A DNA stretch of 64,000 nt from an uncultured Tateyamaria sp. Its GTDB lineage: Bacteria; Pseudomonadota; Alphaproteobacteria; Rhodobacterales; Rhodobacteraceae. Shown here piece by piece: positions 1 through 64,000 of this stretch (position 1 is the first letter of the stretch; each line of letters starts with the position of its first letter). The stretch covers positions 62,001 to 126,000 of the forward strand of contig NZ_CANNGP010000004.1 in NCBI RefSeq assembly GCF_947504105.1. Reading direction: 5' to 3'. The notes beneath the pieces are model-generated. The model was not told the origin of the DNA, made no database searches, and worked only from the letters and a program-made list of their open reading frames with translations. The position numbers and the translations under genes are program-made.

Positions 1-92
1 TGACCGGTGTGCACTTGCACTACGAAGTCCGCGTCGGCGGAAAAGCCGTAAACCCGATGATCTATATCAAGGCAGCCAACGATGTTTTCTAA
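1..92 (+). CDS. M23 (LytM-type) peptidase, C-terminal end only
   Basis: Only the last 29 residues are in the window, read in the third frame and ending at the TAA at 90-92. They contain TGVHLHYEVRVGG, the usual end of the LytM/M23 zinc endopeptidase domain, where HLH supplies a metal-binding and a catalytic histidine. The family cuts peptidoglycan cross-links in the periplasm. The stop lies 11 bases inside the following bactofilin gene, so the two are probably translationally coupled. M23 peptidase-bactofilin pairs are common in bacteria and link wall cutting to a membrane-bound scaffold. The start is outside the window. Confidence 0.8.
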   Translation, partial: TGVHLHYEVRVGGKAVNPMIYIKAANDVF

Positions 93-594
93 GAGCAAAA
101 TCAACGATCCCGCGCCCAGCAGAGATGCGGAGAAAAAAGCGGCACCGGCCGCCCCTGCCCCCGCAGCGCCCAAACAGCAAAGCGAATTCAAGGCCAGCGC
201 GCCCAAGGCGAAACCACCCGCATCGCTTCTCTCAGCTGACCTGCACGTCACGGGCAACATGAAAACCACCGGCGACATCCAGGTCGAAGGCACAGTTGAA
301 GGCGACATTCGCGCCCACCTGCTGACCATCGGTGAAAGCGCCACGATCAAGGGCGAGGTCGTCGCGGACGACGTCGTGATCAACGGTCGCATCGTGGGCC
401 GCGTCCGTGGCCTGAAAGTGCGCCTGACCTCGACCGCACGGGTCGAAGGCGACATCATCCACAAGACCATCGCCATCGAAAGCGGTGCCCATTTCGAAGG
501 GTCCGTACAGCGTCAGGACGATCCCCTGAACGCGGGCGGCAACAAGCCCAAGGCACCACCGCAGCAGCCATCGCCAGCGCCGCAAAACGGCTAG
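82..594 (+). CDS. Bactofilin (polymer-forming cytoskeletal protein)
   Basis: 170 residues. An Ala/Pro/Lys-rich, probably disordered N-terminus (about 1-50) is followed by the bactofilin domain (about 53-145), visible as short repeating beta-helix turns such as GDIQVEGTVEGDIRA and GRIVGRVRG. The C-terminal tail is again Pro/Gln/Ala-rich. Bactofilins polymerise without nucleotide at the inner membrane and position wall enzymes. The ATG overlaps the end of the M23 peptidase gene, which fits a shared morphogenetic role. Disordered tails on both sides of the core are normal for the family. Confidence 0.88.
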   Translation: MFSKSKINDPAPSRDAEKKAAPAAPAPAAPKQQSEFKASAPKAKPPASLLSADLHVTGNMKTTGDIQVEGTVEGDIRAHLLTIGESATIKGEVVADDVVINGRIVGRVRGLKVRLTSTARVEGDIIHKTIAIESGAHFEGSVQRQDDPLNAGGNKPKAPPQQPSPAPQNG

Positions 595-606
595 GGTCTT
601 TTTCAC

Positions 607-2073
607 ATGACAGATACACGGGCGCCCCAGACCACTGCGGCGCCCGTTTTTCATCCCGGGTTCTGCGCGGAACGCAGTCGCCCCTACATCCTTGTTGCGG
701 CGGTACTCGCCTCGGCCCTCGGCATCATAGACGGCACGGTCGTAGCCATCGCCCTACCCGCCATGCGCGACAGCCTGGGCGCGGGGCTGGTTCAGGCACA
801 GTGGATTCACAATGCCTATATGCTCACGCTATCGGCCCTGATCCTTGTCGGCGGGGCCATGGGTGATCGTTTTGGACTGGGCCGCGTTTTTGGGCTGGGC
901 ATTGCGCTTTTTGTTGTGGCGTCGATGTTCTGCGCCCTCGCCCCCACGCCGCTCTTCATGATTGTCGCGCGCGCAGTGCAGGGTGTGGGCGCGGCCATCA
1001 TGGTACCCGGCTCGCTCGCCCTGATTGCCCGCGCCTATCCTCGCGAAAGTCGGGGGCGCGCCATCGGCACATGGGCTGCTGCAACCGCAGTCACCACTGC
1101 TGCCGGGCCCATCATCGGCGGGCTTACCCTGACCATTGGCGGGCCCGAAATGTGGCGCTGGATCTTTGCAATCAACCTGCCACTTGGCGCCTTGGCGCTG
1201 TTTCTACTATACCGCCATCTGGGCGACGACCCAGCCAAGGAGAATGCCCGCGTTGACATTCCCGGTGCCCTGACCGCAACCGCCGCTCTGCTGGCCATCG
1301 CATGGGGACTGACCTCGCTTGATCATGGCGGCAACGCGACGATGTGGTTGATCAGTGGCGCGGTGATGCTGGTGATATTCCTGTGGACGCAAAAGCGTGG
1401 CGATCATCCGATGATGCCGCTCACGCTCTTTGCCTCCCGCTCCTTCTCAGCCGCGAATGCGCTTACCTTCACACTCTATTCCGCGCTGTCGATGATGTTC
1501 TTCTTCATGCCCATGACCTTTATCGCGGGCTGGGGCCTGACCGAGATCGCAGCCTCGGCCGCTTTCGCGCCCATGTCGGTGTTCATTTCGCTTTTGTCGG
1601 CACGCGCCGGCAGACTGGCTGATCGGATCGGCCCTGCGCCCTTGCTCATGGGTGGCTCGTTGGTGGTTGCGACAGGCTATGCAGCAATGGCCACTCTCGC
1701 CACTTATCAGAACTTCTGGGGCCATATCCTGCCCGCCATGTGCCTCGTGGGCCTTGGCATGGCAGCCGTCGTGGCCCCGCTCTCTACCTCTGTCATGGCA
1801 GCGGTGGACGAAACCCAATCCGGAACCGCCTCGGGCATCAACAATGCCGTGACGCGCATGGCGAGCCTCATCTCGGTCGCCGCAGTCGGAGGGGTCATTG
1901 CCGCCCTCTACGCAGGTGCAGGCGGCACAGCCAGCTTCGGGATCGAGAGTGACACAGCGGACCATGGCGCAGCTATGACAGCGGCGTTCTCAGGGCTGGC
2001 CTGGATCGCAACAGCACTCGCCGTGATCAGTGCCGGGTTCGGTTGGCTGACCCGAAACGTAAACGAAAATTAA
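607..2073 (+). CDS. MFS drug-resistance-type exporter (DHA2 / EmrB-QacA family)
   Basis: 488 residues, the usual length of a 14-helix DHA2 transporter. Motif A of the major facilitator superfamily is visible as MGDRFGLGRVF (about residues 82-92), after IDGTVVAIALPAM in helix 1, the typical motif D1 of this family. Motif C-like PGSLALIARAYPRESRGRAIG follows. It probably exports hydrophobic or amphipathic compounds using the proton gradient, but the substrate cannot be read from the sequence. It starts 12 bases after the bactofilin stop, so it may be co-transcribed with it. No separate membrane-fusion partner is adjacent. Confidence 0.87.
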   Translation: MTDTRAPQTTAAPVFHPGFCAERSRPYILVAAVLASALGIIDGTVVAIALPAMRDSLGAGLVQAQWIHNAYMLTLSALILVGGAMGDRFGLGRVFGLGIALFVVASMFCALAPTPLFMIVARAVQGVGAAIMVPGSLALIARAYPRESRGRAIGTWAAATAVTTAAGPIIGGLTLTIGGPEMWRWIFAINLPLGALALFLLYRHLGDDPAKENARVDIPGALTATAALLAIAWGLTSLDHGGNATMWLISGAVMLVIFLWTQKRGDHPMMPLTLFASRSFSAANALTFTLYSALSMMFFFMPMTFIAGWGLTEIAASAAFAPMSVFISLLSARAGRLADRIGPAPLLMGGSLVVATGYAAMATLATYQNFWGHILPAMCLVGLGMAAVVAPLSTSVMAAVDETQSGTASGINNAVTRMASLISVAAVGGVIAALYAGAGGTASFGIESDTADHGAAMTAAFSGLAWIATALAVISAGFGWLTRNVNEN

Positions 2074-2129
2074 CCTTTAATCCAATTTAAATCGTTTAGG
2101 TTTGGCTCTTAAGGGTATGATCTAAAAAG

Positions 2130-2185
2130 AAAAAAGGTCGTACTTAAAGTACGCCCTCCCACTTTGTCCCCGCGGGGACAGATTT
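2130..2185. terminator. Two inverted repeats between convergent genes
   Basis: Between the convergent MFS and cyclophilin genes lie two palindromes: CGTACTTAAAGTACG-like sequence near 2139-2153, and the perfect 16-mer TGTCCCCGCGGGGACA at 2165-2180 followed by GATTTTT on the plus strand. The second could act as an intrinsic terminator for the MFS transcript and may also serve the minus-strand gene. Confidence 0.5.
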
Positions 2186-2746
2186 TTACTCGGTGACAGA
2201 CACCTTGGTCATCACATCCGGCGCACCTTCAATCGCACCAGACCGCGGATGCCCCCGCTTGATCTGGTCCAATACCTCAAGGCCCGAGGTCACACGGCCC
2301 ACAACGGTGTACTGTCCATTCAGAAACGGCCCCGGCTGGAACATGATAAAGAACTGGCTGTTGGCACTGTTCGGGCTTTGCGAACGGGCCATGCCGACGA
2401 CGCCACGATCAAAGGTGATGTCCGAAAACTCGGCTGGAAGATCCGATTGATCAGATCCGCCGGTCCCTGCGCGACGACCGTCGTAATCAGCTGTCGTATC
2501 GCCGAACTGCACATCACCTGTTTGCGCCATGAAGCCGTCGATCACGCGGTGAAAGGCGACATTGTCATACTCGCCCCCCTCGGCCAGCGCCGTGATGCGT
2601 GCGACATGCTGCGGTGCCGTGTCTTCCAGAAGATCGATGGCGATGGTGCCATTGGCCTCACCGCTCACCTCAATCTCAAGGCCCGAGGCCAGCGCTGTCC
2701 CCGCAGGGACAGCAAGTGCCGCAGCGACGATCAGGTTACGCCACAT
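2186..2746 (-). CDS. Periplasmic peptidyl-prolyl cis-trans isomerase (cyclophilin type)
   Basis: 186 residues. An N-terminal signal peptide (about 1-20, ending in AGTALA-SG) is followed by a cyclophilin domain with FHRVIDGFMAQTGDVQFGD, the catalytic-loop motif with the active-site Arg, and NSQFFIMF further on. It catalyses proline isomerisation in exported proteins. The start overlaps the end of the next cyclophilin gene by 11 bases, so the two are an operon of paralogues, one exported and one cytosolic. The family assignment is safe; individual substrates are unknown. Confidence 0.92.
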   Translation of the reverse strand: MWRNLIVAAALAVPAGTALASGLEIEVSGEANGTIAIDLLEDTAPQHVARITALAEGGEYDNVAFHRVIDGFMAQTGDVQFGDTTADYDGRRAGTGGSDQSDLPAEFSDITFDRGVVGMARSQSPNSANSQFFIMFQPGPFLNGQYTVVGRVTSGLEVLDQIKRGHPRSGAIEGAPDVMTKVSVTE

Positions 2747-3245
2747 CGGCGGCCACCTTCACGCTGATCATACGGTCAGGCTCGGCAGGCGGCTCGCCCC
2801 GCACGATGGCGTCCACGTGCTCCATACCCGAGGTGACCTGACCATAGACAGTGTACTGCCCGTTCAGGAAATCATTGTCCTTGAAGTTGATAAAGAACTG
2901 GCTGTTGGCGCTGTCGGGGTTGGCTGACCGCGCAGCCCCCAACGAGCCACGAGCGTGGGGGACCTTGGAGAACTCGGCCGGAACGTCCGGCTTGTCCGAG
3001 CCACCGGTGCCGGCCATGCGGATATTGAACCCGTCTTCCATGTCGCCATGCTGCACGTCGCCCGTCTGCGCCATGAAACCGTCGATTACACGGTGAAACG
3101 CGACGTTGTCATATTCACCGGCACGCGCCAGTTCCTTCATCCGCTCGACATGCTTGGGGGCCACGTCGGGCAGCAGTTGAATGGTGACGGTTCCGCCTTT
3201 GAGCTCCATCAGGATCGTGTTTTCGGGGTCTTTGATCTCGGCCAT
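2736..3245 (-). CDS. Cytoplasmic peptidyl-prolyl cis-trans isomerase (cyclophilin type)
   Basis: 169 residues without a signal peptide, starting MAEIKDPENTILMELKGG. The cyclophilin core is clear: FHRVIDGFMAQTGDVQHGD holds the catalytic Arg region and NSQFFINF the substrate groove. It is close in sequence to the downstream exported cyclophilin, with an identical FHRVIDGFMAQTGDVQ block, so the pair looks like a tandem duplication in which one copy gained a signal peptide. It is the first gene of the two-gene minus-strand operon. Confidence 0.93.
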   Translation of the reverse strand: MAEIKDPENTILMELKGGTVTIQLLPDVAPKHVERMKELARAGEYDNVAFHRVIDGFMAQTGDVQHGDMEDGFNIRMAGTGGSDKPDVPAEFSKVPHARGSLGAARSANPDSANSQFFINFKDNDFLNGQYTVYGQVTSGMEHVDAIVRGEPPAEPDRMISVKVAADVA

Positions 3246-3374
3246 GTGCGCCTCTTTCCAATTGGTTTGGGCATCTACCTAAGCCGGTGGGCACGCAGGG
3301 ACAAGTCACCCGGTTGACCCGAGGTGCATTTGCCGCGATGCAAGGGCCAACGCAGAGGCAAAGGAGTGCGCGAC

Positions 3375-4562
3375 ATGGGCTGGAAATCGCTGGATGACAT
3401 GAATCTGAACGGCAAGCGCGTTCTGACCCGCGTCGATATCAACGTGCCCATGGAAGACGGCCGGGTTACCGACGCCACCCGCATTGAGCGGATCGTGCCC
3501 ACCATCAAGGACATCCGCGCACGAGGCGGCAGCCCGGTGTTGCTGGCCCATTTCGGACGGCCCAAGGGCCAGCCCAACCCCGAGATGTCTTTGCAGCCCC
3601 TCGTCCCTGCCCTCGAACAGGCGTTCGGATGCGCGGTCACCTTTGTCGAACGTCCCAGCCGGGACTGGATCGACGCACAGCCTGCCGATGCGGTGATCCT
3701 TGTTGAGAACACCCGCTTTTCCCCAATGGAAGAAGCCAACGATCCGCAGATGGCACAATTTCTTGCCTCCCTTGGCGACGTCTATTGCAATGACGCGTTT
3801 TCGGCCGCGCACCGGGCGCATGCCTCGACCACCGGCGTGGCCCATCTGTTGCCCAACTGCGCGGGTCGGTTGATGCAGGCTGAACTGGAAGCGCTAGAGG
3901 CGGCCTTGTCCAATCCGAAGCGTCCCGTCGGGGCTGTTGTGGGTGGAGCCAAAGTGTCGACCAAGCTGGACCTGCTGCAGAACCTCGTGAAGAAGATCGA
4001 CGTGCTGGTGATCGGCGGAGGCATGGCCAACACATTCATCGCGGCACAAGGCGCGGACCTTGGCGCATCTCTGCAGGAAGCAGACCTGCACAACACCGCG
4101 CGGGACATCATGGCGGCAGCCAAGGACGCAGGCTGCACCGTGATCCTGCCGACAGACGGACGTGTCGCGCGTGAATTCAAAGCCGATGCGGACCATGAAA
4201 TTGTTGCCCTTGGGCAAGATACGAAACTGGCAGATGACCAGATGGTTCTGGATGCTGGCGATGATGCGGCAGACGCCATCGCGCGGGCGTTTAGCGATTT
4301 GGAAACGTTGATCTGGAACGGCCCCCTCGGCGCATTCGAGATAGCGCCATTCGACACCGCGACGATGGTGGCAGCCAAGGCAGCGGCGGCACTGACGAAG
4401 GCAGACAAGCTGGTCACGGTTGCAGGTGGTGGGGACACCGTTGCTGCACTCAACCAGGCGGGTGTTGCAGATGACTTCACCTATATCTCGACGGCCGGGG
4501 GCGCATTCCTTGAATGGATGGAGGGTAAAGACCTGCCCGGGGTAGCTGCGCTCACTCAATAG
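3375..4562 (+). CDS. pgk: Phosphoglycerate kinase
   Basis: 395 residues, normal length for bacterial Pgk. It catalyses the reversible ATP-forming step from 1,3-bisphosphoglycerate to 3-phosphoglycerate. Typical motifs are [11 protein letters not shown] near the N-terminus (substrate binding), [27 protein letters not shown] and the C-terminal nucleotide-binding [17 protein letters not shown]. The ATG at 3375 was chosen because AAGGAG lies eight bases upstream and homologues start just before the conserved [11 protein letters not shown]; an in-frame ATG at 3324 would add 17 non-conserved residues. Confidence 0.96.
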
Positions 4563-4640
4563 TCAGCGCGTGCCGGTTGGCGCAGACGCGCCTTAACCCA
4601 TATGATGCCCTATCGATCTGCATCAAATGGGGGACACGAC

Positions 4641-5414
4641 ATGGCCTGGACACTGATCACCGGCGCATCCGAAGGTTTGGGCGTGGAGTTCGCGCGCATC
4701 GCAGCCAAGGAGAACCGCAATGTGATCCTGGCTGCACGCTCCAAAGAGAAGCTGGAGGCTGTCGCCGAAGAGGCACGCAGCCATGGAGTTGAGACAGTGG
4801 TGATCCCTGCCGACCTGTCCGACATGGCAGAGGTCGACCGGTTGTGGTCCGAAGCGAGCAACGGACGCGAGATCGATGTCCTCGTGAACAATGCGGGCCT
4901 TGGTTACAACGGCCCGTTCGACGCCGGTCAGGGATGGGAGCGCGAACTAGCCTCGATCAATGTGAACATGCTGGCGCTGACCCGGCTGATGAAGCTGGCG
5001 ATCCCGCACATGCAGGGTTTGCCCAAGGGGCGTATCCTGAACGTCGCCTCTGTCGCCGGGTTCACCCCCGGTCCGCAGATGGCGGTGTATCACGCCACGA
5101 AAGCCTATGTTCTGTCCCTGTCTGAAGCAGTGGCCGAAGAATTGCGCGGATCATCCGTGACAGTGACGGCACTGTGCCCCGGTGCGACTGCCACCAATTT
5201 TTTCGATGACGCCGACATGCACGGCGTGCGCCTGCTCAAGATGTCGAAGCCCATGAACGCGAGGGACGTGGCCGAGGCCGGTTGGCTACAAGCACGGGTC
5301 GGCAAGCGGATCGTCGTACCCGGTGCAATGAACAAGATGTTTGCTTTCCTGCCCCGGATATCGCCGCGAGCCCTGACAACGCGGATAGCCGCGCAAATGA
5401 TGGGAAAACACTAG
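4641..5414 (+). CDS. Short-chain dehydrogenase/reductase
   Basis: 257 residues. A Rossmann NAD(P)-binding motif TGASEGLG is near the N-terminus, then NNAGLGYNG, and the catalytic Tyr-Lys as YHATKAYV with a Ser upstream in NVASVAG. This is the classical SDR layout, closest in style to DltE/YqjQ-type SDRs. The substrate is not predictable. The start at 4641 (MAWTLITGAS) puts the glycine motif at the usual distance from the N-terminus; an in-frame ATG at 4602 would add a non-homologous leader. It stands alone between pgk and ftsB. Confidence 0.88.
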   Translation: MAWTLITGASEGLGVEFARIAAKENRNVILAARSKEKLEAVAEEARSHGVETVVIPADLSDMAEVDRLWSEASNGREIDVLVNNAGLGYNGPFDAGQGWERELASINVNMLALTRLMKLAIPHMQGLPKGRILNVASVAGFTPGPQMAVYHATKAYVLSLSEAVAEELRGSSVTVTALCPGATATNFFDDADMHGVRLLKMSKPMNARDVAEAGWLQARVGKRIVVPGAMNKMFAFLPRISPRALTTRIAAQMMGKH

Positions 5415-5507
5415 GCCTTGTAAACAAAAGGGATTCACAGCGCGAATCACCTGTGCCATAGTGTTCGAAACCGCCCAAAGAGGCGGGAACAAAGGCAGCA
5501 GTTTCAC

Positions 5508-5807
5508 ATGTCCCGTACCGCACGCCCCGCAGTGGGCACATTTATCTTCTTCTCGGTTGCGTTCGCCTTGGCGATCTACTTCACCTTTGCCGCCGTGCAG
5601 GGGGATTTTGGTCTGTTCCGCCGTGCCGAGATTGAAGCGGAAGCGCGGGACCTGTCGCGCCAGCTTTCTGAGGTCCAAGTGCAGGTGGCACAGATGGAGA
5701 ACCTGACCAAGCGTCTGTCGGACGATTACCTGGATCTTGATCTGTTGGATGAACAAGCCCGAAGCGTTTTGGGCATGTTGCGCAGCGACGAAATCGTCAT
5801 CCGCTAA
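5508..5807 (+). CDS. ftsB: FtsB/DivIC-family septum formation initiator
   Basis: 99 residues. A single membrane helix (about 10-29, ATFIFFSVAFALAIYFTFAAV) is followed by a periplasmic coiled coil (about 40-80, EIEAEARDLSRQLSEVQVQVAQMEN) and a short C-terminal segment with DLDLLDEQARSVLG, the conserved end of the FtsB family. FtsB joins FtsL and FtsQ to signal division-site peptidoglycan synthesis. The location just upstream of the pdh operon matches other alphaproteobacteria. Length and topology fit; the name is by family, not by test. Confidence 0.85.
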   Translation: MSRTARPAVGTFIFFSVAFALAIYFTFAAVQGDFGLFRRAEIEAEARDLSRQLSEVQVQVAQMENLTKRLSDDYLDLDLLDEQARSVLGMLRSDEIVIR

Positions 5808-5887
5808 CTCCCCGCAAAACCGCTATTTTAAACACAAGTTGCCCTTGCGGCAGATTGGCACTCGCCTCGCGTGAACGAATCCTGTAG

Positions 5888-5913
5888 GGAATAGTTTAAC
5901 GCTAAACTATTCC
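5888..5913 (+). promoter_or_regulatory. Perfect inverted repeat upstream of pdhA
   Basis: The arms GGAATAGTTTA (5888-5898) and TAAACTATTCC (5903-5913) are perfectly complementary, separated by four bases, and lie 20 bases before the pdhA start. The stem is A/T-rich with no T-run after it, so an operator for a dimeric regulator is more likely than a terminator. An RNA hairpin near the ribosome binding site (AGGGAGG, 5919-5925) is possible. The cognate regulator is not identified. Confidence 0.55.
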
Positions 5914-5933
5914 TTGTCAGGGAGGTCACCGCC

Positions 5934-6923
5934 ATGGCCGCGCGCAAAGCCCAAACGAAACCAAACGTGTCAGCGGAGGAGCTGCAGGGCTACTACCGCG
6001 ACATGTTGTTGATCCGCCGGTTCGAGGAAAAAGCCGGGCAGTTGTACGGCATGGGTCTGATCGGTGGGTTTTGCCACCTTTATATCGGGCAGGAAGCCGT
6101 GGTTGTCGGCTTAGAGGCTGCCGCTGAGGAAGGCGACAAACGTATCACGTCCTACCGCGATCACGGCCATATGCTGGCCTGTGGCATGGACCCCAACGGC
6201 GTGATGGCCGAGCTGACAGGTCGCGAGGGCGGCTACTCCAAGGGCAAGGGTGGCTCCATGCACATGTTCTCGAAAGAGAAGCATTTCTATGGGGGGCATG
6301 GCATCGTCGCCGCGCAGGTGCCGCTTGGTGCGGGCCTCGCTTTTGCTGACAAGTATAAGGAAAACGGGCGCGTCACCTTTACCTATTTCGGTGATGGTGC
6401 GGCCAACCAGGGCCAGGTCTACGAGGCCTATAACATGGCCGAGCTGTGGGACCTGCCGGTCGTCTTCGTCATCGAGAACAACCAGTACGCCATGGGCACT
6501 TCGACCAAGCGGTCGACGAAGTCGCCCAGCTATTGGGAACGTGGTGCGGCTTATGGCATCCCTGGCGAGGAAGTAGATGGCATGGATGTGTTGGCGGTGA
6601 AGGCCGCCGGTCAGAAGGCCGTTGCGCACTGCCGGGCTGGCAAGGGTCCGTATATCCTTGAGATCAAAACATATCGTTATCGCGGTCATTCGATGTCGGA
6701 CCCGGCCAAGTACCGGACCCGTGAGGAAGTGCAAAAGATGCGCGATGAGCGGGATCCGATCGAGGCGGTGCGGTCCATGCTGTTGACCGGCAAGCACGCG
6801 ACCGAAGATGACCTGAAGGCCATCGACAAAGAGATCAAGGAAATCGTGAACGCCTCTGCCGAGTTTGCGAAGGAAAGCCCGGAACCAGCGCTCGACGAGC
6901 TTTGGACCGATATTTACGCCTGA
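5934..6923 (+). CDS. pdhA: Pyruvate dehydrogenase E1 component, alpha subunit
   Basis: 329 residues, typical for the alphaproteobacterial (mitochondrial-like) E1 alpha. With E1 beta it decarboxylates pyruvate on thiamine diphosphate and acetylates the lipoyl arms. The ThDP/Mg motif is visible as [21 protein letters not shown], and the phosphorylation-loop region as [19 protein letters not shown]. It is the first gene of pdhA-pdhB-pdhC, with a 14-base gap to pdhB, and has a strong AGGGAGG ribosome site and an upstream inverted repeat. Confidence 0.97.
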
Positions 6924-6937
6924 GGGGAGACAGACTT

Positions 6938-8302
6938 ATGGCAATCGAAATTCTCATGCCCGCCCTGTCCCCCACGATGGAGGAAGGCACGCTGGCGAAA
7001 TGGCTGGTGAAGGAGGGCGATACGGTATCGTCCGGTGACATCATGGCCGAGATCGAGACCGACAAGGCGACGATGGAGTTCGAAGCTGTCGATGAAGGGA
7101 TCGTCGGAAAGATCCTGATCGCGGAAGGCACCGAAGGTGTGAAGGTGAACACGCCCATCGCCATTCTGATCGAGGAAGGTGAAGAGGTCGGCGACGTATC
7201 TGCCGCCCCTGCCCCGGCAGCCGAAGCCGCCCCCGCGGTTGAAGCACCTGTTCCTGCTGCCGCTGCGGCGCCTGCCGCACCTCAGGTCGACCTGACACCG
7301 GACTGGCCGGAAGGCACCGCGATGAAGGAGCAAACGGTCCGCGAAGCGTTGCGCGACGCCATGGCCGAAGAGATGCGGTCTGATGACACCGTGTTTCTGA
7401 TGGGCGAGGAAGTGGCCGAGTACCAGGGCGCCTATAAGATATCGCAAGGATTGCTGGACGAATTCGGTGCAAAACGTGTGATCGACACGCCGATCACCGA
7501 ACACGGCTTTGCCGGGATCGGTGTGGGTGCTGCGTTCGGTGGGTTGCGGCCAATCGTCGAGTTCATGACCTTCAACTTCGCGATGCAGGCGATTGACCAG
7601 ATCATCAACTCAGCCGCCAAGACGCTGTATATGTCCGGCGGCCAGATGGGTGCACCCATGGTGTTCCGTGGTCCCAACGGGGCTGCCGCCCGCGTGGGTG
7701 CCCAGCACTCTCAGGACTACGCGGCGTGGTACATGCAGGTTCCGGGTCTGAAGGTGGTCATGCCCTATTCGGCCTCGGACGCCAAAGGTCTGATGAAAAC
7801 GGCCATCCGCGACAACAACCCCGTCATCTTCCTGGAAAACGAGATCCTCTATGGCCGTACCTTCGATGTACCGGATATGGATGATTTCACCGTTCCCTTC
7901 GGCAAGGCCCGCATTTGGCGCGAGGGTGAAGACGTCACCATCGTGTCCTTCGGCATCGGGATGCAATACGCGCTAGAGGCTGCGGACAAGCTGGCTGCTG
8001 ATGGCATCAATGCCGAGGTTATCGACCTGCGTACCCTGCGCCCGATGGACACGGGCACGATCATCAATTCGGTAATGAAAACAAATCGCTGTGTGACAGT
8101 TGAAGAGGGTTGGCCGCAAGGGTCTGTTGGCAACTACATCAGCTCGGTCATCATGCAGGAGGCGTTCGATTACCTTGACGCGCCGGTCATCAATTGCACG
8201 GGCAAAGATGTTCCAATGCCCTATGCCGCGAACCTCGAAAAGCACGCGCTGATCACCACGGACGAGGTGATCGAAGCCGTCAAGCAAGTCACCTACCGCT
8301 AA
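6938..8302 (+). CDS. pdhB: Pyruvate dehydrogenase E1 component, beta subunit with N-terminal lipoyl domain
   Basis: 454 residues. It begins with a lipoyl domain (about 1-80; the lipoyl lysine is in [15 protein letters not shown]), then an Ala/Pro linker (about 88-130), then the E1 beta transketolase-like domain starting [19 protein letters not shown] lipoyl domain on E1 beta is a known feature of many alphaproteobacteria and gives the complex extra swinging arms. The ATG at 6938 follows AGGGGAGA; the in-frame ATG at 6902 lies inside pdhA and is rejected. Confidence 0.96.
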
Positions 8303-8314
8303 GGAGCCGCAGAC

Positions 8315-9613
8315 ATGCCGACAGAAATTCTCATGCCCGCACTGTCTCCGACCATGGAGGAAGGTACACTTGCGAAATGGCTGGTGAAAGAAGGGGATAC
8401 CGTATCGTCTGGTGACCTGCTTGCAGAGATCGAGACCGACAAGGCAACCATGGAATTCGAAGCCGTGGACGAAGGTATTGTCGGCAAGATCCTGGTCGCG
8501 GAAGGTTCGGAAGGGGTGAAAGTCAACACCCCCATCGCCGTGTTGTTGGAAGACGGCGAAAGCGCTGATGATATTGGCGATGTTGGCGCATCGACGGCGG
8601 TACCTGAAGCAGCACCTGTTGAAGCTCCAGCCAGTGAACCGACAGCCGCCGCAGCAGCAACTTCTGCTCCATCTGCGCCGAAGTGCAGCGATGGAACACG
8701 CATTTTTGCATCCCCTCTCGCCCGCCGGATTGCCGCGCAGAAGGGGCTAGACCTCGGTGTGATCAAAGGGTCAGGGCCGCATGGCAGGATTGTAAAAGCA
8801 GATGTTGAAAAGGCAGAGGCCGCTCCAGCGCAGGCAGCCGCTACGATGGCAACAGCCGCTCCTGCCGCGGCGGCCCCTACCGGTCCGGGCAGCGACACTG
8901 TTGCGAAGATGTACGAGGGTCGCGAATACGAAGAGGTCAAACTCGACGGAATGCGGAGAACCATTGCTGCGCGGCTCACCGAAGCTAAGCAGACGGTCCC
9001 ACATTTCTACCTCCGGCGCGATATCAAGCTGGATGCATTGCTCGAATTCCGCAGCACCCTGAATGGACAACTGTCCGAGCGCGGGGTGAAATTGTCAGTG
9101 AACGACTTCATCATCAAAGCCTGCGCACTGGCGCTGCAACAAGTGCCTGACGCGAACGCGGTTTGGGCAGGTGACAAAGTGCTCAAGCTCACGCCTTCCG
9201 ATGTTGCCGTCGCAGTAGCAATTGAAGGCGGACTTTTTACACCCGTGTTGCAAGACGCACATCAGAAATCGCTGTCCGCACTTTCCGCGGAGATGAAGGA
9301 TTTGGCCGGTCGCGCCCGTGATCGTAAACTCGCCCCGCATGAGTATCAGGGTGGTAGTTTCGCCATCTCGAACTTGGGTATGTTTGGGATCGACAACTTC
9401 GACGCGGTTATCAATCCCCCACACGGCGCGATACTTGCCGTTGGTGCCGGTGTGAAGAAACCAGTGGTCGGAGCAGATGGCGGGTTGGCAGTTGCGACCG
9501 TGATGTCGGTCACCCTGTCCGTGGATCATCGCGTAATTGACGGAGCTCTCGGCGCGAACCTGCTCCAAGCCATAGTAGACAATCTGGAAAACCCGTTGGC
9601 GATGCTTGCTTGA
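8315..9613 (+). CDS. pdhC: Dihydrolipoamide acetyltransferase (E2) of pyruvate dehydrogenase
   Basis: 432 residues. Domains in order: lipoyl domain (about 1-80, [13 protein letters not shown]), Ala/Pro linker, peripheral subunit-binding domain (about 125-165, SPLARRIAAQKGLDLGVIKG), a second linker, and the acyltransferase core ending in SVDHRVIDGALGAN with the catalytic His. It transfers the acetyl group to CoA and forms the core of the complex. Its lipoyl domain is almost the same as that of PdhB. No dihydrolipoamide dehydrogenase gene follows in the window. Confidence 0.96.
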   Translation: MPTEILMPALSPTMEEGTLAKWLVKEGDTVSSGDLLAEIETDKATMEFEAVDEGIVGKILVAEGSEGVKVNTPIAVLLEDGESADDIGDVGASTAVPEAAPVEAPASEPTAAAAATSAPSAPKCSDGTRIFASPLARRIAAQKGLDLGVIKGSGPHGRIVKADVEKAEAAPAQAAATMATAAPAAAAPTGPGSDTVAKMYEGREYEEVKLDGMRRTIAARLTEAKQTVPHFYLRRDIKLDALLEFRSTLNGQLSERGVKLSVNDFIIKACALALQQVPDANAVWAGDKVLKLTPSDVAVAVAIEGGLFTPVLQDAHQKSLSALSAEMKDLAGRARDRKLAPHEYQGGSFAISNLGMFGIDNFDAVINPPHGAILAVGAGVKKPVVGADGGLAVATVMSVTLSVDHRVIDGALGANLLQAIVDNLENPLAMLA

Positions 9614-9623
9614 TCAACACAAA

Positions 9624-9653
9624 AAGCCCCCTCGGTACAAACCAAGGGGGCTT
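9624..9653. terminator. Hairpin between pdhC and cysE
   Basis: AAGCCCCCT pairs with AGGGGGCTT around a short loop, just after the pdhC stop. It lies between convergent genes and can serve both directions; the plus-strand T-tract is weak. Confidence 0.65.
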
Positions 9654-9741
9654 CTGGGTGATGACCAAATCACTAGGATGGTGAGATAATCAGCGCGGAA
9701 AAAGCGCTTCTGACTGTCTCGACCATGGCAGTGCAGATCGC

Positions 9742-10551
9742 TTATTGATCCTTGCCCAACATGTGGTTCATTGAAACAGAAGGTTGGTCGCAACCCGCCT
9801 CACCCACAATGCGTGCCGGAATACCAGCGACCGTCTTGCAAGGTGGAACTTCTTCCAAGACAACAGATCCTGCTGCAATACGGCTGCAATTGCCAACACG
9901 GATATTGCCAAGCACTTTCGCCCCTGCACCGATCAGCACACCATCGCCAATCTTGGGATGGCGATCTTCTTCTTCTTTGCCCGTCCCGCCGAGTGTAACG
10001 GAATGCAGCATAGAGACATTGTTGCCGACAACCGCAGTTTCCCCAATGACGATGGAATGAGCATGATCAATCATGATCCCCTTGCCGATGCGAGCTGCCG
10101 GATGGATATCGACGCCAAAGATCTCAGACACCCGCATCTGGAAGAAATAGGCGAGGTCGGTATGCCCTTCCTGCCACAAGAAATGGCCCACGCGATATGC
10201 CTGCATCGCCTGATAACCCTTGAAGTAAAGAATGGGCTGTAAAAGCCGGTGGCACGCGGGATCGCGTTCATAGACAGCAACCAAGTCAGCCCGCGCCGAC
10301 GCAACAAGCGCTGGCGATTTCTGATAGGCTTCTTCGACCATCTCGCGCACGACAACCATCGACATCTCATTCGACGCCAGCTTGGCCGCAATCCGATAAG
10401 ACAAAGCCTTCTCAACCGATTTGTGATGTAGAATGCACGCATGCACAAACCCACCTATCAGCGGTTCATCCGAGACAGCTTGCCGTGCTTCTTCTGTAAT
10501 TTGGTCCCAAACTGGATCCATTGAAGCAAGGTTTGTTCGCAGGTCAGCCAT
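9742..10551 (-). CDS. cysE: Serine O-acetyltransferase
   Basis: 269 residues. The N-terminal helical domain (about 1-140) is followed by a left-handed beta-helix of hexapeptide repeats with GIMIDHAHSIVIGETAVVG and GVLIGAGAKVLGNIRVG. The conserved DIHPAARIG segment holds the active-site region. It makes O-acetylserine, the precursor of cysteine. It lies 199 bases downstream of the last GTA gene on the same strand; cysE next to GTA clusters is, to my recollection, common in Rhodobacterales, but here it probably has its own promoter in the gap. Confidence 0.96.
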   Translation of the reverse strand: MADLRTNLASMDPVWDQITEEARQAVSDEPLIGGFVHACILHHKSVEKALSYRIAAKLASNEMSMVVVREMVEEAYQKSPALVASARADLVAVYERDPACHRLLQPILYFKGYQAMQAYRVGHFLWQEGHTDLAYFFQMRVSEIFGVDIHPAARIGKGIMIDHAHSIVIGETAVVGNNVSMLHSVTLGGTGKEEEDRHPKIGDGVLIGAGAKVLGNIRVGNCSRIAAGSVVLEEVPPCKTVAGIPARIVGEAGCDQPSVSMNHMLGKDQ

Positions 10552-10750
10552 GAAGTGTCCTTTCAGCTTCTTCCTACCCTACTTAAGACCTTTTCTCCAA
10601 ACGCAAACCCGTGATGTGTCCCATCGCGAAACTGGATCAGTTATCAATGCCGATATCCGTTTGTCACCCGCAGGGTTTTGCAACACGCTCAACTTCTAAC
10701 TAATTGCGGCCAGCGCGAAGAATAGCATTCCTCTTGATCGGCAGATCACA

Positions 10751-13700
10751 TCAATCCGACCAGAATGCAGATTTGAATGGTCCTGGCCCGAAGCGCGCCG
10801 AATTCTGGGCTACAGAGACCTCAAAATCTCCGAAAACACCGTCCGCTTGCAGCATGGCGTTGGTGTATGTCCACGATGGCGCTGGCACGATCGTCTCACG
10901 AATGACCTGACCAGACTGGCCGATGCGAACCGTATAGCTCTCGGTCTCCTCGGCCAGAGGCACATCAGGCAGTTCCCAATCATCACCATCCAGCCTAGTG
11001 CGGCGGATCCAATTGGCATCAACACCATCATCGCTACTGGACAGACGCAGATGAACTGGTGCGTAAGGTCGTAAACCATTCCCGTTGAAGGCATGAATTG
11101 CCTCCGTGTAAGAAGGATCGCCATAGCTCCGCTTCGACGGCCCGATCCGGAAAGTTTGTGAAATCCTACGCAGAGCTCGGAGCAGATTGATCTGTGACGG
11201 AACGCCATTCATATGCACAAACCACGATCCAACCGGCCATTCGTCAGGAATGTAAGCATCAGTTCCAGCTTGGCCACGTAACCTGTTCGATAGCAGGTAT
11301 TGGTCAGGCCCAATCAAATCAGCGTCTTGAAACTGTATCAGTTCCCAATTGTCCGGTGACCCGTCCCCAACAGCAACAAGGTTGCCTCCGTTCAAAAGCG
11401 CGACGGCTGGAATGGATTGTAAGGTCCCATGGATCATTTTGACGTCAAGCGGTGCGCCACGATCCATCAGTCCGGACGGAGCATGCGACAAAGCAGAATT
11501 CAGAAACCCAATACTCGCACGCGCGGCGATCACCGTGTTTAGTACGAAATCAGAGTCTGAAGGCGACTGATACACCGCCACGCCGCCCGGCCAAGGTGAC
11601 CCGGTCACAGCCAAATGTGGTGCGTGCTCGACTTCGTTCCCGGTCAACAATGGCAAATCCATGAACACCGATGTTAAAGGAACCGGGGGTATAAATTCGC
11701 GCACACCGGCCAGTTCATCTGAAAGCTCGGAAGGCGTATACACTTCCGGTTCAATCCGCACGGCTTCAAGCAACTGCATCTGCCCGTGCTCAACACGGTC
11801 AACGCGATACAGGCCAGCGCCTTCGGACTGATCGGCGGCCACTTCGATCACGTCACCGGCGCCAACTCCAATCAAAGATGGTGGCAGGGCAAGCTTTATC
11901 GCCTCTCGCGCAATCCGCGCCTCGGTCAACCAACGCTCCGCCACCTGCCGCCCCTCAGGACGGGTCAAAGCCATGGCAACTTCACTTGTAGAGACAGCAT
12001 GCGTGGCATCATCAGCTAAAGTAGCTTCCTCTGACAAAACATCGAAGTTGCCGTCGGTCTGCACGAAACGAACGCGGACACGTCCAGCCAATTCGGCTTC
12101 TGACTCGCGTGACTGCTCCAAACGACCTCCAAGGTCGGAATGAATGGCAAGCGCCTCAGGCGGTAGCGTAACCGCACCTTTCCCAAAGCGGGATACGAAC
12201 TTCAAAATGCCATCACGCTCGACCGCGTCAAACGCAAAGCGGAGCATCAGTGGCTGCAAGGCCCCCCGCGCGTCCGTGACATCGTCTACAACGAACCCAC
12301 GCACGTACCCAAACAGTTCGGACGTATCATAGTGCTGCAACCCGGACCGCTTGCAGACTTCACCTACCACCGACGCAAGCGAACGGCCCGACGTCCGCCC
12401 ATTAATCCAGTGCCCGCGCGGGTAATTTTCACCATCGGACCATGTGCGCAGTGCGTTCGGAAAGAATGGGTAAGGCCTGGCATCCCAGGCCCAGACAAAG
12501 GCGCGCGACATGTCGACCATGGGCGCTTCATACTGGGTCGAAATCGGATTATTCTCTGCATCACGCCAATAGGAATGCATCGCCCGAAGATATTGCTTCT
12601 GTATCAGGTCATCACGCGCGCCGTTCGAATATTTCGGCAAACTGCTCTCGGATGACTTTTGGTCTAGAAACTTGTTCGGTTGGTTTGTGCCCTTGTCGAT
12701 GGCCGCACAGCCAAGTTCGGTAAACCAGATTGGCTTAGACTCAGGGACCCAAGACGTCGGCTGTGCCGAACGCACACCGTCGATACGTTCATGGTGCGCA
12801 TGGCTCCACCAGTTTCGGATGTCCTTGTACCGATACACCCAAGGCTCGTAGTGCGCTCCATCAGTGATCGGCGTCCTGATCTGCACAATTTCCGCTTCCT
12901 GAGAACGGTAGTACCAGTCATAACCCTCGCCACCTTCAATATTCGCACGCAGGTAGTCGACATTGTAGATACTCCCCCATTCCGCGTCGAAATGATCTTC
13001 GCCATCGCGCCAATCGGAAAGAGGCATGTAATTGTCGATGCCGATAAAATCGATGTTTTCATCCGCCCACAGAGGATCCAGATGAAAGTATCGATCACCA
13101 GTACCGTCTTGCGGTTGGTAACCGAAATACTCAGTCCAGTCGGCAGCGTAGCTAATTTTGGTGTCTGGCCCCAGAATAATACGCACTTGCGCCGCCAGCT
13201 CTTTCAGCTTCTGGACAGCATAGAACTGGTTCGCGGTGCCACGAATTTGCGTCAAACCGCGCATCTCTGACCCAATACAGAACGCATCGACGCCACCCGC
13301 CCTACGGCACAGAGTAGCGTAGTGCAGAATGAACCGCGACAGCGTCCATTCCTGCGGACCGCTGTACTGGTAGTTCCCATTGGTATCGAAATGAGACGCC
13401 GTTACAGTGCCAAAGAACGCATCAACTTCGGCCTCAGCGTTGGCGGATCCATCCGGTGAACCATCAACGCCAGGCGCCAGCGACAAAGTGATCCGCCCCC
13501 GCCAGGGCAAATGAGGCTGCGCTTCGTCAGGTGCGTACGGGTTTGGAAGCTCATTGCCGTTCAGCTGATCCATAAGGATAAACGGATAGAACATCACTTT
13601 CTTGTCCGTTGCGTTCATGGCTTGAATGGCTTCGATCACGGACGCATCCGCGGGTGTACCCCCATAAATCGGACGGTCTTCGACCCGGTGCACTTCCGCT

Positions 13701-14692
13701 ACTGAATGGCGCGACACGCCAGCCACCGACCAAGGCATGTTCTCGCCATCAATATCGCGGCGTTCCACCTTGGGCTGGACCCGACAGGATCCGCAGCGCA
13801 GGTCATTCCCGAACCACGAAACGATCAGTGAAGCGGCCTCACAGTTCGGCAATTCGTCATTTAGCGCATCAAGAGAAACGATTAAATCAGATTGACCGGC
13901 AGGCGTGTTGATGTTCGCACTCCACCGGCCCCTGTTGCGATCAACGTAGTTGACCGGCGTGGTCGCAAGCGCGTATTCACCAGTTCCGGGCATGAGTGCC
14001 ACGGCTTTCACGGCCCGAGTGATTTCCTCATCAGCCCCCACTTCATCCGACTGTTCCGGACGCACAACCTCGAACGAAAACTGCGGAACCCGGTTGCCAA
14101 AACGGCCCAAGGCCAAGTTCTCGATCACGACATATGCTGTCCCGCGATAGGCTGGAACCAATCCTTGCCCCTCGGTGGCTTCCATCAGCGGGTCAGGAAG
14201 CTGATCCTGCGACCCGGTGTAGACACGCATATTCAGGTCATTGACCGAAACTTCTTCACCATCGGCCCAAACACGCCCGATGCGGGTGATTTCCCCTTCA
14301 CAGACGGCAAGGGCAAGGCTCAGCGAATAACTATATTCACGGACTTCGGGTTGAGGTGTCGGCGCAGGACCGCCTTTGCCGCCACCGCCACCACCGCCCG
14401 TCACGGTCACCGTCTCCAAAAAGTCCGAAGACCAGATCACCTGCCCACCAAGACGCATGCGCCCATAAAGCTGAGAGATTGGCGCACCTTCGCCCGAATT
14501 TGACAGGCGAAACCTATCTACTTTGCCCTGTTCAACAACCTCAGATCCTTGGCCCATCACGCGTTGGTCAATCACCTTGCCCAAGGTCGCACCAATGGCA
14601 CGTCCAATCGCAACGGATGACAGCCCCAGCGCAGAGCCACCAATCGAGCCACCAATAGCCGCCCCAGCGGCAGAAAGTACTACGGTCGCCAT
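10751..14692 (-). CDS. GTA tail-tip / host-recognition protein (orfg15-like megatron)
   Basis: 1313 residues. The N-terminus is glycine-rich and hydrophobic (MATVVLSAAGAAIGGSIGGS). A large central part resembles the GTA glycoside-hydrolase-like TIM barrel (around residues 440-750, with ISYAADWTEYFGYQ, HLDPLWADENIDFIGIDNY and PIWFTELGCAAIDKGTNQPNKFLDQ-type stretches), followed by a phage-tail module. It forms the distal tail tip that contacts the recipient cell. The ATG at 14692 overlaps the TGA of the upstream peptidase gene by one base. Length and order match RcGTA orfg15. It is the last structural gene of the cluster. Confidence 0.93.
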   Translation of the reverse strand: MATVVLSAAGAAIGGSIGGSALGLSSVAIGRAIGATLGKVIDQRVMGQGSEVVEQGKVDRFRLSNSGEGAPISQLYGRMRLGGQVIWSSDFLETVTVTGGGGGGGKGGPAPTPQPEVREYSYSLSLALAVCEGEITRIGRVWADGEEVSVNDLNMRVYTGSQDQLPDPLMEATEGQGLVPAYRGTAYVVIENLALGRFGNRVPQFSFEVVRPEQSDEVGADEEITRAVKAVALMPGTGEYALATTPVNYVDRNRGRWSANINTPAGQSDLIVSLDALNDELPNCEAASLIVSWFGNDLRCGSCRVQPKVERRDIDGENMPWSVAGVSRHSVAEVHRVEDRPIYGGTPADASVIEAIQAMNATDKKVMFYPFILMDQLNGNELPNPYAPDEAQPHLPWRGRITLSLAPGVDGSPDGSANAEAEVDAFFGTVTASHFDTNGNYQYSGPQEWTLSRFILHYATLCRRAGGVDAFCIGSEMRGLTQIRGTANQFYAVQKLKELAAQVRIILGPDTKISYAADWTEYFGYQPQDGTGDRYFHLDPLWADENIDFIGIDNYMPLSDWRDGEDHFDAEWGSIYNVDYLRANIEGGEGYDWYYRSQEAEIVQIRTPITDGAHYEPWVYRYKDIRNWWSHAHHERIDGVRSAQPTSWVPESKPIWFTELGCAAIDKGTNQPNKFLDQKSSESSLPKYSNGARDDLIQKQYLRAMHSYWRDAENNPISTQYEAPMVDMSRAFVWAWDARPYPFFPNALRTWSDGENYPRGHWINGRTSGRSLASVVGEVCKRSGLQHYDTSELFGYVRGFVVDDVTDARGALQPLMLRFAFDAVERDGILKFVSRFGKGAVTLPPEALAIHSDLGGRLEQSRESEAELAGRVRVRFVQTDGNFDVLSEEATLADDATHAVSTSEVAMALTRPEGRQVAERWLTEARIAREAIKLALPPSLIGVGAGDVIEVAADQSEGAGLYRVDRVEHGQMQLLEAVRIEPEVYTPSELSDELAGVREFIPPVPLTSVFMDLPLLTGNEVEHAPHLAVTGSPWPGGVAVYQSPSDSDFVLNTVIAARASIGFLNSALSHAPSGLMDRGAPLDVKMIHGTLQSIPAVALLNGGNLVAVGDGSPDNWELIQFQDADLIGPDQYLLSNRLRGQAGTDAYIPDEWPVGSWFVHMNGVPSQINLLRALRRISQTFRIGPSKRSYGDPSYTEAIHAFNGNGLRPYAPVHLRLSSSDDGVDANWIRRTRLDGDDWELPDVPLAEETESYTVRIGQSGQVIRETIVPAPSWTYTNAMLQADGVFGDFEVSVAQNSARFGPGPFKSAFWSD

Positions 14693-15141
14693 CAGTCGGC
14701 CTCCAAATGGGGGAATTGAAAACGGGCCACGATCCGTCGGGCCCATGGTTTACTGAGCGGGCTCTCGACAACGCCGTGGCCGCTATAGGCATGAATAAAA
14801 CGGGGCGCGGCCCCCACCTCGGACTGAATGCCCAAATGCTTGGCCACCCCGCCCTCACGCATACGAAACAGGATCACATCGCCGCATTCCGGCTGTGTTG
14901 CAGTCTTTGGAACCAAGTGACGCATCGCCGCTGACCAAAGCAGCTCATGACCCTGCGGTTCGGACCAATCCATGCTGTACGCCGGTGGGCGTTCCGGTTC
15001 GCTACCGACGACGGCGCGCCAAACCCCACGGACAAGCCCAAGGCAATCAGTACCTGCGCCACGGGCAGCCATCTGGTGGATGTACGGCGTCCCTATCCAG
15101 GTCCGCGCCTCATCCACGATCAAAGAAGAAACCGATCTCAT
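14692..15141 (-). CDS. GTA NlpC/P60 peptidase (orfg14-like)
   Basis: 149 residues. NlpC/P60 cysteine peptidase with catalytic Cys33 (AGTDCLGLVRG), His102 (AKHLGIQ) and a polar partner near His116 (FIHAYSG). In the GTA tail it is thought to cut peptidoglycan of the recipient so DNA can enter. It overlaps the upstream hub gene by four bases and the downstream tail-tip gene by one, so translation of the three is coupled. The length is the usual one for GTA orfg14. Confidence 0.94.
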   Translation of the reverse strand: MRSVSSLIVDEARTWIGTPYIHQMAARGAGTDCLGLVRGVWRAVVGSEPERPPAYSMDWSEPQGHELLWSAAMRHLVPKTATQPECGDVILFRMREGGVAKHLGIQSEVGAAPRFIHAYSGHGVVESPLSKPWARRIVARFQFPHLEAD

Positions 15142-16028
15142 CGCAGACTGCCCCCACTGTTTGTGCCGCCAGATGTTGGATAAGCCATCATCCAGTCGTC
15201 GCTGGGCAAGTCAGGAAAGCCCTGAAAATTCAGCAAATTGGCAAACTTAAGGCGACAGGTCTCAAACCGCTTGTCACAACCTGCAGTCAAACGCACATGA
15301 TCCTGTGAATTGACTTGGCCGCGCACAGCTTCCCAAAGCTCGATCCTGCGCACGCCATCTTCAAGGACATCGCGCTTGATCATGCCCCAAAGACCCGCTG
15401 CAGAACCGGATGTGACATCGAGCCGTCCGCGCATGAACCACTGTGGTTCAAAGTGACTCATATCGTCCCATTCAAAGACGCGGCCTTCAATCACACGGTC
15501 AGGCTGCCCGTCATACCGATATCCAGGCTGATCCAAATTGAAGCGGCACGCGCCATCCCCCAGAACGGCAGTGCATGGCTTTTGATAAATACGACCCAGT
15601 GGGCGGTTCAAAGCTTCGGTCAAGCCCCGCAGTTCGGCATGAAAAGCACCGCCAGAGCGCCGCAACTCACCGATCGAACCGCGAAACTGCAACCAACGGA
15701 CGTCAGGATCAGCCCAATTGACCATCCACGCACGCACCTCGGCGTTGTCAAAACGTCCAGCTTCGATATCATCTTCGCGGACAGATGCGTCGGTCAATGC
15801 GCCCAGCGCTTCAGTGTTATCAACACTCAAACCGGTACTCTGCGCCAAAGCGGCTGCAGACAAACCAGTATCCGCACGAAACTCGATTCCGTCAAAAATC
15901 AGCGGCGTGTCATGGTCGGTAAACCCAAAAGTTTTACCGTCTGTGCGCAGAATGGCCCATGCTCGACACAACGTCGTAACGCCCTCGGCCGTATGCGCAA
16001 GAAACTCTTCGCTTTGCCCACTCATCAA
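15138..16028 (-). CDS. GTA baseplate hub protein (orfg13-like, DUF2163)
   Basis: 296 residues, DUF2163/BR0599-type phage protein. Four cysteines sit in two pairs, Cys152-x8-Cys161 and Cys251-x6-Cys258, the arrangement expected of the iron-sulfur cluster reported in the R. capsulatus GTA hub. It joins the tail tube to the tip at the baseplate. Four-base overlaps link it to both neighbours. That the cysteines bind a metal cluster here is inferred from family knowledge; the residues themselves are visible. Confidence 0.92.
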   Translation of the reverse strand: MMSGQSEEFLAHTAEGVTTLCRAWAILRTDGKTFGFTDHDTPLIFDGIEFRADTGLSAAALAQSTGLSVDNTEALGALTDASVREDDIEAGRFDNAEVRAWMVNWADPDVRWLQFRGSIGELRRSGGAFHAELRGLTEALNRPLGRIYQKPCTAVLGDGACRFNLDQPGYRYDGQPDRVIEGRVFEWDDMSHFEPQWFMRGRLDVTSGSAAGLWGMIKRDVLEDGVRRIELWEAVRGQVNSQDHVRLTAGCDKRFETCRLKFANLLNFQGFPDLPSDDWMMAYPTSGGTNSGGSLR

Positions 16029-16657
16029 ACACGCACCTCAACGATGGGCACGTTTGGAACGGTACCAGCCTGAAAACTTGCAACGGATGTCTGGATCTGG
16101 TCAGTGTCAAAGCGCACCGGAACATCAAATTCAAAGCCAGCGGTGATTTCTTCATCTTCCTCAGGCGGATGTTGGAAGGTGACAAGACCCGTGCTCAACT
16201 CAACCTCGTAATCAACCCCTTCCTGCATCTCGTCACGACCAAGCCCAACACGTATGGTACCCGCAACAGGTTTGGAAATGGGCCGCGAATACACAAACTC
16301 CCCGGACCGATAGGTCTTGAGCAACGGAAACGTGGCTTGCGCCCCATCCCCTTTCGCAATGGTCTGATCAAGAAAGGTCGGGTCGGCGCTCGCTGCACCC
16401 GACTTGAAGTCAGCCCAGTCTTTCCAACGGAAACCGTACATCTGCCCCATGCGGGCTTCAAAAAAGGCGATCAGGGTCTCAACGTCATCCAGTGACCGCA
16501 TCCCCAACCCCGCATCGTAGCGGCGACGCGAATGCGCCCAAGGTGTGTTGCGCTCCTCGAACCCGTTGGCGAGTGTTACAACCTCTGTCCGGCGCTCCGG
16601 TCCCCCGACCGAGCCAAAGCTCAAGGACGCGGGAAATCGAACCTCGTGAAAATTCAT
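16025..16657 (-). CDS. GTA distal tail protein (orfg12-like, DUF2460)
   Basis: 210 residues. Starts MNFHEVRFPASLSFGSVGGPERRTEVV, a hallmark of the DUF2460 GTA/phage distal tail family, with WAHSRRRYDAG and FFEARMGQMYGFRWKDW further on. It forms a ring at the end of the tail tube on which the hub assembles. The gap of 23 bases to the tape-measure gene holds only the ribosome binding region. Its stop overlaps the hub gene start by four bases. Confidence 0.94.
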   Translation of the reverse strand: MNFHEVRFPASLSFGSVGGPERRTEVVTLANGFEERNTPWAHSRRRYDAGLGMRSLDDVETLIAFFEARMGQMYGFRWKDWADFKSGAASADPTFLDQTIAKGDGAQATFPLLKTYRSGEFVYSRPISKPVAGTIRVGLGRDEMQEGVDYEVELSTGLVTFQHPPEEDEEITAGFEFDVPVRFDTDQIQTSVASFQAGTVPNVPIVEVRV

Positions 16658-16680
16658 GGCCTTGGCTCCCCTTCAGTTCT

Positions 16681-17346
16681 TTAACGGTTGCGGTTCGCGC
16701 GGCTCAGCGCGCGGTTCATCTGTGCGGCGATCTGGTTCTGCGACCGTGCAAAACCCTGCACGTCTGGTGTGGTGATATTCATCACAACGGTCGGACCACT
16801 CTGGCCCCCACCCCCGCGCACACCCAGCTTGCCATCTGGACCACGGGCGAGTGGCATGATGGCCTCCGGCCCCGCTTCACCCATCACACCCATCCCGCCC
16901 CGCATGCCAAATGGCGTTGCCGAACTGACGACGCCACCCGACGCGAAGGGCATCACCCGGCCCTGGCTGAAGGGCGCACCATCCGCAAAGGGCAGGATAT
17001 TTTCGAGCAATCCACCCGCACCCGAGGCCAGCAATCCACCGACATGATCCGTCACTGGTTTGATGGCCGCGTTATAGGTCGCGTTGATCATCGAGTTGGC
17101 CAAACCATCCAAGGCGTCCGACAGGCCCATCCCGTCAAAAACCAACCCGTCAAACGCCTTGCGCAACCCACGGGACAGGCCCTTCTCAAGCGTCGCCACG
17201 TCCTTGTTGGTCGCCGCCAGGCTCTCCCGCATACGGCGCAATTCGCTGTCGAACCCCGTGACCATGTCCGAGGTTGCGCTCAAAGTGGAACGCAACCCTT
17301 CGGCATTCTCGTCAAGGTTCTCGATCTCGTCTCGGTAATCAGTCAT
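16681..17346 (-). CDS. GTA tape measure protein (orfg11-like, short)
   Basis: 221 residues. Predicted coiled coil near the N-terminus (LDENAEGLRSTLSATSDMVTGF and on to about residue 65), then a Gly/Ala-rich hydrophobic middle, and a C-terminal GARG-like segment ending ALSRANRNR. The very short length for a tape measure agrees with the short tail of R. capsulatus-type GTAs. It starts within the last four bases of the assembly-chaperone-like gene upstream. Confidence 0.9.
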   Translation of the reverse strand: MTDYRDEIENLDENAEGLRSTLSATSDMVTGFDSELRRMRESLAATNKDVATLEKGLSRGLRKAFDGLVFDGMGLSDALDGLANSMINATYNAAIKPVTDHVGGLLASGAGGLLENILPFADGAPFSQGRVMPFASGGVVSSATPFGMRGGMGVMGEAGPEAIMPLARGPDGKLGVRGGGGQSGPTVVMNITTPDVQGFARSQNQIAAQMNRALSRANRNR

Positions 17347-17549
17347 TCCGGATCCCCTTCCGACCGTTCATCCGGCCAGGCAGCCATCAACGCGTCCAGA
17401 CCTTCGCTCAACAGCGGTGCGGCCTGTCCGGGTGTGCCCAGCATCATCTGCAATTCGGCAGGGGTCAGTGCCCAGAACGCCTCTGGCGTCAGACGCAGCC
17501 CCTGCATCCCGGCCCGCATCAGCGCGGGCCAGTCCAACGTCTTTGTCAT
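17343..17549 (-). CDS. GTA tail assembly chaperone-like small protein (orfg10.1-like)
   Basis: 68 residues, starting MTKTLDWPALMRAGMQGLRLTPEAFWALTPAEL. This FWxLTPxEL pattern is typical of the small protein encoded before the GTA tape-measure gene and annotated as a phage tail assembly chaperone. It overlaps both neighbours by four bases. In siphophages two such products at this place, often linked by frameshifting, help the tape measure fold; here they are separate genes. Confidence 0.85.
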   Translation of the reverse strand: MTKTLDWPALMRAGMQGLRLTPEAFWALTPAELQMMLGTPGQAAPLLSEGLDALMAAWPDERSEGDPE

Positions 17550-17863
17550 GCCTCCGGCACCACAAAGGCGCGCGCGATCAACTCGGCCGCAGCACGTGCA
17601 GCCCCCATAGGTCCACCCGCAATGTCAGCGTGATCCAATTGGTCGGCATCAAAGGCGCAGCCGCACCCAGCCAAACCAGCCTTCAGCACAGCCAGCACGT
17701 CGGTACTGGAAAAGCGGCCCTGCTCGAACCGTTCCACCAAGGCGACCAAGGATGGCTCCGCCAATACCGCCTCAAGCCCCGCCAAAGCCCCAAGGGTCAG
17801 CCGCATCACCTGAGGCTGACCATCGATCACAAGCGTAACCTCTCCCCTCCACGGATTGGTCAT
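17546..17863 (-). CDS. GTA tail assembly protein (orfg10-like)
   Basis: 105 residues, starting MTNPWRGEVTLVIDGQPQVMRLTLGALAGLEA, the characteristic opening of the gene transfer agent family protein at position g10. A role as tail assembly chaperone is inferred from its place between the tail tube protein and the tape measure. It overlaps the tail tube gene by one base and the following small gene by four. Confidence 0.87.
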   Translation of the reverse strand: MTNPWRGEVTLVIDGQPQVMRLTLGALAGLEAVLAEPSLVALVERFEQGRFSSTDVLAVLKAGLAGCGCAFDADQLDHADIAGGPMGAARAAAELIARAFVVPEA

Positions 17864-18282
17864 CAGGCCACAAGCGCCGTAAAGGTCAGCGCACCCGCCG
17901 ATGCCAAGGACACCTCGTACGTCGCCTCGCCATTGTGACTGCCGCTGTATTCAAGCGATGTCACCTGAAACGGCCCCTCGATGACGCCGAAGTCGGGAAT
18001 GATCACCTGGAAGTCAGGGGTCTCGCCATCAAAGAAGATCTGGCGCGCGCGTTCGTCCGTACCCTCGTCCTTGAAGACACCTGCGCCGGTGATGTTGGCC
18101 GAGCGTACACCCGCACCCGCCAGCAGCTCACGCCACCCGCCCTGACTCTCGAGGCTGGTCACATCCACGCTCTCGGCGTTAAAGCTGACGCGCGTGGCCC
18201 GCAGACCCGCAATGGTTTCGAACTGCCCGTCCGAGGTCATGTCGACCTTCAGAAGCAGGTCCTTTCCGTTCTGAGCACCCAT
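17863..18282 (-). CDS. GTA major tail (tube) protein (orfg9-like, TP901-1 family)
   Basis: 139 residues. Starts MGAQNGKDLLLKVD and contains SVDVTSLESQGGWRELLAGAG and SLEYSGSHNGEATYEVSLASAG, typical of the TP901-1/GTA major tail family. It polymerises as hexameric rings to form the tail tube. A 27-base gap separates it from the tail terminator gene and holds a GGAGAAA ribosome site. Confidence 0.94.
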   Translation of the reverse strand: MGAQNGKDLLLKVDMTSDGQFETIAGLRATRVSFNAESVDVTSLESQGGWRELLAGAGVRSANITGAGVFKDEGTDERARQIFFDGETPDFQVIIPDFGVIEGPFQVTSLEYSGSHNGEATYEVSLASAGALTFTALVA

Positions 18283-18309
18283 GGGTTTTCTCCGTTTGAA
18301 AATAGTTGA

Positions 18310-18720
18310 TTAGTTGTCTTCGGTCCGCGCACGGAACGTCAGGTCGATGCGGCGCCCTGTACCCTTGTCGATCTTGACCGCACGTGCCCGCTCAAAACGC
18401 AGGGACACCAGCCGCCCACGGTCAAGCGGCAGATCAGCGTCATGCAGAACATCACAGACAGCCCCTGCAGCCTCCTTGGCGGCAAAGAACCCCGGCACCT
18501 CGGTCACAATAGACACGACGAAAGTGTGAACAGCTCCGCTTCCAGTCTTGTCATCCGCGACGCGCACGGTCTCGGGGCCAAGGCTGATGTACATGTTTGG
18601 CAACGCGCCACTGGGCAGCGCGTCGTAGACGGCGTCCCCAACGACATCGCCAACTGCGATGTCCGACGCGATCGCAGTGAACACCGCGCTCTGAAGCGCT
18701 GCAGAAATGGCATAGCTCAT
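18310..18720 (-). CDS. GTA tail terminator protein (orfg8-like, DUF3168)
   Basis: 136 residues of the DUF3168 family, with VYDALPSGALPNMYISLGPE and HTFVVSIVTEVPGFFAAKEAAG. In the particle it caps the tail tube at the head end. Its ATG overlaps the stop of the preceding gene by four bases. Length and order match orfg8 of known GTAs. Confidence 0.92.
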   Translation of the reverse strand: MSYAISAALQSAVFTAIASDIAVGDVVGDAVYDALPSGALPNMYISLGPETVRVADDKTGSGAVHTFVVSIVTEVPGFFAAKEAAGAVCDVLHDADLPLDRGRLVSLRFERARAVKIDKGTGRRIDLTFRARTEDN

Positions 18721-19055
18721 ATCGCGACCTCCTCATCAGCCATGCACAGCAGGTATCGCCCGTCAGGGTCACGCTCAGCCACGCTTCGGATGTTGAACAA
18801 ACGGTTCCCATCCCGGAAACGCTGCTCTGGAACGGGGCGCTCGGGATGGCCAACTGGCGCGCCACGGACGACAACCGTGTACGGCACGGCAGATACCGCG
18901 GCCCCCGTGGCAATCGTTTCGCGCCCCGTCCGCGCGGTCAGCTCGGCCCACAGAGCGCCCAATGGCATCCAGCGTTCCGAATAGCCGCCCGCACCGTCCG
19001 GAACACGGGACGGGCTTTCCAAGGTCAGGCGCCGGTTCAGGCGCGGCAGTCTCAT
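18717..19055 (-). CDS. GTA head closure (stopper) protein (orfg7-like)
   Basis: 112 residues when started at the ATG at 19055, which overlaps the connector gene stop by four bases like its neighbours. The sequence MRLPRLNRRLTLESPSRVPDGAGGYSERWMPLGALWAEL fits the phage head-tail adaptor SPP1 gp16-like family. It seals the packaged head before tail joining. A longer reading from 19124 would overlap the connector gene heavily and is not supported. Confidence 0.9.
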   Translation of the reverse strand: MRLPRLNRRLTLESPSRVPDGAGGYSERWMPLGALWAELTARTGRETIATGAAVSAVPYTVVVRGAPVGHPERPVPEQRFRDGNRLFNIRSVAERDPDGRYLLCMADEEVAI

Positions 19056-19648
19056 CGTGCGCCCCCGCCCAGGCGAATGGGCTTGTAACGCTCGATCAGG
19101 CTGGTCACACCAAAGGGCATGCACCCTTCACTCAACGTCGTCTCGTTGCGGAACTCGTAGTAGTGGGCAGCCAAAAGCATCACGGCCTGCGCCAGATCCG
19201 CGGGTATGGCCGCCCATGCCCCGCCAAATCCGGCTGTAAAGCCAATGCGTATCATCCCGGCGGCGGGGATGATCGGCAGGGAATGCCCGACCGAACGCAA
19301 CCGCGGACGGTGCATGTCACGCTCCAACCAATACGTATCGCCGGTCACATTCAGTTCTGTGCCCGTACGATCCACCAAGGTGACCGTATTCACGGCCATT
19401 ACCGGGGCCACGGGCAATGCAACGGCATCCACCGTTGTCAGCGATCCGACCGAAAGCACAAAATCGCGTTCGATCAGCGCCTTGCCCGTCCGGGCCTCAA
19501 TTGCCGCGACAGCCGCACGCAGGAAACTGACAAGCACCGCGTCCTGCACGGTATCATTGCCGAACCCGCTGCCCAGACGCAGATGCGCCTTGAATTCCTC
19601 GACCGGCAGTGCGGCGTCGGGCACCGTGGTCTCTTCGTTCAACATCAT
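19052..19648 (-). CDS. GTA head-tail connector (adaptor) protein (orfg6-like)
   Basis: 198 residues from the ATG at 19648, preceded by GGAGA seven bases upstream. Contains LPVEEFKAHLRLGSGF and FLRAAVAAIEARTGKALIERDFVLSVG, the usual head-tail connector gp6-like pattern. It binds the portal and begins the neck. An in-frame start at 19684 would add a non-conserved leader. A 162-base non-coding gap separates it from the capsid gene. Confidence 0.92.
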   Translation of the reverse strand: MMLNEETTVPDAALPVEEFKAHLRLGSGFGNDTVQDAVLVSFLRAAVAAIEARTGKALIERDFVLSVGSLTTVDAVALPVAPVMAVNTVTLVDRTGTELNVTGDTYWLERDMHRPRLRSVGHSLPIIPAAGMIRIGFTAGFGGAWAAIPADLAQAVMLLAAHYYEFRNETTLSEGCMPFGVTSLIERYKPIRLGGGAR

Positions 19649-19769
19649 GGAACATCTCCAGGAAAATTCTGCCCCTCGGCTCAAATGGCCCGGGCGCGCG
19701 CCAGTCCGTATTGCTCGGACGGAGGGGAGCAGCTAGACAACACGGCGCACTTCCAGCGCGCACCCGGAA

Positions 19770-19793
19770 CCGGGGGCAGTCGCCCACCCCCGG
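19770..19793 (-). terminator. Hairpin between GTA capsid and connector genes
   Basis: CCGGGGG (19770-19776) pairs with CCCCCGG (19787-19793) across a 10-base loop inside the 162-base gap between the capsid and connector genes. It has no good T-run on the minus strand. It may slow transcription or mark the 3' end of a capsid-rich processed mRNA. This is a weak call from sequence alone. Confidence 0.35.
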
Positions 19794-19810
19794 CCATCCG
19801 CAACCAGCCC

Positions 19811-20989
19811 TTAGGCTGTTGCGAATTTCAGCAGCTTGATCGCGGCAAAGTCGCTCACGTCACCGCCCACGCGCTTGGTGGCATAGAACAGAACGTGCGG
19901 TTTCGCGCTGAAGGGGTCACGCAAAACACGCAGGTCGGGGCGCTCGGCCACGGTGTAACCGGCGTTGAAGTCGCCAAACGCAATCGCGTCAGCACCGGTG
20001 CCTGCGTCAGGCATGTCCTCGGCGATCAGAACCGGGTAACCCATCAGGGTCGCAGGCTGACCGGCAGCTAGACCGTCCGACCACATGAAGCGACCGTCGT
20101 TGTCCTTGAGCTTGCGGACAAGACCAGCCGTCTTGGAATTCATGACAAAGGTCGCGTTGGCGCGGTACTCAGCACCCAGCGCGTACACCACGTCGATGAT
20201 CGCTTCGGCCGTCACATCGCCGTCAACACCGGTGGGCACATAGCCCAGGTTGCCCCAAGCCCAGACGTCGTTGTCTACGGACGTGTGGGTCAGGAAGCCA
20301 CGAGGCTTGTCGATACCATCACCGCCAACGAAAGCAGCTGCTTCGGCGCGGGCGAACTTGTCGGCAATGCGACCAGCCAACCACGCTTCGATGTCGAACG
20401 CGCTGTCATCCAGCAAACGCTGCGACGCTTTCGGCAACGCGGACAGCTCATGCAGCGGAATGGTGATGCGGTCGATAGTGGGGGTATCGGTCTCGGCCTG
20501 TGTGGCAGTCTCGGTTGCCCAGCCTGCGCCCACATCGGTGTGGTCGACCAGCACATCGTACGACGTCGCCTCGACATTGACGACCGATGCGATTGAACGG
20601 ATCGACGCGGTTGCGTTCAGAACCGATTTGACGGTCTCCGACGTCTGCGGATCGACAAGATAGCCACCGTCCGAGTTCACGGCCGTGGACAGTGATTTGC
20701 CTTCCAGCTCTAGGCCACGCAGGCCATCATCTTCGCCCGAACGCAGATAGGCGTTAAACGCCTTCTGATGGGGGGCACCCGTTTCGACGGCACCTGCCAG
20801 AGGGGTGCGCGCCGCAGTCATGTTTTTCCGATCCAGCATGGTCAGTCGCTCTTCCGTTTGTTGAAGTTTGGTTTGAAAGTCGGCTTGGAAGCCTTTGAAT
20901 TCGGTCACGAAACCCGTTACGGCCTCTGCAACCTCCTGAGCCGGGGACAAACCTTCCCCGGCCCGAGCCTTGATCTCGGTCTTGCTCAT
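19811..20989 (-). CDS. GTA major capsid protein (orfg5-like, HK97 fold)
   Basis: 392 residues. The first ~100 residues form a helical delta/scaffold-like segment (EVAEAVTGFVTEFKGFQADFQTKLQQTEERL) expected to be removed by the prohead protease. The HK97-fold capsid domain follows, with SDGGYLVDPQTSETVKSVL, VGGDGIDKPRGFLTH and GYPVLIAEDMPDAGTGADAIAFGDF. The ATG at 20989 was chosen because AAGGA lies eight bases upstream; an ATG at 20995 sits too close to that site and 21139 reads into the protease gene. Confidence 0.95.
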   Translation of the reverse strand: MSKTEIKARAGEGLSPAQEVAEAVTGFVTEFKGFQADFQTKLQQTEERLTMLDRKNMTAARTPLAGAVETGAPHQKAFNAYLRSGEDDGLRGLELEGKSLSTAVNSDGGYLVDPQTSETVKSVLNATASIRSIASVVNVEATSYDVLVDHTDVGAGWATETATQAETDTPTIDRITIPLHELSALPKASQRLLDDSAFDIEAWLAGRIADKFARAEAAAFVGGDGIDKPRGFLTHTSVDNDVWAWGNLGYVPTGVDGDVTAEAIIDVVYALGAEYRANATFVMNSKTAGLVRKLKDNDGRFMWSDGLAAGQPATLMGYPVLIAEDMPDAGTGADAIAFGDFNAGYTVAERPDLRVLRDPFSAKPHVLFYATKRVGGDVSDFAAIKLLKFATA

Positions 20990-21029
20990 CAGCATGTCCT
21001 TGATGGTTGGTGTGAAACGGCCCCGCGCT

Positions 21030-21611
21030 TTAGCGCTGCGCCAACTCCGCGCGCGCAGCCCGCAGGGCCGCCGCCATGTCGCGCAAATGGTCGTCCTGAT
21101 CCGAAGGCATCTCTTCGGACTTGGCCGCCACCCGCGCACTGGGCAGCATCGGGAAGGTCACAAGCGACACCTCCCAAAGCTCCAGTTCGGTCAAGAGCCG
21201 CTGGCCCTTGTCATTCTTCGTGGCCTTCACGGTGCGGTAGCCGATAGACAAGCCATCAATGGCCCCCGCCCCGATCAACTCCGCCGCCTCGCGACCCTTG
21301 GCGATCGAGGGCAGCAAACGCCCCTTCACCCACAGCCCCTTGGCATCTTCCCGCACCTCGTCCCACACGCCGATGGGAAAGGCCGGGTCGTGCTGCCACA
21401 GCATCTTCACGTTGCGCCCCTCGGCAGCGATGGCCTTGAGGGACGCCGCATAAGCGCCCTTGCCCACCACATCGCCCCCCTGGTCACAGGCACCGAACAG
21501 GCTCGCATAGCCCTCGATTACCGTGCCGTCCTGCACCTCGACGCCTTCGCCAAAGCGCGCAAATTTTGTCTCCAGACCGGTCTCTGCCTGCATCTGCTCT
21601 CTCCTCTTCAA
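21030..21611 (-). CDS. GTA prohead protease (orfg4-like, HK97 family)
   Basis: 193 residues from the first in-frame ATG; MQAETGLETKF at 21593 is an alternative start. The serine protease motifs of the U35/HK97 prohead family are visible: WQHDPAFPIGVWDEV with the catalytic His and DGLSIGYRTV with the catalytic Ser. It trims the capsid N-terminus during head maturation. The capsid gene follows 40 bases after its stop. Confidence 0.94.
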   Translation of the reverse strand: MKRREQMQAETGLETKFARFGEGVEVQDGTVIEGYASLFGACDQGGDVVGKGAYAASLKAIAAEGRNVKMLWQHDPAFPIGVWDEVREDAKGLWVKGRLLPSIAKGREAAELIGAGAIDGLSIGYRTVKATKNDKGQRLLTELELWEVSLVTFPMLPSARVAAKSEEMPSDQDDHLRDMAAALRAARAELAQR

Positions 21612-21620
21612 TGCGGCGCC

Positions 21621-21854
21621 CTAATGGGGAATGGCCGCCATGATCGATTGAAACCCGGTCGCCAGCACCACGGCCGCGACGCCGTAAACAGTCAGCCACA
21701 ACCGCTTCTCCAGCCGCTCCATCAGCTGCTCGAGCCGATCCAGGCGATTGGAGATATTGGCAAAATGCACGTCGGTCAGACGCTCGTGGGCCTCCAACTT
21801 CAGGCCCGGACCGCACGCAAACTTTTCCCAAAGTTTGGCATCATCCATCCGCAC
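21621..21854 (-). CDS. GTA small protein (orfg3.5-like)
   Basis: 77 residues. The N-terminal half is charged and helical (HFANISNRLDRLEQLMERLEKRL); a hydrophobic helix follows (LWLTVYGVAAVVLATGFQSIMA). A gene of this size between portal and protease is known in GTA clusters as orfg3.5. A role in the particle is not certain; the hydrophobic helix suggests membrane contact. Its start overlaps the portal gene by 14 bases. Confidence 0.8.
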   Translation of the reverse strand: MRMDDAKLWEKFACGPGLKLEAHERLTDVHFANISNRLDRLEQLMERLEKRLWLTVYGVAAVVLATGFQSIMAAIPH

Positions 21855-23025
21855 CCTCCTCGGCCACAGCAGGCAGGCCCAAAAGGCGGCGCTTCTCAGC
21901 CACGCTCAGGAAATCCGCACCGGCAACCCGCGCCCACTGCGCATCCCGCTCAGCAGACAAGGCCGACACCTGATCCAGATCCGGGGCCAGCACCACATCC
22001 TCACCCGTATGCGCGCCCAACCACTCGGCCAGCGCCGCAGCCACGCGAGTCGCCAACGGCAAGACGGTCAGACGATAGAACGCCCGGTTGGCCTCCTGAT
22101 AATTGGCGTATGTCGCATCGCCCTGAATACCCAGCAACATCGGCGGCACACCAAAGGCCAACGCGATCTCACGCGCGGCGGCCTCTTTGGTCTTCTGAAA
22201 TTCCATGTCCGAGGGCGAAAAGCCCATCGGCTTCCAATCCAGACCACCCTCAAGCAACATCGGACGCCCCGCGTTGCGCGCACCCGAATGGTTGGTCTCG
22301 ATCTCGCTCACCAAACGGTCATACTGATCGCCCGACAACTGAGATTGACCATCCTGCCCACGATAGACAATGGCACCCGAAGGCCGCGCCGCATTGTCCA
22401 GCAGGGACTTCGACCACCGCGACGCCGCCGTATGAACATCCAAGGCCATGGCGGCGGCCTGCATGGGCGAGAAGCCGTAATGGTCGTCCTGCGGGTGGAA
22501 CGACTTGATATGACAGATCGGGCTCACGGGGCCCGACGCGTCAAACCGATGCGTCTTGCCCCCCACTGAGTAGTCGTAAGCCACCGGCCAGCCATCCGCT
22601 CCCGGCACCACCGACATCCGGTCCGACCGCAACACATGCAGCTCCAGCGGCGCACCACTTTCCCCCGCAACAGCCTCGACATACGCGTTGCCCGACAGCA
22701 GCAACTGCGCATAAAGCGCCTCCAGCAACTCCGCCCGTCCCTGCCCCGGATTGGGTCGCTTCAGCAGGCTCAGAAGTGGATGGGTCTCAAAGCGCTGCTC
22801 GACATCCTGCAACACCAAGGGCAACGCTGCTGCCGCTTCTGCGATCAACTTGACGGACCGAAACCCCACTGGGTTTCCGGAAAAGCCAGCGCGGGTCAGC
22901 GACACCGCGTCACGCGGGCTCCACGCCACGCGACCACCTGTCTGCCAAGCCACAACTTTGCCCGTCGCACTCGCCTTCTGCTCTGGTACATCCGCCACAG
23001 CCCGGTTCCGAAAGAAATCAAACAC
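21841..23025 (-). CDS. GTA portal protein (orfg3-like)
   Basis: 394 residues, HK97-type portal family, with VKLIAEAAAALPLVLQDV, LLKRPNPGQGRAELLEALY and ALAFGVPPMLLGIQGDATYANYQEANRAFY, the most conserved portal signature. It forms the dodecameric ring through which DNA is packed and released. Translation starts at a GTG (MFDFFRNRAV) after AAAGGAGA. The 153-base gap upstream to the terminase gene contains a strong hairpin with a T-run. Confidence 0.95.
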   Translation of the reverse strand: MFDFFRNRAVADVPEQKASATGKVVAWQTGGRVAWSPRDAVSLTRAGFSGNPVGFRSVKLIAEAAAALPLVLQDVEQRFETHPLLSLLKRPNPGQGRAELLEALYAQLLLSGNAYVEAVAGESGAPLELHVLRSDRMSVVPGADGWPVAYDYSVGGKTHRFDASGPVSPICHIKSFHPQDDHYGFSPMQAAAMALDVHTAASRWSKSLLDNAARPSGAIVYRGQDGQSQLSGDQYDRLVSEIETNHSGARNAGRPMLLEGGLDWKPMGFSPSDMEFQKTKEAAAREIALAFGVPPMLLGIQGDATYANYQEANRAFYRLTVLPLATRVAAALAEWLGAHTGEDVVLAPDLDQVSALSAERDAQWARVAGADFLSVAEKRRLLGLPAVAEEGADG

Positions 23026-23074
23026 GAAGGGTCTCCTTTTGATCCCAAAGGGCCGTCCGGCCCATCGTCCAAAG

Positions 23075-23102
23075 AAAAAGGCGGCTCAAAAAAGAACCGC
23101 CT
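23075..23102 (-). terminator. Terminator-like hairpin between GTA terminase and portal genes
   Basis: On the minus strand AGGCGGTTC and GAGCCGCCT pair (one G-U) around a T-rich six-base loop, followed at once by TTTTTCTTT. That is the form of an intrinsic terminator, but it lies inside the GTA operon, 50 bases before the portal gene. Confidence 0.6.
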
Positions 23103-23178
23103 CTCCACAAGGGCTATCCCCTGCTTCATCTTGCCAAACAAACTCCCCCCGGAGGGGACGACGCCACACGCGGTGACA

Positions 23179-24510
23179 TCACAAACTCCGCACCCCCGGC
23201 CGCCGATAGGCATTCGCAGGCTCGATCATCAACTCATGCAACGCCCACACCAACGCATCGACCCGGTCAGGCGATCCCTCGCCCTCATATCCAACCCGTG
23301 TCATCCGGGTCATCTGATCCTCCAGATCACCCAACCCAAGGGCATGGGTCACCCGATCCTGCTCATAGAGCGCCGCCACAGGCTCCGCGCGCGCCACCTT
23401 GCCCTTCGAGGCATGTACCGTTTTGAGTGACACCATCGGATCCACCTGCCGGATCACCTCGCTTACCAGTTGTCCGCCCTGATTGACCTCAGCCACCAGA
23501 CGGTCAGCATTGTGTGTGTCCATCGCATCAATCGCCGCCTTCGCCCAACCTGCAGGACCCAAGCCTTGCACCGTGCAATCGGCAATCACATGGGCCCGCC
23601 AGTCCTGTGGCGGCCCGTCCATGGACACGCCCGCCACCACGATCCCACAAGCGTCCGACGCCTTGCCGGAACTCACGGCAGGGTCGAGGCCCACAACCAC
23701 CCGATCCAGCTTCGGCTTCCGCTTCCGCTTCCGACGCACCGCATCCAGCATCGCCGTGGTCCACAACGCGCCCTCGGCGTCGCTCAGCAAGATACCTTCC
23801 AGTTCCTGCCGTCCCAACCGAGTCCCGGCATAGCGACGACGCACCTCTTCCAGAAACGAACCCGCCAGATTGGCCGCATTGGCCTCGGTCGGCGCGTGGG
23901 TGATGACAGTCGATGACTGCGCCAGCAAATCCTTCAACACTTCGACGTTGCGGGGCGTCGTCGTCACGCAGACACGCGGATCATCGCCCAGCCGCAACGC
24001 GAACTGCAGCATGTCCCAGGTCTCCTGACCCCGTTTCCACTTGGCCAACTCGTCCACCCAGGCACAATCAAATTGCGGCCCCCGCAACCCCTCCGGGTCA
24101 TGGGCTGTGTGAATGGTCGCGACAGCCCCGTTGGGCCATTCCAGCATCTTCCGGGTCGCATGAAACTTCGGACGGCGATCCGCGGGTGAGCACACCAGAA
24201 GGCCGCTCTCACCAAAAATCATCACCTCGCGGACCTGCTCGATGGTTTCCCCAACCAAGGCAACACGCCGGGCCTTCCCCTTGTCCAACGGCATCGGCCC
24301 TTCGACCATGGACCGGACCCACTCGGCCCCCGCGCGCGTCTTGCCAGCGCCACGGCCGCCCATGATCACCCAGGATCGCCAATCGCCCTCGGGCGGCAAC
24401 TGGTGCTCCATTGCCCAAAACTCAAACAGAAAAGGGAGGGCGCCCAAGGCGCCCTCTCCCAACTCATTCAGAAACTGCTCCTGCGCTTCCACAGGTGCGG
24501 AGGCGACCAA
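23179..24510 (-). CDS. GTA large terminase (orfg2-like)
   Basis: About 443 residues from a TTG at 24510; an in-frame ATG at 24600 exists but would overlap the upstream gene by 137 bases, so the start is uncertain. Walker A is VIMGGRGAGKTRAG (about residues 48-61), Walker B is in FDCAWVDELAKW, and the nuclease domain starts with VVGLDPAVSSGKASDACG, supplying an acidic metal ligand. It packs host DNA into the heads in a headful manner. The stop is firm. Confidence 0.92.
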   Translation of the reverse strand: MVASAPVEAQEQFLNELGEGALGALPFLFEFWAMEHQLPPEGDWRSWVIMGGRGAGKTRAGAEWVRSMVEGPMPLDKGKARRVALVGETIEQVREVMIFGESGLLVCSPADRRPKFHATRKMLEWPNGAVATIHTAHDPEGLRGPQFDCAWVDELAKWKRGQETWDMLQFALRLGDDPRVCVTTTPRNVEVLKDLLAQSSTVITHAPTEANAANLAGSFLEEVRRRYAGTRLGRQELEGILLSDAEGALWTTAMLDAVRRKRKRKPKLDRVVVGLDPAVSSGKASDACGIVVAGVSMDGPPQDWRAHVIADCTVQGLGPAGWAKAAIDAMDTHNADRLVAEVNQGGQLVSEVIRQVDPMVSLKTVHASKGKVARAEPVAALYEQDRVTHALGLGDLEDQMTRMTRVGYEGEGSPDRVDALVWALHELMIEPANAYRRPGVRSL

Positions 24511-24808
24511 GCGCGCACCGAACCTCAGCTCGGGCAAGATCAAGGTCGAAGGCGTATCCGTTCTGGGCAATGCCGGTTCGGGCTTGTCGGAAGTCGTCAA
24601 GCTTATTCTCCATACCTTGCAGGTTCACGACCAGCCGCTTCAACGCGGCTATCTGGCTGTTCACCTCTGTTTCTTTAAGTTCCTCCCCGGCTTCGGCCTT
24701 TCTTGTGAAGGCTTCGAATTGCTGTCGCATATCTGTCAAAGACGCCTGCATCGACGAGACAAGCTCATCGCTGCGAGCCTCTTCAGCCCCCGGGGTAATC
24801 AATGTCAT
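24464..24808 (-). CDS. GTA small terminase-like protein (orfg1-like)
   Basis: 114 residues from the ATG at 24808, which follows GAGAGGT. The protein is helical and charged (SSMQASLTDMRQQFEAFTRKAEAGEELKET, then AALKRLVVNLQGMENKLDD), and the end carries the conserved DLDLARAEVRCALGRLRT. This is the first gene of R. capsulatus-type GTAs, later assigned as the small terminase. It overlaps the large terminase start. A start at 24877 (GTG) lies inside the leader hairpin and is unlikely. Confidence 0.85.
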   Translation of the reverse strand: MTLITPGAEEARSDELVSSMQASLTDMRQQFEAFTRKAEAGEELKETEVNSQIAALKRLVVNLQGMENKLDDFRQARTGIAQNGYAFDLDLARAEVRCALGRLRTCGSAGAVSE

Positions 24809-24860
24809 GTGATATGACCTCTCATGCGTTGGGATGATCTCCGCACGAGAGAAACAGAAA

Positions 24861-24889
24861 AGCGACCTCCGGGTCACCCCGGGGCCGCT
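24861..24889 (-). promoter_or_regulatory. GTA leader hairpin with T-rich tail (attenuator-like)
   Basis: On the minus strand a 12-pair stem with one bulge closes a GTGA (GNRA) loop, and TTTTCTGTTTCTC follows. It lies between the predicted transcription start (about 24909) and the first GTA gene (24808), so it would form in the operon leader. The form is that of an intrinsic terminator. Confidence 0.55.
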
Positions 24890-24915
24890 TGCCCACTTCT
24901 TCTAGCTTGTCACAA

Positions 24916-24944
24916 GTTATACGTGTGACCGTTCGCAAAGTCAA
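24916..24944 (-). promoter_or_regulatory. Sigma70-type promoter of the GTA operon
   Basis: On the minus strand TTGACT (24944-24939) and TATAAC (24921-24916) are separated by exactly 17 bases, close to the housekeeping consensus. It would start transcription near 24909, about 100 bases before the first GTA gene. No other candidate of this quality was seen in the 252-base gap. Confidence 0.65.
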
Positions 24945-24986
24945 GCGAAATCCACTTGAGGAAAACCCACTAACCGTACGGTATGA

Positions 24987-25024
24987 TTAACAAAATCTTA
25001 CTCCAGTAGTTAACATGTGGTTAA
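24987..25024. promoter_or_regulatory. Two CtrA-like boxes upstream of the GTA promoter
   Basis: TTAA-N7-TTAA occurs at 25010-25024 (flanked by C, so TTAAC in both directions) and TTAA-N7-TTAC at 24987-25001. TTAA-N7-TTAA(C) is the consensus of the cell-cycle regulator CtrA, which is known to control GTA production in Rhodobacterales. The boxes lie roughly 80-115 bases before the predicted start. A perfect palindrome ACCGTACGGT at 24973-24982 lies between them and the promoter. Confidence 0.55.
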
Positions 25025-25065
25025 CGCAAGGCGTAAGCCTTTGATCCCCCACAACAACCGTTGTT

Positions 25066-25081
25066 TGTCCCCGCGGGGACA
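25066..25081. repeat. Second copy of palindrome TGTCCCCGCGGGGACA
   Basis: A perfect 16-base palindrome identical to the one at 2165-2180, here 49 bases past the mltG stop. Both copies are downstream of minus-strand genes and flanked by T on the plus strand. It may act as a terminator stem for mltG. A degenerate copy lies at 2696-2711 inside a coding region. Confidence 0.55.
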
Positions 25082-25129
25082 ACCCCGTTCCTTCGTGAAA
25101 ACATCCGCAAGACGGATATGTCGTCGACC

Positions 25130-26296
25130 TTACCCGCCGTCCGACTGGTTGGCACGTTCCGCCTCGATCTCGCGCCAGCGGGCCACGTTGCGGTTGTGCT
25201 CGTCCAGCGTCTCGGCAAAGGCGTGTCCGCCCGTTCCGTCCGCAACGAAGAACACATAGTTCGTCGCGTCCGGTTGCGCCGCAGCCATCAAGCTCTCACG
25301 TCCGGGGTTGGCAATCGGTGTCGGCGGCAGGCCCTGAATGACATAAGTGTTCCACGGTGTCGTCGCGCGCAGTTCCGACCGACGCAAGCCCCGGCCCAGC
25401 ACACCCTGCCCCTTGGTAATGCCGTAGATCACGGTTGGGTCCGTCTGCAGCCGCATGCCGCGGTTCAAACGATTCACAAAGACCGACGCCACCTGGCGGC
25501 GTTCTTCGGCCACGCCCGTCTCCTTCTCGATGATCGAAGCGAGGGTCAGCAACTCCTCCGGGCTCTCCAGCGGCAGTTCTTCGTCCCGGGCCTCCCAGGC
25601 AGCCGACACCCAAAGCTCCTGCTGTTCGGCCATCTGGGCCAGGATATCAGAACGACTATCGCCGCTACGCACTTCATAGCTGTCCGGGGCCAGCGCGCCC
25701 TCAGGCGGTATCTCCGAGACCTCACCGTCCAGTACATCCATGTTGCGCAAGGCATCCACGACCTGCCAGCTCGTTACACCCTCCGCCAGCGCGACGCGAT
25801 ACCGTGTATCCTGCGCCTCGCGCACTTCGGCGTAGATCGTAGGAACCTCTTCCTCACCCGGCTGGAACTCGACCCGCTCCACAAAGCGGTTGGTGGCGGG
25901 GTCCAACTCACGCACCTGTGCGCTCAATCGGTTCACGCCGATACGATAGACGACCTCGGTCCCACAGGTGCTGGCGCCGCCCCGGGTCACCGCATCCACA
26001 ATCTCTTCCATGGAAGCGCCGGGCTCCACCAGGAAACTCCCGGCCTTCAGCTCATCCGTCTTACCGGCATAGTCCGCGCCAATGCGAAAGATGGAGCCAT
26101 TCGACACGGCACCCTGCTCTTCCAGGTCCCGGCTGACACGGCGAAAATTCGACCCACGGTCCACCTGCACGCAAATGGCATCGGTCAGGGGCCCTTGTCC
26201 CTCATATTGACCACGCCCCCACAGGATCAACCCGCCCAGCACGAACAGGGCCACAATTAGAAATGTCAGTGCGTTCGAGGCGATGGATCGCCACAT
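25130..26296 (-). CDS. mltG: Endolytic murein transglycosylase
   Basis: 388 residues of the MltG/YceG family. One N-terminal membrane helix (about 8-27, NALTFLIVALFVLGGLILWG), a LysM-like region, then the catalytic domain with ASIIEKETG holding the active-site Glu and RLQTDPTVIYGI. It cuts new glycan strands at the inner membrane and sets their length. It starts within the last base of fabF, the common fabF-mltG arrangement in alphaproteobacteria. Confidence 0.95.
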   Translation of the reverse strand: MWRSIASNALTFLIVALFVLGGLILWGRGQYEGQGPLTDAICVQVDRGSNFRRVSRDLEEQGAVSNGSIFRIGADYAGKTDELKAGSFLVEPGASMEEIVDAVTRGGASTCGTEVVYRIGVNRLSAQVRELDPATNRFVERVEFQPGEEEVPTIYAEVREAQDTRYRVALAEGVTSWQVVDALRNMDVLDGEVSEIPPEGALAPDSYEVRSGDSRSDILAQMAEQQELWVSAAWEARDEELPLESPEELLTLASIIEKETGVAEERRQVASVFVNRLNRGMRLQTDPTVIYGITKGQGVLGRGLRRSELRATTPWNTYVIQGLPPTPIANPGRESLMAAAQPDATNYVFFVADGTGGHAFAETLDEHNRNVARWREIEAERANQSDGG

Positions 26297-27555
26297 CAGC
26301 TGACCTTTCCGAAGATCACGCTGGCATTTGTGCCGCCAAAGCCAAAGCTGTTGGACAGGGCCACGTCGACCTTGCGTTCGCGCTTGGCATTGGGCGCTAG
26401 GTCAATAGGTGTCTCAACGGCAGGGTTGTCCAGGTTGATGGTCGGCGGGCAGACCTGATCACGGATCGCAAGGATCGAGAAGATGGCCTCGATCGCACCC
26501 GCAGCACCCAACAAATGACCGGTCGCCGACTTGGTCGAAGACATGGTCACGTTTGCAGCATGATTGCCCAGCAAACGCTCAACCGCGCCCAGCTCAATGG
26601 TGTCCGCCATGGTCGAGGTGCCATGCGCGTTGATATAGTCGATGTCCGACGGCTCCAGCCCTGCGTTGCGCAGCGCTGCTCTCATTGAACGCTCACCACC
26701 TTCGCCATCCTCGGACGGCGCGGTGATGTGGTAGGCGTCGCCGGACAGGCCATAGCCCCGAACTTCGGCGTAAATCTTGGCACCACGGGCCACGGCGTGC
26801 TCATATTCCTCAAGCACAACAATGCCCGCGCCCTCACCCATGACGAACCCATCACGGTCTTCGTCATAGGGACGGCTTGCCGATTGCGGATCATCAGCAC
26901 GTTTGGTCGACAGCGCCTTGCAGGCGTTGAACCCTGCGATGCCGATCTTGCAGATGGCCGCCTCGGCCCCACCCGCGATCATTACATCGGCGTCGCCATG
27001 CTGAATCAGTCGAGATGCATCGCCAATGGCATGGGCCCCAGTGGAACAGGCCGTAACGACCGAATGGTTTGGCCCCTTGAAGCCATACTTGATGCTGACC
27101 TGACCCGAGATCAGGTTGATCAGCGCGCCGGGCACAAAGAAGGGCGACACGCGGCGCGGCCCTTTTTCTTCCATCATCACGGCCGTGTTGGCGATCGAGT
27201 TCAGACCACCGATCCCAGAGCCGATCAAAACACCCGTGCGTTCAAGGCTCTCTTTGTCCTCCGGCATCCAACACGAATCCTCGACCGCCTGCTGTGCGGC
27301 TGCGAGGCCAAACATGATAAAGGTATCGACCTTGCGCTGTTCTTTCGGCGCCATATAGGCATCCGCGTTGAACGTGCCATCCGATCCGTCCCCACGAGGC
27401 ACTTCGCACGCGTATGTTGTGGTCAACCCCTCCGGATCGAACTGCGTGATCGGGCCCGCGCCCGATTGCCCGTCCAGAATACGGCTCCAGCTTGCCTCGA
27501 CCCCATCCGCCAATGGCGTCACCAGTCCAAGACCTGTCACGACAACTCTGCGCAT
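26296..27555 (-). CDS. fabF: Beta-ketoacyl-ACP synthase II
   Basis: 419 residues. Catalytic triad of the condensing enzymes is visible: Cys in VVTACSTGAHAIG, His in NAHGTSTMADTIEL and His in SATGHLLGAAG. It elongates acyl-ACP with malonyl-ACP. The start MRRVVVTGLGLVTPLADG is typical. It precedes mltG with a one-base overlap. acpP lies upstream on the same strand but is separated by the GNAT gene. Confidence 0.96.
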   Translation of the reverse strand: MRRVVVTGLGLVTPLADGVEASWSRILDGQSGAGPITQFDPEGLTTTYACEVPRGDGSDGTFNADAYMAPKEQRKVDTFIMFGLAAAQQAVEDSCWMPEDKESLERTGVLIGSGIGGLNSIANTAVMMEEKGPRRVSPFFVPGALINLISGQVSIKYGFKGPNHSVVTACSTGAHAIGDASRLIQHGDADVMIAGGAEAAICKIGIAGFNACKALSTKRADDPQSASRPYDEDRDGFVMGEGAGIVVLEEYEHAVARGAKIYAEVRGYGLSGDAYHITAPSEDGEGGERSMRAALRNAGLEPSDIDYINAHGTSTMADTIELGAVERLLGNHAANVTMSSTKSATGHLLGAAGAIEAIFSILAIRDQVCPPTINLDNPAVETPIDLAPNAKRERKVDVALSNSFGFGGTNASVIFGKVS

Positions 27556-27705
27556 CTGCTCATGCCCCTCTCGTTTCTGGCTCGCCTCTTACCGCGCCCG
27601 CACACCCCTGTTCAAGTCCCGGCGAGGCACAGGTCTTTCGCATCGGTGAGCCCGAAGCGGCATTTAATAATGTCGTGCGCCGACAGGCGCGCCTTTGGAT
27701 CACGC

Positions 27706-28236
27706 CTATGGCGGAGACTTGCGCAGTTTCAGTTGAATGGGGCCGGCATCATCCTCGGCCAAACGCATGTCCACATAGCCCAGTCGCTCTGCAATGCGTG
27801 CAGAGGCCTCATTGTCAGGGTCCATCATGCATACCAAGGGCCCCGTCACCACACGATCAAACCAGTCATGTGCTGCCTGTGCGGCCTCAAGCCCCAGGCC
27901 AACACCCTGCGCCTCCGGGGCCAGAACCCAGCCCGCTTCCGGCACAGAATCAAAGTCTTCACCCAGCCCCCGCGCGCCGTGAAAGAATCCAACCTGCCCA
28001 ACCAGACGCTTGGTCACATGTTCTTCGATGCCCCATTGACCAAAGCCGGTCATCTGCCAATGCCCCGCATTGGTCAGGAACGCTTTCCAACTGTCGCTGC
28101 GATTGCGAGGCGTGCCGCCAATATACACCGCGACCTCCGGCATGGCCCAAATTTCGGCAAAGCGATCAAATTCGCCCGGTCTCATTGCGCGCAAGGTCAC
28201 GCGCGCCGTGTTGATGGTCGGCACAAGTCTGCCCAT
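27706..28236 (-). CDS. GNAT-family N-acetyltransferase (RimJ/RimL type)
   Basis: 176 residues from the ATG at 28236. Pattern INTARVTLRAMRPGEFDRFAEIW at the N-terminus, then VGQVGFFHGARG and WVLAPEAQGVGLGLEAAQAAHDWF, the acetyl-CoA pyrophosphate-binding loop of GNAT enzymes, ending MDPDNEASARIAERLGYV. This places it in the RimJ/RimL-like acetyltransferase 3 subgroup. The substrate is unknown. The reading frame stays open upstream to 28449, but that part lies under acpP and its terminator. Confidence 0.88.
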   Translation of the reverse strand: MGRLVPTINTARVTLRAMRPGEFDRFAEIWAMPEVAVYIGGTPRNRSDSWKAFLTNAGHWQMTGFGQWGIEEHVTKRLVGQVGFFHGARGLGEDFDSVPEAGWVLAPEAQGVGLGLEAAQAAHDWFDRVVTGPLVCMMDPDNEASARIAERLGYVDMRLAEDDAGPIQLKLRKSPP

Positions 28237-28323
28237 GGATATTGTCCTGCCCGAACGTTTTGTCGTTTTAGGGAATTGTGACCCTGCAAAACCGCCAAAG
28301 ACAAGAGCCCATCGCACGCGCAC

Positions 28324-28362
28324 AAAAAAACGGCGCCCTTTCGCACGAAAGAACGCCGTTTT
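28324..28362 (-). terminator. Intrinsic terminator of acpP
   Basis: On the minus strand AAAACGGCG pairs with CGCCGTTTT, with an inner stem (TTCTTTC/GAAAGGG), followed by a run of T. It follows the acpP stop by about 20 bases. Confidence 0.8.
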
Positions 28363-28384
28363 GTCGGGCAAGTGCCCGGAATGC

Positions 28385-28618
28385 TTACGAGGCTTTCGAA
28401 ATGAAGCCCACTGCGTCGCCGAAGGTTTGGATGGTTTCGGCCGCGTCATCGGGGATCTCGATGCCGAACTCCTCTTCGAAGGCCATCACCAGTTCCACGG
28501 TGTCCAGGCTGTCTGCGCCCAGATCATCAATGAAGGACGCGTTTTCGCTTACCTTGTCTTCGTCCACACCCAGGTGCTCTACAACGATCTTTTTAACGCG
28601 ATCGGCGATGTCGCTCAT
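28385..28618 (-). CDS. acpP: Acyl carrier protein
   Basis: 77 residues, acidic. The 4'-phosphopantetheine attachment serine is Ser37 in [13 protein letters not shown]. It carries growing acyl chains in fatty-acid synthesis. Monocistronic, with a strong terminator downstream; the 183-base gap to fabG presumably holds its promoter. Almost identical to ACPs of other Rhodobacteraceae. Confidence 0.97.
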
Positions 28619-28801
28619 ATGACTGTCCTCATTTTACCGGGGCAAATATTCGCGCCCCCAAGTGGTGTCCCCGTGCAAGCAGGGCTCTGGTCTTGCCCCC
28701 CTGGGGCGGTGAAGCAACAGACCATTTGCATGGCCTGCCGCCGGAATCTGCGCCGCCTATAGCACATCCCGTAAAGATGGCAATACGCGGCGTGTTAGCG
28801 C

Positions 28802-29539
28802 CTACAACATGGCCATGCCGCCATTGACGTGCAAGGTCGTGCCCGTGACGTAAGCCGCTTCGGGGCTGGCAAGGTACAGCGTTGCGGCGGCAATTTCATG
28901 CGCTTCGCCCATCCGACCGGCGGGAATTTGCCCCATGATTCCAGTCTTTTGGTCATCTGTCAGCTTATCTGTCATCGCAGTTGCGATGAACCCGGGCGCA
29001 ATGGCGTTCACTGTGATCCCCCGGCTTGCCACCTCGTAGGCGAGGCTTTTGGACATGCCAACCATACCGGCCTTGGATGCCGCGTAGTTCGCCTGCCCCG
29101 GGTTGCCTGTGGCCCCCACGACCGAGCTGATGTTCACGATCCTGCCCCAGCGCGACTTCATCATGCCGCGCATGACACCTTTGCACAGTTTGAAGGTCGA
29201 CGTCAGGTTCACGTTGATCACCGACTGCCATTCCTCGTCCGACATGCGCATAAAGATATTGTCGCGCGTGATCCCAGCGTTGTTCACGAGGATGTCGACA
29301 GCCCCCATCGCCTCGATCGCCTGTTTCGGCAGCGCGTCGACGGCCTCAGGATCGCTGAGGTTGCACGGCAGCACATGCGCCCGTTCCCCCAACTCGCCCG
29401 CCAGCGCCTTAAGCGGGTCGGTGCGTGTGCCGCTCAGCCCTACGGTTGCGCCTGCGCCGTGCAGCGTGCGCGCAATCTCGGCCCCAATGCCGCCCGATGC
29501 GCCCGTGATCAGCGCCGATTTTCCCGTCAGATCAAACAT
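28802..29539 (-). CDS. fabG: 3-oxoacyl-ACP reductase
   Basis: 245 residues. SDR enzyme with TGASGGIGAEIA (NADPH site), NNAGITRDN, and the catalytic Ser-Tyr-Lys in SSVVGATGNPGQANYAASKAG. It reduces 3-oxoacyl-ACP in fatty-acid elongation. It lies in the usual fabD-fabG-acpP-fabF order of alphaproteobacteria, here with a GyrI-like gene between fabD and fabG and a GNAT gene between acpP and fabF. Confidence 0.96.
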   Translation of the reverse strand: MFDLTGKSALITGASGGIGAEIARTLHGAGATVGLSGTRTDPLKALAGELGERAHVLPCNLSDPEAVDALPKQAIEAMGAVDILVNNAGITRDNIFMRMSDEEWQSVINVNLTSTFKLCKGVMRGMMKSRWGRIVNISSVVGATGNPGQANYAASKAGMVGMSKSLAYEVASRGITVNAIAPGFIATAMTDKLTDDQKTGIMGQIPAGRMGEAHEIAAATLYLASPEAAYVTGTTLHVNGGMAML

Positions 29540-29554
29540 GTGAACCTCTTTTCG

Positions 29555-29995
29555 TTAAGTCTGGGCCACGTCCATGTAGACGTCGCAAATGTTCAGGGAC
29601 GCGTCCTTGGCCACGAAGCGGTAGACTTCGCGCGCCCAGCCGGTTCGTGTCAGGCCACGTTTCTCCACTTCGACCGTCAGTGCCTGGTAGATGCGGGGCA
29701 AGGTGTCAAAGGCCCCGTGATGGCGGATGTGCAATGCTTGCATCTCGGGTACTTCGAATATCTGGAACCCCGGCAGGGACCTTGGCAACTGGACACCGAT
29801 ACGGATGTCCATGTCGTCGTCTTCCACCCGATAAAGCGCTGTCTGTGGTCCGGCAAAGAAGATGCCCGCCTGCCCCAATAGCGAATCCATCCGCCCGAAC
29901 ACGTCCGGGATCAGCTGGAACCGCTTGGCAAACGGCACCGTATCGATCACACCGCCCAAGGTTTGGGGCGGCAAGGTGACCAGATCAGCCATCAA
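29555..29995 (-). CDS. GyrI-like small-molecule-binding domain protein
   Basis: 146 residues, resembling the GyrI/AraC-effector-binding fold: MQALHIRHHGAFDTLPRIYQALTVEVEKRGL and the closing DVYMDV motif are typical. No DNA-binding domain is present. It overlaps the fabD end by 11 bases and precedes fabG by 15, so it is part of the fab operon. A ligand-binding or hydrolase role is possible; nothing in the sequence fixes the ligand. Confidence 0.75.
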   Translation of the reverse strand: MMADLVTLPPQTLGGVIDTVPFAKRFQLIPDVFGRMDSLLGQAGIFFAGPQTALYRVEDDDMDIRIGVQLPRSLPGFQIFEVPEMQALHIRHHGAFDTLPRIYQALTVEVEKRGLTRTGWAREVYRFVAKDASLNICDVYMDVAQT

Positions 29996-30917
29996 CAGCC
30001 GCCTTTACGTCATCGGGCGTGCCCACGGGACGGGTGGCAATGGAGCGGTCGATGCGGCGGATCATGCCAGAAAGCGCCTTGCCCGCGCCGATCTCCCAGA
30101 TCTCGGTTACGCCTTGCTGGCCCATATACATCACCGTTTCGCGCCAACGGACCGAGCCCGTGACCTGCGACACGAGATGCGCGCGCAACTCGTCCGGGAC
30201 GCTGCAAGCCGTAACCGTGACATTGGGAATCACAGGGACAACAGGTGCATGGATATCAACCGCGCCAAGCGCGTCGGCCATCGCGCGGGCTGCGGGCTCC
30301 ATCAGACTACAGTGAAACGGCGCCGACACGGGCAGCATCACGGCGCGCTTTGCACCCTTTTCCTTGGCAATCTCGACAGCCCGTTCAACAGCACCCAAGT
30401 GGCCGGACACAACCACCTGGCCGGGATCGTTGTCATTCGCAGCCTGGCACACCTCGCCCTGCGCAGCCTCGGACGCGACCGTCGCCGCCGTTTCGAAATC
30501 CAGACCCAGCAATGCAGCCATGGCGCCCACACCCACCGGCACGGCTTCTTGCATCGCCTGCCCCCGGGTACGCAGCAGGCGGGCGGTGTCGGCAACACTC
30601 AGCGCACCGGCGGCACAAAGGGCAGAGTATTCGCCCAAGGAATGCCCTGCCACGAAGCTTGCCTTGTCGATGCCGATCCCTTCGGCTTCGAGCGCGCGCA
30701 TGGCCGCCACGGATGTCGCCATCAGCGCCGGTTGGGCGTTTTGGGTCAGCGTCAGCGTGTCCTGCTCCCCTTCCCAGATCAGCGTGCTCAACTTCTCGCC
30801 CAGCGCCTCGTCCACCTCGTCGAACACGGCGCGCGCTGCCGGATAGGCCTCGGCCAGTGCCTTGCCCATTCCTATTGTCTGTGCGCCCTGTCCCGGAAAT
30901 ACAAATGCCACGCTCAT
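29985..30917 (-). CDS. fabD: Malonyl-CoA:ACP transacylase
   Basis: 310 residues from the ATG at 30917 (MSVAFVFPGQGAQTIGMG). The nucleophile elbow GHSLGEYSALCAAG carries the catalytic Ser; the catalytic His is in APFHCSLMEPAA. It loads malonyl groups onto ACP. It is the first gene of the fabD-gyrI-like-fabG group. An in-frame start at 30995 would add a leader not found in the family. Confidence 0.96.
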   Translation of the reverse strand: MSVAFVFPGQGAQTIGMGKALAEAYPAARAVFDEVDEALGEKLSTLIWEGEQDTLTLTQNAQPALMATSVAAMRALEAEGIGIDKASFVAGHSLGEYSALCAAGALSVADTARLLRTRGQAMQEAVPVGVGAMAALLGLDFETAATVASEAAQGEVCQAANDNDPGQVVVSGHLGAVERAVEIAKEKGAKRAVMLPVSAPFHCSLMEPAARAMADALGAVDIHAPVVPVIPNVTVTACSVPDELRAHLVSQVTGSVRWRETVMYMGQQGVTEIWEIGAGKALSGMIRRIDRSIATRPVGTPDDVKAAVDG

Positions 30918-31085
30918 GGCCTGCCCCCTCGTTGTCGTTTCAACCGGGTGTAAAGGCCATCCCCGCGCCAGACAAGGGATCGGTGCACGAGGCATGTGCG
31001 GGAATTGCGTGTTGTCCTGCGCGCATGTCGCATAACATTGAGGGCAAAGGTGTTAGATTCACACACAAATGCCCGGAGACCGCTC

Positions 31086-32312
31086 ATGGCCCTCGCCAAC
31101 ACCGCCGACCGCTACGGCAGCCTGTCCAAGACTTTTCACTGGCTGACCGCCCTTCTGATCCTGACGCTTTTCCCTATTGGCCTTGTTGCAAACAACATGG
31201 CCTACGAGTTGCAGACCATGTCCGCGCCTGCGGATGACCTGGTGGCCCGCACGGCCTGGCTGTTTTCGCTGCACAAAACCTTGGGCGTTACCGTGTTCTT
31301 CGTGGCCCTGCTGCGCATTCTGTGGGCGCTGAACCAGCCGAAACCGGGGCTTCTGCATTCGGATCGCAAGCTGGAGAGCCTGGCGGCGGAAACCGTGCAC
31401 TGGCTGCTGTATGGCAGCCTGGTTGTCGTACCGCTGTCTGGCTGGATTCACCATGCCGCGGCAAGCGGTTTCGCCCCGATCTGGTGGCCGTTCGGGCAGA
31501 ACCTGCCGCTGGTACCGAAATCCGAAGCCGTTGCCGGTGCCATGGCCGGAGCCCACTGGGTGCTGACCAAGGTTCTGGGCGTCGCGCTCTTGCTGCATAT
31601 TGCGGGGGCGCTCAAGCACCACGTCATAGACAAGGATGCCACCCTGCGACGCATGTGGTTCGGACCCGCCGATGTTCCTGCAACCAGCCCCGAGCACAAA
31701 CACGCGGCCCCGCTTACGGCTGCACTTGCCCTTTGGGCGCTTGCCCTGTCCGGTGGCGCCGCGCTTGGTGTCTATGCACCGCATGGCGACGGTGCTGCAG
31801 TTGCCGAACTTGAGGAGGTCCAGTCGGACTGGCAGGTGCAGGAGGGAACACTGGATATCACGGTGACCCAACTCGGGTCAGCAGTCGAAGGGCAATTCGG
31901 AGACTGGACCGCCGCGATCAGCTTTGACGAAACAGTCGACAACGGCACGGCAGGCACGGTCGAGGTCACGATATCGATCGGCTCACTCACCCTCGGATCG
32001 GTCACGGATCAGGCGATGGGACCGGATTTCTTCAATACCGCCGAGTTCCCGACGGCAACATTCGTGGCCGATATCCTCCCGGTCGTGGACGGGTATGAAG
32101 CGCAGGGCACACTCACGATCAAGGGCCAGTCGGTGCCGGTCACCCTGCCCCTTGGTCTTTCGATAGATGGCGATAATGCCTCGATGACGGGCGGGCTGAC
32201 ACTCGATCGCCGCAGTTTCGATATTGGGGCCAATATGGCTGACGAAAGCTCTTTGGCTTTCGCGGTGACAGTGGATGTCAGTCTGACCGCCCTGCGCGCT
32301 GCGACAGAATAG
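31086..32312 (+). CDS. Cytochrome b561 - YceI fusion protein
   Basis: 408 residues. The N-terminal part (about 1-200) is a four-helix cytochrome b561 with haem-ligand histidines expected in FHWLTALLILTLF, SLHKTLGV, VHWLLYGSL and HIAGALKHHVIDKD. After another helix (about 208-228) comes a periplasmic YceI lipocalin-like domain (about 240-405: GSAVEGQFGDWTAAISFD, FNTAEFPTATFVADI, LTLDRRSFDIG). YceI domains bind polyisoprenoids such as quinones. A separate YceI gene lies convergent downstream. The ATG at 31086 begins MALANTADRYG. Confidence 0.87.
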   Translation: MALANTADRYGSLSKTFHWLTALLILTLFPIGLVANNMAYELQTMSAPADDLVARTAWLFSLHKTLGVTVFFVALLRILWALNQPKPGLLHSDRKLESLAAETVHWLLYGSLVVVPLSGWIHHAAASGFAPIWWPFGQNLPLVPKSEAVAGAMAGAHWVLTKVLGVALLLHIAGALKHHVIDKDATLRRMWFGPADVPATSPEHKHAAPLTAALALWALALSGGAALGVYAPHGDGAAVAELEEVQSDWQVQEGTLDITVTQLGSAVEGQFGDWTAAISFDETVDNGTAGTVEVTISIGSLTLGSVTDQAMGPDFFNTAEFPTATFVADILPVVDGYEAQGTLTIKGQSVPVTLPLGLSIDGDNASMTGGLTLDRRSFDIGANMADESSLAFAVTVDVSLTALRAATE

Positions 32313-32443
32313 GACGTCCAGGTTGGTCCCCTGTCTATGCTCTCAAAAGTCCTCGCCGAGGGCATATCCCGGAAGGGTCTGAAAAGGCCCTTCTGGACAA
32401 AATGGTGTCGCGCGCATGCGCGTCCTTTCGACAGCAGCCACGA

Positions 32444-32474
32444 AAAAAGGGCCGCGCAATCGATCGCGCGGCCC
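32444..32474 (-). terminator. Intrinsic terminator of yceI-like gene
   Basis: GGGCCGCGC (32449-32457) pairs with GCGCGGCCC (32466-32474); on the minus strand the stem is followed by TTTTTTCG, ending transcription of the gene at 32499. Confidence 0.8.
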
Positions 32475-32498
32475 ATTGCAAGTCTGTGAGTGATGGTC

Positions 32499-33068
32499 TT
32501 ACTCGGCCTTCTCGGCCTCGACCGAGATCTGCACTTGAACTTCGTCGCCGACAGCCGGGGCAAAGGCGCCCAGGTTGAAGTCGGACCGCAGCACTGTCGT
32601 TGTCGCGTTGAAACCGGCCCAGTCCTTCTGGTTCAGCGGGTTGGCCCCGGCCTGGTTCAGCGTTGCATCCAGAACAATGGCCTTGGTCACGTCATTCATG
32701 GTCAGATCACCCGTGATCTGCGCGGTGCCGTCCCCTGTCACTTCGATGGCGGTTGATGTGAACGAAATGACATCTTCGTCCGTTGCTCCAAAGAAATCAT
32801 CGGACATAAAGTGGCCATCGCGTTTTTCCCAGCCGGTGAACATGGATTTGGTGGGCATCGACACGGTAACACTGGAATTGGCGGGATTTTCCTGATCGAA
32901 CATGATCTCGCCCTCAAAGCCCGAGAACATACCCCACGTGGTCGAGAAACCGAGGTGGTTGTAAGAAAACAGCACCTGGCTGTGGCTCGAATCCAGCGTG
33001 TAGCGCTCGGCCGCGAATGCAAATGACGCGGACGAGGCAAGCGCGGTGGCAAGGAGAAGGGATTTCAT
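32499..33068 (-). CDS. YceI-family periplasmic protein
   Basis: 189 residues with a signal peptide (MKSLLLATALASSASFAFAAE). The YceI lipocalin fold is recognised by YTLDSSHSQVLFSYNHLGFSTTWGMF, FMSDDFFGATDEDVISFTSTAIEV and LTMNDVTKAIVLDATLN. YceI proteins bind an isoprenoid chain in a beta-barrel. It lies convergent to the cytochrome b561-YceI fusion; the pairing suggests related roles in the envelope redox chain. That link is inferred. Confidence 0.9.
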   Translation of the reverse strand: MKSLLLATALASSASFAFAAERYTLDSSHSQVLFSYNHLGFSTTWGMFSGFEGEIMFDQENPANSSVTVSMPTKSMFTGWEKRDGHFMSDDFFGATDEDVISFTSTAIEVTGDGTAQITGDLTMNDVTKAIVLDATLNQAGANPLNQKDWAGFNATTTVLRSDFNLGAFAPAVGDEVQVQISVEAEKAE

Positions 33069-33200
33069 GGGGCGTGCTCCACAAGAGTTACGGTGTAATC
33101 AAAGATGTCGCATATTGCCGCAGAGGCAACTGCACATCTCTCAACATATCGTGCGCGCGGCTGAACACCGCTCATGTGCACAAAGTCGCCCTGTGACGTG

Positions 33201-33686
33201 TTAGAGTTTGCCCGCGTCCTGCAACGCATCGTGCAGACTGGACCACATCTCCGGGTCCGGCAGCGACACTGCAGCGAGAAATTCTCCGTTTGCAGCGGTC
33301 AACCGGATCACGTCGCCAACCACTTCGGCACGCCCCAGGTCACGGATGGCAATACGGCGGATGATCGAACGCCGCCCTCCGTCGGGACGCGTGATACGCA
33401 CCTCGCGCCGCACCGTATCAATCTGGACCTCGGGCTCGTGCATCCGTGGCTTGTCCTGCATGAGGGTGAGCCCCGCAAACCCAAGAAACAGCGACACGCC
33501 CAGCTTCATCAACACCAGATCCATTGCTGTCTGTGACCCCGGTTCAAGCCACAAGCCAAAGGACGCCAGAACAAGGAGCCCGCCAGTTGCGCGGCTCGCG
33601 ATCCCTCTGGCGCCAAGGAAAAAGCCACGCAAACGTGTCGTTCCCTGTTGCCCGGTGTCAGTCATGGCATCGAATGTGGCAGTCAT
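33201..33686 (-). CDS. Membrane protein of unknown function
   Basis: 161 residues from the ATG at 33686, chosen for GGAGGAT upstream. Two hydrophobic helices (about 28-45 and 51-70, GGLLVLASFGLWLE and MDLVLMKLGVSLFLGFAGLTL) are followed by a cytoplasmic or periplasmic beta-rich part (VQIDTVRREVRITRPDGGRRSIIRR), reminiscent of small PH-like domains. Not recognised as a named family. Upstream of rpsF on the opposite strand. Confidence 0.65.
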   Translation of the reverse strand: MTATFDAMTDTGQQGTTRLRGFFLGARGIASRATGGLLVLASFGLWLEPGSQTAMDLVLMKLGVSLFLGFAGLTLMQDKPRMHEPEVQIDTVRREVRITRPDGGRRSIIRRIAIRDLGRAEVVGDVIRLTAANGEFLAAVSLPDPEMWSSLHDALQDAGKL

Positions 33687-33927
33687 GGCAGTGATCCTCC
33701 AACGTGTTGAGCTGACTCTGTCGGTCAAAAATGACTAAATTGCGGCCCATCCAAGGAAAGCCCATGATCACGCCGCACGGCGCGATCTGCCCTTGCACCA
33801 CAGCGTCAACGGTGTATACGAGCGCATCCCTGCAAACCCGTTTTGCCGCGCAGTCTCTCGTGACCATCCCGCAGGGCCTTGATGGATCGGTCTATGAAAT
33901 GCGCCTTGATAGAAGTGGAGATATCTC

Positions 33928-34281
33928 ATGCCTCTTTATGAGCATGTTATGATTGCCCGTCAGGACCTGTCGAACACGCAGGCCGAAGGGCTCATCGAAC
34001 ATTTTGGCACCGTTCTGGCCGACAATGGCGGTCAACTCGTGGACAACGAGTACTGGGGCGTCAAAACCATGGCCTACAAGATCAACAAGAACCGCAAGGG
34101 CCACTACGCCTATATGCGCACCAACGCCCCCGCGGGCGCCGTGCAGGAAATGGAGCGCCTGATGCGCCTGCATGACGATGTCATGCGCGTTCTGACGATC
34201 AAAGTGGACGAGCATGCCGAAGGCCCCTCGATCCAGATGCAGAAACGTGACGAACGCGACAGCCGTCGCGAGCGCCGCTAA
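33928..34281 (+). CDS. rpsF: 30S ribosomal protein S6
   Basis: 117 residues. Starts MPLYEHVMIARQDLSNTQ, typical S6, with VKTMAYKINKNRKGHYAYM in the middle. First gene of rpsF-rpsR-rplI. S6 binds S18 on the platform of the 30S subunit. The 241-base gap upstream presumably holds the operon promoter; no clear motif was found. Confidence 0.97.
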   Translation: MPLYEHVMIARQDLSNTQAEGLIEHFGTVLADNGGQLVDNEYWGVKTMAYKINKNRKGHYAYMRTNAPAGAVQEMERLMRLHDDVMRVLTIKVDEHAEGPSIQMQKRDERDSRRERR

Positions 34282-34299
34282 GAGAGAGGGAGCTAAACC

Positions 34300-34527
34300 A
34301 TGGCTGCAAAACCGTTTTTCCGCCGTCGTAAAGTGTGCCCCTTCTCGGGCGAAAACGCACCATCGATCGACTACAAGGACACGCGCCTGCTGCAACGCTA
34401 CATCTCTGAGCGTGGCAAGATCGTGCCCAGCCGTATCACCGCCGTATCGGCCAAGAAGCAACGCGAGCTGGCCCGTGCCATCAAGCGCGCCCGTTTCCTG
34501 GCCCTGCTGCCCTACGCCGTGAAATAA
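34300..34527 (+). CDS. rpsR: 30S ribosomal protein S18
   Basis: 75 residues. [21 protein letters not shown] and the conserved [33 protein letters not shown] are unmistakable. It follows rpsF by 18 bases, with GAGAGGGAG as ribosome site. Confidence 0.98.
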
Positions 34528-34539
34528 GGAGCGACTGAC

Positions 34540-35175
34540 ATGCAAGTTATCCTTCTCGAACGTGTGGCCAAACTGGGCCAGATGGGTGACGTCGTTGACG
34601 TCAAACCCGGCTATGCCCGCAACTATCTACTGTTGCAGAAAAAGGCGCTGGTCGCATCCAAAGCCAACATCGCAGACTTCGAATCGCAGAAATCGCAACT
34701 TGAAGCCCGCAACCTTGAAACCAAAAAAGAAGCCGAAGCGCTGGGTGAAAAGCTGGATGGCCAGCAGTTCATCGTGATTCGCCAAGCTTCGGACGGTGGT
34801 AACCTTTATGGCTCCGTCACGCCCCGTGACGCATCCGATGTTGCCACGGCTGAAGGTTTCAGCGTTGATCGCAAGCAGGTTGTGATCCCGAACCCCATCA
34901 AGGAGCTGGGCCTGCACGATGTGCACATCACCCTGCACCCCGAAGTGGACGTGGTCATCCAGCTGAACGTAGCCCGCTCGGAAGAAGAAGCCGAGCTGCA
35001 GGCGTCGGGCAAATCGATCCAGGAGCTGGCCGCCGAAGAGGAAGCCGCTGCCGAGTTCGAAATCCAGGAGCTGTTCGACGACATCGGTGCGGCTGCATCG
35101 GAAGACGAAGAGCTGGCCGAATCCGCAGGCATCGCGTCCGAAGAGGCACCCGCCGAGGAAGAGCCCAAGGACTGA
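34540..35175 (+). CDS. rplI: 50S ribosomal protein L9
   Basis: 211 residues. The N-terminal domain [31 protein letters not shown] binds 23S rRNA; a helix leads to the C-terminal domain (about 65-148). An acidic Glu/Ala-rich tail (about 150-211) extends beyond the usual 150 residues, as in other Rhodobacteraceae. Last gene of the operon, with a strong terminator downstream. Confidence 0.97.
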
Positions 35176-35197
35176 TCCGCATTCGGATACACAATCA

Positions 35198-35227
35198 AAC
35201 CGCGTCCCCTTGGGGCGCGGTTTTTTC
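35198..35227 (+). terminator. Intrinsic terminator of rpsF-rpsR-rplI
   Basis: AACCGCGTCCCC and GGGGCGCGGTT pair around a TT-type loop and are followed by a run of six T and CTTT. Confidence 0.88.
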
Positions 35228-35278
35228 TTTGCCCCCACCCCGTTTGACCTTTGCGCCCTGCACCGCCAAGGTGCGCGC

Positions 35279-35842
35279 ATGTTGCGACGTCTTGGCCTTT
35301 TCCTGTTTGCGCTTGCCGCCTGCGATGAGCCCACCTTTGATCGTGACCCGGCCGCCATTGCAATGGCGCCGCGCCCACAGCCGCAGACCGAGGCCGAGGT
35401 CGCCTTTGCCACCGACCTGTTCAACATGCTTCAGGAGCGTTCCATCAACGAGGGCCGCGAATATTGCGGATTGATTGGTGTGGATCGCTCGGGCTCATAC
35501 TTTGCCACGACGGCCCGCCGCGGCGGGACCTCAACTTGCCTGCCGCCCCTGTCAGCTGGTGCCGGTGTAACGGTGCTGGCCTCTTACCACACCCATGGCG
35601 CATACGATCCTGAATATCTGACCGAGGTCCCGTCCTACGACGATATCCGCACAGATATCGAGGACGGCACGGACGGCTATATTGCAACACCGGGTGGACG
35701 GCTGTGGTATGTGGATGCCCGTGCGCAAGAGGCGCGGCTGATCTGCGGCGCGCGATGTCTGGTCAGCGACGTCGAGTTTCGGGAGGACCCCGAGTTTCCG
35801 GTTCGACCGCGATACAGTTTGCAGGACCTGACTGCGTTCTGA
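35279..35842 (+). CDS. DUF4329-like lipoprotein
   Basis: 187 residues from the ATG at 35279. A short lipoprotein signal ends in the lipobox LAAC (Cys about residue 18). The mature part has YCGLIGVDRSGSYFAT and ASYHTHGAYDPEY, the HTHG-containing core of DUF4329-like domains that resemble JAB/MPN metallopeptidases. A peptidase or deamidase role is possible but not shown. It follows the rplI terminator by about 50 bases and stands alone. Confidence 0.72.
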   Translation: MLRRLGLFLFALAACDEPTFDRDPAAIAMAPRPQPQTEAEVAFATDLFNMLQERSINEGREYCGLIGVDRSGSYFATTARRGGTSTCLPPLSAGAGVTVLASYHTHGAYDPEYLTEVPSYDDIRTDIEDGTDGYIATPGGRLWYVDARAQEARLICGARCLVSDVEFREDPEFPVRPRYSLQDLTAF

Positions 35843-35966
35843 CACGCGCGTGCAGTTCCTGAGCTTTGTCGAGGAGCCTTGTCAGGCAGCGCAATCCCAA
35901 GCGTAAAGCATCCGTGACCAATGGCAATTTCGCGATACAAAGCCGCGACGCACGACACCTGTTCCA

Positions 35967-36866
35967 ATGTCTGCCGGTAAGCGACGGCTTAAATGTTCAC
36001 TGCTAAAGAATGCCACGAAGCGCGGTGTACCGCCGCGTGCATTTGTAACTGGCGCGGCAAGTGGGTTGGGACAGAGGTTCTGTCAGGAGCTTTTGTCGAA
36101 GGGAGTCTCGCTTGCTGCATTCGATCTTCACTTTGACTCAAGCGCACGCAACGCCTTGGAAAGCATGGCGACGCCCGGCCAAAAGGTTGAGTTCTACACA
36201 GCTGATGTGTCGGACGCCAATGCCGTCGCTGCCGCCGTGGATCAGGCGATTGATGATGTTGAGGCGCCTGATCTGGTGATCCATAGTGCTGGCATATGTG
36301 AACCATCCACCTTTCTGGAAACAAGTGCCGAGAGCTTCACCCGCTCTATCAACATCAATCTGATCGGTACCCGAAACGTTGCGGCTGCTGCGTTGCCCGT
36401 CATGGCGGCTGGATCACACATAGTCTTGGTGGCGTCACTTGCCGGGATATCCGCCAATTATTCGTATGCAGGCTACAGCGCCTCCAAATTTGGTGTGGTC
36501 GGCCTGACCGAAGTGCTGCGCATGGAGATGATAGAGCGCGATATTGATGTCACCTCTCTATGTCCTGCCGAGATCATGACACCAATGGTCTTGAAAGAGC
36601 AGGAGCGCGTGGATCCAATTCGGATCAAACTCAAGGCCTTTGCTGGCTCAATGGAGCTTGATCAGGCGTGCACACTCATCATGCAAGGCATTGCCGCAAG
36701 AAAGCCCCGGTTGGTGCCGGGATTTCGTGCAAAACTTACCGTGCTCTTGACGCATGTCATGCCTGGTCTGGCCCGCAAGATCGCGCGCCATATGATCCGG
36801 TCAGAGCTGGGTCGCGAACGGGCCGCGATACGTGGAAAAGCACATCGTGACGTGGCGGGGCTTTAA
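35967..36866 (+). CDS. Short-chain dehydrogenase/reductase
   Basis: 299 residues. TGAASGLGQRF (nucleotide site), HSAGICEPSTF, and the catalytic Ser-Tyr-Lys in ASLAGISANYSYAGYSASKFG. A positively charged C-terminus (KIARHMIRSELGRERAAIRGKAHRD) resembles SDRs acting on hydrophobic substrates at the membrane. Substrate unknown. The stretch before the glycine motif is longer than usual (about 27 residues), so the true start may be internal. Confidence 0.8.
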   Translation: MSAGKRRLKCSLLKNATKRGVPPRAFVTGAASGLGQRFCQELLSKGVSLAAFDLHFDSSARNALESMATPGQKVEFYTADVSDANAVAAAVDQAIDDVEAPDLVIHSAGICEPSTFLETSAESFTRSININLIGTRNVAAAALPVMAAGSHIVLVASLAGISANYSYAGYSASKFGVVGLTEVLRMEMIERDIDVTSLCPAEIMTPMVLKEQERVDPIRIKLKAFAGSMELDQACTLIMQGIAARKPRLVPGFRAKLTVLLTHVMPGLARKIARHMIRSELGRERAAIRGKAHRDVAGL

Positions 36867-37083
36867 CCATCAAATCTGTGGGCCGAGACAGGTGATACAG
36901 CCTAAGATGGCCGTGGCCCACTTCGCGGCGCTTGCCTCTGTTTTAGGGAGAGGATCGCGCTTGCGGTACGTCCTACAGACAGCGGCCCGCAGTCATGTGC
37001 GGCTTGGCATCTCCACCAAAGGCTGATGTCGGTGCGGGTCGCTTGGTCGGCTCGTGTGACGCATGGCAATGGGGGCGCACAGC

Positions 37084-37567
37084 ATGGAACTTCTTGGGCA
37101 GGTCGATTTAACAGTCGTACTTTACGTTGCTGGGGTTTATGCCGCCATCGTTGTCAGCCCGGGTCCTGGATTTGTGCTCGTGTCGCGCTTGGCGTTGAGA
37201 GGTGAGGGCAAGGTCTGCAACGGTGTCATTGCCGGACTTGCCACTGCCGCCACCTTCTACGCATTTCTTGCGATGATCGGCTTGGCTGCACTTCTGAACC
37301 AACTTGGATGGCTTGCAATAGCCGTTCAGATCGCGGGAGGGCTCTACCTCATCCATCTCGGGCTCACATCGTGGAGGAGCTCACAGAACTCAAGGGACCT
37401 AAAAAGGAATGGCCGATTGTTGGAGAGAGTATCGAAGTGGTGTCCAGACGGGCCTTTTGGTGAACCTGTCAAACCCCAAGGCCATTACGTTCTTTGGCAG
37501 CCTTTACGCAGTGATTGTGCCGATTGATGCGCATTGGGCGACCCGCGCCTGCATCCTGCTGACAGGT
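37084..37567 (+). pseudogene. LysE/RhtB-family exporter, frameshifted and truncated
   Basis: The first part (from ATG 37084) reads VVSPGPGFVLVSRLALRGEGKVCNGVIAGLATAATFYAFLAMIGLAALL, a clear LysE N-terminus, and stays good until about 37400. The family sequence then continues in another frame as SGVQTGLLVNLSNPKAITFFGSLYA (about 37433-37510). It ends soon after 37560, well short of the usual ~200 residues, where the downstream metalloprotease gene begins on the other strand. So it has one frameshift and a lost C-terminus. Confidence 0.75.
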
Positions 37568-37582
37568 CTGACCACCGATCGG

Positions 37583-38332
37583 TCAGCCTGCTTCCGCACC
37601 CAGAACAACCGGTTCGGTACGGGCCATTCTGCATAAATCGCAAATACGCACGGCTTCGGTAATGCCCATCATTGCCAGATTGCGGAAGTTCGGCAGCTCG
37701 AACGGGTCCGCGCTGCTGTAGTCGACCTGGTAGCCAATATCCTCGAACGAAGCGATGGAGAGCCGGCTAAGCGGACGCACGCCGCCGGAAAGGAAGCCGG
37801 TCAACAGCTCGTCCCCGAACACCAGCTCCCGCCAATGGCTCTCGCGTGTGCCAGCGCCGCCGGTGTTCGATATGGGAACGGCATTGCCGCCTTGCGGATC
37901 AAGGTCCGCGAATTCCCTGGACGCTGACGTACCCACGAAACGTGGGTCCATTGTGCCTGTTCCTGCGATCAGGTTTTGCCTGAGCCATAGCGTTCCGAAT
38001 CCAAGAACATGGGCCATTTCATGCAAGATGACGTCTTCGAAGCGGCCGCCCGTTTCAAGGCTGACAACATCGGCTTGGTCAAACTCCATGATACCGGTAA
38101 GCGGCAATTCGGTGCCTTGGCGTAAAATCGTGGGGCCAGCCTGACCAAGAACGCCATTTGCGCCGTCGATAGGTCGGATCGAGACATCAATGCGCACGCC
38201 TGTCAGGGTTGCCCCCCGCACGTCAATCGGGTCGAAACCGGTGTTCACGACCTGATCCCAGCGCGCTGCTGATCGTTCAAAAACGGCCTGTCTTTCAGTT
38301 GTGACGTCCCCATCAAACGTAAGTTCGATCAT
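37583..38332 (-). CDS. Leishmanolysin-like zinc metalloprotease domain protein
   Basis: About 249 residues from the ATG at 38332 (MIELTFDGDVTTERQAVFERSAARWDQVV). The zinc site HEMAHVLGFGTLW is an HExxHxxG metzincin motif, with a later His in TRESHWRELVFGDEL as possible third ligand. Homologues usually have a signal or repeats before this domain; none is visible here, and a sequence upstream to 38434 does not look like a signal. The gene could be an N-terminally shortened secreted protease. Confidence 0.72.
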   Translation of the reverse strand: MIELTFDGDVTTERQAVFERSAARWDQVVNTGFDPIDVRGATLTGVRIDVSIRPIDGANGVLGQAGPTILRQGTELPLTGIMEFDQADVVSLETGGRFEDVILHEMAHVLGFGTLWLRQNLIAGTGTMDPRFVGTSASREFADLDPQGGNAVPISNTGGAGTRESHWRELVFGDELLTGFLSGGVRPLSRLSIASFEDIGYQVDYSSADPFELPNFRNLAMMGITEAVRICDLCRMARTEPVVLGAEAG

Positions 38333-38646
38333 GGTCTCATCCCGTCTTGTTCCGAACGCCGCTATTTTGACAGACTGTCGGCCCTGCACGCTACAGTGGG
38401 ATGTCAGCTCGGCATCCCGCAGCCGAAAATACATAGGCGCACCAGCCAGTTCTTGCCTTCAGCATCCAATGAATGTCGATACGTCCGGCTGGGATGAACG
38501 TCAGTTGGCGTGTTTACCCTGTTCTAGATAATATGCCGCTCATTCCGCATTTAGCGGGCTTTCATTTGATTGCGGATTTCTTTTCACCCGTCCCCGTCAT
38601 GCTTGGTTCCAGGAAACCAACAATGGACGGACCAAGCCCATGTTTC
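38333..38646. other. Non-coding stretch in a decayed region
   Basis: 314 bases between the metalloprotease start and a frameshifted gene. No convincing gene, tRNA or repeat was seen. Confidence 0.4.
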
Positions 38647-39056
38647 ATGACCCTCACATTTCAGACCACACGTATTCGGCCCAAGCAGGGTCAACGCATC
38701 TTGCACGACCAGACTATCGTCATCGCGCCGTTCCAAACTTTTGGACACTGCGAAGTCGCGGCGAAAATGAAAGCGCACTGGATTGCGAAACAGCCGTCGC
38801 GTTGGCGTGTTTTGTTGGTCCAGTCTTCGAGGCGGCGAAGAGCTGGTGCGGACTGCTGTCTGCATTGGAAAGACGGGGCTTCCGCCTGGTGTTCGAGGGG
38901 AATGAGTTGACGTTGATCCAATATGAAACAGGGGTCAGCCTGTGTACGTGCGCGTCGCTTGGCTACAAGTTCTCCTCCCTCAAGGCTCGATTGGGGAAGC
39001 CGAAAATCGATTCCGGATCATTGCGGCTTACCCCGCATACGTTCGCAGCCGCCTGA
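38647..39056 (+). pseudogene. Conserved hypothetical gene, probably frameshifted
   Basis: The frame from the ATG at 38647 (MTLTFQTTRIRPKQGQRIL) looks like a real N-terminus but loses quality after TIVIAP near 38735. A second frame then reads ETAVALACFVGPVFEAAKSWCGLLSALERRGFRLVFEGNELTLI to the stop at 39056. Joined, the two make a coherent protein of about 135 residues of a type I believe occurs in Rhodobacteraceae. A single base change would restore it, so a pseudogene or a sequencing error is likely. Confidence 0.5.
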
Positions 39057-39174
39057 CGGCGCGGGATCATGATCAGCTTGCATCCTGCGATGACCGATCC
39101 TCTGGTGCTTTAGGCAATCTTTTGCGCCCCCTACAGAATGGGCAGAGCACGAATTCGATTGCGTCACCTGCGCA

Positions 39175-39208
39175 CCAAAAAAGGGCCGCGCCAGATGGCG
39201 CAGCCCTT
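39175..39208 (-). terminator. Intrinsic terminator of tig
   Basis: On the minus strand AAGGGCTGCGCC pairs with GGCGCGGCCCTT (one mismatch) and TTTT follows. It starts about 20 bases after the trigger-factor stop. Confidence 0.85.
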
Positions 39209-39231
39209 GAAAAACTATGTGAGGCGGTGAC

Positions 39232-40566
39232 TTAGTCTTCGTCTTCCAGCGCCTCGACAGCTTTCTGGAGGTCATCCTTGCTGACTTCCTTGTCCTTCAC
39301 CGCGGCGTTTTCAACGATGTGGTCGACCACCTTGTCCTCGAACAGCGGCGCGCGCAGTTGCTGCTGCATCTGTTGGTTCTGCTGAACGAACTCAAAGAAC
39401 TGGCGTTCCTGGCCCGGATACTGACGCGCTTGCTGCATGATGGCCTGGCTCATCTCGGCGTCGGTCACTTCGACCTCGGCCTTCTGACCCAGCTCTGCCA
39501 ACAACAGACCAAGGCGCACGCGGCGTTCGGCCAGCGTGTTGTGTTCGTCTGTCGGCTCGACCTCGGGGTGGTCATGCCCTTCGACATCGGGGTTTTCCTC
39601 GTGCCACAGCTGGTGCGCAATCTGCTTGGCTTCGGCTTCGACCAGCGACGGAGGCAGGTCGAACTTCACGATGTCATCCAGTTGGTCAAGCAGCGCGCGT
39701 TTCATGACCGCGCGCGCGGCACCGCCATATTCACCTTCCAGCTGTTCGGTGATGCGGGACTTCAGACCGTCCAGATCTTCGGCCCCATATTTCTTGGCCA
39801 GCTCGTCGTCGATCTCAGCGGCAACGGGTTCTTTCACTTCCTTAATGGTGCAATCGAACACGGCCTCTTTGCCGGCCAAGTTCTCAGCCTGATAATCGTC
39901 GGGGAAAGAAACAGTTACGGCCTTTTCTTCACCTGCCTTCGCACCCACAAGCTGCTCTTCAAAGCCAGGGATGAAAGAGTTGGAGCCCAGTGCGAGAGGA
40001 TAGTCCTCGGCCGAACCGCCTTCGAAGGCTTCACCGTCGACCTTGCCCACGAAGTCCATAACAACCTGATCGCCGTCCTTGGCCTTTGAGCCTTTTTTGC
40101 GCGCTTTGAAATCCTGCGCGTTTTCAGCAAGCGACCCGAGTGTTTCCTCGACCGCCGCGCCGTCAGCTTTTACAACCAGTCGTTCTAGCTTGATCTTGCT
40201 CAGGTCCACTTCGGGAATCTCGGGCAGCGCTTCGTAGGACATCTCGACATTCACGTCGTCGCCTTCTTTCCAGTCCTCGTTGGTCATCTTGACCTCGGGC
40301 TGCATGGCAGGCCGATCGCCGCTGTCTTCGAAATGCTTGTTCATGGCGCCATCGATGCTTTCCTGCATCGCTTCGCCCATCAGGCGCTGGCCAAACTGCT
40401 TTTTCAGCAGGGCCATGGGCACCTTGCCCTTGCGAAAACCCTTCATCTCGACGTCGGGCTGCGCCTCGGTCAGCTTCTCGTTGACCTTGTCGTCCAGTTC
40501 AGCGGCGGTCACGGTGATGGCATAGCCGCGTTTCAGCCCTTCGTTCAGCGTCTCGGTGACCTGCAT
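39232..40566 (-). CDS. tig: Trigger factor
   Basis: 444 residues from the ATG at 40566. The ribosome-binding domain ends in [19 protein letters not shown], the signature loop; then the FKBP-type isomerase domain ([52 protein letters not shown]) and the helical C-terminal chaperone arms. It binds nascent chains at the exit tunnel. An open frame upstream to 40794 runs into the split tRNA and is rejected. Confidence 0.97.
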
Positions 40567-40764
40567 GTGTGCTCCCATAGCATTAAAGCCCCGTCCATGG
40601 GGGCTGATCGGAAATTCGCGCCCTTCTATGCAGCGTGGATGCGGTGTGCAAGGGGATTGGCGCATGTCACGTAAAAATGGGTAGATTGGACGCGCCGGAC
40701 GGATTGATCCGCGAGGGCTTGCAACGCTCGTGCGCCACCACAAGGCGACCACACAGCAACTTTT

Positions 40765-40825
40765 TGGTGCGGGCGGGGAGACTCGAACTCCCACACCTTG
40801 CGGCGCCAGAACCTAAATCTGGTGC
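40765..40825 (-). pseudogene. 3' half of a split tRNA-Leu(UAG)
   Basis: On the minus strand this 61-base segment reads from the anticodon stem-loop (CCAGA-TTTAGGT-TCTGG) through the variable arm and T-arm to the acceptor CGCCCGC and encoded ACCA end. The D-arm and 5' acceptor strand are missing here and are found at 42459-42499. Together, with the shared 17 bases counted once, they make an 85-base tRNA, equal to the intact copy between them. Confidence 0.85.
40809..40825. repeat. Attachment-site core, left copy
   Basis: 17-base direct repeat identical to 42459-42475, lying in the anticodon stem-loop of the split tRNA-Leu. The bases on either side differ between the copies. Confidence 0.8.
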
Positions 40826-40885
40826 AGGCTTCGACGGACCAAGTAAACAAGGGGTTTCTGAAGGGATGCTGCCGTTGGTTGCCGA

Positions 40886-40898
40886 TGTTGCTGCAACA
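40886..40898. repeat. Inverted repeat near left att core
   Basis: TGTTGCTGCAACA, a near-copy of the 13-mer at 42320-42332. Further GCAAC units follow at 40902-40906 and 40913-40917. Candidate integrase arm-binding sites. Confidence 0.4.
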
Positions 40899-40947
40899 TT
40901 CGCAACAGCTCCGCAACAAACCTTCGGAGGTAGATAGTATCTGATGT

Positions 40948-41032
40948 TGGTGCGGGCGGAGGGACTTGAACCCACACACCTTGCGGTACGGGAACCTAAA
41001 TCCCGCGCGTCTACCAATTCCGCCACGCCCGC
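40948..41032 (-). tRNA. tRNA-Leu(UAG), intact, within the inserted element
   Basis: 85 bases with encoded CCA. Acceptor GCGGGCG pairs with CGCCCGC; the anticodon stem CGGGA/TCCCG holds loop TTTAGGT, anticodon UAG. A long variable arm marks a class II tRNA. The first 26 bases match the split gene, but the anticodon stem and T-arm differ, so it is not a simple copy. It reads codons CUN of leucine. It lies five bases after the small gene ending at 41038 and may be processed from its transcript. Confidence 0.95.
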
Positions 41033-41037
41033 TCCAG

Positions 41038-41178
41038 CTACCCAGGAAACTCCCGAGAAATCAGGTGACCAAGACCCAGTGCGCTAACCGCAGCCAGCCC
41101 GGACCACCATCCGCCGAAGTAAAGGCTGACGATAACGAGGGCAATAGCCAAAAGCATCTTAGCGTGGGTCGAAGTCAT
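41038..41178 (-). CDS. Small membrane protein in phage remnant
   Basis: 46 residues, MTSTHAKMLLAIALVIVSLY then a Gly/Trp-rich hydrophobic stretch (FGGWWSGLAAVSALGLG) and a short tail. Two short hydrophobic segments. No family recognised; phages often carry such genes (holin-like or superinfection proteins). The stop is five bases before the intact tRNA-Leu. No strong ribosome site is seen. Confidence 0.4.
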   Translation of the reverse strand: MTSTHAKMLLAIALVIVSLYFGGWWSGLAAVSALGLGHLISREFPG

Positions 41179-41232
41179 GTCGTGTTTCTATGCCCGTTCC
41201 GCCCCGCAGTCTACGGCCCAGAAAGCGGAGCA

Positions 41233-41433
41233 TCACATGAACCCCCGCTTCTGGACTGCGTCGATTGCCCACGCACCGTAGGCAAAGCCGAAGATTGGAA
41301 GCGCGAGGAACTCGGCTACCTGAATGGCTTTGGTCTCCGGGGCTTGAATGCCCCAGATAAAGAGCGTGAATAGAAAGACCAACATGGCACCAGCGACCTC
41401 ACGTTTGTAGGTCTTCTCGCCGGTGTCGGTCAT
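41233..41433 (-). CDS. Small two-helix membrane protein in phage remnant
   Basis: 66 residues: charged start MTDTGEKTYKREVAG, helix AMLVFLFTLFIWGI, loop, helix VAEFLALPIFGFAYGAWAI, and end DAVQKRGFM. The start overlaps the stop of the preceding scaffold-like remnant by four bases, which suggests an intact phage gene order at this point. Function unknown; size and topology fit a phage holin or spanin-like protein, but this is a guess. Confidence 0.5.
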   Translation of the reverse strand: MTDTGEKTYKREVAGAMLVFLFTLFIWGIQAPETKAIQVAEFLALPIFGFAYGAWAIDAVQKRGFM

Positions 41434-42304
41434 CGTGCTGTCAGGAATGCGCTCTTGGCGATCTTCGCTTCGACTTGCTTGCGGAACGCTTCAGAGGTCT
41501 TGTAGCGAGGGTCGGACATGTCCTTCTTCATCGCCTTCATATCCGCATAGCCTTCCGTGGCTTTGGGTGTCTTGCCGCCAAGCGGTGTCGTTTCTTTCCC
41601 GAACTCAGCAGCGTATCGTGCCTTGGCGGCGTTCACTGCGGCGAGGGACTTACCGAAGTCGCCGGAGCTTACCGCTTCGTTGTAGGCGACCTTCTCCTCT
41701 TCGGTGTATTGGGACTGGACGAACTCACGGATGCGGGAAAACGCCTCGTCACCACCGACCGATGCCTTGATCGCGTTGATCTCAGCAGCGGAGTTGTCTT
41801 CAACTTCCTTGCAGCCAGACGTTCTAGGACCTTGTCCGTGTCGAAGGTCCCTGTCAGGGCGGGGTTGGACAGGAAGCCAGCCGCTTTCGTCAGGAAGGCT
41901 TCGAGGCGCTGGCCTTCGTCTTCGCGGCCTAGTGCAGCGAGACCTGTGACAATCGCGATGTCAACGCCATCAGGTAGCTTCCCGATCTTACTCTTCTTCC
42001 GCATTAGGAAGATGCGACGCTTCACATACCGGACGGCGAGGTGTCGCTTCCCTGACCCGGGCTGCGCCGCCTTCTCAAGGAACCCTTCGATAGCCCCTGC
42101 GATCTTCTCGACCGACATCGCGACGAGGGTCTTGCCATACCGGGTGCCGCTCTCGTTCCCCTTCTCCCGTGCTTTCGCGATCTGCTTCCTGATCTGGTTT
42201 CGGCCCAGCGCAACCATCCGTTCCTCCAGCTCGATCTCCCGGTAGAGGTCTTCCCCATAGGCCATGATCAGGTCCTCTTCGGGGCGGCGAAGTTCTGCGT
42301 TCAT
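41430..42304 (-). pseudogene. Phage RNA polymerase N-terminus joined to phage scaffold C-terminus
   Basis: The 5' part (42304 to about 41815) reads MAYGEDLYREIELEERMVALGRNQIRKQIAKAREKG and RHLAVRYVKRRIF, resembling the N-terminal domain of T7-like single-subunit RNA polymerases. The 3' part, in a different frame, reads VGGDEAFSRIREFVQSQYTEEEKVAYNEAV and ADMKAMKKDMSDPRYKTSEAFRKQVEAKI, resembling the C-terminus of T7-type capsid assembly scaffold proteins. An internal deletion has joined an early and a late gene. Assignments rest on pattern recognition only. Confidence 0.55.
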
Positions 42305-42319
42305 TCGTGCAATCTCCAG

Positions 42320-42332
42320 TGTTGCGGCAACA
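42320..42332. repeat. Inverted repeat near right att core
   Basis: TGTTGCGGCAACA, differing in one central base from 40886-40898. It lies inside the element, 127 bases from the right core. Confidence 0.4.
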
Positions 42333-42458
42333 ATGTTGCGGCGGGTGATTATCTAATGCAGACTGGAATACATCTGCGCAAAGCAAAGGCGCAGGCTCGA
42401 AAGCCCACGCCCGCTGTGATTTTGGAGACCTATCGAAGTGTGGATAGATTAAAGGATG

Positions 42459-42475
42459 GAACCTAAATCTGGTGC
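42459..42475. repeat. Attachment-site core, right copy
   Basis: 17-base direct repeat identical to 40809-40825, at the broken end of the 5' tRNA half. Confidence 0.8.
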
Positions 42476-42499
42476 GTCTACCAATTCCGCCACGCCCGC
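42459..42499 (-). pseudogene. 5' half of a split tRNA-Leu(UAG)
   Basis: On the minus strand it starts with acceptor GCGGGCG, then the D-arm (GGAATTGGTAGACGC) and the anticodon stem-loop through TTTAGGTTC, after which phage-side sequence (CATCCTTTAATC) replaces the 3' half. It completes the fragment at 40765-40825. Confidence 0.85.
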
Positions 42500-42626
42500 A
42501 ACACCAGCCCCCATAGCAAAGCAAATTGAAGGATGCGAGACGTATTTGTGTAAAAACCACGCGACATTAAAGGTCTATTCAGGTATTATGCCGGTAACCT
42601 AGAGGCAGGTTACAGAAAGAGACGCC

Positions 42627-43130
42627 ATGAAACCGAATACGGTCGGGCGCGAAACAGGTGGGCGGATGCCCCCTTTGCGCATTGACATTGCACATGTCGG
42701 GCTTGTGTCCGGCACCCTTATCTTGACAGCGGATGGTGAAATGCCGGTCGAGTATCTCTCGGCAGGTGACAGGATCATCACGCGGAACGCGGGCCTTGTG
42801 CCGCTGGCCGCCAGCCAATCCTATCGCACCACGGACGAGGCGGTGAAAATTGCCGCCGGATCCTTAGGGGATACAAAACCCACACACAACGTCATCATAC
42901 CCGCAGCCCAGATGGTGCTGGTGCGTGACTGGCGGGCCAAGGCATTACGCGGTGCCGCGCAAGCCGTGATGCCCGCCTGGTGCCTGATTGATGATGAGTT
43001 CATTACATCTTTGGGGCAGCGTGAAATGACACTGGTGCGGCTTGGATTCGAAGCGCCCCACATCATTTATGCGGATGGTCTGGAATTGTCAGTGCCCTCG
43101 ATGGCCTTGACGGGGGCCGCTGCAGCTTAG
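42627..43130 (+). CDS. Hint-domain protein
   Basis: 167 residues. The Hint (hedgehog/intein) fold of Rhodobacteraceae is seen in GLVSGTLILTADGEMPVEYLSAGDRIITRNAG, VIIPAAQMVLVRDWRAKAL and LVRLGFEAPHIIYADGLELSVP. The usual catalytic Cys at the start of the domain is not present (GLVSGTL), so self-splicing is unlikely. In related proteins the domain is often a stand-alone or C-terminal module of secreted proteins. It is convergent with nnr, the stops overlapping by a few bases. Confidence 0.8.
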   Translation: MKPNTVGRETGGRMPPLRIDIAHVGLVSGTLILTADGEMPVEYLSAGDRIITRNAGLVPLAASQSYRTTDEAVKIAAGSLGDTKPTHNVIIPAAQMVLVRDWRAKALRGAAQAVMPAWCLIDDEFITSLGQREMTLVRLGFEAPHIIYADGLELSVPSMALTGAAAA

Positions 43131-44821
43131 GCCCCCAGGTCTCGGAGCACCTGCGGCAATATCTCGGGCAGATCCTCTGCGATCAGACCCGGGCCAAAAG
43201 CACGCGCGCATTCCGCATGCAGCCACGCAGCCGTTTCAGAAGCTTCCATCGGATCAAGACCACGGGCCAACAGGCCCGTGATAAAACCGGCCAACACATC
43301 CCCCGCCCCGGCTGTTGCCAGCCAAGGCGCCTCGCGCCCATACACTGCTGCATGGACCGAACATCGCCCATCCGGGTGAGCAATCACGGTGTCGGGTCCC
43401 TTGAGCAAGACGATCGCCCCGCACCGCGCTGCCGCATCTCGGGTCGCATCGACTTTCGAGTAAGCTGGGCCTTGGTCCGGCACACCGCTTAGCTTCTCAG
43501 CAATGTCCGGAAACAGGCGCGCGAACTCTCCGCCATGCGGCGTGAGCACGGCTTGCTCGTTCAGCGAATCCATGCGGCTTGAATCTTCGGCAATCAGTGT
43601 CAAAGCGTCGGCATCAAACACGGCATGACGCGTAAGGCGGAGGTGTCCTCCGCCCAGAACGGCATCGACGAGCGCAGCCGCCCGGTCATGCACCCCAAGC
43701 CCGGGGCCAAGACAGAGCGCATTGATACGCTCATCTTCGAGAACGGCATTCAGGGCGTCACCGTCACCCACGCGCACGAGCATCAAGGCGGTGATCTGCG
43801 AGGTCACCTCCATCTGTGCGGAGGGCGGCACTCCCAGTGTGACCAGCCCCGCGCCGATGCGCAGCGCACCGCGCGCGGCCAGACGCGCAGCCCCAGTGCG
43901 CCCTGCCCCACCCGTCAGGACAAGAGAATGGCCATGGTCGAATTTGTGGCGTCCTTCGCTGGGCCGCTTCACGACCAAATCGTATGGCCACATCCGGCGA
44001 CTGCCCCCACGTGTCGGATCAAAATCCAGCAGACAAGCGACTTCCGGGTCACGCGTCATGCGAAGATGCGCGGGGCGCCGATCCTCTTCGCCCAGACCGA
44101 TATCTACAACACGCAACGCATAGCTTTGCCGCTCAAGGTAGTGGCCCACTTTACGTCTGTGAAAGGTGACCGTCAGGTCGGTCTGCAACAGACGCTTGGA
44201 CGCATCTTCCTTCCACCAGCGCCAATGCGCATCTACATCATCGCCGATATCGGTCGGATACTCAGGCATCAAAATGTGTCCGCTGTCGCAATCCATGCCG
44301 GACGGGCAATCCACGGCAACCACATGGAATGGGACAAGCCACGGATGATTATCCCCCACATCACGGTTGCGTACAGCGTGATGGGCCAGCGCGCACTCAA
44401 GGGGAATAGCGCGGTTCAACCCGGTGCCGAACATGGCGTCAATCATCAGGACCGGGCGCCGCCCGTTCGACACCGAAGCCACATTTAGCGGTGCAACCGC
44501 GCCCATACCAACCCACAGATCGTGGTTTGACTTCGCATCCGGTGGCAGCTTCGTTGGATCGCCATAGAGAAACACCTCAACGTCCCACCCGAGACCTGCC
44601 AGCAGCCGCGCTACGACAAAGCCATCGCCACCGTTGTTGCCGGGTCCGCACAGAACGACCGCCCGGCGTGCGCCATCACCCAATTCCGGCCATTCTTCGA
44701 AGACCGCCTCGACCACGCCTGCCCCGGCGCGCTCCATCAGCTCGAGGCCCGTCGTCTCTCCCGACTCGATCGCGGCCTGTTCGATGGCCCGCATCTGGGC
44801 AGCTGTCAGCAGCTCGGTCAT
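43127..44821 (-). CDS. nnr: Bifunctional NAD(P)H-hydrate epimerase / dehydratase
   Basis: 564 residues from the ATG at 44821. The N-terminal epimerase part (about 1-230) has VVLCGPGNNGGDGFVVARLL; the C-terminal ADP-dependent dehydratase part has GHSLVLTGGAGRTGAARLAARGALRIGAGLVTLG, LLKGPDTVIAHPDGRC and ATAGAGDVLAGFITGLLARG, the nucleotide motif. It repairs hydrated NAD(P)H. Divergent from glnB. The start agrees with the common MTELLTAAQMRAIE. Confidence 0.94.
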   Translation of the reverse strand: MTELLTAAQMRAIEQAAIESGETTGLELMERAGAGVVEAVFEEWPELGDGARRAVVLCGPGNNGGDGFVVARLLAGLGWDVEVFLYGDPTKLPPDAKSNHDLWVGMGAVAPLNVASVSNGRRPVLMIDAMFGTGLNRAIPLECALAHHAVRNRDVGDNHPWLVPFHVVAVDCPSGMDCDSGHILMPEYPTDIGDDVDAHWRWWKEDASKRLLQTDLTVTFHRRKVGHYLERQSYALRVVDIGLGEEDRRPAHLRMTRDPEVACLLDFDPTRGGSRRMWPYDLVVKRPSEGRHKFDHGHSLVLTGGAGRTGAARLAARGALRIGAGLVTLGVPPSAQMEVTSQITALMLVRVGDGDALNAVLEDERINALCLGPGLGVHDRAAALVDAVLGGGHLRLTRHAVFDADALTLIAEDSSRMDSLNEQAVLTPHGGEFARLFPDIAEKLSGVPDQGPAYSKVDATRDAAARCGAIVLLKGPDTVIAHPDGRCSVHAAVYGREAPWLATAGAGDVLAGFITGLLARGLDPMEASETAAWLHAECARAFGPGLIAEDLPEILPQVLRDLGA

Positions 44822-44844
44822 GCACAAATCCTTAAAGTTTTTAA

Positions 44845-45333
<489 letters not shown>

Positions 45334-45366
45334 ATTCTACTCAAAGACAGGAAGGATCCATAGGAA

Positions 45367-46770
45367 ATGGCCAACCCCGTTCTCGACATGATCAAGGAAG
45401 AAGGCGCCGAGTACGTCGACATCCGTTTCACCGACCCCCGTGGCAAGCTGCAGCACGTGACCGTCATGGCCGACCAGGTCGACGAGGATTTCCTTGAAGA
45501 AGGCTTTATGTTCGACGGCTCGTCCATCGCGGGCTGGAAGTCGATCGAAGCGTCCGACATGAAACTGATGCCCGACCAGGCCAGCGCCTATGTCGACCCC
45601 TTCTATGCCGAGAAAACCATCTGCGTGCACTGTTCGATTGTTGAGCCCGACACAGGCGAAGCATACGAGCGTGACCCACGCGGCACGGCCGAGAAAGCCG
45701 AAGCCTACCTGAAATCCACAGGTATCGGTGACGCGGCCTATATGGGCCCCGAAGCTGAATTCTTCCTGTTTGATGATGTGCGTTATTCCAACAGCATCAA
45801 CAAGGTGTCGTACGAAGTTGATGCGACGGATGCGTCGTGGAACACGGACACCGAATACGAGATGGGTAACATGGGCCACCGTCCAGGCGTCAAGGGCGGC
45901 TACTTCCCCGTGAACCCCACGGACGAAAGCCAAGACCTGCGCTCTGAGATGCTGTCTACCATGAAGCGTCTGGGCATGAAGGTCGACAAGCACCACCACG
46001 AAGTGGCGTCCTGTCAGCACGAGCTGGGTCTGATCTTTGACAGCCTGACCAAGCAGGCCGACGAGCTGCAGAAGTACAAGTACGTCATCCACAACGTCGC
46101 CGCTGCATACGGCAAGTCGGCTACGTTCATGCCCAAGCCCATCGCGGGCGACAACGGCACAGGGATGCACGTCAACATGTCGATCTGGAAAGACGGCAAG
46201 CCGCTCTTTGCTGGTGACAAATACGCTGACCTGTCCGACGAAGCTCTTTTCTTCATCGGTGGTGTGCTGAAGCACGCCAAAGCGCTGAACGCCTTCACCA
46301 ACCCGTCGACCAACAGCTACAAGCGTCTGATCCCGGGCTTCGAAGCGCCTGTGCTGCGCGCCTATTCGGCTCGTAACCGCTCGGGCTGCGTCCGGATCCC
46401 ATGGACCGAGTCGCCCAAAGCCAAGCGCGTCGAGGCCCGCTTCCCCGACCCATCGGCGAACCCCTACTTGTGCTTTGCCGCCCTGCTGATGGCCGGCCTC
46501 GACGGTATCCAGAACAAGATCCACCCGGGCGAGCCTTCGGACAAGGACCTGTACGATCTGCCGCCAGAAGAGCTGGCCGGTATCCCGACAGTTTGCGGCA
46601 GCTTGCGCGAAGCCATGGAAGAGTTGGAAGCCGACATGGACTTCCTGCTGGCCGGTGACGTGTTCACCAAAGACCAGATCGAGGGCTATATCGCGCTCAA
46701 GATGGAAGAGATCGAAACATACGAACACACACCCCACCCGGTTGAGTTCGGCATGTACTACAGCTGCTAA
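45367..46770 (+). CDS. glnA: Glutamine synthetase, type I
   Basis: 467 residues, GSI length. Glu-rich metal sites are in [12 protein letters not shown] and [17 protein letters not shown]; the ATP-binding motif is [16 protein letters not shown], and the adenylylation tyrosine is expected in [14 protein letters not shown]. It makes glutamine from glutamate and ammonia. glnBA is the classical operon; the terminator follows at 46798. Confidence 0.97.
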
Positions 46771-46797
46771 GCTGGTAACCGATCAAACGAGTTTTGG

Positions 46798-46826
46798 AGG
46801 GGCACCTATAATGGTGCCCCTTTTTT
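46798..46826 (+). terminator. Intrinsic terminator of glnBA
   Basis: AGGGGCACC and GGTGCCCCT pair across TATAAT, followed by a run of T. Confidence 0.88.
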
Positions 46827-47124
46827 CATGCACGAGCTATGTTGCTAAGAGCGGTCATATTGCCCCAGCAACCATCCCATTTTCAGCATACGATATTCAT
46901 CGCGCCATGTGGTCACATGCTGTGCATTTCCATAAAACTCACGTGGCGCGTCAAGGCTGCGCGACGGTCGACCCACCACGTGACACAGCCCCCCCGAGAC
47001 CGGCGATGACTTGCTTATATGATCTCTCAGACGGTCCAAGGTCCTGAATTCCTGACTTGCATCCGCTACTAGCAGTAAAGATTATTGCAGCATTACAGAG
47101 CTATTTTAACCAGGTGACCATATT
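46827..47124. other. Non-coding stretch after glnA
   Basis: About 300 bases of lower GC after the glnA terminator. A 64-codon minus-strand frame from a TTG (47039-46845) is open but has no recognisable product. No RNA or repeat was recognised. Confidence 0.4.
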
Positions 47125-47211
47125 ATGATTACAACACAGTTTTGCTTCCGCGTCTGTATTGCAGCATCTGCTATTATGGGGCTGCACCTGATCCTGACGC
47201 ACATCGCCTAA
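47125..47211 (+). CDS. Possible 28-residue hydrophobic peptide
   Basis: MITTQFCFRVCIAASAIMGL then HLILTHIA: a single hydrophobic helix with two cysteines. AGGTGA lies 12 bases upstream of the ATG. A hairpin with a T-run (47245-47268) follows, so it may be a separate short transcript. It could equally be chance. Confidence 0.25.
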   Translation: MITTQFCFRVCIAASAIMGLHLILTHIA

Positions 47212-47244
47212 ACAGCCAAGAATGTTGATTTTGAGAACCAAGCG

Positions 47245-47268
47245 CGTGCAGGTTACCCTGCACGTGTT
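47245..47268 (+). terminator. Hairpin upstream of the MltB-like gene
   Basis: CGTGCAGG (47245-47252) and CCTGCACG (47257-47264) form a perfect stem with a TTAC loop, followed by TGTTTT. It lies 20 bases before the transglycosylase ATG and just before its AGGAG. Confidence 0.6.
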
Positions 47269-47284
47269 TTGCAGGAGAGCTAAC

Positions 47285-48094
47285 ATGTATTTCAAACAGC
47301 GCGCGCGCAGCCTATTTGCCGCCGGACTTATCATGACAGCAGGCACAGGAATGGCGTTGGCCCAGTGTGGAAACAGTTCAGCAGGCTTCGAAACATGGAA
47401 GACCGGCTTTGCGAATGATGCGCGGCAAGCAGGTGTGAGATCGTCGGGGCTGCAAGCCCTCGCAAATGCGCAGTATGCGACACGTACGATCGCCGCAGAT
47501 CGCAATCAAAAATCGTTCCGCTACTCGCTTGACAAGTTTATGCAGGTCCGTGGCGCGGATACAATCGTTGCGCAAGGACGCAAGCGCAAAGCCCGCAACC
47601 CTGATTTCTATGCAGCACTCGAACAGCAATACGGCGTTCCTTCCGGTGTATTGATTGCCATCCACGGGATGGAGACGGCTTTTGGCGGGTTTATGGGCGA
47701 CAGCTCGGTCGTGTCAGCCATTTTGACGCTGACCTATGATTGCCGTCGTTCAGATTTTTTCGAACCGCACGCCATTGGCGCGTTGAAGCTGGTGGATCAA
47801 GGGTCGATCACCGGCGCGACCAAAGGGGCGAAACACGGTGAGTTGGGGCATACTCAGTTCTTGCCCGGCAATGCGCTGAAATACGGTGTTGATGCAAATG
47901 GCGATGGGCGCATCGATCTGTACAACCAAACCGATGCCTTGGCCTCGACCGCCAACTTTCTCAGACAGAAAGGTTGGAAAACGGGTCAGGGGTACCAGCA
48001 AGGACAGCCAAACTTCGCCGTCATCAAACAGTGGAACGCAGCAACGGTCTATCAGCAGGCCATCGCGATCATGGGTGCCCGCATCGACGGGTGA
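47285..48094 (+). CDS. Lytic murein transglycosylase (MltB-like, SLT_2 family)
   Basis: 269 residues with a signal peptide (MYFKQRARSLFAAGLIMTAGTGMALAQ-type, cleaved near 26). The catalytic Glu is expected in IHGMETAFGGFMGDSSV, followed by GELGHTQFLPGNALKYGVDANGDG, the second conserved MltB block. It cuts glycan strands in the periplasm. Shorter than E. coli MltB, as in other Rhodobacteraceae. ATG at 47285 follows AGGAGAGC. Confidence 0.9.
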   Translation: MYFKQRARSLFAAGLIMTAGTGMALAQCGNSSAGFETWKTGFANDARQAGVRSSGLQALANAQYATRTIAADRNQKSFRYSLDKFMQVRGADTIVAQGRKRKARNPDFYAALEQQYGVPSGVLIAIHGMETAFGGFMGDSSVVSAILTLTYDCRRSDFFEPHAIGALKLVDQGSITGATKGAKHGELGHTQFLPGNALKYGVDANGDGRIDLYNQTDALASTANFLRQKGWKTGQGYQQGQPNFAVIKQWNAATVYQQAIAIMGARIDG

Positions 48095-48101
48095 ATGGAC
48101 T

Positions 48102-48533
48102 GTGTTTCACCCGAAACCTGGCACCAAGAAAAACCCCAAACTGCGCTGGTCCCTGCCTGACCGGGCATTTTTCGGATACGGTGCCTGCCATATTCTGGCG
48201 GGAACCTATCTGCTTGATCCACCACGGCGGGGCTTTTGCGCTGAACGCATCGTGCCGAACGGCCCCTATCCCGGCAATCACATCTATCTGACCGACGGCG
48301 CCATCGCCTTCGACTACCGCGGTTACGTGGCCCGAGACAGGCTGTTGGACTGGTTTCGCAAGGCATGGAACGGCCACACACCCGGTTGGTCAGGCACCAT
48401 CGAGGCGGTTCGGTTCGATCTGCTTGATACTGCTGCGCTCAACGCGCGCAAGATGCTAGGGCCGGACCAGTATTTTGGTGATCCTGTTGCCCGCGCCCGG
48501 CGCTTCCTGGCCCAAAAAAGGCACAGCGGGTGA
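48102..48533 (+). CDS. Conserved hypothetical protein
   Basis: 143 residues from a GTG at 48102, eight bases after the previous stop. MFHPKPGTKKNPKLRWSLP, then GYGACHILAGTYLLDPP, PGNHIYLTDGAIAFDYRGYVARDRLL. No signal peptide or membrane segment. Function unknown. It is probably co-transcribed with the transglycosylase gene. Confidence 0.7.
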   Translation: MFHPKPGTKKNPKLRWSLPDRAFFGYGACHILAGTYLLDPPRRGFCAERIVPNGPYPGNHIYLTDGAIAFDYRGYVARDRLLDWFRKAWNGHTPGWSGTIEAVRFDLLDTAALNARKMLGPDQYFGDPVARARRFLAQKRHSG

Positions 48534-48740
48534 CGCAGAAGCGGGATGATCCCAAACGCCACACTCCGTTCAACACTTGCCAAACCGATACCGTGCCCCT
48601 AAGTCGCATCAGCATAGGGACCAGACCCCTGCCCTCCGCATCTTGGTGAAGTCTGGCGATCCGACCCCAATTTTGGTCGCAGGCACGGCAATGCGGAGAC
48701 CCGATAGCCCAGATCACGCGACCGGAACACGGAGACGGAT

Positions 48741-49190
48741 ATGGATATGGATATTCCCCTTCCCTCACGCGCAGCGCTCAAGGCGCAGGCAAAGCGATTG
48801 CGTGCGGCCCTGAACGAAGCTGGCACCCCTTGCACCCATGCCCAGGCACTGGAAACGGTGGCGCGGCAATGGGGTGCGCGCGATTGGAACACCTTGCACG
48901 CACGGGCGCAGGACGACAGCCAACACGGGTATCATCCCGGACAACGCGTGTCCGGTCGCTACCTGGGGCACCGCTTTGCAGGTTTCGTGAAATCCGCGCG
49001 GCTCATGCCGAATGGGCGCCACGCCCTGACCCTGCGCTTTGACGATGCGATTGACGTTGTCGCGTCGCGGCACTTCTCGGCGTGGCGCAAGCAGGTGAAC
49101 TGTGTCGTGGATCAGCGCGGGCGCACGTTGCGAACAACATCCAATGGGCAACCGCATGTGGTGATACACGATGCCTGGTCCGGCAGATGA
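48741..49190 (+). CDS. Glyoxalase-superfamily-related small protein
   Basis: 149 residues. N-terminal helical part PSRAALKAQAKRLRAALNEAGTPCTHAQALETVARQWGARDWNTLHAR is the glyoxalase-related domain found at the start of several Rhodobacteraceae proteins. The C-terminal part (YHPGQRVSGRYLGHRFAGFVKSARLM onwards) is beta-rich. No metal site of true glyoxalases is apparent. Function unknown. It stands alone; the 207 bases before it show no clear signal. Confidence 0.65.
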   Translation: MDMDIPLPSRAALKAQAKRLRAALNEAGTPCTHAQALETVARQWGARDWNTLHARAQDDSQHGYHPGQRVSGRYLGHRFAGFVKSARLMPNGRHALTLRFDDAIDVVASRHFSAWRKQVNCVVDQRGRTLRTTSNGQPHVVIHDAWSGR

Positions 49191-49215
49191 TTGGGTAAGG
49201 CGGTCCTTGGCCCGC

Positions 49216-49962
49216 CTAGCTCAACCCTGACACGTCTTCGCGCACCAGCACATAGGTGTGAATGGCAAACACCACCGCACGGCTTTGCGGCAGGCGCAGC
49301 AGCGTCTGCCGCTCGCTCCTATAATATGGCCCCTCGGTCAGGCCCGCCCCCACCCCGCGCGGTTCTGACTGAGACCGGGGCTGGAACAGTTCAGGGTCCT
49401 GATACCAAAGCTGGTTGAACCGCCACAGCGGACGCCCGACCTGAATCCCGTCAAACAGGCGCTGCACGCGGCGTGCAAGGTCACCGGTGTATTCCGAGAC
49501 GGGTATGTGAATGTCGACCAGAGGCCGGCCAGCTTTCTCGCTCAGTCGCCACGAGGCCGGAAAACACAACACAGCGCCAGTCAACACATGTTCGTCGCCA
49601 CGCTTCTGCATCAATACAAAGTCGTTCTGGCACAGCCGCCCCAATGTCCTCATCGGCGCGGAAAGATCCAGCGATACAATGCGCCCATCCGGACAGGTGA
49701 CGTCATTGCCATCCCGCTGAAACCCCTGCGCAGGCAGGATGTCGAGCACTGCATTCAGCAATTCCGTTGCAGCATCCCGCGCCAACGGGTCTAGGTACAA
49801 AACATCCGCCGGGCGTTCCACCAACAAGGTCTCGCGCCGCGCCATCTGTTCGGCATAGGCATCATCAACGCGCAACCATGGCCCGCCCTCGGGCTGGATA
49901 CCCGGCAAGGCGCGGCTGACGCGCATGTCTTTGGGCAATTCACGCTGCAAAATCACGGTCAT
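49216..49962 (-). CDS. Haem-dependent oxidative N-demethylase-like protein (DUF3445)
   Basis: 248 residues from the ATG at 49962. DUF3445 pattern: PWLRVDDAYAEQMARRETLL, VLCFPASWRLSEKAGRPLVDIHIPV and RFNQLWYQDPELFQP, ending LRLPQSRAVVFAIHTYVL. Characterised relatives oxidise dimethylamine using haem b. That may connect it to breakdown of methylated compounds in the marine environment. It lies divergent to dddP. Confidence 0.82.
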   Translation of the reverse strand: MTVILQRELPKDMRVSRALPGIQPEGGPWLRVDDAYAEQMARRETLLVERPADVLYLDPLARDAATELLNAVLDILPAQGFQRDGNDVTCPDGRIVSLDLSAPMRTLGRLCQNDFVLMQKRGDEHVLTGAVLCFPASWRLSEKAGRPLVDIHIPVSEYTGDLARRVQRLFDGIQVGRPLWRFNQLWYQDPELFQPRSQSEPRGVGAGLTEGPYYRSERQTLLRLPQSRAVVFAIHTYVLVREDVSGLS

Positions 49963-50083
49963 GGCGCACATTTGCACGGGGTTCGATCAACACGCCACAG
50001 CAAAAAAACGCCGGATGCCTGTCGGAAACGGGCAACTACACCGCGCGAATCCACGGCACCCTGCCCCCAGGGAAGGACGCACC

Positions 50084-51424
50084 ATGAACCAGCATTACCG
50101 TGACACACGCAAAATCGATCCCAATCGTGGCGCCGCGTTGGGCGATGGCACACCGAATGATGCCAACCGCATTGAAATCGGCCCAACGCAACTTGCCTTT
50201 GCTGAATGGGAGGCCGCTGGCCTGCAACTGCCAAACCTCGCCAACATGCGCGAATACCGCTGGCGCAGGCTGACCCAGCACATCGTTGATCGCGGCTATG
50301 CTGGCCTTTTGATGTTTGACCCGCTCAACATCCGCTACGCCACCGACTCGACCAACATGCAGCTTTGGAACACGCACAACCCGTTCCGGGCCGTTCTGCT
50401 GTGCGCTGATGGGTATATGGTGATCTGGGATTACAAGAACGCGCCCTTCCTGTCCTCCTTCAATCCGCTGGTCAAAGAGGTCCGGCACGGGGCCGACCTG
50501 TTTTATTTCGACCGGGGTGACAAGATTGATGTTGCGGCAGATGCTTTTGCCAATGCCGTGCGTGAAATCTGCACTGAGCATGCGCCCGGCCATACACGGC
50601 TGGCCGTCGATAAGCCCATGGTTCATGGGCTGCACGCGCTTGAGGCGCAGGGGTTCACTGTCATGGACGGTGAGGAAGTCACCGAAAAATCCCGTTCGAT
50701 CAAGGGGCCCGATGAAATCAAGGCCATGCGCTGCGCCGTGAACGCCTGTGAGGCATCCATCAAGGCGATGGAGGATTTCGCACGGACCAATGTGGGCGAC
50801 GGGGCAACGTGCGAGGACGATATCTGGGCCGTGCTGCACGCCGAGAATATCCGGCACGGCGGCGAATGGATCGAAACGCGGCTCCTGTCGTCCGGACCCC
50901 GCACAAACCCGTGGTTTCAGGAATGCGGGCCCCGCATCTGTCAGCAAAACGAGATCATTTCGTTCGACACCGACCTTGTCGGATCATACGGCATCTGCGT
51001 CGACATCTCGCGCAGTTGGTGGATCGGGGACCAGAAGCCGCGCCCGGACATGGTCTATGCCATGCAGCACGCCCATGAACACATCATGCAGAACATGGAG
51101 ATGATCAAACCCGGCGTGATGATCCCTGAGCTGACGGCCAATACCCACGTGCTTGACGACAAGTTTCAGGCGCAGAAATACGGCTGTCTCATGCACGGTG
51201 TTGGCCTGTGCGACGAGTGGCCACTGGTGGTCTATCCAGACAAGGCGGTGGCTGGTGCCTTTGACTACGCGCTGGAACCCGGCATGGTGCTGTGTGTCGA
51301 GGCCGCCGTGGGCGAAGTTGGCGGAGACTTTACCATCAAGTTGGAGGACCAGGTGCTGGTAACCGAAGACGGGTTCGAGAACCTGATCGGATATGAGTTT
51401 GATCCGGCACTGATGGGGGTATGA
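50084..51424 (+). CDS. dddP: DMSP lyase DddP
   Basis: 446 residues, M24-peptidase fold. Start MNQHYRDTRKIDPNRGAALG is typical of roseobacter DddP. All six metal ligands reported for DddP are at their published positions: Asp295 and Asp297 (SFDTDLVG), Asp307 (ICVDISR), His371 (LMHGVGLCDEWP), Glu406 (CVEAAVGEVGGDF) and Glu421 (KLEDQVLV). It cleaves dimethylsulfoniopropionate to DMS and acrylate. The ATG at 50084 was chosen by family agreement. Confidence 0.96.
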   Translation: MNQHYRDTRKIDPNRGAALGDGTPNDANRIEIGPTQLAFAEWEAAGLQLPNLANMREYRWRRLTQHIVDRGYAGLLMFDPLNIRYATDSTNMQLWNTHNPFRAVLLCADGYMVIWDYKNAPFLSSFNPLVKEVRHGADLFYFDRGDKIDVAADAFANAVREICTEHAPGHTRLAVDKPMVHGLHALEAQGFTVMDGEEVTEKSRSIKGPDEIKAMRCAVNACEASIKAMEDFARTNVGDGATCEDDIWAVLHAENIRHGGEWIETRLLSSGPRTNPWFQECGPRICQQNEIISFDTDLVGSYGICVDISRSWWIGDQKPRPDMVYAMQHAHEHIMQNMEMIKPGVMIPELTANTHVLDDKFQAQKYGCLMHGVGLCDEWPLVVYPDKAVAGAFDYALEPGMVLCVEAAVGEVGGDFTIKLEDQVLVTEDGFENLIGYEFDPALMGV

Positions 51425-51539
51425 GCCTCGAAACGGAAGCGCATGCGTTTGAAACAACTGCCCCCGACGGCCCTTAGATGACGTGCATTGCGCATCGTTC
51501 ACTATGGGTGCCGGGGACTTAAGATCTTGCGGACGGGCG

Positions 51540-52385
51540 TTAGGATGGATCCCCTGTAAATCCGCAGGCAGTCAAAAGGGTTTCGGCAAAGTCACGGCGG
51601 AACGTTCGGATCGCTGTAAAGCTTTCACCAAACGCATGATGCGCAAAAACGACTGAAACCGCATCGTCGCGCATCAGCCAGCCCGCGTACCAACCCTCGA
51701 ACGCACGGGACAGCACTCCGGTCCTCGCGGGCCCGGACCCCGTCTTTCCATACAACGTCGCGGTGCCAATGGGTCCAGCCTTGGCTATTTCCATCAGGTC
51801 AGCAAGAGATGCCCTATCAACGTCCAGCTCATGTCCGAGCAAGCGTTCGAGAAAGCGCACTTGTTCCGTCACAGAGAGTTTGAGTGGGCCACTAAGCCAG
51901 AAACTGTCGCTGCCGTCAGGCACCTCTGCGTTGCCATAGTCCCATGCACCCAGCGTTTCACGATATCGGGACGTGCCGACCTCCAATGCGATGTCTTGGA
52001 AATACCAGACAGCGGAGCGTTGGAACGCCGTTCCAAGGGTCTGTCCCTGCCTCCAGGCGTCAGGCCAATAGCCTTGGGCCGGGCGCAAATCGCTGTTCCA
52101 GTCGCGCCAGGCGTCAATGTTGTCCGCCACGCCAGTATCCAATGCGATCAGCGTGTTAGGAATCTTGAAGGTAGACCATGGCGCGTGTCGCGTTTCCAGA
52201 TCACTCCCCTCAAGAATGCAGCGCTGGCCCGTCGCGAGGTCAAGCGCGAGAAAACTGGACTCTCTTTCACCAATCCGGTCAGCGAACGGGCTTCGATCAA
52301 GCAGGCTGTCGGCATTGGCCGAGAGGGCAAAGATCCCAGTAAAAAGCGCAGCGAAACCCGCCCGCACAGAAAAACAGATTGGCAT
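51540..52385 (-). CDS. Class D beta-lactamase (OXA family)
   Basis: 281 residues with a signal peptide (cleaved near ANA-DS, about 25). Active-site Ser71 in STFK (71-74), SAV at 124-126, YGN at 150-152 and KTG at 214-216 are all present. It should hydrolyse penicillin-type beta-lactams. Start at 52385 follows GGAAGAT. Divergent to the lodA-like operon with a 355-base AT-richer gap. Low GC around the gap suggests a more recently acquired region, but this is not proof. Confidence 0.93.
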   Translation of the reverse strand: MPICFSVRAGFAALFTGIFALSANADSLLDRSPFADRIGERESSFLALDLATGQRCILEGSDLETRHAPWSTFKIPNTLIALDTGVADNIDAWRDWNSDLRPAQGYWPDAWRQGQTLGTAFQRSAVWYFQDIALEVGTSRYRETLGAWDYGNAEVPDGSDSFWLSGPLKLSVTEQVRFLERLLGHELDVDRASLADLMEIAKAGPIGTATLYGKTGSGPARTGVLSRAFEGWYAGWLMRDDAVSVVFAHHAFGESFTAIRTFRRDFAETLLTACGFTGDPS

Positions 52386-52740
52386 ATGTATATCTTCCTT
52401 CGACGAAAAATGTGAATCGGCGGGGATGGAATGCGCCCCATGCGCCAGCACTAGCCCGGTCCAACGCACCTCTCCAGCCCAACAAAAAGGATGTGCATGT
52501 TTCCGCCGCGCTGCGTTTCTCGGCCCTTTTTTTTGAGCTATTTCAATATATGCAGCGCCCATAATGTGATCATGACCAGTGTCGGCCAGTGTCTGTTTGT
52601 CCTCTTTCCCCGGCGCGGGCATGAAAACTATATGCTGATCCAAATTTCTCGCATAACGTGAATATATCAATCGATTCTATTTTTTGTTGAACTCGCACTT
52701 TCAGCTCACGCATGAGCAAAAAGTTGTTTTTGAGGGCCAT
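52386..52740. other. Divergent intergenic region between beta-lactamase and lodA-like operon
   Basis: 355 bases, AT-richer than the surroundings (poly-T near 52529, ATATATCAATCGATTC near 52664). It must hold promoters for both directions. No clear sigma70 pair or operator was identified. Open frames here lie over other features and look spurious. Confidence 0.5.
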
Positions 52741-54690
52741 ATGAACGCCGCTGATATTGAAAGCATCGCAATCCACCCGGCAATCGGTGTCGCCCGTGTC
52801 GGGAATGCGAAAGACGCATATTTCCTTGCCCCCGAGGTGATCGGGGAAACACCGAAAGACACAGATGGTTTTCGCGGCGCCCATGGTCACCTCAAACGTC
52901 AAGTGGCGCGCTTCCGCGTATACGCGACGCTCAAATCCGGGGAGGTGCGCGAAATCACGGCGTCCGAAGTCAAGATCAACTGGCGGGTCGAGGTGGCGAA
53001 CCTCAAGGCCGGTTGGTACGAATTCCAGCACGCAATGGACCTGCCCCCCGACCAGGTGTTTGAGCCGCCCAAACGCAACGCTGACTTCAATGGTGATGAT
53101 CGAGAGCGTCTGAGCATACGGCCCAGCATGCGCGACATCAGCGGCACCAACAAAACATCGGACGCTTTCGACGACGGCACCTTTTTCGGCAAGCCCGTGT
53201 ATCTCGGCGAGTTACGCACCGATGACAGCGGGCGGCTTCTGTTTTTTGGCGGGCATGGCAAGTCCGAACCGTTGGTGCCGGGCACAGCACCGACGACATT
53301 TGCCAACAATGATGGTTGGCATGACGACACATGTGACGGACCGGTTCGTGCCATGGTCACCATCGGCGGCCGTGACATCGAAGCACAGCCTGCGCACGTG
53401 ATCGTCGCGCCGCCGAACTTTGGGCCCGGCCTGTTCGGCGTCGTGACGATGGACGACGTAGTACGCGGTCTGTTCTTCGGGCTTGGCATTCTGGACGCCC
53501 CGGAACACACCAGCTTCACCCGCGACATCTGGCCCATCTTCGACAGGATGACCGGGCATCAATGGGTGTGCGACGGCATCTTGCTTCTTGCTGGTCAAGG
53601 GACACCGCTGGATGCACGCGACCCGGCGATCATTGCGCAGATGGGGGACCCTTCGGACGCCAGCGCCGCCTACAGGCAGGCCGTATTCAATCTGTTCCGC
53701 AACAGCAAGACAGAGGCCCTGAATCATGCAGCCGTGCCCCCATTCTATGGGGACACATACGGGGATCGGTATCTTGATGGTCCACGCGAGGGGGAGTTGG
53801 TTAATCCCGCGCGGGAGGACCTGTTCCTGACCAAGACCCAGTATCAGCACCTCGAAAACTGGGCGAATGGCGACTTTGAAGCCGACTGGGATGGTATCCC
53901 CACAATCCCGGACTTTGACGACATCGCCGTCGCGGATCAGCCCCGCGAACTGGATCGCGCTGCGTTGCACGAATGTCTGGGTGGCCCGTTTCACCCGGGC
54001 ATCGAACTGACCTGGCCCATGCGCCTCGCCTCAATGTGGGATCCGGACAGGCCCTATCGGTTGCGCCCCCTGCCCGAGGGTGAGTCGGTGCGCCAGAACT
54101 ACGGCGTGACGCTCAGCCGTGAACAGGCGCTGGCACCGGATGGCCCTTGGGGACCAACCGGCGCAGGCAGTCTGACGCGCTGGATGGGGGTGCCATGGCA
54201 GACGGACGAGGCATCGTGCAATTCGGGCCTTGTCTACACGCCTAGCCTGTACCTCAGCTCGCCCAGTTTTTGGGGCGCGCGCGTGCCGAACCAAGTGCTG
54301 CTGATCGAAGCCTACGCTATTGCCACCACTCCGGACCTTGCCCCGCTTCAGGTACAGCGCCACTTCAGCAACCGTCGCTTCTGGCTGCGCGATTTGCAAG
54401 GTACAGGCTATGCGGAACGCATCGACAACATTGTGCACAAATGGTGGATGACCGGTCTGGTCGAAGCCCATACACCGCCCGAAGGCTCGGGCCTGCCTGC
54501 CCCCTGCTTTGTCGAGACCGGACGCGCCCCCAGTTTCAGCAAAGGTGATCCGAGCCTGAAGCTGGCGCAGGATGTCGTGGCACTGCAGACGCAAGAGGAC
54601 AAGGCCGCTGGGCCATTGGGTGCAACTCCGGGCGCTGACGATGCCAAAGAGGAACAAACCTTCGAACGGTTTGGACGCGGCGAGGTTTAG
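52741..54690 (+). CDS. LodA-like cysteine tryptophylquinone oxidase, copy 1
   Basis: 649 residues from the ATG at 52741 (GAGGG upstream). LodA-family start ESIAIHPAIGVARVGNAKDAYFLAPEVIG. The cofactor residues are visible: Asp489-x3-Cys493 in PWQTDEASCNSG, and Trp511 in SFWGARVPNQVL, corresponding to Asp512, Cys516 and Trp581 of Marinomonas LodA. Such enzymes oxidise amino acids (LodA lysine, GoxA glycine), releasing ammonia and H2O2, and can act as antibacterials. No signal peptide, as in LodA. The stop TAG overlaps the flavoprotein GTG. Substrate unknown. Confidence 0.88.
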   Translation: MNAADIESIAIHPAIGVARVGNAKDAYFLAPEVIGETPKDTDGFRGAHGHLKRQVARFRVYATLKSGEVREITASEVKINWRVEVANLKAGWYEFQHAMDLPPDQVFEPPKRNADFNGDDRERLSIRPSMRDISGTNKTSDAFDDGTFFGKPVYLGELRTDDSGRLLFFGGHGKSEPLVPGTAPTTFANNDGWHDDTCDGPVRAMVTIGGRDIEAQPAHVIVAPPNFGPGLFGVVTMDDVVRGLFFGLGILDAPEHTSFTRDIWPIFDRMTGHQWVCDGILLLAGQGTPLDARDPAIIAQMGDPSDASAAYRQAVFNLFRNSKTEALNHAAVPPFYGDTYGDRYLDGPREGELVNPAREDLFLTKTQYQHLENWANGDFEADWDGIPTIPDFDDIAVADQPRELDRAALHECLGGPFHPGIELTWPMRLASMWDPDRPYRLRPLPEGESVRQNYGVTLSREQALAPDGPWGPTGAGSLTRWMGVPWQTDEASCNSGLVYTPSLYLSSPSFWGARVPNQVLLIEAYAIATTPDLAPLQVQRHFSNRRFWLRDLQGTGYAERIDNIVHKWWMTGLVEAHTPPEGSGLPAPCFVETGRAPSFSKGDPSLKLAQDVVALQTQEDKAAGPLGATPGADDAKEEQTFERFGRGEV

Positions 54691-55766
54691 TGGCCAATGT
54701 TCTGATTGCCGGTGGCGGGCCCGCGGGGCTTGCCGCTGCTATTGCGCTTGCGGAACGCAAGGTGCCCGTCACCGTTGTCGATCCATCAGGAAAAACAGCC
54801 GAAACACGCGGCGAACTGCTGGCCCACGGCGCGGCGCAGATTGTCCAGCGTTTGGGCTTGGGCCACGTTCTGAACGATGCGCTGTTGATCAGCGATGTTG
54901 TCAGCCATTGGGGTGCCGCTGGCCTGCAGTCCCACGGTACACATCCCAGTCTCGGCCTGCACGGCTGGGGTATCGACCGCCGCGCGCTCGCCAATGCAAT
55001 GCGGGAACGGGCGCTTGATCTGGGCGTGACACTGCACAAGGCGCGCGTCGCCCAAAGCCACCCATCTGACACGGGGTGGCGTGTGATGGTGAGAACACCC
55101 ACAGGCACGGAAACACAGCATGCAGACTACGTGATTGACGCAACGGGTCGCCCGGCCCATATCGCCAGACGTCAGCAGGCCACTGTTTTACACGGGCCCG
55201 CACTGGTCGCTGTTCTTTGGCAAACAGGCGCGCCGCAACATGCAACAATGCAGGCCGAAGCCGCGCCGAATGGATGGTGGTACACGGTTCCGCACAAAAC
55301 CGGCGGAACTGTTGGGTTTGTCACAGACGCCGCCACCGCCAAACGCATCAGTGCCAGACCGACCGCCTTCCTGGACAACGTGAAGGACACACTGTCGCTT
55401 GTATCGCTTAACGGAATAGCCACTCCGCCCTGGTCAATGGATTGCCGCAGCGCGGTTCTGGATCACACCTCTGGCCCCGGATGGCTTGCAACGGGCGATG
55501 CTCCAGCCGCCTTTGACCCCATCACATCCCAAGGCCTTTTCAATGCGTTATCCGCAGGTTTCTTTGCGGGCAATGCTGCCGCAGATGCGGTTTCGGGCGA
55601 TGCAGAGGCCCCCAAAGTATACGATGCCCTGCTGACCCGGACGGTCGAACGCACGCATGCCACAACCCATCTGCAATACGCCGCTTTACCCTTTGACACG
55701 CCGTTTTGGCGACACCACGCACGGGCCGGTCTGGAAAAGAGCAAAACATCGGCAGTTCCCGCTTGA
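54690..55766 (+). CDS. LodB-like FAD-dependent maturation protein, copy 1
   Basis: 358 residues. Rossmann FAD motif IAGGGPAGLAAAIALAERK at the N-terminus and GDAPAAFDPITSQGLFNAL towards the C-terminus, typical of LodB/halogenase-like flavoproteins. LodB-type proteins are needed to form the quinone cofactor in the partner LodA. Translation starts at a GTG sharing its G with the TAG of the lodA-like gene, so expression is tightly coupled. Confidence 0.87.
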   Translation: MANVLIAGGGPAGLAAAIALAERKVPVTVVDPSGKTAETRGELLAHGAAQIVQRLGLGHVLNDALLISDVVSHWGAAGLQSHGTHPSLGLHGWGIDRRALANAMRERALDLGVTLHKARVAQSHPSDTGWRVMVRTPTGTETQHADYVIDATGRPAHIARRQQATVLHGPALVAVLWQTGAPQHATMQAEAAPNGWWYTVPHKTGGTVGFVTDAATAKRISARPTAFLDNVKDTLSLVSLNGIATPPWSMDCRSAVLDHTSGPGWLATGDAPAAFDPITSQGLFNALSAGFFAGNAAADAVSGDAEAPKVYDALLTRTVERTHATTHLQYAALPFDTPFWRHHARAGLEKSKTSAVPA

Positions 55767-55859
55767 GTGGAATCTGCCGCATATGCAAGCTGGCCCTATT
55801 CAGGTGCCGCATTCACGAATGGTTATTCAGATCATTCCATATTTCTGGGAGGAACGCAG

Positions 55860-57908
55860 TTGCCCACATTTGAGATTCACCCCCGCATTGGCGTTGCACG
55901 GCTTGGGAACAGCTTGACGGACTTTTATCTGTCGCCGACCGAAACCGGTGGCCTGCCCGTTGCCTGCGATGAATGGGGCAATGAAACGCCGGACGCCGGG
56001 CCTGTCACCGTGTTCAAGGACGCAACCGGCGCGATCAAGCGGCAAGCCGCGAAATTCCATGTTTTTCAAAAGGATGACGATGGAGCTGAACGTAAGGTGT
56101 CATTGGACGACGCAGAGATCGACAAGATCGAATGGGTGGCCCATGTCGCGAACAAGAAGCCGATCTGGTACACGTTCTCTGAACTTCTGGGTGACCTCGA
56201 ATTCGGCGAAAGCGACAGCTACGACAACAACCACGTCTCGTGGAACAACCCTGATGTGACCAGCAGGAAAAAGCGGCAAAAGCTGATCATCGACCCCGGC
56301 CCTCGCCACATCTCAACCCCGCAAACCAGCATAGATTTCTCGCGCTACAATATCCCTGAAGACTACAAGCACGGGTCCTTCCCCGACCCATCAAATGGTG
56401 GTCAGCAGATTGACACGCTGGGCGAGTTGAAGATGGATGCGCAGGGCAGCTTGATTGCATTGGGTGGCTTTGGTCGCGTCACGGGCAGCGCAGAAATCTC
56501 CAGCTTCCGTGGGGCCGCAGGCTATTGGGACGACATCGCGGATGGTTATGTCTTTGCCCGCGTCACCATGGCCGATGGCACGGTGCACGACACATCATCG
56601 GCCTGGCTGGTCGTGGGCAGCCCGAAATACGCGCCCGAAATCGTGAACATCACGACGCTGGCTGACACGATGGACGACGTGGCCATCCGCAAACGCAATG
56701 CGCGGCCTGATATCTTCCCCGGTGGGGATACCTCCTCGGATTGGCCCCACGACCCACGCAATGGCTATACACCCCTGCAAGGCTTCAACCCGGACTATGT
56801 CGTGAACTTCGAACGGGATGTGCAGCCCATCGTCGACCGCATGGGCCTCTACAAATACGTGGCCAACGTCCCCACCATGGATGATTTCGCCAATCCGAAA
56901 TTCGATATGCGGGATGCCAGCGACACCAACGCCGATCACCGCATGCGTTATTTCGAACTGTTCCGCATGCCCCTTCTGCCCAAGGACTATGCCGAGTTCT
57001 ACACCACCATGTCCAAAGGCCCCGGCCAGCTTTATGCACTCAAGGACAACGACCCCGACACATTATCGGGCCTGCCCATGATGCCCCTGAACTCGGGCGA
57101 CAACTCGGTCACCAATACCGGCCCGATCTACAAGTTCGAAACCCTGTCTCCGACGCAGTATTTCTGCCTGTACCAATGGGCCTGCGGACGTTTCACAACT
57201 GATAAACCCGATCCGCTGTCACTGACCGACCATATGGACCGGGTGGACGCCAGCAACTGCGTGGGTGCCCCGTTCAGCCCCGGGATCGAAGTGACGTGGA
57301 GTGTACGCAGCGCAGCCATCTATGACGCCCCCCTGCATCTCAAGCTCGCCCATTACAAGCGCGGCTATGCCAAGATGACAAAGCACTACGAAAAAGAGGG
57401 CCTGAGCGTTGATCACAACGAATGCGCGGGCGGCGGCTGTGAACCCGGCGATCTGACCAAGCGCATGGCGATCCCATGGATGGCCGATTTCCATGAATGC
57501 ACGGTCCAGACCCCGAACCTGACCAACATCCACGTCAACCAACTGGCAGACGGATCGGGGATCGAGGTGCCACCGGCCTTCTATGTCTACTGGTGGCCGC
57601 CACAAAGCCCGTTCAATGTGACCACCGGCACGCAATTGCCGCAGGATCAGGTGCTCGACGCCTTTGTCAGCGACATTGACGGGCAGACCATCGTGCCACA
57701 GGGCCAGAATGTCGAATTCCAACGCGGCATCGATTCCGCACAAAAGATGATCGACTCGTGGTTCATGCTGGGCTTCCTGCTGAACCGCGGCACCGAAGAG
57801 GTTCCCTATATCGTTGAAACCGAACGGAACTTCGGACAACTGGCGCAGGCGCACATTACCGAAATCGCGTCAGCGGCGGCTGCGGCTTCCACTGCGGCCA
57901 AGGGCTGA
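55860..57908 (+). CDS. LodA-like cysteine tryptophylquinone oxidase, copy 2
   Basis: 682 residues from a TTG at 55860, chosen because GGGAGG lies seven bases upstream and LPTFEIHPRIGVARLGN matches the family start. Cofactor residues Asp543-x3-Cys547 (WMADFHECTVQ) and probably Trp579 (YVYWWPPQSP). It is only distantly similar to copy 1 and has extra segments such as LSVDHNECAGGGCEPGD, with two more cysteines. The tail is Ala-rich. A different substrate from copy 1 is likely. Confidence 0.87.
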   Translation: MPTFEIHPRIGVARLGNSLTDFYLSPTETGGLPVACDEWGNETPDAGPVTVFKDATGAIKRQAAKFHVFQKDDDGAERKVSLDDAEIDKIEWVAHVANKKPIWYTFSELLGDLEFGESDSYDNNHVSWNNPDVTSRKKRQKLIIDPGPRHISTPQTSIDFSRYNIPEDYKHGSFPDPSNGGQQIDTLGELKMDAQGSLIALGGFGRVTGSAEISSFRGAAGYWDDIADGYVFARVTMADGTVHDTSSAWLVVGSPKYAPEIVNITTLADTMDDVAIRKRNARPDIFPGGDTSSDWPHDPRNGYTPLQGFNPDYVVNFERDVQPIVDRMGLYKYVANVPTMDDFANPKFDMRDASDTNADHRMRYFELFRMPLLPKDYAEFYTTMSKGPGQLYALKDNDPDTLSGLPMMPLNSGDNSVTNTGPIYKFETLSPTQYFCLYQWACGRFTTDKPDPLSLTDHMDRVDASNCVGAPFSPGIEVTWSVRSAAIYDAPLHLKLAHYKRGYAKMTKHYEKEGLSVDHNECAGGGCEPGDLTKRMAIPWMADFHECTVQTPNLTNIHVNQLADGSGIEVPPAFYVYWWPPQSPFNVTTGTQLPQDQVLDAFVSDIDGQTIVPQGQNVEFQRGIDSAQKMIDSWFMLGFLLNRGTEEVPYIVETERNFGQLAQAHITEIASAAAAASTAAKG

Positions 57909-57910
57909 TT

Positions 57911-59218
57911 GTGGATCAGCATGTCGATGTTGCGATCATCGGCGGCGGACCTGCGGGCACCGCCGCCGCACTGACGCTGTGCAAGCGCAGCGACATCTCT
58001 GTCACCGTCCTTGAACGGGGTGCCTATGCACAGCCGAAAGTCGGCGAATCCCTGTCACCGGGCGTCCGTGGGTTGCTGCAATATCTCGACCTGTGGGACC
58101 GGTTCGAACAGGAACAGAGACTCAGCTTGCTAGGAAGCGAGGCGGCGTGGGGCAACGACACGCTTGGCACCATGGACTTTATCCTGACGCTGCACGGCGC
58201 AGGCTGGGCGCTCGACCGCCAGCGTTTTGAACAAATGATGGCGGACGAGGTAGAGCGGCGGGGTGTGCCGCTACAAACCGAAACAAGCGTCATGGCCTGC
58301 CACCACGATGGTGCAGTCTGGCACCTGGATTTGGGCGATCGTGTCATGACCGCGCGTTACGTGATCGATGCAGCTGGGCGAACATCGCGACTTTCACTGC
58401 GGGACGGGGCGCATCGACAACGCAACGACACGCTGATGGCCATCAGCACACGCTGGCCACGCGCGGACGATGCCCGACAGATGACACGCGTCGAAGCCTT
58501 CGAAGATGGCTGGTGGTATGCTGCCCCCCTGCCCACTGGGGACACCATTCTGTGCCTGTTCTCGGACGCCGAACGCATACATGCCTTGCGACTGTCGGAC
58601 CCGCAGGTGTGGGCAGACCACCTGTCACAAACACAGCATATCAAGCCGCTGATCAAAGCGGGTCAGACACAGCTATCACAGCTCGAAACCCTGCCCGCCT
58701 TCTCCAGCCTGCTGAGCCGCGGAGATCCAAACACTCCCATGGTGGCCGCAGGGGATGCCATCGCCGCGCGTGACCCGCTATCGTCCTCCGGCATACCCAA
58801 CGCGATCAGCAGCGGCATCCAGGCAGCCCGCGTAGCCGCCGACTGGCTCTTTGGAACCGGCGCATTGAAACCCGCCTATCTGGACGGTGTGGCGCAGGAT
58901 CACGCGGCGTATCTGAAAACACATTGGCGAACCTACAGGACCGAAGACAGGTGGGCGGACGCACCGTTCTGGCGCTTCCGCTCTGCGCAGGTGACCAGAG
59001 GGCCCGGTGCAAGAGTTTGCGCCGCTCCCAATGGGGATACCTCGCTTTTTGTGCCGGGCCATGTTGCCCGCTGGATTGCAGGCGAAGCGCAACGGCCGAC
59101 ATCACAGCTTGATCTTGTCAGACAGGCCCGCCAGACCTTTCCCGACATCCCGGACGAACGACTGCTGCTTGCCATCGAAGACCTGACAATCGTTGCTGAT
59201 ACAGCCCCGTCAGCCTGA
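57911..59218 (+). CDS. LodB-like FAD-dependent maturation protein, copy 2
   Basis: 435 residues from a GTG two bases after the preceding stop. FAD motif VAIIGGGPAGTAAALTL, then GESLSPGVRGLLQYL typical of flavin-dependent halogenase/LodB proteins, and AAGDAIAARDPLSSSGIPNAI. Longer than copy 1 by 77 residues, mostly at the C-terminus. Probably matures LodA-like copy 2. True halogenases have a WxWxIP motif, which is absent. Confidence 0.87.
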   Translation: MDQHVDVAIIGGGPAGTAAALTLCKRSDISVTVLERGAYAQPKVGESLSPGVRGLLQYLDLWDRFEQEQRLSLLGSEAAWGNDTLGTMDFILTLHGAGWALDRQRFEQMMADEVERRGVPLQTETSVMACHHDGAVWHLDLGDRVMTARYVIDAAGRTSRLSLRDGAHRQRNDTLMAISTRWPRADDARQMTRVEAFEDGWWYAAPLPTGDTILCLFSDAERIHALRLSDPQVWADHLSQTQHIKPLIKAGQTQLSQLETLPAFSSLLSRGDPNTPMVAAGDAIAARDPLSSSGIPNAISSGIQAARVAADWLFGTGALKPAYLDGVAQDHAAYLKTHWRTYRTEDRWADAPFWRFRSAQVTRGPGARVCAAPNGDTSLFVPGHVARWIAGEAQRPTSQLDLVRQARQTFPDIPDERLLLAIEDLTIVADTAPSA

Positions 59219-59394
59219 CATTATCCCGGCAAACCCCATTTGTCCGTTCCCGTTTGCACGCAGCTTCTCACCCGCGCGGCTCGGGTTCCAGATGGCACGC
59301 CATATGTCACGGCAACACCTGTGCGTGAGAACTATGTCACGCCCCTTCTTTTCAAAGGCATCCTGCCCCATTCTCCCTGTCAAGGAGACAGCAC

Positions 59395-60630
59395 ATGCCC
59401 ACTGAACGCATCACATTCCCCGGTCATGCCGGAACCCTCGACGCCCGGCTCGACATGCCCGATGGGCTGCATCTGGCCACAGCCGTCTTTGCTCACTGTT
59501 TTACCTGCGGCAAGGATATCCCGGCCGCGCGCCGGATTTCGGCGCGGTTGACCACGATGGGCATCGCCGTGCTGCGCTTTGATTTTACCGGTTTGGGCCA
59601 CAGCGACGGAGAGTTTGCCAACACCTCCTTCACCTCGAATGTCGAAGACCTTGTGCAAGCCGTCGCATATCTCGAGGCGCGAGGCTTGCCACCCACCCTG
59701 ATGATCGGCCATTCTCTTGGCGGCGCTGCCGTGCTCAAGGCAACCGCGCGGCTGGATCAGATCAAAGCTGTCGCAACCCTTGGTGCGCCTTTTGACCCCA
59801 AACACGTGACGCACAATTTCTCTGACGCCCTGCCCGAGATCATCGCGCAAGGGGAAGCCGAGGTGAACCTGGGTGGCCGTCCCTTCCGCATCGGCAAAGG
59901 CTTTGTCGAGGACGTGACCGACGAAGCCCTGCAGCCTGCCATCGCACGGCTCAACGCCGCTCTACTGGTTCTGCACGCCCCGCGCGACACGATCGTCAGC
60001 ATCGACAACGCGAGCGAGATTTTCCTCGCTGCCAAACATCCCAAAAGCTTCGTCACCCTGGACGATGCAGATCACTTGGTGACCAAGGCAGAACACGCCG
60101 AATACGCGGCTGACATCATCTCCACATGGGCCAAGAAGTACCTGCAGCTCAAGCCACCCGCCCCGCCCATCGGCGCACCCGAAGGCATCGTGCGCAGCTC
60201 GGAAGCCGATCCAAAGGGGTTCCTACAGGACATCACCCACGGAACGCGCCACCACATCCTCGCGGATGAACCCCGCGCCTATGGCGGCACCAATCAGGGC
60301 CTGTCGCCCTATGGCCTGCTGTCGGCCGGTCTGGCGGCCTGTACATCCATGACCATCCGCATGTATGCGCGCCGCAAGGAATGGCCGCTGGATCATGTTC
60401 ATGTCGATGTCAGCCACAACAAAGTGCATGCGCAGGACGCAGGAACAGGTTCAGGCGACAAGATCGATGAATGGAAGCGTCGGATCAGCCTGACCGGTCG
60501 CCTGGACGATGCACAGCGGCAACGACTACTCGAAATCGCGGATAAATGCCCTGTTCACAGAACGTTAGAGCGAACCTCTAAGGTTTTGACTGAACTCGCG
60601 CCCGTGGGTGAGGTCTTGGAGATCACCTGA
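59395..60630 (+). CDS. Alpha/beta hydrolase - OsmC fusion protein
   Basis: 411 residues. The N-terminal alpha/beta hydrolase (about 1-255) has the nucleophile elbow GHSLGGAAV; the C-terminal OsmC-like domain (about 270-411) has GLLSAGLAACTSMTIRMYARRKEW and ADKCPVHRTLE, whose two cysteines are the peroxidatic and resolving pair. OsmC proteins reduce organic hydroperoxides. The fusion is a known bifunctional family. It lies just after the LodA-like operon, whose products make H2O2; the link is only positional. Confidence 0.9.
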   Translation: MPTERITFPGHAGTLDARLDMPDGLHLATAVFAHCFTCGKDIPAARRISARLTTMGIAVLRFDFTGLGHSDGEFANTSFTSNVEDLVQAVAYLEARGLPPTLMIGHSLGGAAVLKATARLDQIKAVATLGAPFDPKHVTHNFSDALPEIIAQGEAEVNLGGRPFRIGKGFVEDVTDEALQPAIARLNAALLVLHAPRDTIVSIDNASEIFLAAKHPKSFVTLDDADHLVTKAEHAEYAADIISTWAKKYLQLKPPAPPIGAPEGIVRSSEADPKGFLQDITHGTRHHILADEPRAYGGTNQGLSPYGLLSAGLAACTSMTIRMYARRKEWPLDHVHVDVSHNKVHAQDAGTGSGDKIDEWKRRISLTGRLDDAQRQRLLEIADKCPVHRTLERTSKVLTELAPVGEVLEIT

Positions 60631-60673
60631 GACTTTACGGGCTCAGATCGGCAACTTGACCCCAAGAATGAAA

Positions 60674-60705
60674 TGAGGCGCGGCCCCTTCAGGGACCGCG
60701 CCTCT
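60674..60705. terminator. Bidirectional terminator between osmC fusion gene and bioY
   Basis: GAGGCGCGG and CCGCGCCTC pair with an inner stem of CCC/GGG between two convergent genes. Confidence 0.75.
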
Positions 60706-60725
60706 CATTTGGATCAAGGGAAGGA

Positions 60726-61325
60726 TCAGCCGCGTGCGCGGCCCACCAGTTTCCATGCCGCCGGCAGAACCAGAGCGGCCAGTGCCAGCTTCAGCGCATC
60801 ACCGATCAGGAACGGTGTCAGACCCCACGCGAGGATCGGCTTGTCCCAGCCATAAAGCTGCCCCAGCCACGCCAGACCGGGCACATAGATCAGCACGTTG
60901 CCGATCAGCATCGCCAGCGCCATCCACAGCACCGACCGGTCCCAGCCGCGTTGGGCCAGTGCGCCCAGCGCAACGGTCGCCATCACATATCCAACCAGGT
61001 AGCCGCCTGTGCCGCCCATCATGTAGGTCAGGCCAAATTTCTCTGCCGACGATCCGGCAAAGACGTCAAAGCCAAGCGCGCCGACAATCATGTAGCCAAT
61101 GATCGTGACCAGACCCAGGCGCGCGCCATAGGCCGCACCAATGGTCAGAACGACAAAGGTCCCCATCGTGATCGGAACGGGCCACATTGGCACCTTGATT
61201 TTTGCTGCAACTGCAAGAAAGGCAATGCCCAACACCACCAGGGCAACTTGCTTGACGCGCAGCGCCGTACCCTCTGTTGCGCCAAGCATATCGCTCAGCA
61301 CCTTGTTATTCCACGTCGATTCCAT
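60726..61325 (-). CDS. bioY: BioY biotin transporter, substrate-binding subunit
   Basis: 199 residues with about six membrane helices. Contains IKVPMWPVPITMGTFVVLTIGAAYGARLG and YMMGGTGGYLVGYVMATVALGAL, the conserved BioY biotin-binding region. It is the S component of an ECF transporter and can sometimes work alone. No bioM/bioN genes are adjacent. No BioR-type site was seen upstream. Confidence 0.95.
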   Translation of the reverse strand: MESTWNNKVLSDMLGATEGTALRVKQVALVVLGIAFLAVAAKIKVPMWPVPITMGTFVVLTIGAAYGARLGLVTIIGYMIVGALGFDVFAGSSAEKFGLTYMMGGTGGYLVGYVMATVALGALAQRGWDRSVLWMALAMLIGNVLIYVPGLAWLGQLYGWDKPILAWGLTPFLIGDALKLALAALVLPAAWKLVGRARG

Positions 61326-61416
61326 GAGGCCTCACCTGTCAGGTCAAAAAGAAGTGGGCGTGTTGTGCCAAGGGGTCGCGGTTTCTGCAAGTGCAAAGCG
61401 GATGTTTGCGATCACA

Positions 61417-61824
61417 TCAGCCCATGCGGCTATATCGGGTCACGCTCAAATAGCCCTTGCGCGGTCCACTCACGTCCCACGTCACATTGAATGAAGGCCA
61501 GGCCGTAAAGTCATAGGTTCCGACATAAGTGTCCGGATCACAAAAGTGCTCGGTGCGGCCGCCCGAGCACGGCACCCTGTGAAAGAAACGGCCATCGTCA
61601 AAGAACACGAACAGATCCTGTGTCCAGTGGTACTTGCGCTCCGCCTGCATCGGGGCCGCACCTTCCATCTGCAAGACACCTCTTTCGAAATAGTCCAACC
61701 CATCTGATACAGGCACCCAGCGGGCCGTTCCCTCAAAGCGGGCCGCAGGCCCGACCGTGTGCGTGATCGTGCGTTCGATGGCCCACTCGCCGGCAAAATC
61801 TGCCAACGTACGATCAGTCTGCAT
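61417..61824 (-). CDS. DUF6314 family protein
   Basis: 135 residues from the ATG at 61824 (MQTDRTLADFAGEWAIERTI). Lipocalin-like beta-rich pattern with DYFERGVLQMEGAAPMQAERKYHW and FVFFDDGRFFHRV, ending GPRKGYLSVTRYSR. Function unknown. It overlaps the preceding small gene by 11 bases. Confidence 0.78.
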   Translation of the reverse strand: MQTDRTLADFAGEWAIERTITHTVGPAARFEGTARWVPVSDGLDYFERGVLQMEGAAPMQAERKYHWTQDLFVFFDDGRFFHRVPCSGGRTEHFCDPDTYVGTYDFTAWPSFNVTWDVSGPRKGYLSVTRYSRMG

Positions 61825-62146
61825 AGCTGGCTTCTGTGATGTCTCCGCCCTGCCCCACAAAGCGCAACCTATCCCCCTTGCGATCCATCGTGTAGCACGC
61901 CCACATGTCATTCGGCGGCCATTGACTGCAGTACTGATCATCTTCGATGCGCCAATAGCCCCAGCTTTCACGCCCCTTGTAGATATAAAGGGTTCGACCC
62001 GACATGCGAAAATCCTGCGTGGTGTCAGGATAGGCCAGCATGCGCCCGGTCAGGGCGTCGCGAATCTGCTCGCCCGTCATAGCCTCCCAATCCTCGGCAG
62101 CAGCAGGGCTGCCCATCAGGGTCAAGATCAGGGCAAAGCGTCTCAT
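61814..62146 (-). CDS. Small secreted hypothetical protein
   Basis: 110 residues from the ATG at 62146. A signal peptide MRRFALILTLMGSPAAAE is followed by MTGEQIRDALTGRMLAY, GRTLYIYKGRESWGYWRIEDDQYC and PPNDMWACYTM. The two cysteines may form a disulphide. The pattern is common in Rhodobacteraceae but has no assigned function. Confidence 0.72.
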   Translation of the reverse strand: MRRFALILTLMGSPAAAEDWEAMTGEQIRDALTGRMLAYPDTTQDFRMSGRTLYIYKGRESWGYWRIEDDQYCSQWPPNDMWACYTMDRKGDRLRFVGQGGDITEASYAD

Positions 62147-62227
62147 ATGGGGGCCTTCGTCTTGTCGTTCGTCGGGCCTCAGTCTAAGGACGCGGCACGA
62201 TATCCGACAGTCACAAAAAGGTGCCCC

Positions 62228-63535
62228 ATGATCCCACGTTATTCCCGCCCCGACATGGTTGCGATCTGGGACCCGGCCACCAAGTTCCGCATCTGGTACG
62301 AGATCGAGGCCCACGCCTGTGACGCGATGGCCGATCTGGGTGTGATCCCCCGCGAAAACGCGGACGCCGTGTGGAAAGCCAAGGATGTTGAGTTCGACGT
62401 CGCCCGCATTGACGAGATCGAAGCGGTGACCAAGCATGACGTCATCGCCTTCCTCACGCATCTGGCCGAACATGTGGGCAGCGACAAGGCGCGTTTTGTG
62501 CACCAGGGCATGACCAGCTCAGACGTGCTCGACACCTGCTTCAACGTGCAGCTCACCCGCGCCGCCGACATCCTGATTGCCGATCTCGAAGGGTTGCTCG
62601 CCGCCCTCAAACGCCGCGCGTTCGAGCACAAGGACACGCCACGCATCGGACGCAGCCACGGCATCCACGCCGAACCGACGACAATGGGCCTGACCTTTGC
62701 CCGCTTCTATGCCGAGATGGACCGCAACCTCAGCCGCATGCGCGACGCGCGGGCCGAGATTGCAACGGGCGCCATCAGCGGTGCCGTCGGCACCTTTGCC
62801 AATATCGACCCTGCCGTCGAAGAACATGTGTGCGACAAGCTGGGTCTCGTCCCAGAACCGATCAGCACGCAGGTCATCCCCCGCGACCGCCACGCCGCGT
62901 TCTTCGCAACTTTGGGCGTCGTTGCCTCCTCCATCGAAAACGTTGCCGTCGAAATCCGCCATATGCAGCGGACCGAGGTGCTGGAAGGGGCCGAGTTCTT
63001 CTCGATGGGCCAAAAGGGCTCGTCGGCGATGCCGCACAAGAAGAACCCGGTTCTGACGGAAAACCTGACGGGCCTCGCCCGCATGGTCCGCTCTGCCGTG
63101 ATCCCGGCGATGGAAAACGTGGCCCTTTGGCACGAGCGGGACATCAGCCACTCCTCGGTCGAGCGCATGATCGGGCCGGATGCCACGATCACGCTCGACT
63201 TCGCCCTTGCCCGTCTGACCAGCGTTGTCGACAAGATGCTGATCTTCCCCGAGAACATGCTGGACAACATGAACAAATTCCCCGGCCTGATGATGAGCCA
63301 GCGCGTGCTGCTGGCCCTGACCCAAGCCGGTGTCAGCCGCGAGGATGCCTATACCCTTGTGCAGCGCAACGCGTTGAAGGTCTGGGAACATCGCACAGAT
63401 TTCAAAGAGGAACTGCTGGGCGATGCGGACGTGACCGCCGCACTGAGCAAGGAAGAGATCGAAGAGAAATTCGACCTTGGCTATCACACCAAGCATGTCG
63501 ACACGATCTTTGCCCGGGTGTTTGCCGAAGGTTGA
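62228..63535 (+). CDS. purB: Adenylosuccinate lyase
   Basis: 435 residues from the ATG at 62228. The fumarase/ASL superfamily signature GSSAMPHKKNP is present, as are GMTSSDVLDTC and GRSHGIHAEPTTMG with a catalytic His. It releases fumarate in AMP synthesis and in the SAICAR step. Divergent from the small secreted gene by about 80 bases. Confidence 0.96.
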   Translation: MIPRYSRPDMVAIWDPATKFRIWYEIEAHACDAMADLGVIPRENADAVWKAKDVEFDVARIDEIEAVTKHDVIAFLTHLAEHVGSDKARFVHQGMTSSDVLDTCFNVQLTRAADILIADLEGLLAALKRRAFEHKDTPRIGRSHGIHAEPTTMGLTFARFYAEMDRNLSRMRDARAEIATGAISGAVGTFANIDPAVEEHVCDKLGLVPEPISTQVIPRDRHAAFFATLGVVASSIENVAVEIRHMQRTEVLEGAEFFSMGQKGSSAMPHKKNPVLTENLTGLARMVRSAVIPAMENVALWHERDISHSSVERMIGPDATITLDFALARLTSVVDKMLIFPENMLDNMNKFPGLMMSQRVLLALTQAGVSREDAYTLVQRNALKVWEHRTDFKEELLGDADVTAALSKEEIEEKFDLGYHTKHVDTIFARVFAEG

Positions 63536-63542
63536 CCTGCAG

Positions 63543-63613
63543 GGCGGACGACACGTCCGCCTTACTCATTTTTGATCACACAGCATGCAATAAGGCGCAT
63601 CAGGATGCGCCTT
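63543..63613 (+). terminator. Two tandem hairpins after purB
   Basis: GGCGGACG/CGTCCGCC (63543-63561) followed by TTACTCATTTTT, then AAGGCGCAT/ATGCGCCTT (63592-63613) followed by ACTTTGTTTTT. Both look like intrinsic terminators. Confidence 0.8.
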
Positions 63614-63684
63614 ACTTTGTTTTTATTTTGCGGAATGGCATCTGTGCCCTACCCTTTGTCCACCAAAGACAAAGGAGAGGACAG

Positions 63685-63849
63685 ATGAAGACCAAAACCC
63701 TTGTGGTGGCACTGGCGTTCACCCTCGCCCCGACGCTCACCCTCGCCATGGGCTGCAACTATGGCAAACACGACCAACAGGCGATGTCCTGCGCTGCTGG
63801 CACCATCTATGACGCCGACAGCAACCGCTGCGTGGCCACGACCGGATAA
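63685..63849 (+). CDS. Small secreted cysteine-containing protein
   Basis: 54 residues. Signal peptide MKTKTLVVALAFTLAPTLTLA, then a 33-residue mature part with three cysteines (MGCNYGKHDQQAMSCAAGTIYDADSNRCVATTG in two blocks). The mature part resembles small chitin-binding-like adhesins, but this is weak. GGAGAGG lies nine bases upstream of the ATG. Function unknown. Confidence 0.6.
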   Translation: MKTKTLVVALAFTLAPTLTLAMGCNYGKHDQQAMSCAAGTIYDADSNRCVATTG

Positions 63850-63935
63850 CGCTCACGATTTCGTGATCGCATAAAAATCGGAGGCGCCGGGTTGTCTCTG
63901 CATCAAACCCGACGCACCCAATACGGAGACTTCCC

Positions 63936-64000
63936 ATGCTGCGCACCCTGATCCTGACCACGGCCATTGCCCTGCCTTTGGCCCTGCCCACCAGCAGCTT
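63936..64000 (+). CDS. Start of a secreted protein, truncated by the window
   Basis: Begins ATG at 63936 after a GGAGA site; the visible MLRTLILTTAIALPLALPTS is a signal peptide. The rest is outside the window. Confidence 0.5.
   Translation, partial: MLRTLILTTAIALPLALPTSS

Follow-up and report, generated by a model that had tools for sequence, protein, structure and literature searches.

A T7-like prophage scar in a Tateyamaria genome that probably survives as a replacement tRNA-Leu(UAG) gene

The principle of tRNA-dependent lysogeny is already published: it was defined in mycobacteriophages (Guerrero-Bustamante and Hatfull, mBio 2024, PMC10865867), in an account that counts the Lactobacillus prophage Lj965 as a likely example beyond this group, calls the prevalence elsewhere open and gives cores that include lengths of 8 to 17 bp. 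The locus described here is like the actinobacteriophage systems of that report in its essentials – a short core lying within a host tRNA gene, no rebuilding of that gene, and a phage tRNA of the same isotype. Those systems, however, are intact and tested phages, whereas ours is a decayed T7-like prophage without an integrase, in another phylum and known from its genes alone.

Among T7-like phages, the Lo5R7ANS-like prophages of Sinorhizobium meliloti are reported to replace tRNA-Leu(UAG) (PMC11476347, PMC12429752). Like our element, they are T7-like, inactivate the host tRNA-Leu(UAG) gene and bring a tRNA-Leu(UAG) of their own; the same accounts present them as intact in two strains and, where they deal with these prophages, describe no decayed form, whereas the one considered here is decayed. 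A foreign alphaproteobacterial likeness is also noted there for the Sinorhizobium case (PMC11476347). Pseudomonas phage LUZ100, a T7-like phage of temperate type, resembles our element in combining MarR, tRNA-Leu, integrase and polymerase genes in one module, and its tRNA has been discussed as possibly left from imprecise excision (PMC10134795). T7-like cyanophages are alike in having an integrase and an attP in tRNA-Leu; their attP motifs are described as 39 bp matching the first half of tRNA-Leu, with integration but without stable lysogeny (PMC8776855). An attP of this length would be expected to rebuild the tRNA, unlike that of our element. Finally, T7-like roseophages are described as having no tRNAs (PMC11092137), in line with the six that we fetched.

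Against this background, the locus is very probably what is left of a temperate T7-like phage with tRNA-dependent lysogeny, in a host that would now depend on the phage tRNA. What is apparently new is the end state, in which a prophage has shrunk to roughly 4% and retained its tRNA, together with the evidence for the system being common among such phages of temperate T7-like type. The titles and abstracts that we searched, mainly of open-access journals, described no decayed prophage that is retained for its replacement tRNA and made no statement on tRNA-dependent lysogeny for T7-like phages as a group.

The locus lies in a 64-kb window (the whole stretch of DNA that was analysed; all positions below refer to it). 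A native tRNA-Leu(UAG) gene, encoded on the minus strand and flanked by a Hint-domain gene and trigger factor, is cut at the anticodon loop by an insert of 1,634 bp (40826–42459). Sequence comparison places the native 5' half at 42460–42499 and the 3' part at 40765–40825 (both on the minus strand; the unique portion of the 3' part is 40765–40809), and each includes one copy of an exact 16-bp repeat, AACCTAAATCTGGTGC, that spans the anticodon loop. These att core copies lie at 40810–40825 beside the host 3' half and at 42460–42475 beside the host 5' half (the latter, on the minus strand, being GCACCAGATTTAGGTT). Their starts are 1,650 bp apart, which bears out the 1.65-kb scar described in a first-pass annotation of this DNA.

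Joined in silico, the flanks form a tRNA-Leu(TAG) that is identical to the intact gene of 11 of the 19 congeners, the remaining eight having an 84-nt variant. An intact tRNA-Leu(TAG) is present in all 19; among the matches listed, the window's two half-genes lie next to each other in 15 of them, with the core as their overlap, and the upstream match extends past the tRNA in 13. The insert beyond its tRNA has no match in any of the 19, so that a single one of the 20 genus genomes carries the element. As every congener has the intact gene and none the insert, the insertion is derived, and this comparison (n = 19) argues that the broken native gene and its insert are not due to chance.

Within the insert lies a complete tRNA-Leu(UAG) gene (40948–41032, minus strand; 85 nt with the CCA, anticodon TAG), which was also the single tRNA found when ARAGORN was run on the whole window (reported as 41032–40948, minus) and is of the same isoacceptor as the broken host gene. 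It had been described at first pass as sharing the anticodon and the first 26 bases with the native gene while differing in the anticodon stem and T-arm, and alignment agrees. Rebuilding of the host tRNA at one junction is ruled out, the internal tRNA being the only one in the window. The anticodon stem differs from the core both in the window and in relatives, a difference that might protect the phage's own tRNA gene from the integrase.

At an E-value cut-off of 1e-24, the element tRNA is 88–91% identical to UAG-type genes in 12 other family genomes, and the seven of these matches that were fetched are all native UAG genes beside tig (trigger factor). Its best match outside the element among 394 family genomes, at 91%, is the native gene of another genus, and no near-identical copy occurs in the 394. 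The possibility, raised by the first-pass annotation, that the same tRNA stands outside the element in relatives can thus be set aside: it was found in none of the 19 congeners, nor, with this best identity of 91%, in the other family genomes. Comparison with phage tRNAs, also proposed there, showed that the phage relatives carry a cognate tRNA, and the pattern of the anticodon region of the element's own gene has no exact match in IMG/VR.

The old host promoter region, largely conserved in genome G012, is co-oriented with the element tRNA at a distance of 1.4 kb. Two observations count against the reading preferred here: a terminator-like hairpin (42412–42387) lies between that region and the tRNA, and a promoter scan of 40600–42800 found no promoter-like site on the tRNA's strand. 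We infer that the tRNA is expressed and essential, and that selection is the cause of its retention.

Profile matches identify the insert as a collapsed T7-like prophage, with its pieces on the minus strand. An attachment-side stretch (42305–42459), recognised by comparison with the phage contig L079 discussed below and containing a hairpin, an AGATAAT motif and a GTTGC palindrome, precedes an N-terminal piece of RNA polymerase (42020–42241; phrog_414, positions 7–77 of 816, E 3.2e-8). Next come a portal (head–tail adaptor) piece that shares the reading frame of the polymerase piece (41810–42007; phrog_449, 398–465 of 520, E 1e-6) and, in another frame, the C-terminal piece of a scaffolding protein (41445–41801; phrog_1052, 173–293 of 293, E 3.4e-30), which also matches Pfam Phage_T7_Capsid above cut-off. 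The succession of polymerase, portal and scaffold on one strand is the gene order of T7. Two hydrophobic ORFs follow, one of 66 aa (41233–41433) and one of 46 aa (41038–41178) whose stop lies 5 nt before the tRNA, and homologue searches with both were negative. The tRNA is joined to the core by an attachment arm of 122 bp (40826–40947, minus), in which sequence comparison found the block GCAACATCGGCAAC in common with L079.

The polymerase piece amounts to 71 of the 816 profile positions and was matched by tblastn to annotated T7-like polymerases in five records; it is through this N-terminal piece alone that the insert shows a single-subunit phage RNA polymerase. A deletion scar fuses the polymerase and portal pieces in one frame (41810–42241, minus) within a 211-aa ORF, which may or may not be expressed. 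P0002 had no Pfam match, which we count against the preferred reading. When the DNA of the insert was compared with phage records, 313 matched, with a best coverage of 10%, and those listed matched mostly at tRNA-Leu genes or attP sites.

A tyrosine integrase, present in L079 and in annotated relatives, was not found in the 1.63-kb insert. The integrase being gone, the element is a remnant and not a working lysogeny system; nor is it a functional prophage, since fragments are all that stands for intact integrase, replication and structural genes. To judge from its sequence, it is probably a T7-like prophage that has undergone several deletions and lost the integrase among other genes. If the parent measured about 40 kb, as its relatives do (37–47 kb among the records listed), about 4% of it is left; and if it was arranged like L079, the integrase deletion may have run to the edge of the tRNA, where the 46-aa ORF stops.

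The source genome is a 4.76-Mb draft in 214 contigs with a completeness of 100%, and its gene content suggests a Roseobacter-type alphaproteobacterium. RF00005 returned 38 tRNA genes, all typed, in which leucine has the anticodons CAA, GAG and CAG besides the TAG of the element. When the tRNA was used as a BLAST query with E-values of up to 10 allowed, the matches were the element gene itself, both native halves, the genes for GAG and CAG, and four stretches of 14 bp; neither these two methods nor two patterns yielded a second intact UAG-Leu gene in the 214-contig draft. The supposition that the element might hold the genome's only tRNA-Leu(UAG) thus agrees with the count – one intact gene, the element's – for a draft in which a Leu(UAA) gene was not seen either. 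The latter result counts against the preferred reading; at one mismatch, Leu(UAA) is also missing in three of the 19 congeners, and the gene may be divergent or lie in a gap, which makes the inventory imperfect.

By the rules of decoding, UAG is the one anticodon among these leucine anticodons that reads CUA. The codon is in use: it makes up 36 of the 15,568 codons in 36 mechanically chosen long ORFs of the window, 21 of which contain it. Across the family, a UAG anticodon-arm pattern with up to three mismatches was found in 332 of 394 genomes (a figure that includes the window's own genome, and in which a match does not always mean an intact gene); two matches occur in only five of the 332, so UAG-Leu is mostly single. 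In one family genome, at G222:C1:913651-913917, two perfect UAG-Leu anticodon-arm matches lie 238 bp apart, which may represent a tandem copy or another replacement event.

The IMG/VR collection yielded one near relative of the window's polymerase piece, on contig L079, which has the nearest polymerase found (47% identity over query residues 16–95); the full L079 polymerase, used as query, found only itself. On L079, a MarR-like ORF (called by comparison with annotated phages) is followed by a tyrosine integrase, a tRNA-Leu(TAG) at 2309–2394, a TAG core at 2545 and the polymerase at 2718, the core being a second one, separate from the tRNA. Opening the L079 circle at this core would give the gene order of the window, a predicted circular permutation. 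The tRNA–core stretch is homologous in both, with the block mentioned above exact over 14 bp, and the block with AGATAAT and the GTTGC palindrome before the polymerase is likewise common to them.

If a phage tRNA replaces the gene broken by integration, a separate core of the same isoacceptor is expected in such phages. We scanned 22 loci: 19 database phages, picked by us among the records listed and compared in their integrase regions, and L079, L091 and L092 from IMG/VR. Ten have a complete tRNA-Leu near the integrase – UAG in L079, RHEph01, RHEph21 and Lo5R7ANS; UAA in LUZ100, HTVC200P, HTVC119P, YIMV22061, Pasto and L091 – and 12 have no tRNA. In all ten tRNA-Leu-bearing loci, a cognate core that is not part of the tRNA stands downstream of the integrase; the polymerase was located in nine of them, and in each of the nine the core stands between the two genes. 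First-order resampling puts the chance expectation of a cognate 8-mer at 0.6–6.4% for each of the nine intervals, figures to be read with the 8-base cores having been chosen after the matches were seen and with some of the phages being close kin (RHEph01/RHEph21, HTVC200P/HTVC119P).

A non-cognate core occurs in one of the nine intervals, that of Pasto. Ten of the 12 tRNA-less loci entered the core count (L092 and Jormungand were left out); nine have neither core, and S-SRP02 has one UAA core within an apparent partial tRNA-Leu. For LUZ100, the separate UAA core between integrase and polymerase suggests that its tRNA is functional. Within the host family, T7-like polymerases were found in four of 394 genomes, and the stretches fetched around them contained no UAG-Leu tRNA or core.

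Integrated relatives were sought in species genomes with eight aligned polymerases as the query, and 80 of 154 loci were kept. In 13 of the 80, by our reading, the 5' half of a tRNA-Leu breaks off at the anticodon loop no more than 1.5 kb from the polymerase. Ten of the 13 were taken further and the far end was read in eight, and in seven of these prophages it holds a complete tRNA-Leu of the same isoacceptor. Six of the seven have an integrase match (weak in L192, E 1.5e-6; none in L191), and in six prophages the host 3' half was found behind the cognate tRNA. The eighth, L158, has rebuilt a chimeric tRNA instead, which we count against both the preferred reading and the general claim made below. 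This 9.9-kb T7-like element (L158:9780-19800), in an alphaproteobacterial MAG, has a broken and a rebuilt tRNA-Leu(UAA) at its ends and contains a polymerase, several replication-type ORFs (by translation) and an integrase, with no structural gene recognised; it is either a phage satellite or a prophage that has decayed in part.

A complete chromosome, that of Xanthobacter sp. YC-JY1 (NZ_CP032674.1), gave 44 tRNA matches, and typing was restricted to the 11 longer than 80 nt, where leucine genes are expected. The typed set includes one each of Leu CAA, CAG, GAG, TAG and TAA. The TAA gene belongs to the prophage and is the only Leu(UAA) among the 11 typed long chromosomal tRNA genes, and the broken host site yields no tRNA. 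The view that the element tRNA supplies the function destroyed by integration, as first put forward from the window, is well supported by this case, by the regular occurrence of a cognate tRNA in the modules of relatives and by the lack of a second UAG gene in the searches of the draft.

Other loci show further arrangements. Seven genome contigs have a complete tRNA-Leu(UAA) near the polymerase; five of them also have a cognate core apart from the tRNA, one (L134) is truncated, and L189 is without a separate core. In L118, L126 and L144 an intact Leu(UAG) stands close to the polymerase, and these three are by appearance of the rebuilding type. In L118 and L144 it belongs to intact Arg-His-Leu(UAG) clusters 0.6–0.9 kb upstream of a T7-like polymerase, and some relatives thus seem to rebuild the host tRNA, a further point against the general claim. 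L162 has two copies of a tRNA-Leu(CAA) 5' half with core, about 1.2 kb and 0.1 kb upstream of the polymerase and both between integrase and polymerase, which adds a third isoacceptor; the doubled half perhaps reflects a tandem or an excised form.

The preferred reading draws on the split gene with its 16-bp cores and complete cognate tRNA; on phage pieces in genome order, without an integrase, and empty sites in the congeners; on the same module in free and integrated relatives; and on CUA codons being in use with no second UAG gene found. The history that we propose begins with a phage integrase, since deleted, which would have carried out recombination between a short attP core and the anticodon arm of the host's tRNA-Leu(UAG) gene, leaving that gene in two pieces and not rebuilt. 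The phage tRNA-Leu(UAG), carried beside attP, would then have taken over the reading of CUA. Later deletions would have stripped away nearly the whole prophage, integrase included; as those that took the tRNA would have been lethal, it would have been kept, leaving the host dependent on a phage-derived tRNA.

A phage origin does not by itself demand selection, and the tRNA might have persisted neutrally through fast decay, little time and a position near an att end. The split native halves have no substitution against the 11 congeners, so the insertion may be recent, which we count against the preferred reading; the element is present in just one of 20 genomes; and its tRNA, 122 bp from the core near one att end, could have survived the deletions by position, a further point on that side. 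We nevertheless regard neutral persistence as unlikely in a draft genome with no second UAG gene found and a family in which that gene is mostly single. According to the first-pass annotation, loss of the element would need precise excision. The logic of this stands, but the requirement may have exceptions: rare recombination between the 16-bp repeats could occur in the absence of an integrase, and an empty-site strain could donate the locus.

The other explanations have still less to recommend them. Were the element tRNA a mere passenger, with UAG-Leu function provided by a copy on unassembled DNA or a plasmid, the 214 contigs and the unseen Leu(UAA) gene would leave room for such a copy; a completeness of 100%, and BLAST and pattern searches that give no other UAG gene, make this quite improbable. 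We are equally sceptical that the element arrived already short, mobilised in trans or introduced by homologous recombination from a carrier strain: unmutated native halves beside a heavily deleted insert would suit such an arrival, yet no second place with the element was found among the 20 genus genomes, and the tRNA is without a near-identical copy in the 394 family genomes. An assembly artefact, for which the draft state of the genome might be cited, is hardly credible for an insert inside a 183-kb contig, with exact att cores and attachment arms homologous to those of an independent phage contig (L079).

Beyond this locus, and with distinctly less assurance than for the locus itself, we lean towards the view that tRNA-dependent lysogeny is usual in tRNA-bearing temperate T7-like phages well beyond Actinobacteria (Leu UAG/UAA), and that it leaves 'tRNA fossils', in which host tRNA genes are permanently displaced and the prophage erodes toward its indispensable part. 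For the question of prevalence left open by the mycobacteriophage account (PMC10865867), the data point to a whole group, the temperate T7-like phages, and they give a likely function to the tRNA-Leu that stands beside the integrase in such phages. The end state that they suggest is a bacterium dependent on one phage gene after the phage itself has gone. If true, lineages could exchange conserved tRNA genes in this way, and it would be understandable that a small prophage scar is hard to lose.
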